From positions 1 through 28,894 of IMG/VR virus record IMGVR_UViG_3300006920_007197: 28,894 nt of DNA; one strand, 5' to 3'. Made by a program: the position numbers and the translations under genes. Numbering within the stretch: the first letter of the stretch is position 1; each line of letters opens with the position of its first letter. Of the stretch, positions 1 to 28,894 are shown one piece after another. The notes beneath the pieces are model-generated. The model ran no database searches and was not told the DNA's origin. It saw only the letters and a list, made by a program, of their open reading frames with translations. Origin of the DNA: a virus.

Positions 1-762
1 TTACCAGTTCCAAATAAGCAGTTCTTGCTGCTCTGAAGAGCGTTGTGAGCCTCCAACTGTGTATCGTATGTCTAGTGTTTTCATTTGCAACCCAGCGAAC
101 GCGTCGCGCATTTCTGGTATGTCATTAACACTGATAACCATTTTACCTTTTATTAACTTAGCAAGTTCAGCCATTAATTCATATTGCTCTAATCCAAACT
201 CTACACCATAACCTGCGGTATTCCAGTATGGAGGGTCTAAATAGAACAAGGTTTCTGGCTTATCGTATCGTCTTACGCACTCAGCCCAGTCCAACCGCTC
301 GATATAGGTTCTTGCCAAGCGTAGGTGAGCAACGCTGAGATCTTCCTCAATCCTTAACAAGTTCAAACCAGCGGGTCGAGACGCTGAACACCCAAAATTC
401 TGACCTGATACTTTCCCGCCAAACGCCAGCTTTTGAAGATAGTAGAAGCGACTCGCTCGCTGAATATCAGTAAGTGTTTCAGGGTTAGTATTCTTCTGCC
501 ATAAAAACTCTTCACGGCTAATTAAAGCCCATTTAAAGTGCCTTATAAACTCTTCTAAATGGTGTTTAATCACTCGATAAAGATTGACGAGATCGCCATT
601 CATATCGTTGACCACCTCCACCCTCGCCTCGTACTTGCTAAAGAACATTGCAGCGCCGCCGCAGAAGGGTTCAACATAAGTATGGTGCTCAGGGAATATC
701 GGTAAAATCTGCTTAACTAATCTACGCTTACCGCCCATCCAAGGGATAATAGGTTTTGGCAT
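1..762 (-). CDS. D12-class DNA N6-adenine methyltransferase (Dam-like)
   Basis: A 253-aa protein that should transfer a methyl group from S-adenosylmethionine to adenine N6 in DNA. It shows the D12/alpha-class motifs in order: W8-M-G-G-K-R near the N-terminus, the SAM-binding E31-P-F-C-G-G, N52-D, and catalytic D176-P-P-Y. The length fits the Dam family (about 250-280 aa) and nothing key is missing. The start has a strong AGGAGG five bases upstream. It is the last gene of the late tail operon, after a structured 145-bp gap, which is where Mu keeps mom; a role in protecting phage DNA from host restriction is therefore likely. The target sequence cannot be read from the gene. Confidence 0.92.
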   Translation of the reverse strand: MPKPIIPWMGGKRRLVKQILPIFPEHHTYVEPFCGGAAMFFSKYEARVEVVNDMNGDLVNLYRVIKHHLEEFIRHFKWALISREEFLWQKNTNPETLTDIQRASRFYYLQKLAFGGKVSGQNFGCSASRPAGLNLLRIEEDLSVAHLRLARTYIERLDWAECVRRYDKPETLFYLDPPYWNTAGYGVEFGLEQYELMAELAKLIKGKMVISVNDIPEMRDAFAGLQMKTLDIRYTVGGSQRSSEQQELLIWNW

Positions 763-907
763 GTGAGCCTCCTTTTTTAGGATTTTTTATGCTAGGCTCG
801 GTTCGCCGTGTCGACGCGGTGAGGGAGCCTTGGTTGGCTCACAGGGTGTAATCCTGTGTGTTGACGGTCTAGCAGTGTTGGTAGCATTGCTAGACCGCTC
901 TCTTTTA
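763..907 (-). promoter_or_regulatory. Structured leader/terminator region upstream of the methyltransferase
   Basis: This non-coding gap holds three inverted repeats in a row. The first is a perfect 10-bp stem, 865-874 with 888-897 (CGGTCTAGCA/TGCTAGACCG, 13-nt loop). The second is a 6-bp stem, 840-845 with 853-858 (CACAGG/CCTGTG, 7-nt loop). The third is GAGCC/GGCTC at about 817-840. No T-run follows the 10-bp stem on the minus strand, so a simple Rho-independent terminator for the tail operon is not clear; a T-rich CTCTCTTTTA follows it on the plus strand. It may terminate tail transcripts or control methyltransferase translation, by analogy with the leader of Mu mom. Function is inferred only. 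Confidence 0.45.
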
Positions 908-1129
908 TCAAATCTCTAATTCTACATACGTCAGGTCGGCGGCTTGGCCTTGGATCTGACCATCAACGATATACACTTTTCCGCTGACAACTGAGTCCCC
1001 CAAAACGGTCTGATAACTGCCATCTGCGTGCTGTACTGTTGTGGTGCCATTCGTCACGTTAATCACAGTGGCAACACTGCGCTGGGGGTTGGGGTTTAAG
1101 TTCGCTAAGCGTTGATAGATGTTGCTCAT
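908..1129 (-). CDS. Small tail-tip-associated protein, unknown function
   Basis: A 73-aa protein, predicted beta-rich, with no membrane segment or signal peptide. Its start overlaps the stop of the upstream tail-tip gene by four bases, so the two are probably translationally coupled. It is the last structural-operon gene before the methyltransferase. No family was recognised. A phrase like T-T-V-Q-H-A-D-G-S with valine-rich strands resembles a small OB- or SH3-like beta-barrel accessory of phage tail tips, but that is a guess. It could be a tip chaperone or a minor structural protein. Confidence 0.7.
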   Translation of the reverse strand: MSNIYQRLANLNPNPQRSVATVINVTNGTTTVQHADGSYQTVLGDSVVSGKVYIVDGQIQGQAADLTYVELEI

Positions 1130-2979
1130 GCTGCCACCTCATTACGCAATAGCGTCACGGTCTGATTCACTGTAACCATCCCCGTTGACTCATTAACGCT
1201 GCCGCTTATGCTGAAGCTTTCACACACTGACTTAAACACCTCGGCACCTTTGCGAACCCCAATTAACATGCCTGGTCGCATGGGTGGCAAATCCGCCATG
1301 ACCTTAGCGCGAATGCTGTTTTGCACCTTATTACCTGCGTTGGCTAACTCGGCCGTTGCACGCATTCTCGCGGCTTGATTATCAGTGATTAATTTATCCA
1401 CTATATCAGCAGCAAAGTTGTCACCAGCGGTCCCGAAGCGTTTCACTTTCGCCGCCACGCCTTGCTGTTCACCACGCACAAACACCGCATTAGCATCGGG
1501 ACGAATGTCGATACGCTCGTTAAATTCGAGGATCACTCCATCGTGCAAAATCACATCGGGAATTGCGCTTGCGGTATTCCAAGGCACGACTGGCCACTGA
1601 GGGATCACCGTTATAGTCTGAGTTTCATCGTTCACATCGAGCATGGCCCCAATGCTGTTTGCCATCATATTAATGGCTTCTGCGGGAGTTTTTGCGGCAT
1701 AGCTAAAGGCGTTTGCAGGCACGGGGTAATCAGTGATCTGGCTGGCAACAGTCCACCCAGTATTGGCCACGATATCGGCCATCAAACCAATAAAGCTGCG
1801 GGCTACTACGTTCACATAATTGGTGGCCTTTCGGTTCGGGCTGGCGAGTGTGGCTAAGCGGCCTCGACCTGTCGCGCTATAACTGGTTTTGCCGAAGGCT
1901 TTGGACTCGCTAGGAGACTCACAAAGCAGGTAAAAGTCATAGCCGTTAATGCTTATTTTCAGTAGTTCATTAGCGGCACGCTCGGCATCAATACGGGATG
2001 AAAACGCTATGCTTCCGCTACTGGCCCATTGCGAGCGGGACTGGGAAATGGATACTGATTTGAGCACCACAGCAACGCCGTCACTCACACGAACACAACT
2101 GATTTGAGGCTGCATGAGGTAACTCCTTCTGATTTGCGGTTCGATGGGGATCTTAAAATCAATGGTAGGCAACGGTGGGTTGGCATCAATGAGGCCGCCG
2201 CCATCGTCCCAGTAGCATACGTTCGGTGAGGCAGTAAATCTAAGCCGTGTTGGGCTAGTTGAGTTGATCCAAGGTTCGCTAAAGCGCAGCGTGACCTTAC
2301 CCACTGGCGGTACGTATTTACTGGAACATACCCAACGCGCAGCATGGGGAGCCCATGCCACAACCTTGTTATCACCTTGGCTTTGAATGTCGGTATAACT
2401 AAGTGCTATCTCAGTCGCTAGTTGTTCGCCGACATGCAATTTAATGGTAATTTGCTGGCTCTTGGCAGCGGCTTGTGACCACTGCATTTCAAGCATTATC
2501 TGCTGTAGCTCTGGCACTATCCAATTGCTTTCAGCTTGATGGCCATGGGACTGAGGTACCAACCAATTCATATCAAGTTGAAAAGGTACCAACGTATTCC
2601 ACTGCCACTCAATGGCGAACGCTTCCCCAGCTAATGGTGGCGAGGCATTCCATAACATGCTGATTTGCTGCTTTAGAAGAATGCTTTCCCATGCAAAAAG
2701 TACATGAGTGTCGTGTGATTGACTACGTGTAATGAGGCTAATTTTCTGCTTAATACTTTGGCCTTGATCAAAAACTATTCCGCAAGCTATACCGATACTG
2801 CCAGCCTTAATTGGTATTTCTGGTATTTCAGGATCGGTTTCATCACCAAAGCGTAAGGTAATAGGTGACTTACTGTTATTCCAATTTTCATCAAACCTTA
2901 GAACTATGCCAGCCAAATCATCAATAAATCTCAGCTTAATGGGTGAAACTCTGGCATACCAAAGTTTGTCAAATTCCAT
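1126..2979 (-). CDS. Tail-tip/hub-like protein
   Basis: A 617-aa protein in the tail-tip module. The C-terminal half (about residues 290-617) looks like a phage tail hub or gpD-like beta domain: a 'VSISQSRSQW' strand region, a central 'GRGRLATLASP' stretch, a helix 'TPAEAINMMANSIGAML', and a final region resembling the end of baseplate hub proteins. The N-terminal half is a low-similarity beta-rich region carrying a repeated W-x-N-S-x-S-P-x-x-L-R-F motif (about residues 33-43 and 237-247). It begins one base after the preceding stop and overlaps the next gene by four bases. It probably forms part of the adsorption apparatus. The exact Mu/B3 counterpart is not certain. Confidence 0.75.
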   Translation of the reverse strand: MEFDKLWYARVSPIKLRFIDDLAGIVLRFDENWNNSKSPITLRFGDETDPEIPEIPIKAGSIGIACGIVFDQGQSIKQKISLITRSQSHDTHVLFAWESILLKQQISMLWNASPPLAGEAFAIEWQWNTLVPFQLDMNWLVPQSHGHQAESNWIVPELQQIMLEMQWSQAAAKSQQITIKLHVGEQLATEIALSYTDIQSQGDNKVVAWAPHAARWVCSSKYVPPVGKVTLRFSEPWINSTSPTRLRFTASPNVCYWDDGGGLIDANPPLPTIDFKIPIEPQIRRSYLMQPQISCVRVSDGVAVVLKSVSISQSRSQWASSGSIAFSSRIDAERAANELLKISINGYDFYLLCESPSESKAFGKTSYSATGRGRLATLASPNRKATNYVNVVARSFIGLMADIVANTGWTVASQITDYPVPANAFSYAAKTPAEAINMMANSIGAMLDVNDETQTITVIPQWPVVPWNTASAIPDVILHDGVILEFNERIDIRPDANAVFVRGEQQGVAAKVKRFGTAGDNFAADIVDKLITDNQAARMRATAELANAGNKVQNSIRAKVMADLPPMRPGMLIGVRKGAEVFKSVCESFSISGSVNESTGMVTVNQTVTLLRNEVAA

Positions 2980-2980
2980 A

Positions 2981-3283
2981 CTATTGACTCATGTTAACAG
3001 TATTGGCATCCACTATTTCAGCCATCACACCATCTACAAACTTACAGTCATATACCAGAGAATCATCAAGTATACCGACCAATAGCCTATTAGATGTGGT
3101 GTACGAAATAGCCACTAATAATTTAACAACACTCGTTGATGATCGTATTGTGTTGTTAATAACCTCACCAGTGTTTCGGTCGATGATCATGAGACGTTCA
3201 GCATTGATATCCATGTCTACCGTAACCAGCCCTAACGGGCGTGGTACAAGAGGGGCAGCTTTGATAAATAAAATTGTATTCAT
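2981..3283 (-). CDS. Small tail-tip protein, unknown function
   Basis: About 100 aa, probably beta-rich. The ATG at 3283 is preferred over an upstream in-frame ATG because it forms a TGATG overlap with the stop of the preceding gene. The N-terminus (M-N-T-I-L-F-I-K-A-A-P-L-V-P) is hydrophobic but not a convincing signal peptide. No family was recognised. It lies between two tail-tip genes and is noticeably more AT-rich than the capsid genes, as variable host-contact genes often are. An accessory part of the tail tip is the simplest reading. Confidence 0.7.
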   Translation of the reverse strand: MNTILFIKAAPLVPRPLGLVTVDMDINAERLMIIDRNTGEVINNTIRSSTSVVKLLVAISYTTSNRLLVGILDDSLVYDCKFVDGVMAEIVDANTVNMSQ

Positions 3284-4233
3284 CAGTACCATTCCTCAAT
3301 ATTTACCCACATCATATTAAAATACCCTCTCAATAATTGATATTTAGCACCGTTAAAAACCCTCTCCGTCGGCCATGTAGCATTGCCATAACCGGGCATA
3401 TTTAATGCAAATAGACCGGGCAATACACCACGAAAATAAGGATTTTTACTGCTGTAAACACAGCTCAGACCATCTATATCTGTATACGATGTGCCGCTCA
3501 TTCTCAAAATTGCAGGTAGTAATACAGGGTTAACTGCTTGTGACTCAAGTGTATAGTTTGAATTTGGTGACTGGACTGCTATTGTTGCAGTGTCAATATT
3601 GTATTGATTTGCTTTTGAATTACCATCTACACCATACATCCTGCCAGATGGAGAGTTGCCACCATACGCCAAAGCATGACTGTAATTAGGGGATGTTGTA
3701 TCTGTTGAAAATGAACCTGCACAAATAGTGAACCTGGTTACATCATTTGCATAATTACTATCAATATCACCTACAAAATATTGAATCTCATACTCCGATG
3801 AGCTTAAATAATTAGTCGTTTTAAGCTCATACCTAGGGATGATGTACGCTCCTGCTGACGTACCTATTATCACCCACTGGCTATGATATAAGGAACTATA
3901 GTGAGTAAATTGATAGCTAGGGTGTGTAAAATTGTCCAATGCTGACATAGAAGATGCTGCTCGTAAATACAGCACTCCACCACCAGTGTTAACACCACCT
4001 GGCGACCAGTATTGTACAAAACCACCACTCCCCTCTATAGTAGAATTGCGAAATGCAATCTTGTTCGTTCCTGCATCTTCAAATGCAACAGACCAGCCTA
4101 AACCAGCCTTTGCACCGTAACCTGTAACTAAACAGGCTTTTAATACTGCGATGATTTCACTCGGGGTTGGGTTTGAACTTAACTGCGGTGCTCCCGCATC
4201 ATCCCAACGATAAACAGTAACTGGTAAGCCCAT
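3283..4233 (-). CDS. Tail-tip protein, possible receptor-contact component
   Basis: A 316-aa protein. The ATG at 4233 is chosen because an AGGAG lies seven bases before it; an in-frame ATG at 4314 would overlap the preceding gene by 70 bases. The first about 65 residues (VYRWDDAGAPQL..., then VLKACLVTGYGAKAGLGW) match an N-terminal pattern I know from tail proteins of siphophages of marine gammaproteobacteria. The remainder is rich in Ser, Tyr, Gly and Asn, is AT-rich in DNA, and looks like a variable exposed domain. It sits between a large tail protein and small tip proteins. A role in adsorption is inferred. Confidence 0.75.
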   Translation of the reverse strand: MGLPVTVYRWDDAGAPQLSSNPTPSEIIAVLKACLVTGYGAKAGLGWSVAFEDAGTNKIAFRNSTIEGSGGFVQYWSPGGVNTGGGVLYLRAASSMSALDNFTHPSYQFTHYSSLYHSQWVIIGTSAGAYIIPRYELKTTNYLSSSEYEIQYFVGDIDSNYANDVTRFTICAGSFSTDTTSPNYSHALAYGGNSPSGRMYGVDGNSKANQYNIDTATIAVQSPNSNYTLESQAVNPVLLPAILRMSGTSYTDIDGLSCVYSSKNPYFRGVLPGLFALNMPGYGNATWPTERVFNGAKYQLLRGYFNMMWVNIEEWY

Positions 4234-4243
4234 TGCAATGCTC

Positions 4244-6718
4244 CTATGACTCGTTGCCGAAAAATGACAATACGGCTTTATCTGTAGTGATTTGACTGTG
4301 ACCGACCTGCACATTACGCAGCAGCATTATCGGATTTGAAGCGGCGAACGTGGCGAACCGAATCGCCTCACCCGTTTGCCAACCTCCACCCCATGCACCT
4401 GAACGGATAATGAAATAAGGGGCATTAGTCAGTGGGTTAATGGGGGCAAAATCATTCAACGTATCGCCTATGGCAATTTGCCCAAGACGGCGGCCAACAC
4501 AGCGAAATGATGTAGGCGAAAACATAATCAATACCCAATCTTCATTCACTGCAGTGGTGTTTTTGACTTCAAACGGATAGTCAACCGCATTCACGTTGCC
4601 CGTTGCTGGGTCGCCATCGAGGTCCCAATTATTGGCCCATGCAGTCATATCCCGTACTCTGCCAACACGCGCCTGCAGGTCGCCAAGGATTTGCACACTG
4701 GCTAATGTGGTACCTGCTGGATATTCACGGGCTAAGGGCTTGGCCAACACAAGGCTATTGCCTGAAAACGATGAAACTAAACCGAGTTCCATAATGGTAT
4801 CGCTCAGCACAAACGGCGTGGCAAATCCGGTAAAATCACTGTTAATCGTGACCGTTCCTGCCACCTTATTTACCGTAAAATGGTCATTATTAGCGGTCCA
4901 TAGGCTGGCGCCATTGGCATCGGTGATATCCACAAACTGGGCATTTTCACGAATTGTAAACACAGTGCCGACAGAGCCTGTAACTTGCTGCACTTGGGTA
5001 TGAGAAAGCGCGACAGTGCCCCAGCGTCTGAACATATCGACAATGCCGTCATTGGGGATACGCAGTGGGTTTAGCCCGTAAATCTCGGCGGGGGGTAGCT
5101 GGCGCAATTGGTCGGTAATGTCATAGCGCAACGTGGTCAAATCTACCGGATTGGTAAATAACAGTTCAACCAAACCATCTACGATAGTGCCGCTAATGCC
5201 ACTGCCCGTTATCACGCCTTGGTTGTCAGATGAGGCGCTGATAATGGCGTGGTCGGATATCCGTTCAACCTGCACGTAAAAGCTCTCTAACAATGGATTA
5301 GCCACACTCAAGGCAAATTTAGCCGTAGTATCGCCTGCAGCCGCTGCAGTGGTTGATTCAACTAAACCTGAATAGGTCAGTGTAAAATCACCACGGCTTA
5401 CCGTTTGCTTGGTAACAACACCCGTAAAATAATCAATGGTCGCCAGCAACTCAGTGGTGTCATACAACTTACCGATACCACTATTCACATTTTCGAACAC
5501 ATCCTGAGGCACATAGTTACTATCGGCAAACACCGCGCGGCCTTTGATACTGCCGACCGTTAACTGCTTATTGGCTGGGAATGCATTAGCACTTGAGTAA
5601 ATGCTGTATTTATACGCAGAAACATAATAGAGCGAGACAGTGGGATTATAGGCAAAGCGCACATCAGGCCGCAGCGTAACGGTCACGTTACCCGTTCCGA
5701 CAGTAATCGACTGAACTAATGAATTACTCCCGCCGAAAACGCCATAAGGATCGGTAGAAACTGCAGTGATAACATCAGTATCTATCAGTAAATCCGCTGT
5801 CGTGAAGGTATAGCTATACGTCCCTTGGGCACTTGGCTGACTAATCACTTTGCGGATCACTTGGCTAACAGTGGCATCGCCGTTATCACTGCCACCCGTG
5901 ATGGTATTGCCTGGCTTTGGCGCTAAGGTGGTGATCGCTGGCAGTAGTGACAATTGAGTCGCGCCCACAGCTAAACTTACCCCGCTGGCGGCTGCAGTAA
6001 GCTTAGTTACCCCGTGGAATTTCAATGGGGATGCAGTGTTAGATAATCGCAAGCGAGTGCATTTATTCTGGCCATTGATTTGCAAACCGGCTTCCGGTGT
6101 TGCAAAGGTGATCGGTGGGTCAAATACTACGGTACCCACAGCGCCATTCACTATGCTGGTGCGCGTGACTTTACAAAAATGGGTTTTGCGTGGCCATGCC
6201 ACGTTTTCAATACCAGGATATTCCACGGTGATGCAGATCACTTGGCCAACCTGCAAATAAGTGGTTTTCCAATAGTCGCGGTCATTAAAGCGATAAGACG
6301 ACTGCAGGTAATCTGAGGAAAACGAGTTTTGGTTTACAAGGAAGCCGGGACCACCTTCACGGATCAATTCCCCTGCAGTGACTGACGACTCAATGATCTC
6401 TTTCATATCCGTCATGCGAGATTCATCATCCAGCGCAGCAGACTCGATCATGAATACGTTTACCAATGGGTCTATGGGTGGCTCACTGATAAACACATGT
6501 GCATCAATCAAAGTGCTGGTGTCTGGCGTATCGAGCGCAGGGTAAGGTTTTACAATGTCGATACTGGATTGGGCATGGTCGATATCGGATATCGCGGGAA
6601 ATAGCTCATTAAGCTGTCCAGACTGCACTACGTTCTTAGTCCGTTGGCCGCCAGCCTCATTACTTGAACCCAGTAACTCGGGTTTGAATACTTTTAAATT
6701 TAAACGGGAAATAGTCAT
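4244..6718 (-). CDS. Large minor tail protein
   Basis: An 824-aa, beta-rich protein with no membrane segment. The ATG has GAGAG four bases upstream. It follows the 121-aa gene downstream of the tape measure and precedes the tip genes, the usual place of the distal tail or hub scaffold protein in B3-like phages. It contains many alternating hydrophobic and Thr/Ser/Asn strands (for example about residues 215-460), suggesting several stacked beta-sandwich domains. The C-terminus (about residues 680-820) resembles a conserved segment of minor tail proteins in Mu-like siphophages. No enzymatic motif was seen. Confidence 0.78.
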   Translation of the reverse strand: MTISRLNLKVFKPELLGSSNEAGGQRTKNVVQSGQLNELFPAISDIDHAQSSIDIVKPYPALDTPDTSTLIDAHVFISEPPIDPLVNVFMIESAALDDESRMTDMKEIIESSVTAGELIREGGPGFLVNQNSFSSDYLQSSYRFNDRDYWKTTYLQVGQVICITVEYPGIENVAWPRKTHFCKVTRTSIVNGAVGTVVFDPPITFATPEAGLQINGQNKCTRLRLSNTASPLKFHGVTKLTAAASGVSLAVGATQLSLLPAITTLAPKPGNTITGGSDNGDATVSQVIRKVISQPSAQGTYSYTFTTADLLIDTDVITAVSTDPYGVFGGSNSLVQSITVGTGNVTVTLRPDVRFAYNPTVSLYYVSAYKYSIYSSANAFPANKQLTVGSIKGRAVFADSNYVPQDVFENVNSGIGKLYDTTELLATIDYFTGVVTKQTVSRGDFTLTYSGLVESTTAAAAGDTTAKFALSVANPLLESFYVQVERISDHAIISASSDNQGVITGSGISGTIVDGLVELLFTNPVDLTTLRYDITDQLRQLPPAEIYGLNPLRIPNDGIVDMFRRWGTVALSHTQVQQVTGSVGTVFTIRENAQFVDITDANGASLWTANNDHFTVNKVAGTVTINSDFTGFATPFVLSDTIMELGLVSSFSGNSLVLAKPLAREYPAGTTLASVQILGDLQARVGRVRDMTAWANNWDLDGDPATGNVNAVDYPFEVKNTTAVNEDWVLIMFSPTSFRCVGRRLGQIAIGDTLNDFAPINPLTNAPYFIIRSGAWGGGWQTGEAIRFATFAASNPIMLLRNVQVGHSQITTDKAVLSFFGNES

Positions 6719-6745
6719 AGCACTCTCACAATAGATAAATGGCCT

Positions 6746-7111
6746 TTAAACGGTGATTAACTTCAAGGTGATTGCCTCGATTTCGTCGGGGTCGGTATCG
6801 CTGTAATTGATCGCTGGCGTGCCGCTAATGGGCTGTTCGCTGTAGTCCCACATCACGGTTAGTACAGTGCCATTGATATCCAGGTTAAAGCTGGTCGCCC
6901 CCTTTGAATTGGCGTGGGCCTCAAGGGCGTTAAACACCGCTAATGCTTCTGCATCGCTGAATAACACCACAGAGCGGCCCGCTTGTTTGGCGGCGACTTC
7001 AACATGCTGCGAGCCATCGAGGGCAAACTCAGTGCTACTCACAAAGGGCGTATAACCAAAGCGGTTAAGCCAAATAAAATGCGGTAATTGAAGCGTGTCT
7101 AAGGTGATCAT
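6746..7111 (-). CDS. Small tail protein following the tape measure
   Basis: A 121-aa protein whose ATG overlaps the tape-measure stop by four bases (ATGA), implying coupled translation. The sequence is beta-strand rich (F-V-S-S-T-E-F-A-L-D-G-S near the N-terminus; F-N-L-D-I-N-G-T-V-L-T-V-M-W-D-Y in the middle). Its position and size match the distal-tail or tip attachment proteins that follow tape-measure genes in long-tailed phages. No specific family can be named with confidence. Confidence 0.75.
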   Translation of the reverse strand: MITLDTLQLPHFIWLNRFGYTPFVSSTEFALDGSQHVEVAAKQAGRSVVLFSDAEALAVFNALEAHANSKGATSFNLDINGTVLTVMWDYSEQPISGTPAINYSDTDPDEIEAITLKLITV

Positions 7112-10100
7112 GAGGTGGCCTTAATCTGTTCTAGTTCGCGCAAAAACAGCTGCTTAAACTCATCCATCAAATCGGCTTTCACTACATTACCCGACGGCAT
7201 TGCCAGCTCTAGCCGATAAATTTGTACGCTGCCGCCTGTGCTCTGATTGCTCACCGATGGCGAAGTGGTTTGGCTTGCACTGCTGCGAGTGGAATTCGTC
7301 GCGGTATTTGCACTGCTTGATGCACGCTCGATCGCCTGTGCGTTACGTTCTGCCGATTCGGCCTCGATTTGTTTTAGTTTGGTGGCGTAGATTTGCTGAC
7401 TGAGTTGCAGGGCTTCTGCCGCACTAGCGATGGACTCTTTATCCTGAGCCGTGCGGGCAGCATCGAGCTGTGCCTTAAGCTCAACCTGTTGCTGTTCATA
7501 ACGGCGCTTCTCAATAGCGGCTTGGTTATTGTTGAGCTGATCCATCTCATCTTTGAGACTGCCTAAGGTCGCGTTGATATCGTCACGCAGGCCGAGAATA
7601 CGATCGCGGGTAGCATCAATGGCCGCTTGCAGTGGCTTAAGTTCTTCGTCACCTAGCTCGCGTATATTCCACTTTGCCTCGCGGCTAATTTGATTGACAC
7701 GATCGAGGCTAATGCTTGAGCTTTCGAGTTCTTCAGTCCATTTACGGGTCAGTAAGGTTTCATTGATGATCTGCTTTTCGCGGATAAAGGCTTGGTTACT
7801 GAGCTGCGCCAGCACACCCCAAAAGCCGGTATTCACCCGCATATTGTTCATGATGCTATTAGTCAGCTGATCGACGCGGGCGTTGAGTTTTTCGGTGCTA
7901 TCTTCGTTAAAGTTGAACTGCTTGTTTAAGTGGGCATAGGCACCTGCGAATAGGTTGACATACTCAGTGGCGCGGCCAGTGGTTTCCTCTAACTGTTCAA
8001 GTTCTTGGCGTTGCTCAATTAAGGTTTTAGTGGTCTTTTTTACCTGTTCGTCAGTCTCTTGCTCACCATCTTCCAAGCCGCCCATTAAGCGTTGCAATAT
8101 TCTGAGCACTTCGACCAGGCGCTCTTTTTGTCGCAGGTATTCTTCCGCCGTTATGCCGCCGTCTTTATAGGCTTGTTCGAGCCTCAACATCTCATCAGAT
8201 ACAGCGGCATACTTACTTTTTATCTGTTCATAGTTAGCTGCTTCGAGCGCTTGAACCTCACTGAGCTGCTTAGTTTGGTCACTCAACTTGCCCTGTAAAC
8301 TAATCAGATCTTGTTGGGCTTTTGCTTTGGCTTTACTCGATACCGTCGAGCTGTTCATCACATCACGGCATTGCTTCAGACGGGCTTCGGTGTCAGCAAC
8401 CGCGCGGCTTAGCTTGACTTGCTCGGGTGACAGTTCCTTCACGCTGTCTGTATAGCCGTATTGCTTCGCAGTCAGCTCGCTCAGTTCCTTGGTTAGTCCA
8501 AGGGTAGCGGCTTGCGCTTTCAAGGTTTCTGGTACCGCTGCGCCCGTCGCTTCGGCGGCCGTTAATGCCGCTTTCGCCCAGGCTAAAAACGCATCCTTTT
8601 GTTGTTCAATCGGTTCACGGTTGTTCTTAATCAGATTAAAGGCCGCTTCGGCTTTTGTATTCACCTGCTCTAGGGCATGGCTACTGGTCAGCCCTAAGTC
8701 CTTATAGGCTTGTTCCAATGCCTCAGTGCCCTTAGCCGTGGCATCAAGATAGGTTTGCTGCTCTTCAAACTTGGCGCGCAGTATCGTGAGTAACTTAACG
8801 TGGCCTTCGTATTGCTCTCCCGCCGCCTTTAACGGCACTAAGGCGGCATCAATTTGGCGAATGAAACCGCCCATACCACCTTTAACGCCATCGAGCGTTT
8901 TAGTTTGTTCGCTTAAGGTAAAGGTCAGGCGCAGCGCTTCTTCAACCGTTAATTTAATCGGCTCAACGACTTCAACAACTGCCTGTTTAACTTCTTCCAT
9001 GGCTTTAGCAGCGTTCTTCCACTTACCAGTGGCGTCGTCATAAATCAGTTTGCCTTCGTCTACCGCCTTGTTGAACTCGGCCATAGTGGTAAAGGCAACG
9101 CCCGTTTGCTCGCTGAGATCCTTAAGTGAATACTCCAACTGTTTGGCGCTTGCGGCCGCAGCGCGTTTAGACTTTGCCAGTGCTTCTTCAGCGATCAATA
9201 ACTCTTGGTATACCCGAGCAACCTCGATCAACTCGCTAATCAGCGCTAAGTACAAACCCGCTTTAGCCGCTGCTGCCAAGGCGGTTTTAAGTTTGCCAGC
9301 AGCTAAGGCCGCGCCCTCACTCGCCGCAGTGGTACCCATGATCGCGCCAGTGTAAAGACGCATCACGCCGATGGCGGCATTGGCTCCGGTGATCACATCA
9401 CTAAAATAGCTACCGACTTTTAACGCGAGAAATGCCTTAGCCACAAAACCAATTTCATCACGGTAGTGGTACAGCATAGCCGCGCCATCTTGCACCGCTG
9501 AGCCTATGCTCACGATCGTGTCGCTGACTTGCTGCGCCCATTCCTTTAAACGGCCATCGGCGGCCATGGCGGCAAACTCAAGATTCAACTCACTGATCTG
9601 GCCCTTAAGCCAATCAAGTGCACCGGACTGAGCCACGAGATCATAGAAGGATGAAAGGTTGTCTTTGAGGTTTGATACTTGGCCACTGAGCAAAGCCATC
9701 TGCGCCGCTGCGCTGCCATTAGCGGCTCGGCCCATTTCATCAATCAAGCCTTGGATCACATCGCGGCCAAGCTTGCCTTGCTCACTGAGTTTTTGCAGTT
9801 CGGTAGTGTTCTTGCCCGTGACCTTAGCCAGCATGTCCCATACGGGCACGCCGCGCTCAATCAACTGCAGGATCTCTTCGCCCTGTAGCTTTTGTTTTGC
9901 CCAGGCTTGGCCGAGTGCCAAGGTGATCCCCTCAACCTCTTGAAAACCGCCACCGAGTTTAAAGGCTTGATCCACAATCGCCTTCATGGTGCCGTTCATA
10001 GGATCAAGGCCAAAGGCTTTGGCCTTCACAAACGCTTGGTTAACTTCGTTCAGTTGCAGCGGCACATCGATGGCGAATTGCTTTACCCAAGCGGTCGCTT

Positions 10101-11034
10101 GTTTACCGGATTCAAAGCTGCCCATCACGGCATTCATTTGCACGCCAAGACGTTCAAATTGATCGCCCGTGGCAAAGACATCCTTCACCGCTTGGGCCAC
10201 GCGGTCAAAGCCCAAGTAAGCCCCTGCTAAGGCTGTCACTTGGCCGATCACGCCACGCAGGGAACTGGCATGATCACGGGCGCTGGCATTGCCCTTATCT
10301 AACTGATTAGCAAATTTATCGACATTGCGGCCAGTGCCGTCAAATTCAGCACTTAACTTGCGTTGCGCTGTGGTCAGGTTGTTGTAATCAATGCCCGATT
10401 TCGACAGGGCATTTTGCAGCTTAGTGTGGCTGGATGATTGCTGCGCTAACTCGCGCTGCATTTGCTCCAGCTCTTTTTCAGCCACATCAATAGAGCGTGC
10501 CAGTTGCATAAAAGGCGCATCCGTTTGGCTGGCACGTTGCTTTAAGTCCTGCAGTGCTAAGGCGGCAGCAGTGACAGCAAGCTCTTGTTGTTCAAGCTCA
10601 TTGCGTGAACGCTTAAAGGTGTTGATCAGGTCTTGCTGGTTAGCCAACTCATCGAGCTTATTGGCTAAAGTATTGGCTTTTTGGCTGGTCGATTGGCTGC
10701 TATCGCCTACGTCATCAAGCCCAGTTGCTAAGGGCTTGAGGTCATTAGTGAGCAGCTCTGTTTGGTTGCTGGTATTACGGCCGCTTTGGGCCACTTGGTC
10801 TAACTGGTCGCTTAACGGATCAAGGCTATTTTTGAGTTCATCAACTTGGTTAGCACTTGCTTGGCTGGCATCACTCACACCATCGAGTTCATCAGCGAGC
10901 GCCTGTGTCTTAGGATTCGCCGCATCCGACTCAGTGCCGATGCGCTTAAGCTCATCGACTAAAGCCGCAATGTGTTGCTTGCCCGTGGCCTCTGCCACGA
11001 TCCGCAGGGCGAGTTCTAAGGTTTTATCAGCCAT
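7108..11034 (-). CDS. Tail tape measure protein
   Basis: A 1308-aa protein that sets tail length and is carried inside the tube. The N-terminal about 260 residues are long coiled-coil with Gln/Leu heptads. The characteristic tape-measure N-terminal domain follows at about residues 270-480, including G-G-G-F-Q-E-V-E-G-I-T-L-A-L-G-Q and the I-E-R-G-V-P-V-W-D-M-L helix. A hydrophobic stretch at about residues 520-610 probably inserts in the membrane at injection. The C-terminal half returns to charged coiled-coil. At about 1.5 angstrom per residue this predicts a tail near 190-200 nm. No chaperone or frameshift pair precedes it. Confidence 0.93.
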   Translation of the reverse strand: MADKTLELALRIVAEATGKQHIAALVDELKRIGTESDAANPKTQALADELDGVSDASQASANQVDELKNSLDPLSDQLDQVAQSGRNTSNQTELLTNDLKPLATGLDDVGDSSQSTSQKANTLANKLDELANQQDLINTFKRSRNELEQQELAVTAAALALQDLKQRASQTDAPFMQLARSIDVAEKELEQMQRELAQQSSSHTKLQNALSKSGIDYNNLTTAQRKLSAEFDGTGRNVDKFANQLDKGNASARDHASSLRGVIGQVTALAGAYLGFDRVAQAVKDVFATGDQFERLGVQMNAVMGSFESGKQATAWVKQFAIDVPLQLNEVNQAFVKAKAFGLDPMNGTMKAIVDQAFKLGGGFQEVEGITLALGQAWAKQKLQGEEILQLIERGVPVWDMLAKVTGKNTTELQKLSEQGKLGRDVIQGLIDEMGRAANGSAAAQMALLSGQVSNLKDNLSSFYDLVAQSGALDWLKGQISELNLEFAAMAADGRLKEWAQQVSDTIVSIGSAVQDGAAMLYHYRDEIGFVAKAFLALKVGSYFSDVITGANAAIGVMRLYTGAIMGTTAASEGAALAAGKLKTALAAAAKAGLYLALISELIEVARVYQELLIAEEALAKSKRAAAASAKQLEYSLKDLSEQTGVAFTTMAEFNKAVDEGKLIYDDATGKWKNAAKAMEEVKQAVVEVVEPIKLTVEEALRLTFTLSEQTKTLDGVKGGMGGFIRQIDAALVPLKAAGEQYEGHVKLLTILRAKFEEQQTYLDATAKGTEALEQAYKDLGLTSSHALEQVNTKAEAAFNLIKNNREPIEQQKDAFLAWAKAALTAAEATGAAVPETLKAQAATLGLTKELSELTAKQYGYTDSVKELSPEQVKLSRAVADTEARLKQCRDVMNSSTVSSKAKAKAQQDLISLQGKLSDQTKQLSEVQALEAANYEQIKSKYAAVSDEMLRLEQAYKDGGITAEEYLRQKERLVEVLRILQRLMGGLEDGEQETDEQVKKTTKTLIEQRQELEQLEETTGRATEYVNLFAGAYAHLNKQFNFNEDSTEKLNARVDQLTNSIMNNMRVNTGFWGVLAQLSNQAFIREKQIINETLLTRKWTEELESSSISLDRVNQISREAKWNIRELGDEELKPLQAAIDATRDRILGLRDDINATLGSLKDEMDQLNNNQAAIEKRRYEQQQVELKAQLDAARTAQDKESIASAAEALQLSQQIYATKLKQIEAESAERNAQAIERASSSANTATNSTRSSASQTTSPSVSNQSTGGSVQIYRLELAMPSGNVVKADLMDEFKQLFLRELEQIKATS

Positions 11035-11103
11035 GGCTATCTCGTTAATACTCTCGTTAGTATCTAAATAATCGGTGTTTAAACGGCGGTTAAATGGGGA
11101 TTA

Positions 11104-11136
11104 AAGGGCATGGCAATTGAGTACGGCCATGCCCTT
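11104..11136 (-). terminator. Perfect 11-bp hairpin between tail tube and tape-measure genes
   Basis: AAGGGCATGGC at 11104-11114 pairs perfectly with 11126-11136 around an 11-nt loop. On the minus strand the 3' flank is only TTTAAT, so it is a weak intrinsic terminator at best. A partial terminator or mRNA-stabilising stem would fit the need for many tube subunits and few tape-measure copies. Function is inferred. Confidence 0.5.
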
Positions 11137-11153
11137 GGGTTAAGCAAAACCAC

Positions 11154-11900
11154 TTACGCATCCAGCTCTAAGTACTCGAACGGATGATCCTTACCCGCGA
11201 CTAACTGGGCTTTACCCGCAAGGGTGGCGCTCACAAACTCACTGGCGGCAAAATCGATCGCAGCCGTAGGCGATAAGCTGGCGTCGAAAACATCGAGCTT
11301 AATCGGCTTGCCTGTTTCTAAGTTGGTACCTTCACCGAAGATCCGCGCACGGGTTTGGGCGTTAATGCCACCGCGAATAAGGGTGCCGCTAATGGCGTTA
11401 TGTTGGCCTGTCACCGTCACCGCACCACCCGCTTCAATTGCGCCGCCTTTTACGGCGCGCACTAGCCCTAGGGCATAGTTCACCTCATAGTCAGTGCCCA
11501 GCACTAAGGTGGCAGCGTCTTTCTTCACCACAAAACCGAGGGCGGCAAAGTTACTTTCAGGTAGCTGTATCCAACGCTGATTATCAGGCAAGGTCACGGC
11601 CTCATCGGTTAAGTTGCCGCTGCCCGTGTTCAGCACTTGGGTATCACCCAACAGTGCCATGGCAATCAGTTCGGCAGGTTGATCGTCGAAGGACCATTCC
11701 ACCTCAACAGGTTTTGCAATTTTCACCACGCTTAAAGCTTGGCCATAGCTGTCTTTCTTTTTACTGCCACGTACCTTTTCGTCGGCGTCGGTTTTAATGG
11801 CGAGCTTAGTGGTGTTGATGGGACCAATGATCCCCGTTGATTGCCCTTGGGCATTTAAGCGGTCAACAAAGAAGTTACCTGCGACTAATAATCCACTCAT
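11154..11900 (-). CDS. Major tail tube protein
   Basis: A 248-aa protein forming the tail tube. The N-terminus (L-V-A-G-N-F-F-V-D-R-L) and beta-strand-rich body, with insertions such as K-V-R-G-S-K-K-K-D-S-Y-G, match the tube proteins of B3-like Mu relatives. The ATG has GAGG about eight bases upstream. It follows the gp37-like gene and precedes the tape measure; no sheath gene lies next to it, so the tail should be non-contractile. A hairpin at 11104-11136 directly follows the gene. Confidence 0.82.
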   Translation of the reverse strand: MSGLLVAGNFFVDRLNAQGQSTGIIGPINTTKLAIKTDADEKVRGSKKKDSYGQALSVVKIAKPVEVEWSFDDQPAELIAMALLGDTQVLNTGSGNLTDEAVTLPDNQRWIQLPESNFAALGFVVKKDAATLVLGTDYEVNYALGLVRAVKGGAIEAGGAVTVTGQHNAISGTLIRGGINAQTRARIFGEGTNLETGKPIKLDVFDASLSPTAAIDFAASEFVSATLAGKAQLVAGKDHPFEYLELDA

Positions 11901-11920
11901 GGTGAGTTCCTCTTAGGTTG

Positions 11921-12361
11921 TTAAGGTTTGAATCTCAAAATCACACTTAACGCCACGGGGTAATAACCGTGGCTTTTAGTGAAACGGGGTTTAACGGGAC
12001 TGTTAACGCGCACAAAGGGGCCAAGCATCTGACCATCCACCGCAATGGACTTACCCACAATCGCGTTTAACAGGCTGACTAATAGCTCACCTGCTTGGCC
12101 TTCGTGAATAGATAAACGGCAAGCCAATACCACAAGCCAAGTCTGCTTAATTTGGCTGGTGTTGCCGCCTTGTGCGGTATCCGCCAGCGTATCGCCCATA
12201 TACAGCACATGGGTGGCGGGGGTGATTTGGCTGCGCTCATCCACTTCACTTAGCTCATTAGCTTGATAGACCTTTTTCAGCTTCTGGCTCGTCACTAATG
12301 GCTCAAGCAGTTGAGTCAACGCATCACCTGCAGCAAGGTAGTTATCTTTAATCTCAAACAT
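11921..12361 (-). CDS. Mu gp37-like tail terminator/completion protein
   Basis: A 146-aa protein, alpha/beta, expected to cap the head-proximal end of the tail. Its ATG overlaps the TGA of the gp36-like gene (ATGA), so the two are coupled. It occupies the gp37 position in the Mu order gp35-gp36-gp37-tube. The region H-V-L-Y-M-G-D followed by Q-T-W-L-V-V-L-A-C-R-L fits the beta-strand core of tail terminator proteins. The family assignment leans partly on position. Confidence 0.75.
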   Translation of the reverse strand: MFEIKDNYLAAGDALTQLLEPLVTSQKLKKVYQANELSEVDERSQITPATHVLYMGDTLADTAQGGNTSQIKQTWLVVLACRLSIHEGQAGELLVSLLNAIVGKSIAVDGQMLGPFVRVNSPVKPRFTKSHGYYPVALSVILRFKP

Positions 12362-12816
12362 CAGATAAACCCCTTAGACGATGCACGGCCAAACACGCTG
12401 CCTGCACTTTCGATACTAACCACTAACTCACTTTGGTTAGCGACTTCACCCGTATCAGCTAGCCCCAAACTGATATCGCCTTTGCTCACTGCGGTTAAAA
12501 ATTTCACCACAGCTGTATAGCGTTTCTCGACTTGTTCAGGGGCTTTATCGCCATACAAGAAGTAACGGGCGATATCGCAGCAGTTACGCTCCAATACGGC
12601 GGGAACCGTGGTTAACGGCAAGGTGTAACGGCCCACGATATAGCCATCAATCTCGGCCGACGCATCACTCAGCGCCTGCTCAAGCAAGGCGAAATTGATT
12701 TCCCCTGGCACACTGTCTTCCCGCTCGGTAAGCAGCATTAAGTCCTGCGTGCCAAAGCGACTCAGCATGTTGTCAGGGGTGGCGTACATGGCTCTTGTGA
12801 TGGCTAAGTCGGCCAT
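12361..12816 (-). CDS. Mu gp36-like protein (DUF1320), head-tail connector region
   Basis: A 151-aa, mainly helical protein. The N-terminal M-Y-A-T-P-D-N-M-L-S-R-F-G pattern and the later A-S-A-E-I-D-G-Y-I-V-G-R-Y-T-L-P-L are hallmarks of DUF1320/Mu gp36. Such proteins sit in the head-to-tail adaptor position. An AGGTGAG lies five bases before the ATG at 12816; a second in-frame ATG nine codons in would match the usual family start and cannot be excluded. It overlaps the gp37-like gene downstream. Confidence 0.88.
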   Translation of the reverse strand: MADLAITRAMYATPDNMLSRFGTQDLMLLTEREDSVPGEINFALLEQALSDASAEIDGYIVGRYTLPLTTVPAVLERNCCDIARYFLYGDKAPEQVEKRYTAVVKFLTAVSKGDISLGLADTGEVANQSELVVSIESAGSVFGRASSKGFI

Positions 12817-12818
12817 GG

Positions 12819-13301
12819 CTACTCACCTGCTGCGTTGGTGTCAGTGCTTGTTGAATCAGCACTTGGATTAGCCGTTTCGTTTTCACCTGGCACAGTGACT
12901 TTTACTGCCTGAATCGCACTGACTAAGTCACTTTTATTCATCGAGTTAACACCCGTGATCGCCAAGTCTTTTGCCAGTTCTTTCAGCTCTTTTGCTGTCA
13001 GTTCACCCAAGGCTTTCTCTTCACCATTGGGCTCTTTCACACCAGTGAGCGTGCCTGTGGTATTGGAGCCTAAGGTCTTATCACCGTCTGGAATGTCCAC
13101 ACTCCCCGACGCTGGTGCCATATCACGCACGGATACCTTAAGGCGCTGGTCAGCTTCAAACGCTGCGACTTGCTCATCCGACAACTCGGCCAGCGGTATA
13201 AGGTTTTCGCCTTTGGTAAGCGCCATGCCCGCACGGCGATAGCCAGTGTGCGCAAGACAGATAACCAACAGGACTTGAATTGTCGAAATAGATTTAGCCA
13301 T
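12819..13301 (-). CDS. Mu gp35-like protein with HeH/LEM-type DNA-binding segment
   Basis: A 160-aa protein between the capsid and gp36 genes, the Mu gp35 slot. The N-terminus (Q-V-L-L-V-I, then H-T-G-Y-R-R-A-G) resembles the HI1506-related domain. The middle and C-terminal part has the helix pattern E-L-T-A-K-E-L-K-E-L-A-K-D-L-A-I at about residues 99-114, then N-K-S-D-L-V-S-A-I, which is a HeH/SAP-like fold. The tail is low-complexity Ser/Thr/Asp. It probably associates with the capsid or DNA. The role is inferred from family position. Confidence 0.82.
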   Translation of the reverse strand: MAKSISTIQVLLVICLAHTGYRRAGMALTKGENLIPLAELSDEQVAAFEADQRLKVSVRDMAPASGSVDIPDGDKTLGSNTTGTLTGVKEPNGEEKALGELTAKELKELAKDLAITGVNSMNKSDLVSAIQAVKVTVPGENETANPSADSTSTDTNAAGE

Positions 13302-13330
13302 TTCATTGTTACCTCACTCGATGTTGGGGT

Positions 13331-13352
13331 GCAGGCGCATCCTTGTGCCTGC
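13331..13352 (-). terminator. Hairpin downstream of the major capsid gene
   Basis: GCAGGCGCA at 13331-13339 pairs with TGTGCCTGC at 13344-13352 around a TCCT loop (9 bp, one G-T pair). There is no T-run on the minus strand after it. It may stabilise the abundant capsid mRNA or attenuate downstream transcription rather than terminate. Confidence 0.45.
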
Positions 13353-13383
13353 GATTCGCTACTCAAACTTAAGGGGTGAACAC

Positions 13384-14304
13384 CTAAAGCTGTGGCACCA
13401 CAAGGATCTCGAACTTGCCTTTCAGTTCGTTATCCACGGTCACGCCGCCTTCATCAATGCGCTCACGGGTCATTAACTTGAGTGCGACGTCTTCAAGAGA
13501 AGCTGGGATCACCAACAAATTGGGGCGAATCTTGAGCTTCTTACCGCCATCGCTGGTAAAAGCTTGCATGGCTTTGTAAGCGCTCCATAGGTTGGTGGCA
13601 TTGAGAGTACGCTTGTTGGCGAAGGCCATTTGCCAGAAGCCAAAGCCCGCTTCACAGCGCATATCGGTACCGAACTGGAACTCGTTATTGGTCCAAACTG
13701 CAGGGTCAGTTGGATTAAACAGGGTGTTTAAATCCAGCTTGCGACGCTCTTGGAAGATGAGTGGCTTTAATGGGCGCGTGGTATCGAGCAAAAACCAAGA
13801 TTCCCCCGTATAAGCGCCATCAACCACCATGTTGGCCACCGATACGTCAGCACCCGTACCATCGTGCTTCTCGTTAACGGGATGGTCAGTGTCAAAAAAG
13901 TTCTGCCCGTCATAACACAAAGTGCCAAAGCCTTCGGCTAATAGCTCGAACACCAAGTCGTCGGGAAACTCTTCACCTTCCTGTGCCAATGCTTGCACCA
14001 TAGGTTTGTAAATCCCTAAAGTGTCATCTTCCACATCATCACGACTGATACCTATGGTGGTTTCAAAGGTACGGTTAGTGATTGAATAACCATGCTCTTT
14101 GATGGAGTTGATCACCCGCGCACCAATCCATTCGCGCATGGTCGGCATTGAACCTAACCAGCCGTAGGTATTGGACTTAGTATTGCTTGGCACGACTGAG
14201 GCAATTTTTAAATACAGTGGCTCAGTCTTAGCTAAAGCATTTTGAAACTCGCTACGCACCATAGTGCGCAGGGCTTGTAATACTGGGGCGTTAATAGCAG
14301 CCAT
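13384..14304 (-). CDS. Major capsid protein, Mu gpT-like
   Basis: A 306-aa HK97-fold capsid subunit. The sequence follows the Mu gpT family closely: M-V-R-S-E-F-Q-N-A-L near the N-terminus, then Y-G-W-L-G-S-M-P-T-M-R-E-W and the R-T-F-E-T-T-I-G-I-S-R-D-D-V-E-D-D region (about residues 47-95), and F-F-D-T-D-H-P-V near residue 141. The length is normal. The start overlaps the protease/scaffold stop by one base (TAATG). It is preceded by scaffold and followed by a stable hairpin. Confidence 0.95.
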   Translation of the reverse strand: MAAINAPVLQALRTMVRSEFQNALAKTEPLYLKIASVVPSNTKSNTYGWLGSMPTMREWIGARVINSIKEHGYSITNRTFETTIGISRDDVEDDTLGIYKPMVQALAQEGEEFPDDLVFELLAEGFGTLCYDGQNFFDTDHPVNEKHDGTGADVSVANMVVDGAYTGESWFLLDTTRPLKPLIFQERRKLDLNTLFNPTDPAVWTNNEFQFGTDMRCEAGFGFWQMAFANKRTLNATNLWSAYKAMQAFTSDGGKKLKIRPNLLVIPASLEDVALKLMTRERIDEGGVTVDNELKGKFEILVVPQL

Positions 14305-14870
14305 TATTTGTGCTCCTGATCAGCGGCGATAGCTTTAGCAAAGTCAGCTTGTGACATGCCCCAAGAATCGGCCATTTTGATTTGGTCGGCAGTCAGTGCC
14401 GCGAGTTTGGTTTCCTTGTCCTTGATAGGATCGGGAACTGTGGTGGTTTGCTTGGCCGTTAATGCGGCAATAGCCACACGCTCACCCAAGTTGGCTGTAA
14501 GCGCCGCCATGGATTGCTGGCCTAACTTGGTTAGGTAATCACGTTCACACTCAAAGGCTTTGCCTTCGTCTATCGCCGCCTTCACGGTTTGCTCAACGGT
14601 AAGCACGCCGTTTTCAGCAGTTAGCGCCACCAGCTGCGCGCGCAGTGCAGCGACCGTGGCCGCTGGAACGTATTGGCTTAGATCAACCGAGGGCGATGTA
14701 GCACTCAGCGCGGTAAGCTGTTGCTTTAAGCCATCAACGCTATTTGCTGCTGTGGTTAGCGTATTAAGTGCAGATAGCGCCGCGACCTCTTGCTCAGCGG
14801 TTAAAGCTGTCACGTCATCTGGAATTTCAACGCCCAAGGCGGCTAAAATTTTTCTCAGTAATGGGTTCAC
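14304..14870 (-). CDS. Nested capsid scaffold (Mu gpZ-like), internal start in the protease gene
   Basis: Codon 203 of the protease gene is GTG at 14868-14870, preceded by a clear GGAGG at 14879-14883 with an eight-base spacer. Initiation here gives a 188-aa product lacking the protease domain. This mirrors Mu gene Z, which makes scaffold from the 3' half of gene I. The product begins V-N-P-L-L-R-K-I-L and is Ala/Thr/Leu-rich and helical, as expected of a scaffold. A second out-of-frame ATG overlaps the same site but leads straight to a stop. Use of this start is inferred from the ribosome site and the Mu precedent. Confidence 0.7.
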   Translation of the reverse strand: MNPLLRKILAALGVEIPDDVTALTAEQEVAALSALNTLTTAANSVDGLKQQLTALSATSPSVDLSQYVPAATVAALRAQLVALTAENGVLTVEQTVKAAIDEGKAFECERDYLTKLGQQSMAALTANLGERVAIAALTAKQTTTVPDPIKDKETKLAALTADQIKMADSWGMSQADFAKAIAADQEHK

Positions 14871-15476
14871 ATGGAGTTCCTCCGTGTCGGTAGATTGGAT
14901 AGGTTCGTATGGATTGAGGCTTGTATTAAGAGCAGCCAGTGCAGCCAACGATGCGAGTGGCAACATGCCATCGACACCAGGGCGGTTAGTTAACGCGGCT
15001 GAGTGGATAAATTGCGGGCGGCCAGTGCTGGTGTCGTAACCGAACACTAGGCTGAAGTACTTGTATTCTTTGGCAGTGAGATAAGCGATGGCGTTATCGG
15101 TAAAGCGCGGCTTAATAAACAAGCCCTGCCCCTGTCGATATTGCACGTCATCGATGTTGAACCAACCCGCAGCGGGTGCAGGCTGGCCATTCTTCTCTTT
15201 GTTGAGGGTTTGGTGTTCGTAGTCAATAACCAGATCACCGGCTTTATGGGGGGTGTTTGCTCGCAGGGCCGCGAACGCAACGCTATCCATCAACCACTTG
15301 CCACCAGCTACATCATCAGGGCGACCATCGACGGCAGCAAAGTGGCCATCAGGCAGCGCCTGAATGTAGCCATCTTCACCGAACAGAACGCCCGTGGTGT
15401 TTGGGTTAATCGCTATGGTACTACTAAGCGCAGCAACACCAATGGCAATAGAGGTTTGGTTTTTGGACTTAGACAC
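14304..15476 (-). CDS. Prohead protease with scaffold domain, Mu gpI-like
   Basis: A 390-aa protein. The N-terminal about 190 residues are the Mu I protease domain: L-P-D-G-H-F, V-D-G-R-P, I-D-Y-E-H-Q-T-L (about 83-90), P-A-A-G-W and Y-K-Y-F-S-L-V-F-G-Y-D (about 136-146), then A-A-L-T-N-R-P-G. The C-terminal half is the helical scaffold. It starts with GTG, with GAGAG seven bases upstream, and has no in-frame ATG nearby. It should cleave scaffold and capsid precursors during head maturation. The accessory island lies immediately upstream, so its original promoter spacing may have changed. Confidence 0.92.
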   Translation of the reverse strand: MSKSKNQTSIAIGVAALSSTIAINPNTTGVLFGEDGYIQALPDGHFAAVDGRPDDVAGGKWLMDSVAFAALRANTPHKAGDLVIDYEHQTLNKEKNGQPAPAAGWFNIDDVQYRQGQGLFIKPRFTDNAIAYLTAKEYKYFSLVFGYDTSTGRPQFIHSAALTNRPGVDGMLPLASLAALAALNTSLNPYEPIQSTDTEELHVNPLLRKILAALGVEIPDDVTALTAEQEVAALSALNTLTTAANSVDGLKQQLTALSATSPSVDLSQYVPAATVAALRAQLVALTAENGVLTVEQTVKAAIDEGKAFECERDYLTKLGQQSMAALTANLGERVAIAALTAKQTTTVPDPIKDKETKLAALTADQIKMADSWGMSQADFAKAIAADQEHK

Positions 15477-15521
15477 AGCGGCACTCTCAATAACATTGGA
15501 GTGCCCATCATGATCGAGTGA

Positions 15522-15530
15522 AGCTAACTA
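15522..15530 (+). repeat. 9-bp direct repeat, left border of accessory island
   Basis: AGCTAACTA here recurs exactly at 19958-19966. The two copies bracket the whole kinase/phosphatase/PutAbiC segment and touch phage backbone on their outer sides. It could be a target duplication or a short-homology junction. Confidence 0.55.
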
Positions 15531-15555
15531 GCGGATTGGAAAGGTTTCGGGATTA
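15530..15555 (+). repeat. 26-bp repeat, copy 1 (between gene I and the kinase operon)
   Basis: An exact 26-bp match with 27978-28003, beginning AGCGGATTGGAAAG and ending TTTCGGGATTA. The last three bases are the TAA stop of the downstream kinase on the minus strand. It contains the dyad GAAA-GG-TTTC and two GGATT half-sites. See the findings for competing explanations. Confidence 0.75.
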
Positions 15556-16623
15556 TTTGATACGTACAACAGGCAAAGCTCGATCAGCTCCACCTCCTGT
15601 ATAACAAGAAAACATTACACGCTCTCCAGCAACCGGCTTATCACCATAAATACAGTTATTATGGTAAAAAACATTTGGCTCGTCCGGGCGTTGAATGAAT
15701 CCAAAAAAACTGTTTCTTGGAGTTTCAAGCGTACCAATATAACGCTTTGCTATTGGGTAGCATAACTCACTACATTTCTGAACTATCTGGTCTGCAGTAG
15801 GCCTATTCTTGGGCTCCAAAACTAAACAACTTGATATTATTTCAATTAATTGGTTAGATAAATAATTAAATTGGGGGTTACGGGTAATAAATGCAGGAAA
15901 GTCATCATATTTTGCAGTGACAATTTTACCTACTGCTTTTAACCCTGAACCAAATGGTCTATGCCCAGAGAGTAATTCATACATCATCGCTCCTAGTGAC
16001 CAAATATCTGTTTCTAACCCAACGTTTCTAGGGGTTTCAATCGCCTCTGGAGACATATATGGCAATGCACCAACTGCTGTAGCAGATGCACTAATACTAT
16101 CTTCTCCACCTTCAACTGCATCCACAATTTCAGAACCAGCCATTTTAGCAATACCAAAATCTGTAATCTTAATTTCTTGCAATTGAAAGTCACCAACTAC
16201 CATAATGTTAGTAGGTTTTAAATCTCTATGAACAACATCAACATGATGTGAAGCTGCAATTCCCTTAGCTAAATGGTGAAAAATTCTTGCTACTAAAAAA
16301 GGGTCTAAATAATATGTCTTATCAAGGATAGATTTTGTCAAATCCTTTCCTACAATTAGCTCTTCAATAAGATAATATTTCCCCCCCTCCTCTATATAGT
16401 CTAATGTCTTAGCAACATTAGGATGGTTGACTTTAGCAGAAACAACTGCGCTACGATGAAATCTCTTTTCCGCAGATGGATTCTTAGGTGTTTTAAGCGC
16501 AACATATCTATTTAACAAAGTATCCTTAGCTTTATAGACATACTGCATTCCTCCTTCACCTACAAATCCTTCTATACAATACCGAGTGCCAATTACATCC
16601 TGTAAATGATGTGGTCCTTTCAT
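15553..16623 (-). CDS. Hanks-type Ser/Thr kinase with C-terminal cold-shock-like domain
   Basis: A 356-aa protein, the last gene of the phosphatase-kinase-kinase operon. The kinase domain (about residues 12-290) has G22-E-G-G-M-Q-Y-V-Y, beta-3 lysine K44, H132-R-D-L-K-P-T-N and D155-F-G. Where PknB-type kinases have the helix-C glutamate (R-F-R-R-E), this one reads R-F-H-R-S, so Ser58 replaces it and activity may need a partner or be reduced. Residues about 296-356 look like a cold-shock OB fold, with F306-F-G-F-I and V318-F-Y-H in the RNP1/RNP2 positions, suggesting nucleic-acid sensing. No membrane segment. Its ATG overlaps the upstream kinase stop by four bases. The DNA is AT-rich compared with the phage genes. 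Confidence 0.88.
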   Translation of the reverse strand: MKGPHHLQDVIGTRYCIEGFVGEGGMQYVYKAKDTLLNRYVALKTPKNPSAEKRFHRSAVVSAKVNHPNVAKTLDYIEEGGKYYLIEELIVGKDLTKSILDKTYYLDPFLVARIFHHLAKGIAASHHVDVVHRDLKPTNIMVVGDFQLQEIKITDFGIAKMAGSEIVDAVEGGEDSISASATAVGALPYMSPEAIETPRNVGLETDIWSLGAMMYELLSGHRPFGSGLKAVGKIVTAKYDDFPAFITRNPQFNYLSNQLIEIISSCLVLEPKNRPTADQIVQKCSELCYPIAKRYIGTLETPRNSFFGFIQRPDEPNVFYHNNCIYGDKPVAGERVMFSCYTGGGADRALPVVRIK

Positions 16624-17693
16624 AGTGCAACCTCAGGGTTAGAAACATCAAATGTTATAAAGCTTCTTTCATAATATGGTCGATGAAGTCCACCTATGCC
16701 GACAACACAAGCTCCGGGGATTTCAGTATTGGATGTTACACTGTTATTGTTTAAATATACTTCCCCGAACACATTTTCTAACACAAATGAATATCCATTA
16801 TAAATAAGATCAAAACTACCTACATTAGATAAGTTTAATGATACTTTACGCGAACTATTATTTAAAATATGGCTTGAACCATTAAGGACCGCAATTGCTT
16901 GATGTTTGTTATAATTTAAGACTTTCGCAATGCAATCACGTACCACTTGTATTTTAGGTCTCAAATTTGGCGTAAAATTCAAACAAGAATATAAAATCGC
17001 TTTTAATTCAGGGTAAGGATCTAATTCCTTACAATTAAAAATATCCGGTTTAATAGGTACAAGTGGTGGTAAAACAACATTTCTGAAAAGAAACAATACT
17101 GTTAATGCAAATGAATACACATCTACTGCAGATGTAAATTTTACTTCTTTTGTTGGATCATATATGTGTTGTTCTGGTGCTGCAAAAACTGGAGTTCCTT
17201 TAAATCCCATAGTCTTAGCACTTACTCCATCGTTTCGAGAAAGACCAAAATCGAATATCTTCAAAATCCCTTCAGAGTCTACTTTTATATTATTCGGTTT
17301 AATATCTCGGTGAATTACACCTGCAGCATGTATATCTGAAATACCACTAGCCATTTGCCATATTAAATAAAATAAATATTCAGAACCTTTTGAGATAAAA
17401 CATGTACGTTCAGTTAAGTCTTTACCACTAACATACTCCATGACAATACCAAAAGATGACTCAGGATTTACAATATCATAAACCTGAACAACATGTTTTG
17501 ACCTTAACTTTAGTAAAGCGGCTATTTCATCTTTTAATCGTGCAAGCTCCGATAAGTCCTGTATTGTTTTAATCGCAACTTTTCGATCTAAGTTATTATC
17601 AGAATAAAATAGCACATCACCGAAGCCACCGCTTGAACCATCGTTTAAGAAAGTATACCTTAATGAAATTTCATCCATATTATTATCACTCAA
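16620..17693 (-). CDS. Hanks-type Ser/Thr kinase with C-terminal beta-rich (degenerate FHA-like) domain
   Basis: A 357-aa protein, the middle gene of the operon. Every catalytic kinase element is present: glycine loop G19-S-S-G-G-F-G, K42, helix-C E56, H128-R-D-I-K-P-N-N, D148-F-G and A172-P-E. T161 and T167 in the activation segment are candidate autophosphorylation sites. Residues about 268-357 are strand-rich and end F-I-T-F-D-V-S-N-P-E-V, recalling a degenerate FHA domain, a phosphothreonine reader; this is a weak call. No membrane segment, so it is cytosolic, unlike PknB. It overlaps the phosphatase by eight bases and the second kinase by four, so expression of the three is coupled. It is AT-rich. 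Confidence 0.9.
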   Translation of the reverse strand: MSDNNMDEISLRYTFLNDGSSGGFGDVLFYSDNNLDRKVAIKTIQDLSELARLKDEIAALLKLRSKHVVQVYDIVNPESSFGIVMEYVSGKDLTERTCFISKGSEYLFYLIWQMASGISDIHAAGVIHRDIKPNNIKVDSEGILKIFDFGLSRNDGVSAKTMGFKGTPVFAAPEQHIYDPTKEVKFTSAVDVYSFALTVLFLFRNVVLPPLVPIKPDIFNCKELDPYPELKAILYSCLNFTPNLRPKIQVVRDCIAKVLNYNKHQAIAVLNGSSHILNNSSRKVSLNLSNVGSFDLIYNGYSFVLENVFGEVYLNNNSVTSNTEIPGACVVGIGGLHRPYYERSFITFDVSNPEVAL

Positions 17694-18771
17694 AATCGAT
17701 CCTTAATTGAGGTTTAAGTACTACTTCATCCTCACCATCTTTTTCATCAACATTCTTTATTACAGTTTTTTTTCGGAAAATTCTTCTTTTTACTTTTCCT
17801 GTTAGTGGCTTTACCTCTTCATCTTTATCTAAAGCATTGTCATTCTCAGTGTTATTTTTAACTATTCTACGTCTGAGTTTTTTTCTAGTCGGTGCTGTGA
17901 TGCCAATTAATTGTATTTCACCAAAAGAATCCCAAACTTTAATAGTACCTGTTGGGATAATTGACTTCTCATCAGGTACACTTAGAAGCCCCCATAAATC
18001 ATTGATAACCATAACTGTTGAGTTATCATATCCACCGCACCACTTAGAAATATGAACAATTCTTTTGCAAAGCTCTAGCGCAGGTAATTTCTGCTGGAAA
18101 ATTTGTTTGAACGTACCACTTTCAATATAGTGTGCACCATCTGAAGTTAAGACTAACTGAGTAATATCTTCAACATTTGGAAAGCTTAAGATATGGGGCT
18201 CAATTTCCGGCCCAACTCCTACAAATTGTAATAAACGATTACCAAAATGAGATTCTGCCGCCCCCTCATATTGTCCAGCTAAAGTATCATCCTTAGAATA
18301 TTGTCTAATGTTCTGACCATGATTAGCATATATTCGACTATCACCAACATTTATTGCTTCAAACGCACCATCACTATCACATATAAAAGCAGATAAAGTT
18401 GCCCCACCCTCACCTTCAAACTTTAGATAGACCTCTGCATTTGCATCTTCCACAGCATTAATTAATCTAGTAGCAACAGGTAGCTGTCTATTTCTTATAC
18501 AGCTACTTACGAATGATGCAACACTTATGTTTGCGCACTCAGCACCAGCAACCATACCTCCCATGCCATCACATACAACACCAATGACAAAAGATTTTGA
18601 AACAGACATTTGGACCTGAACAAAGATCGCTCTATCCTGATTTTCATTCCTTACACTGCCGATATCCGAACCAATTGCCACCGAAGAGTCAAACAGCTCT
18701 TTCACACCACTATTTCCAACCCTTCTAGATAACCATAACTGGATATGTTCTCTAATAGCATCCTGTTCCAT
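17686..18771 (-). CDS. PP2C-family Ser/Thr protein phosphatase
   Basis: A 361-aa protein, the first gene of the operon, expected to reverse the action of the two kinases. Metal-binding and catalytic PP2C motifs are intact: G34-S-D-I-G-S-V-R-N-E-N-Q-D46, V66-C-D68-G-M-G-G, G123-A-T, G143-D-S-R, S210-D-G and D249-N-S-T. A 69-residue C-terminal tail (293-361) is very basic, then acidic, and contains two related patches, K-L-R-R-R-I-V-K-N and V-K-R-R-I-F-R-K-K, possibly for nucleic-acid or partner binding. No membrane segment. The gene is AT-rich, with a weak ribosome site. The closest known associations are bacterial phosphatase-kinase pairs such as those of type VI secretion or TerY triads, but no vWA or secretion gene is present. 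Confidence 0.92.
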   Translation of the reverse strand: MEQDAIREHIQLWLSRRVGNSGVKELFDSSVAIGSDIGSVRNENQDRAIFVQVQMSVSKSFVIGVVCDGMGGMVAGAECANISVASFVSSCIRNRQLPVATRLINAVEDANAEVYLKFEGEGGATLSAFICDSDGAFEAINVGDSRIYANHGQNIRQYSKDDTLAGQYEGAAESHFGNRLLQFVGVGPEIEPHILSFPNVEDITQLVLTSDGAHYIESGTFKQIFQQKLPALELCKRIVHISKWCGGYDNSTVMVINDLWGLLSVPDEKSIIPTGTIKVWDSFGEIQLIGITAPTRKKLRRRIVKNNTENDNALDKDEEVKPLTGKVKRRIFRKKTVIKNVDEKDGEDEVVLKPQLRIDFE

Positions 18772-18836
18772 AGAATTTTCTTTCTAGAAGCCCATAAAAA
18801 GTATCATCTAACAAATATACCGTAAGAATTAAATTT

Positions 18837-18866
18837 TTGATATACAAACACAAGTAAGCATATAAA
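18837..18866 (+). promoter_or_regulatory. Candidate sigma-70 promoter for the PutAbiC-like gene
   Basis: TTGATA, 18-bp spacer, TATAAA. Transcription from about 18873 would give a leader of about 190 nt that includes the 16-bp operator-like repeats. Confidence 0.4.
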
Positions 18867-18926
18867 TATCAAGTTACAGTCAGCCTAACTCCAACGTGAT
18901 TTAGTTTAAAACCCGTTTAAATCCTT

Positions 18927-18995
18927 GTTAAAGCGTTTAAGCGTTTTTTGGATAAGCTGTCATGCCAAGTTGAGAGTTAAAGCGCTTAAATCGCG
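18927..18995. repeat. Two operator-like near-palindromic repeats
   Basis: GTTAAAGCGTTTAAGCG at 18927-18943 and GTTAAAGCGCTTAAATCGCG at 18976-18995 share the core GTTAAAGCG-Y-TTAA, 49 bp apart. The core is close to the palindrome TTAAAGCGCTTTAA. They are possible binding sites for a regulator of the divergent defence genes. Confidence 0.4.
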
Positions 18996-19065
18996 TTTGA
19001 GAGCTTTACGCTTCGGAGCTTGTGATCTTAGAATACTGTCATTACTTTTAAACCATGGACGGCAC

Positions 19066-19938
19066 ATGACCACCCCTTCTACATCGCCTCAAGCAGGACA
19101 GCAGACTCAAACCCACGAATCCGACACATCATTTAGGTGGCTTGTCATTTTGCTAGCCATTATTGCAGTCAGTTTACTTGGTTTGTACTTTATGAATTTC
19201 AACGGGGGCTGGGGTAACCAAGGCGACTTTGGTGCCTTTGGTGACTTTCTCGGTGGCGTGCTCAACCCTATCTTAGGCTTTGCAACAGTGGGCTTACTCA
19301 TCTGGTCGCTTAAGATGCAAATGAAAGAGCTGTCACTATCTAATCAGCAACTCGCTTTAACTCGACAAGAGTTGAAAGAGACTAAAGAAGAAACAGCACT
19401 GAGTCGTAAAGCAATGGAGGAACAAGTCAACCACCTGCAAAATGAAGCTAAGCTAAACGAATTAATAAGATTGATGGCGGTAGTAAAAATCAAATGTGAC
19501 GACATGCTTAACTCTAAAGTAACAGAACGAGAGCTATCTTTTGGCCTACTTCACTTTAAACAAGAACGTTCTTATGGTAGATACAATCCATCCATAACAA
19601 AACGGACCTACCGAGATGTCATATACATTTATATTCCAAGTAAATTGGGCGAACTATATGACGATCTTATTCCATTGTTACAGAGACAATATAACGAGCT
19701 TAATAGTTCATGGAAGGAACTAGAAGAGTTATTGTGTCTGTATACTCGGCTAGCTTTGAGATACTACGATATTAATAAGAGCACTGAATTTGCAGCTGTG
19801 TACATGAAAGAAGCTGGAGAGATGCTAATACCATTTCATAATATTTTTCAAACAGATAAAACAACACTACTTCACAAAGTAATACGTGCAAACAGTATTT
19901 CGATGTCATCAACGTTGTATGAAGACTTAGATGATTAA
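19066..19938 (+). CDS. PutAbiC-like phage abortive infection membrane protein
   Basis: A 290-aa protein on the plus strand, opposed to every phage gene around it. Two membrane helices lie at about residues 24-45 and 62-81, followed by a charged coiled coil (82-125) and a soluble C-terminal domain. The linker G53-D-F-G-A-F-G-D-F-L-G-G-V-L-N-P-I and the following K-x-Q-x-x-E-L...R-Q-E-L-K-E-T are the signature I associate with the putative abortive infection family PF16872. The ATG at 19066 is chosen because the hydrophobic helix then starts about 24 residues in; the ribosome site is weak. Its end lies 17 bp from the end of the convergent G-like gene. It may cause membrane damage on infection by other phages; this is inferred from the family. 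Confidence 0.82.
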   Translation: MTTPSTSPQAGQQTQTHESDTSFRWLVILLAIIAVSLLGLYFMNFNGGWGNQGDFGAFGDFLGGVLNPILGFATVGLLIWSLKMQMKELSLSNQQLALTRQELKETKEETALSRKAMEEQVNHLQNEAKLNELIRLMAVVKIKCDDMLNSKVTERELSFGLLHFKQERSYGRYNPSITKRTYRDVIYIYIPSKLGELYDDLIPLLQRQYNELNSSWKELEELLCLYTRLALRYYDINKSTEFAAVYMKEAGEMLIPFHNIFQTDKTTLLHKVIRANSISMSSTLYEDLDD

Positions 19939-19955
19939 TATTATTAATAGAAAAC

Positions 19956-20411
19956 TTAGCTAACTAAATATCCTCCAAAAATTCCTAACATAGATTGTTC
20001 ATCCTCACGGCTTACACCTAGGTATGGGCGTGCCGGAATCCCCGCAGGGCCAGCGGGCATATCGTCGGTGCCGCCAAAATGGTGAATAGCGGCATAGATT
20101 TTATTGCTACCAATCGCCGCCCAAAAGTCACCGCTGTCGGCTGTTACGCTGGCAGCTAGCCCGCCAGCACTGGCCTGTAATATCTTACCGCCCTGGCGTT
20201 TAGGGTTGGCTTTAAGGTAGGCATCACTTAAGGATACCCAGGCTTGACCTGTTACGGGATCGGCCTCTGCTTCAAACGCAGATTCTGTGGCTGACTCTAG
20301 CACGGCAGCAATATCGTTCATGGGTTCGCTTAAGTCATCGAGCTTATTCAGCAAGCTATTAAGCACCTGCAATACTGTGCCGTTGGTAAACTGAATATCC
20401 ACTTTACTCAT
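19956..20411 (-). CDS. Virion morphogenesis protein, Mu gpG-like (gp31)
   Basis: A 151-aa protein of the phage virion morphogenesis family (PF05069), a head-tail joining or tail-completion factor. Recognisable features are F-x-x-E-A-D-P-V-T-G-Q-A-W near residues 47-59, then P-K-R-Q-G-G-K-I-L-Q, I-H-H-F-G-G, and the C-terminal I-P-A-R-P-Y-L-G-V-S. It follows the F-like gene after nine bases. Its TAA stop lies just outside the right 9-bp direct repeat, so the last codons may have been altered by the island insertion. Confidence 0.9.
   Translation of the reverse strand: MSKVDIQFTNGTVLQVLNSLLNKLDDLSEPMNDIAAVLESATESAFEAEADPVTGQAWVSLSDAYLKANPKRQGGKILQASAGGLAASVTADSGDFWAAIGSNKIYAAIHHFGGTDDMPAGPAGIPARPYLGVSREDEQSMLGIFGGYLVS
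19958..19966 (+). repeat. 9-bp direct repeat, right border of accessory island
   Basis: AGCTAACTA, identical to 15522-15530. It encodes the last residues and stop of the G-like protein on the minus strand (L-V-S-stop). Confidence 0.55.
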
Positions 20412-20420
20412 AGTGCATCC

Positions 20421-21758
20421 CTACTCTTTTAACTGGCCTTCAAGCACTTGGTATTGGGCTTGCTGCAATTCAACTAGCGATAACTTAAGTACTTCCACTT
20501 GGCCATCATTAGGTGTGCGCTGTAATTGCCACTGGCTCGCGATAAGTAATTTGCTATTACTAGCTGGGTCATTGGTTGCTTGCCCTTCCATTGGATACAC
20601 ATAGAGCAAGGTTTGATTATCGTTATCCCATAGCACTGCCTCGGGCTTAGCCAGTAGCAGCGGTAATTGCTGTAACTGGTTAGGCGTCACCGAGGCTTGC
20701 GCTGTACTGAGTTGCCGCTCAGTTATAGCGAGCAATGCGCTAGGCTCGCGGCCTAAACGCGCCGTTACCGCAGCTTGAATTGATGGCGTCATAAACCCTA
20801 ACGCCTGCTGACTTGAGCGTAGGCGCTTCTGCTGCTCTGGTTTGGCGAGTACTTCATCCGTCCACTTTGCAAACTGGGCGTTGCGCAGCGGGCTATTATT
20901 GAGTGCCTGAATAAACTGCGCGCGGGTATCGAGGGATTGAATAGTGCCAAGCTTTTTAGCGACGGCCACGTCGGTACCAAAGGCGGCTTCGCCTGGACTA
21001 TAGGCCCAACCTAAATCGGGGCTCATGCTGCTGCCATCGGGCAGATCGATACGCGCATGGGGCACGGTTAACACTTCACCCGTTCCGCGCGCGACTGTCT
21101 CAGTGTCAAAGCGCTGGATATAACCTTCGCCATTTTCCACAGTGATCCCCATCGCCTTCACTTGCGCCTCGGTGAGCGCCCGAACGCGGCAACGACAGCC
21201 CCAACCATTTGGGGGATAAATGATGTCCCATATTGGATCGTCAAAGCGGAACACTTTACCCCTAAGCCGCGCATGGGCTGGCCGTGTTTGGCCGTCATCA
21301 ATCGCCACATACTGCCAATAGGGGTGGGTTTTAGTTCGCGACAACATGCGCCGATAGCGCCCAGCCATATATGCGGTTTGCAGATTCTGGCGGTAGATAG
21401 TGTTTAAGCGGTAGGGACTGCCCAGCTGTACTTTTTGCTCAACACCTGGCGACACTTCAATAATCTTTTTACCCCACCATCCCAGCTTTTCAAGCTGCGG
21501 TTTAAGGTTTGCCTGAAACTGCTTAGCGGTTAACCCTTGGCTTAGGGCTGCATCCACTTCATTACGGATCGCCGTGAGCACATCCATCTGTGCCGCCTTG
21601 GCCACAGTAAAGGCTCGGGCGTGGGCGCGAGTCCACACGTCTTGCCAATCGTCACTGATGGCAAAGCCTTTGGCACGAAAATAGGCCACCGCATCGGCGG
21701 GGGCTTGGTTAATGGCAATGCTTAAATCAACGGTTTTAGGCACTCTTTGTTTAGGCAT
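20421..21758 (-). CDS. Mu gpF-like head morphogenesis protein (gp30)
   Basis: A 445-aa protein of the Mu F / SPP1 gp7 family, a minor head protein that binds the portal. Family signatures are the N-terminal helix region (Y-F-R-A-K-G), then T-I-Y-R-Q-N-L-Q-T-A-Y-M-A-G-R-Y and the D-D-G-Q-T-R-P-A-H-A-R-L stretch with W-G-C-R-C-R-V-R near residues 195-202. The ATG at 21758, with GGGG about eight bases upstream, is preferred over a TTG nine codons earlier. It overlaps the portal stop by eight bases. Confidence 0.92.
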   Translation of the reverse strand: MPKQRVPKTVDLSIAINQAPADAVAYFRAKGFAISDDWQDVWTRAHARAFTVAKAAQMDVLTAIRNEVDAALSQGLTAKQFQANLKPQLEKLGWWGKKIIEVSPGVEQKVQLGSPYRLNTIYRQNLQTAYMAGRYRRMLSRTKTHPYWQYVAIDDGQTRPAHARLRGKVFRFDDPIWDIIYPPNGWGCRCRVRALTEAQVKAMGITVENGEGYIQRFDTETVARGTGEVLTVPHARIDLPDGSSMSPDLGWAYSPGEAAFGTDVAVAKKLGTIQSLDTRAQFIQALNNSPLRNAQFAKWTDEVLAKPEQQKRLRSSQQALGFMTPSIQAAVTARLGREPSALLAITERQLSTAQASVTPNQLQQLPLLLAKPEAVLWDNDNQTLLYVYPMEGQATNDPASNSKLLIASQWQLQRTPNDGQVEVLKLSLVELQQAQYQVLEGQLKE

Positions 21759-23337
21759 TGGCGATACCCCATAGTTCGGCCACAAACATTAACCGCGCTA
21801 AGGTTTCGGTAAGCTGCTCGGTATCCATGGCGGGATAGTCCTTTTCCAGCTGGGCGCGCAGTTGCTCCGGCTCGCTCTGCAGTTGTGCCAGTAATGGCTC
21901 TACCATCGCCATATAGGCTTCGCTCATTTGCCCTTGAGTGAGTGCATCCAAGGCTTTATCTAAGGCGGTTTGGCTCGGTTCACTCAACGGGGCACTAGAC
22001 GGTTGAGCGGCTAAAGCCGCCAATGCTGTCTGGTTAGCAGCGCTGGCATTGGGGTCTTCTTGCTGGATCACCAGCACGGCTTCACCATTGGCAGGCTTAG
22101 GGATACGGGTCTTTTCATGCAGCCAGTTTTGTGGGATCTGCATGCCCATGCTGACGAACGCACGCAGCGGATACGCTAAGGCCCGTAAGTCTTCGGCTTC
22201 TGTGGTATCAAAGACTAAACGTGGATGACGACGGTGGCTTTGATAACTCTTGCAGTTAAGCGCATATAAAGGGGCCACTAAGTCGCGGGTTAAGGTTTCG
22301 GCAATCAGGGTAAGGTCAGCATCACGCAGCTCTTGGCGCACTTCGTTATGCACGTTACCGAGCGCATTAGTTGAGCTTTTACCATCGGCTTGGCTGGTCA
22401 AGGTGCCGCCTAAAATCACCTTGCTCATGGTCTTTTCAGCCCAGCTAATCATCAAATCAAAGGGATCGGCTTGACCTGTGGCGGCACTCTCAAAATCCAT
22501 CACCATGCCCTTGGGCATAATGCCACCCGCGTTATGCCCAATGCTCATGACAGCATTTAACAGAGCGCGCTTTTCCTCATCGTTGGCACCCGCAGGATAC
22601 TGACCAATACGCAGCGGCAAACCGTAGATCTCAAGGAACTCGGCTAAGTCGCGCACACTGTAATTTTTAAAAATGAACGGCCAGATTAACTGACGCACTA
22701 AACCACTGCGGCTGACATAGCCCGACTTGGCTGGGTGAATATGTTTGATCCAACCAAAGGGCCACAGGTCAGCGCCATTGACCGTGGCATCACGCAGGCG
22801 CAGTTCGTTGCGCCGCTCAGGGTGAGTCATAAACCAAGACGGATCGCGATACTCTGGCACTTCAATAAACCATTCACCTAGTTCTCGCGTCCAGGCTAAC
22901 TCGTGCATGCTAAAGCCCTTGAGAATGGCATCGCTCATTGACTTAATCAGCGTCTTTATCCAGTTACCTTCTTCGAGCATTTCTTGCAGATATTCAGTGT
23001 CGGCCTTTTCCTGTGGCGTCGGGTTACGGGGCGGTATTAAATAGTAATCCACGCCGATCAGTGCCCGTTTGCGCTTGTCTAACTCGGCATAAAGGTGGCC
23101 GTCTTTCTCTTCGATATCTTCGGCCAGTTCACATTGAGCAATGAGATCACCTTGCTCGGCAGCCTGCAAAATATTGGCTGCACTGGCTGGCGTTAAGCCG
23201 CTACTGGGGTGCTGGCTAAAGGTACGTTGAAGGCCAATTAAACGCACATCATCGGTCTGCAGTGCTTTGGCTTCACGCTGCTTAAACGGCCGACCACTGG
23301 CGTCCAAAATACGTGATTCAGTTGTTTTTTCTTGCAT
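21751..23337 (-). CDS. Portal protein, DUF935 / Mu gp29-like
   Basis: A 528-aa protein forming the dodecameric DNA gate of the head. DUF935 features are the N-terminal S-G-L-T-P-A-S-A-A-N-I-L-Q-A-A-E-Q-G, then R-K-R-A-L-I-G-V-D-Y, K-G-F-S-M-H-E-L-A-W and I-Y-G-L-P-L-R-I-G-Q-Y. The ATG at 23337 forms TAATG with the terminase stop and has GAGG nine bases upstream; an in-frame TTG three codons earlier is less likely. Confidence 0.94.
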   Translation of the reverse strand: MQEKTTESRILDASGRPFKQREAKALQTDDVRLIGLQRTFSQHPSSGLTPASAANILQAAEQGDLIAQCELAEDIEEKDGHLYAELDKRKRALIGVDYYLIPPRNPTPQEKADTEYLQEMLEEGNWIKTLIKSMSDAILKGFSMHELAWTRELGEWFIEVPEYRDPSWFMTHPERRNELRLRDATVNGADLWPFGWIKHIHPAKSGYVSRSGLVRQLIWPFIFKNYSVRDLAEFLEIYGLPLRIGQYPAGANDEEKRALLNAVMSIGHNAGGIMPKGMVMDFESAATGQADPFDLMISWAEKTMSKVILGGTLTSQADGKSSTNALGNVHNEVRQELRDADLTLIAETLTRDLVAPLYALNCKSYQSHRRHPRLVFDTTEAEDLRALAYPLRAFVSMGMQIPQNWLHEKTRIPKPANGEAVLVIQQEDPNASAANQTALAALAAQPSSAPLSEPSQTALDKALDALTQGQMSEAYMAMVEPLLAQLQSEPEQLRAQLEKDYPAMDTEQLTETLARLMFVAELWGIANA

Positions 23338-24926
23338 TACCAGCAACCTCGCTGCGTTTGATGATCATCCTCATGGGCACTTGCTGCGGCATTCGGATTG
23401 CGGTGATCACTTCTAGGAATGGGGGTAAACTCTATGGGGGCACCGTCTAAGGTGGAGGCGTATACCATCAAGAACAGGCTGATCGCGGCATCACCATGGC
23501 GTTCTTTTTCTTGGCCTGTACGCACATCGCCAAGGCATGGCGTACCTCGACGGTTAATACTTAAGGCCCGCAGGTCAGTACTGGTGTCATCGTCCCTTGG
23601 AATAGTGATAAGCCCATCTTCAAAATGGCTTTTAAAGCGTGGCATTTGTTCGCGGTAAAAGGACTCAGATAGCATCACGCAGGCGATCACTTCACTGCCG
23701 TATTTATCCTGGGCGTATTCTGCTAAGGCTTGGCCATTACCGCGCGCATCCATCGCGCCGCCCCTCAGCCGTGGCAAGCGGTCCACAATGTAAAACAGGA
23801 TCTGCTCTTGCTGGCGAAAGGGAATGTTTTTTAGCTCGACCTGTAACTTGGTTTTAATGTGGAGATCTTGGGCTATTTCACCCACATCAATCACAGTTAA
23901 GTCACCACTACGGGCAAAGTCTTCACCAAAACAATGGGGGCGCGCAGGGTCTAAGCTATCGAGAACCGGCTTTAGTTCATCCTCACACCACTTAAGGATC
24001 TCCGCCGCCCGTAAACTCTCTGGCCATTGTCCAAAAGCGTCGTCTTTTTTAAGGCGAATAACGGGGCCGCTATCTGTCACGCTGGCCATGCGGGCTTCGA
24101 TTAACGCGCGGTTAAGATAGGCACCACCGCCAGACTTTGGCACGCAAAAGTATTCTTCTAATGCGTCCTCTTCGGTAGCAGTGGCTTTGAGTAATTTTGC
24201 TTTCCAGTCATCCTCGGCCGCTTGGCTCCATTCGATACCGCGCACTTGGCAAATACGCTTATACAGCCCCTCGCTACAGGCATCGTCCAAGGTGACGCGG
24301 TGAATGGAGTAATCTTTTTTACCCGCACGGGAATCATTAATCAGCTCATTGAACTGGTTATCAATGCCATTATGGGTGGAGATCAAGCGTACCTTCGCGC
24401 CCCACATGGTCAGCGCCAATGCCGCTTTTAGTACTTCGGCCAAGCGTTCGTGAAACGCGGCCTCATCAATGGTTACATTGCCTTGCATACCGCGCAGGTT
24501 CGAGGGATTACTCGATAGCGCCTGCACCTTAAAACCTGAGGCAAAGTAAATGGCAAAGGTCAGGATCTCTTTACCGTCTTGGCCTTCATCAACAAACACT
24601 TCTTCTTGGATTTCGCCTGCGGCTTTATCAAATACTTTGGCCCACATGGCCGCAGCGTCGATAAATTCCCGCGCCATCTCCTTGTTACTGCCCACATAAA
24701 AATGGTTAGTCCCCCCTTGGCCACGGGCAGCGCCTGCGGTAAGAGAAGCATCGGCAGCCTCAGCCCAAGTGAGTCCAGTTCGGCGCGACTTTTCGGCAAT
24801 CTTGAGTGGCGACTCGTCGGCTATCCAGCGCTTCTGATAACCGAGCAGCACTTCTTTAGGATCAAAGATGCTGAGATAACTGGCCTCAAGCGCAGGATCA
24901 AAGACGGGTTTAATGAGGCCGCTCAT
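23337..24926 (-). CDS. Large terminase subunit, Mu gp28-like
   Basis: A 529-aa packaging motor. An ATPase P-loop variant lies at K46-S-R-R-T-G-L-T-W and Walker B at V151-T-I-D-E-A-A-F-H-E. The C-terminal nuclease domain starts near F-A-R-S-G-D-L-T-V-I-D-V (about residue 345), with G-G-A-M-D-A-R-G-N-G-Q further on. Mu-type terminases of this kind package from the host-flanking DNA by headful. The start overlaps the small terminase stop. Both domains look intact and of normal length. Confidence 0.94.
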   Translation of the reverse strand: MSGLIKPVFDPALEASYLSIFDPKEVLLGYQKRWIADESPLKIAEKSRRTGLTWAEAADASLTAGAARGQGGTNHFYVGSNKEMAREFIDAAAMWAKVFDKAAGEIQEEVFVDEGQDGKEILTFAIYFASGFKVQALSSNPSNLRGMQGNVTIDEAAFHERLAEVLKAALALTMWGAKVRLISTHNGIDNQFNELINDSRAGKKDYSIHRVTLDDACSEGLYKRICQVRGIEWSQAAEDDWKAKLLKATATEEDALEEYFCVPKSGGGAYLNRALIEARMASVTDSGPVIRLKKDDAFGQWPESLRAAEILKWCEDELKPVLDSLDPARPHCFGEDFARSGDLTVIDVGEIAQDLHIKTKLQVELKNIPFRQQEQILFYIVDRLPRLRGGAMDARGNGQALAEYAQDKYGSEVIACVMLSESFYREQMPRFKSHFEDGLITIPRDDDTSTDLRALSINRRGTPCLGDVRTGQEKERHGDAAISLFLMVYASTLDGAPIEFTPIPRSDHRNPNAAASAHEDDHQTQRGCW

Positions 24927-25495
24927 CAGGCAATCCCCAGTATTTCACGCTTAAGCAAGGCAACGGCATCACTGGTTAAGCCAGCGGTTTTCGCGACCTT
25001 CTCGGCGGCATTAGCCGCTTCGGCCGCAAACGCGGTGCGGATCTCTTTCTCGCGCTTATGGCTCGCCATGGCTGCAGACTCCAAACGCTGCACCGCTAAC
25101 ATGGCGTCTTTAATCATGCCAACGTCGGCACCTTCGCCTGTTTCATCTTGGTTTAATAGGGCTTTAAACAGCTGCGAACGCGCCATTTCGAGAATGAGTT
25201 TAGTCACTTCACCCGTGGGCTTGTCACCCAGCTCTGCCGTCCACACTTGGGTGATCTCACGCATTTCGCGCAGGGATTTACCCACGGCCTCCATCTTGGT
25301 CGCATAGCGGTTGATGCCTGCGCGGGAAAGCTGCTGTTCTTCTGGTAGCCCTGCGGCTTTAATCAGCGCATTGATTTCATCGAGCAAATCAATCTGCTGA
25401 ATCGAACCATTACGCAGCCCCGCATCGAGCTTTTTGCGGATAGGATCTGGCAGTAAATCCACTTTAGAGCGTCGGCCTCGGGTTTCACTCGCCAT
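24926..25495 (-). CDS. Small terminase-like protein, DUF3486 / Mu gp27-like
   Basis: A 189-aa helical protein. The N-terminal R-G-R-R-S-K-V-D-L-L-P-D-P-I-R-K-K-L-D and the following helix-turn-helix-like Q-Q-L-S-R-A-G-I-N-R-Y match DUF3486, the DNA-recognition partner of Mu gp28. GGAGAG lies five bases before the ATG. It overlaps the large terminase gene. Confidence 0.92.
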   Translation of the reverse strand: MASETRGRRSKVDLLPDPIRKKLDAGLRNGSIQQIDLLDEINALIKAAGLPEEQQLSRAGINRYATKMEAVGKSLREMREITQVWTAELGDKPTGEVTKLILEMARSQLFKALLNQDETGEGADVGMIKDAMLAVQRLESAAMASHKREKEIRTAFAAEAANAAEKVAKTAGLTSDAVALLKREILGIA

Positions 25496-25497
25496 GG

Positions 25498-25794
25498 CTA
25501 CTCTCCAGCCCGTGGGCGTTTAACCCCTGGCACAATCGCGCGGCCTGTAGCCACATCTTGGCCGCGACCTGTTAGCGTGGCCGTGGTCACTTTGCCCACT
25601 AACTCGGTTTTAATCAGCCCTTGCTCGTTAAGCCAAGCGAGCTGCACCAGTAAGGCATCGCGGCTAATGTCGAGGCCGTAGGCATTTAAGCCATCTTGTA
25701 AGATGGACTCATTGAGCGCGAAGGCTCCCGCCTCGGTCAGTAATCGAAGCACCACAAGGCGTTGGTGCTCATTGATAATTTGCTGCATCGCCAT
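25498..25794 (-). CDS. Mu gp26-like winged-helix protein
   Basis: A 98-aa protein with a winged-helix look: H-Q-R-L-V-V-L-R-L-L-T-E-A, a second helix R-D-A-L-L-V-Q-L-A-W-L-N-E-Q-G-L-I and a hairpin T-A-T-L-T-G-R-G-Q-D-V-A. This pattern is known from the VpaChn25_0724/gp26 family next to terminase genes in Mu-like phages. AGGAGG lies six bases upstream of the ATG, which overlaps the previous stop (TAATG). It may help DNA recognition during packaging. Confidence 0.85.
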   Translation of the reverse strand: MAMQQIINEHQRLVVLRLLTEAGAFALNESILQDGLNAYGLDISRDALLVQLAWLNEQGLIKTELVGKVTTATLTGRGQDVATGRAIVPGVKRPRAGE

Positions 25795-26129
25795 TATTGG
25801 CCTCCTTTAAGTTCGTTTTCGAGAAGCATGTCGGTCTTGGTTTCTAAGCGCCTAATGCCTTGTTCCATTGCGCCAAAGCGCTCACCTAAACCTGTGAGGG
25901 TTTTATCGAGCGCATGCAGTTCGTCACGGGTCGGCATGTACTCCAATTGCATTTCAGTTTCGCTAAGGCGCTTGTCGATTTCAGCCACCTTTTGGATCAC
26001 TTTTTCATGCTCAATCCGTGGGGTAAATCGCGTGCTAAACCACGCCATCAGCAGTGCACAGAAAACGCTAATCACGCTGCCAATGAAGCCCCAATACTTA
26101 CCGAAATATTCAAATAACGATTCGATCAT
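25794..26129 (-). CDS. DUF2730 protein (Mu gp25-like), membrane-anchored coiled coil
   Basis: A 111-aa protein with one N-terminal membrane helix (about residues 14-32, Gly/Val/Leu-rich) followed by a long charged coiled coil (40-105). This layout and gene position match DUF2730 of Mu-like phages. Function is not established; with no recognised holin in the window, a part in lysis is conceivable. It overlaps the TraR-like gene by four bases. Confidence 0.85.
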   Translation of the reverse strand: MIESLFEYFGKYWGFIGSVISVFCALLMAWFSTRFTPRIEHEKVIQKVAEIDKRLSETEMQLEYMPTRDELHALDKTLTGLGERFGAMEQGIRRLETKTDMLLENELKGGQ

Positions 26130-26350
26130 AAACGCGTCCCATAGCGCTGCTTTTGGCGCTTATCTTCATCCTGTTGGCAACTAATACAGCGCAACTCGTT
26201 AAGCCGCTGTGGCTCATTTGGCTCTAAGCAATCAATACAGATACCATTGCCAGTGCTGTGTTGTTTGTGCCTGGCGGCATCCCGAACTGCATCAACACAG
26301 GCAGCTCGCTCGCGGGTTTCCATATTGCTAGCCCAATCGTTTTCGTCCAT
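26126..26350 (-). CDS. TraR/DksA-family C4 zinc-finger protein
   Basis: A 74-aa protein. The ATG at 26350 gives the usual length and N-terminus (M-D-E-N-D-W-A-S-N-M-E); the longer open frame upstream overlaps the Rz1 gene in another frame. The zinc ligands are C-I-D-C, then C-I-S-C seventeen residues further on. The family binds RNA polymerase in the secondary channel and shifts host promoter use. Such small TraR proteins regularly sit between the spanins and gp25 in Mu-like phages. Confidence 0.9.
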   Translation of the reverse strand: MDENDWASNMETRERAACVDAVRDAARHKQHSTGNGICIDCLEPNEPQRLNELRCISCQQDEDKRQKQRYGTRL

Positions 26351-26370
26351 GCCTATTCCTAATATTTGGC

Positions 26371-26709
26371 TTATTTTGTTTGGTCTGTTTGATGGCGTTG
26401 CCGCCAATCGTGCAGGGCTTGCCAGTCGAGGTTGCATTGCCCAAGGTCAGTGAGTAGCGAGAGCATTAGCCCCGCTAGCTCTTGATTGCTGAGCGGTGGG
26501 TTGCGAAGGCACACCACTTGTTGGGTTTGCAGGCACTGCAATACCTGTAGTGGAACCTGAGTGACGTTGCACTCTCGCATCAGTACTTCGGGCGGCAACA
26601 CATATTGGGTCTTGTAAATAGGCACGTAACGCACAGCGGGCGGCGTTGTCGTACACGCGCACAACATCGTTAGGCACGCTAGCCACACGCCATGTTTGTG
26701 TTTGTTCAT
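26371..26709 (-). CDS. Rz1: Outer-membrane spanin lipoprotein (Rz1-like)
   Basis: A 112-aa protein starting inside the Rz gene in another frame. The signal peptide ends in a lipobox L16-C-A-C19, so Cys19 should be lipidated and the mature protein carried to the outer membrane. Residues after it are T-T-T-P-P and Pro/Val-rich, as in Rz1. The start at 26709 is preferred to an ATG five codons earlier because it leads directly into the signal peptide. It pairs with the overlapping inner-membrane spanin. Confidence 0.85.
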   Translation of the reverse strand: MNKHKHGVWLACLTMLCACTTTPPAVRYVPIYKTQYVLPPEVLMRECNVTQVPLQVLQCLQTQQVVCLRNPPLSNQELAGLMLSLLTDLGQCNLDWQALHDWRQRHQTDQTK

Positions 26710-27031
26710 CCTGGGCGTCCTCAAGTAACTGGGTGAGTTGATGGTTAAGATCTTGATTGCGGTTGGCTAACGCGGCCTTTTGCTGCTCAACGGTTTGCAC
26801 CTGTAGGGCGAGGGTTTCGCCTTCATCTTTTAGGGCAATGCGTTCAACGTTGGCGTCTTGCAGCCATACCGCTAGCGTGTCTGCACTCTGTTTTAGGGCT
26901 GCATTGTCAGTTAACGCTTGGGTGAGCTGGCTCTTAGTGCTCTGCTGTTGGTGGTACATCAGCCCAATGGTGACTAATGCCAGTGACAAAAATAGCCACT
27001 GCACAGTGCTAATGATTTGTGAGGGATTCAT
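26447..27031 (-). CDS. Rz: Inner-membrane spanin (Rz/LysB-like)
   Basis: A 194-aa protein. AGGGGAG six bases before the ATG at 27031 fixes this start; it overlaps the endolysin stop by four bases. It has an N-terminal membrane helix (about residues 6-26), a periplasmic coiled coil (about 28-105), then W-R-V-A-S-V-P-N-D-V-V-R-V-Y-D, the motif typical of LysB/Rz-type proteins. The last about 55 residues are Ser/Thr/Pro-rich and overlap Rz1, so their composition may be constrained by the second frame. With Rz1 it should fuse inner and outer membranes at lysis. Confidence 0.87.
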   Translation of the reverse strand: MNPSQIISTVQWLFLSLALVTIGLMYHQQQSTKSQLTQALTDNAALKQSADTLAVWLQDANVERIALKDEGETLALQVQTVEQQKAALANRNQDLNHQLTQLLEDAQDEQTQTWRVASVPNDVVRVYDNAARCALRAYLQDPICVAARSTDARVQRHSGSTTGIAVPANPTSGVPSQPTAQQSRASGANALATH

Positions 27032-27597
27032 TGCGCGCTCCCCTTTGATTGCAAGAGGCCCAGTTCGCTTAGGCAAATGGCTTGCTCTTCGGCGCGGCGT
27101 TTAATCAGCCCATTCAGACGCACCTTGTTACCGAATAGGTCGGTGCCATACGTCCAGCCATTACAGACGCGCTCACCCGTTTGCTTATTGGTTGAACAGG
27201 CTTGGGTTAGCTCTTTGCACGCGCCCACTCTGTCGCCCGCTAACAGCTTTTTACGCAGGGTTGAGCTGGCAAAGTTGCCGTATCCCGCCCAATGCATAAA
27301 CGACAGATAGGCCGCATGCTCGCCATCAGTAAGTGCTACAGGGGCCGTGAGTTGCAGCAACTGCTTATCAGCGCGAGCGATATCCTTGGCAAAAATCTCC
27401 ATGCATTGCTGCTCGGTAAAGGTTTGCCCAAGCCTCAAGTCTTTGCTCGTATGGCCACGACAGGCGGTCAGCACACCAACCGCATCGATATAGACGCTCA
27501 GGCTATTCCCTTCCCATTTATCGGTAAGCTGTGCGCCAGTGATGGCCGCCGAACTTAAGCCAGCGGCCAGTAAAATCGCCTTGAGTTTACTGTTCAT
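27028..27597 (-). CDS. Endolysin, GH24 lysozyme with signal-anchor-like N-terminus
   Basis: A 189-aa muramidase cutting peptidoglycan. The T4/P21-type catalytic triad is visible as E29-x8-D38-x5-T44, with C-R-G-H-T just after. Residues 5-23 are weakly hydrophobic and Ala/Gly-rich, the signal-anchor-release (SAR) type seen in R21. There is no cleavable signal. It starts inside the end of the previous small gene and overlaps the Rz gene. Several cysteines (46, 65, 112 and others) could form the disulphides that regulate SAR lysozymes. Confidence 0.93.
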   Translation of the reverse strand: MNSKLKAILLAAGLSSAAITGAQLTDKWEGNSLSVYIDAVGVLTACRGHTSKDLRLGQTFTEQQCMEIFAKDIARADKQLLQLTAPVALTDGEHAAYLSFMHWAGYGNFASSTLRKKLLAGDRVGACKELTQACSTNKQTGERVCNGWTYGTDLFGNKVRLNGLIKRRAEEQAICLSELGLLQSKGSAQ

Positions 27598-27865
27598 TAG
27601 GCACCGCCATAGCTTGCGCTTTAGCTCGTTTACGCGCTTTTAAAATGTCCAGATGGGTGACGGCTTGCCAGCCTTGATCAAAGTAGCTTTGGCGGGTGAG
27701 GCTGTGACTGTACAAAGGCAGGATAGCAGGCCCATTGCCAGTGAGGTCAGCCGCTAACTCTGCACGAAGGCGAGCATTAAAACCGTCTTTGGCGCACTGG
27801 CGATAGACTCGGTTTTGTATCCTACTGATGTGAAAGCCAGAGGGGCGAGCATTCGCAATCGGCAT
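27587..27865 (-). CDS. Small protein at the head of the lysis operon, unknown
   Basis: An open frame overlapping the endolysin start by eleven bases. The frame can start at 27925, but that ATG directly follows the T-run of a strong terminator and has no ribosome site, so the ATG at 27865 (92 aa) is preferred with low certainty. The C-terminal part (D-G-F-N-A-R-L, then R-Q-S-Y-F-D-Q-G-W-Q-A) faintly recalls Rmf/CrpP-like small proteins found in Mu-like phages. This is not secure. Confidence 0.5.
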   Translation of the reverse strand: MPIANARPSGFHISRIQNRVYRQCAKDGFNARLRAELAADLTGNGPAILPLYSHSLTRQSYFDQGWQAVTHLDILKARKRAKAQAMAVPNEQ

Positions 27866-27925
27866 ACTGTTAACGCCGCTGCGACTCTGGCATTTACGAG
27901 AAGTATTGTGGGTGACAAAGGCCAT

Positions 27926-27964
27926 AAAAAAACCGAGACAGTGAACATAGGTTCATTGTCTCGG
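27926..27964 (-). terminator. Rho-independent terminator (minus strand)
   Basis: A 14-bp stem, CCGAGACAGTGAAC (27933-27946) with 27951-27964, one G-T pair, ATAG loop, followed on the minus strand by seven T (27926-27932). A textbook intrinsic terminator for transcripts coming from higher coordinates, before the lysis operon. Confidence 0.88.
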
Positions 27965-27977
27965 CTTAAGGGTTTGG

Positions 27978-28003
27978 AGCGGATTGGAAAGGTTTCGGGA
28001 TTA
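27978..28003 (+). repeat. 26-bp repeat, copy 2 (between lysis operon and accessory gene)
   Basis: Identical over 26 bp to 15530-15555, with flanks that differ at once on both sides. It lies 13 bp outside the terminator stem and 60 bp before the accessory membrane gene. Confidence 0.75.
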
Positions 28004-28062
28004 GCATGCAAGAAATTATGCTGATAACATTCAGCACCATAATTACTAAGGAATAAAAAAGT

Positions 28063-28791
28063 ATGGATTCAACGGATAAAACGCTTAGGAATTTTCACAC
28101 TAAGATAGATGCTGATGTCGGTTTAAAATCAAAACGCCGCGCATTAATTGTAACGTCTATAGTCTTGATAATAATTAGCTGGACGGGAGCGACTCTAAAA
28201 GAGATTACTGGATTAGTTGCTAAAATTGAACTCACCAATACCGTTGCAATCAAATATTTGATAATGCTATCAATAGTTTACCTAATGTTTCGATATTTTG
28301 CTTATGCGAGAACATATCACCAGCAGTTACGCTCATTTTGGGTTAAACGATTTATGCAAGATAAAAGAGTTTTTCGCTACTATGTTGATCAAAACAATCT
28401 TCATGATGAGGATATTGATGGTTTACTCGGTAAGGCTCTAGATGTATGGGTTGGTGACGAACCAAGTGTACGATCCCTTGGGTACGAAAATCACGGATTC
28501 CCTTTTTTCGGAAGGAAAATAACCTATATAACAAGAGAGGGTTATAGCAGTGGGCATCCTGATGACCCCGATACTAGATATGAAGAGGTTGACTTTGTAA
28601 ATGAAATCATTCTCAACAAATTTACAGACAAATGGAAGATCGAAGACTTAATAAAACTCTTATCAATTGAATACGGATATGTGTTCAAAAGTTACACTCA
28701 CTATAGAGAGTACTTTGATTTAATGGGACCTTATTTTTTTGGAATTTTAGCGCTGTTATCGCCTATTGTTGCACCCAGGGCAACCGCATGA
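28063..28791 (+). CDS. Accessory membrane protein, unknown (moron)
   Basis: A 242-aa protein, on the strand opposite to the phage operon. Two membrane helices lie at about residues 28-44 and 62-79, a soluble, acidic middle domain spans about 95-215, and a third hydrophobic segment lies at 221-238. AAGGA lies about ten bases before the ATG. The segment after helix 2 (Y-F-A-Y-A-R-T-Y-H-Q-Q) is of a type seen in uncharacterised bacterial membrane proteins. No family was named. The AT-rich DNA, reverse orientation, own upstream region and 26-bp repeat beside it all suggest an acquired gene. Superinfection exclusion or defence is a guess. Confidence 0.8.
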   Translation: MDSTDKTLRNFHTKIDADVGLKSKRRALIVTSIVLIIISWTGATLKEITGLVAKIELTNTVAIKYLIMLSIVYLMFRYFAYARTYHQQLRSFWVKRFMQDKRVFRYYVDQNNLHDEDIDGLLGKALDVWVGDEPSVRSLGYENHGFPFFGRKITYITREGYSSGHPDDPDTRYEEVDFVNEIILNKFTDKWKIEDLIKLLSIEYGYVFKSYTHYREYFDLMGPYFFGILALLSPIVAPRATA

Positions 28792-28795
28792 GTGT

Positions 28796-28894
28796 TTAAA
28801 ATTCGTCCAGCTGCAACCCTGCTAATAGAACCGATTCTAAATATTCAGGTTTCATCCAAGCTCTTTTCTGTTTCGCTGGAATGCTTCCCTTAGA
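28796..28894 (-). CDS. 3' end of an unidentified phage gene (partial)
   Basis: The last 32 codons and TAA stop of a frame that enters from beyond the window, ending M-K-P-E-Y-L-E-S-V-L-L-A-G-L-Q-L-D-E-F. Its stop is four bases past the accessory gene stop, convergent with it. By Mu order it should belong to the middle or late-early region. The fragment is too short to name. Confidence 0.5.
   Translation of the reverse strand, partial: SKGSIPAKQKRAWMKPEYLESVLLAGLQLDEF

Follow-up and report, generated by a model that had tools for sequence, protein, structure and literature searches.

A phosphatase-kinase-kinase operon between the Mu G and I homologues

Three minus-strand open reading frames of 361, 357 and 356 aa lie at positions 18771-17686, 17693-16620 and 16623-15553 of a viral record of 28,894 bases, the whole of which is referred to here as the window. 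The genes are 1086, 1074 and 1071 bp long and overlap by 8 nt and by 4 nt (ATGA), respectively, and the same start/stop overlaps are kept in relatives. We named them pfpC, pfkB and pfkA after the kinase-kinase-phosphatase (KKP; PfpC-PfkB-PfkA) module, a tripartite toxin-antitoxin and anti-phage module (Guo et al. 2024, PMC11341870). Pfam identified a Mu G homologue (19956-20411, PF05069) and a Mu I homologue (14304-15476, PF10123) on the two sides. The GC contents of the three genes were 0.373, 0.328 and 0.372, against 0.49-0.53 in the adjoining head genes and about 50% in the phage. The original prediction, made from the sequence, had described an intact PP2C phosphatase and two Ser/Thr kinases in overlapping genes, on DNA richer in AT than the phage backbone, splitting the Mu order G-I. 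The reading frames, Pfam matches, motifs, base composition (0.33-0.37 against about 0.50 in the flanking head genes) and flanking genes bore out each of these points, and the residues D130 and D134 that it singled out are the aspartates of the HRD motifs, in the first and the second kinase, respectively.

PfpC (17686-18771, minus strand) matched PP2C_2 (PF13672) at E=2.4e-6 and phrog_17277 at E=5e-87 over residues 1-350. It has a basic C-terminal tail, and the motifs ENQDR, DGMGGM, SDGAH and GGxDN are intact; all metal-binding motifs are present. PfpC is the antitoxin in the KKP model (PMC11341870).

The second kinase, PfkA (15553-16623, minus strand), starts with ATG, matched Pkinase (PF00069) at E=3.5e-47 and contains GGM24, HRD132, DFG155 and GFI308. 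Its identity to relatives was 42-56%. Residues 290-356 (15556-15756, minus strand) form a cold-shock domain (CSD) with the GFI motif. This domain aligned with Shewanella CSDs in hhalign at 96% probability (E=1.7e-9), and its profile matched CspB structures at 1e-6 to 1e-5. The Pfam CSD match was weak on PfkA itself (E=0.01), and the best family member reached 2.2e-4. Foldseek searches with the whole kinase models returned matches to kinase domains only and were silent on the C-terminal domains. A search of 129 Shewanella genomes found no PfkA relative at E<=1e-40; PfkA is therefore rare in Shewanella, though the published W3-18-1 module shows that it occurs there.

The first kinase, PfkB (16620-17693, minus strand), starts with TTG and matched Pkinase (PF00069) at E=2.2e-34. 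HRD128 and DFG148 are intact, and the glycine loop reads GGF22 rather than GGM, as GGF does in several full-length relatives. PfkB was 37-44% identical to its relatives over the full length. The original prediction had assigned an extra domain to the second kinase; this was right for PfkA, but both kinases, not one, bear an additional C-terminal domain. In PfkB this is residues 262-357 (16623-16910, minus strand). No FHA domain was found on PfkB by Pfam or with a profile of four FHA sequences, which was too thin. An hhalign comparison with 31 sequences of FHA regions, taken from the same bacterial order, gave a score of 28.5 (E=1.1e-4), a score reached by none of 60 column-shuffled controls (maximum 14.6). 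One or two members of the 31-sequence profile were cut from short loci and are perhaps off frame, which would at most weaken the match. The domain was modelled as all-beta with pLDDT above 90. In the alignment, the NGTFVN segment of FHA faces GEVYLNN in PfkB, and the residues with which FHA domains usually bind phosphothreonine are not conserved in the PfkB family alignment. These results suggest a degenerate FHA-like domain, which is the weakest of the KKP features that we found in the trio. Since the residues for phosphothreonine binding lack conservation across the family, the domain may serve binding between the two kinases rather than phosphopeptide reading.

The exchangeable slot between G and I

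The backbone of the carrier phage was about 95% identical over 11 kb to Shewanella phage vB_SspS_MuM16-1 (MZ568827). Homology to MuM16-1 and to other close relatives ended at 15555 and at about 18904, indicating that the exchanged piece consists of the KKP operon and its leader. MuM16-1 (PMC8541194) has the slot and the flanking membrane gene as in the carrier phage, but holds a type VI retron where the carrier phage has KKP. In Shewanella Mu-like loci (L010-L022, L091-L095 and L100), the equivalent of window positions 15530-18904 contained many different low-GC modules. These included the type VI retron (E=3e-96), AriA/AriB-like (PARIS-like) genes, PDC-M18A, a methylase with DUF6575, the caspase PDC-S65, the Mrr-nSTAND3 system PDC-S73, a KAP NTPase and several other gene sets. 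New defence or counter-defence systems may well be encoded by the many further low-GC genes in the slot.

The right edge of the slot is a 23-bp border element, TCCCGAAACCTTTCCAATCCGCT (15530-15552, minus strand), directly 3' of the pfkA stop codon. In MuM16-1 and in at least 12 other loci, it abuts or closely trails the final gene of the cargo, and it also occurs in L020 and L021 near 17390 and in L143 at 17443. Hairpins of varying sequence come after the element, and before I the preceding stop codon often directly abuts it. In Mu, boxes like CATAATCCCGCACCTGCC are present in the C-lys and G-I gaps, in which late promoters lie. In sequence and in position, TCCCGAAACCTTTCCAATCCGCT resembles a Mu late-promoter box, and we regard it as a putative late promoter. 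A second copy lies at 27978-28000, before the lysis genes. A plus-strand open reading frame of 242 aa (28063-28791), which lies upstream of the lysis region and just upstream of this second copy, had no Pfam or PADLOC match; it may be the cargo of a second slot.

On the other side, an AT-rich leader (18772-18904, minus strand) runs from the conserved slot border to pfpC, and its sequence makes it a candidate for the operon's own promoter. As promoter-like sites were not in excess in a consensus scan, we only infer a promoter of the operon within these positions. Beside the slot lies a low-GC plus-strand gene (19066-19938) for a membrane/coiled-coil protein of the backbone, the homologue of MuM16-1 p31, with a variable C-terminal half and no Pfam match. 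We considered this gene as a fourth KKP component and rejected it, because the same gene adjoins G in loci with differing cargos (L010, L011, L012, L015, L017, L018, L094 and L095).

The slot was also recognised in Pseudomonas phage DMS3, where an anti-CRISPR gene and a wHTH gene lie between the G and I homologues. The anti-CRISPR cargo of Pseudomonas Mu-like phages has been described as plasticity region G (RGP G). RGP G shares the G-I position and the variable low-GC cargo with the Shewanella slot, but its cargo consists of counter-defence genes, in contrast to the defence modules of the Shewanella phages. In Mu and many distant relatives, the G-I gap is only 0.2-0.3 kb, and the annotated Mu gyrase cut site falls within it. 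On balance, we slightly favour the view that the G-I junction is a general, exchangeable locus for immunity cargo in Mu-like phages, carrying anti-phage modules in Shewanella and anti-CRISPRs in Pseudomonas, with a late-promoter-like box before I at its right border and its left border near the central gyrase site of Mu. Such borders would explain how cargo can be swapped without harm to the phage.

Relatives of the trio in phages and plasmids

The original prediction had proposed a search for the three-gene set in other prophages and in defence islands. We found homologous trios in 13 IMG/VR contigs, in a P2-like E. coli element and on rhizobial plasmids. The pfpC reading frame was truncated in one of the viral contigs (L178). 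The viral trios were found with alignment queries; scans of viral contigs with a single PfpC or PfkA sequence gave no matches. The P2 portal gene adjoined eight of the 13 viral trios (L171-L174 and L176-L179), and it also adjoined the trio on E. coli plasmid NZ_CP083887. Next to this portal-side position lies a hotspot of defence genes that has been reported for P2-like phages.

Near-identical copies of the E. coli module were present in 14 of 5,426 complete E. coli genomes, and the window region itself had no match at the DNA level in E. coli genomes. The trio was also found in a Klebsiella phage and on plasmids of Xanthobacter and Rhizobiaceae. Its neighbours on these plasmids are Shedu, ABC-three-component or conjugation genes, with Shedu and ABC-three-component genes adjoining the rhizobial trios. 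Nine plasmids had a strong PfkB match, and every one of them was also among the plasmids matching PfpC. A location mainly beside type VI or housekeeping genes would have spoken against the original prediction. The relatives found are not distributed in this way, since neither vWA nor type VI genes lie beside the annotated examples.

Two further loci depart from the three-gene arrangement. Planktothrix phage PaV-LD (L003, 6962-8916) encodes a phosphatase and one kinase, which stops before the FHA-like domain, and this pair is a reduced or different relative of KKP. In the E. coli NDM2 plasmid unnamed3 (L005, 613-1778), the phosphatase is annotated in two pieces and is apparently broken, with both kinase genes intact. 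This would be unexpected if the phosphatase is an antitoxin.

Proposed function, alternative readings and comparison with known systems

Four KKP modules from non-filamentous prophages have been tested, one each from a prophage of Shewanella, Vibrio, E. coli and Salmonella, and all four make E. coli K-12 resistant to T4 and to one or more of T1, T5 and T7 (PMC11341870). In KKP relatives, PfkA and PfkB are toxic only jointly, many host proteins are phosphorylated, and PfpC reverses this (PMC11341870). T4 Gp59 binds and inhibits PfpC of the E. coli module, which leaves the kinases free to halt growth and prevent phage production (PMC11341870). By analogy, the trio would be expressed in the lysogen, where PfpC would normally silence both kinases. 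A protein of a superinfecting phage would then inhibit PfpC and free the kinases, and joint phosphorylation of host proteins would arrest growth and stop phage production. A second role in tuning prophage induction, as in Pf6, is possible. The original prediction had placed two kinases under the restraint of a phosphatase, in a defence or lysogen-benefit system carried as prophage cargo. Its direction fits the experiments on KKP relatives (PMC11341870) and the defence content of the sibling slots, but the novelty that it implied did not hold, as KKP had been published in 2024 (PMC11341870).

The main rival reading is that KKP here mainly controls the lysogeny of its own or co-resident prophages by phosphorylating host silencers or phage regulators, with defence secondary. 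The Pf6 KKP governs Pf4/Pf6 induction through phosphorylation of MvaU and PfiA (PMC11341870), and the trio lies inside a prophage in the same reading direction as the late genes, both of which are consistent with such control. However, the slot of sibling phages holds unrelated defence modules, and plasmids that hold no prophage carry KKP too. Defence therefore fits better than regulation of the carrier phage, and we consider lysogeny control unlikely as the main function. KKP is swapped whole for other defence systems, which supports the view that defence is what KKP is selected for in Mu-like phages.

The trio might also be a decaying passenger that does nothing for the carrier phage, a reading in line with its low GC, its horizontal arrival and its rarity in Shewanella genomes. 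This reading agrees poorly with the three reading frames being all intact, with the full set of catalytic motifs, with start/stop overlaps as in relatives and with exact slot borders, and we judge it improbable. Gene pairs of a PP2C phosphatase and a Hanks kinase occur in TerY triads and type VI systems, so the trio might instead be a TerY-type phosphorylation triad or a type VI Ppk/Ppp cassette that moved into the phage. No vWA (TerY), ZnR or secretion gene was found in the window or annotated beside the examined relatives, the PADLOC matches were to generic kinases only, and the C-terminal domains are a CSD and an FHA-like domain. We rejected TerY or type VI identity on this neighbourhood and these domains, and we give this origin hardly any weight. 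The original prediction had likewise noted that no vWA, FHA-scaffold or secretion gene is near; the absence of vWA and secretion genes from the window stood, but the FHA part is doubtful, given the degenerate FHA-like domain on PfkB itself.

The reading as KKP agrees with the published definition of a PP2C gene followed by two kinase genes, each of 900-1300 bp (PMC11341870). The domains that define KKP are a CSD with a GFI/A motif on PfkA and an FHA domain on PfkB, and a GGM motif has been described for both kinases (PMC11341870). In the trio, a PP2C gene precedes two Pkinase genes on one strand, each gene within 900-1300 bp; HRD and DFG are present in both kinases, the catalytic PP2C motifs are present, and PfkA is fused to a CSD with GFI and PfkB to the degenerate domain. 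The likeness to the MPAO1 and W3-18-1 modules was established through family features rather than by direct alignment. We are highly confident that these three genes constitute a KKP module, which a Mu-like phage of Shewanella carries between G and I as cargo of benefit to the lysogen. Mu-like prophages were already among the reported KKP carriers (PMC11341870); the module is thus known, named and previously recorded in such prophages, and it is not a new system. The modest additions made here are the degeneracy of the FHA-like domain, the precise limits of the slot and the mixture of defence modules between G and I.

PADLOC v2.0.0 (2023) is older than the KKP publication. Its matches of the trio to PD-T4-6, Mad6 and Stk2 were rejected as generic kinase-domain matches. 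Stk2 of Staphylococcus is likewise a Hanks-type kinase acting against phages, but it is a single gene without a phosphatase partner, and the first kinase matches it weakly (E=1e-12). The published KKP modules (PMC11341870) are like the trio in gene order, gene lengths, HRD and DFG motifs, the CSD with GFI, the FHA-like domain and residence in temperate phages, including Mu-like ones; the trio differs from them in the GGF glycine loop of PfkB, in place of GGM, and in the degeneracy of its FHA-like domain.
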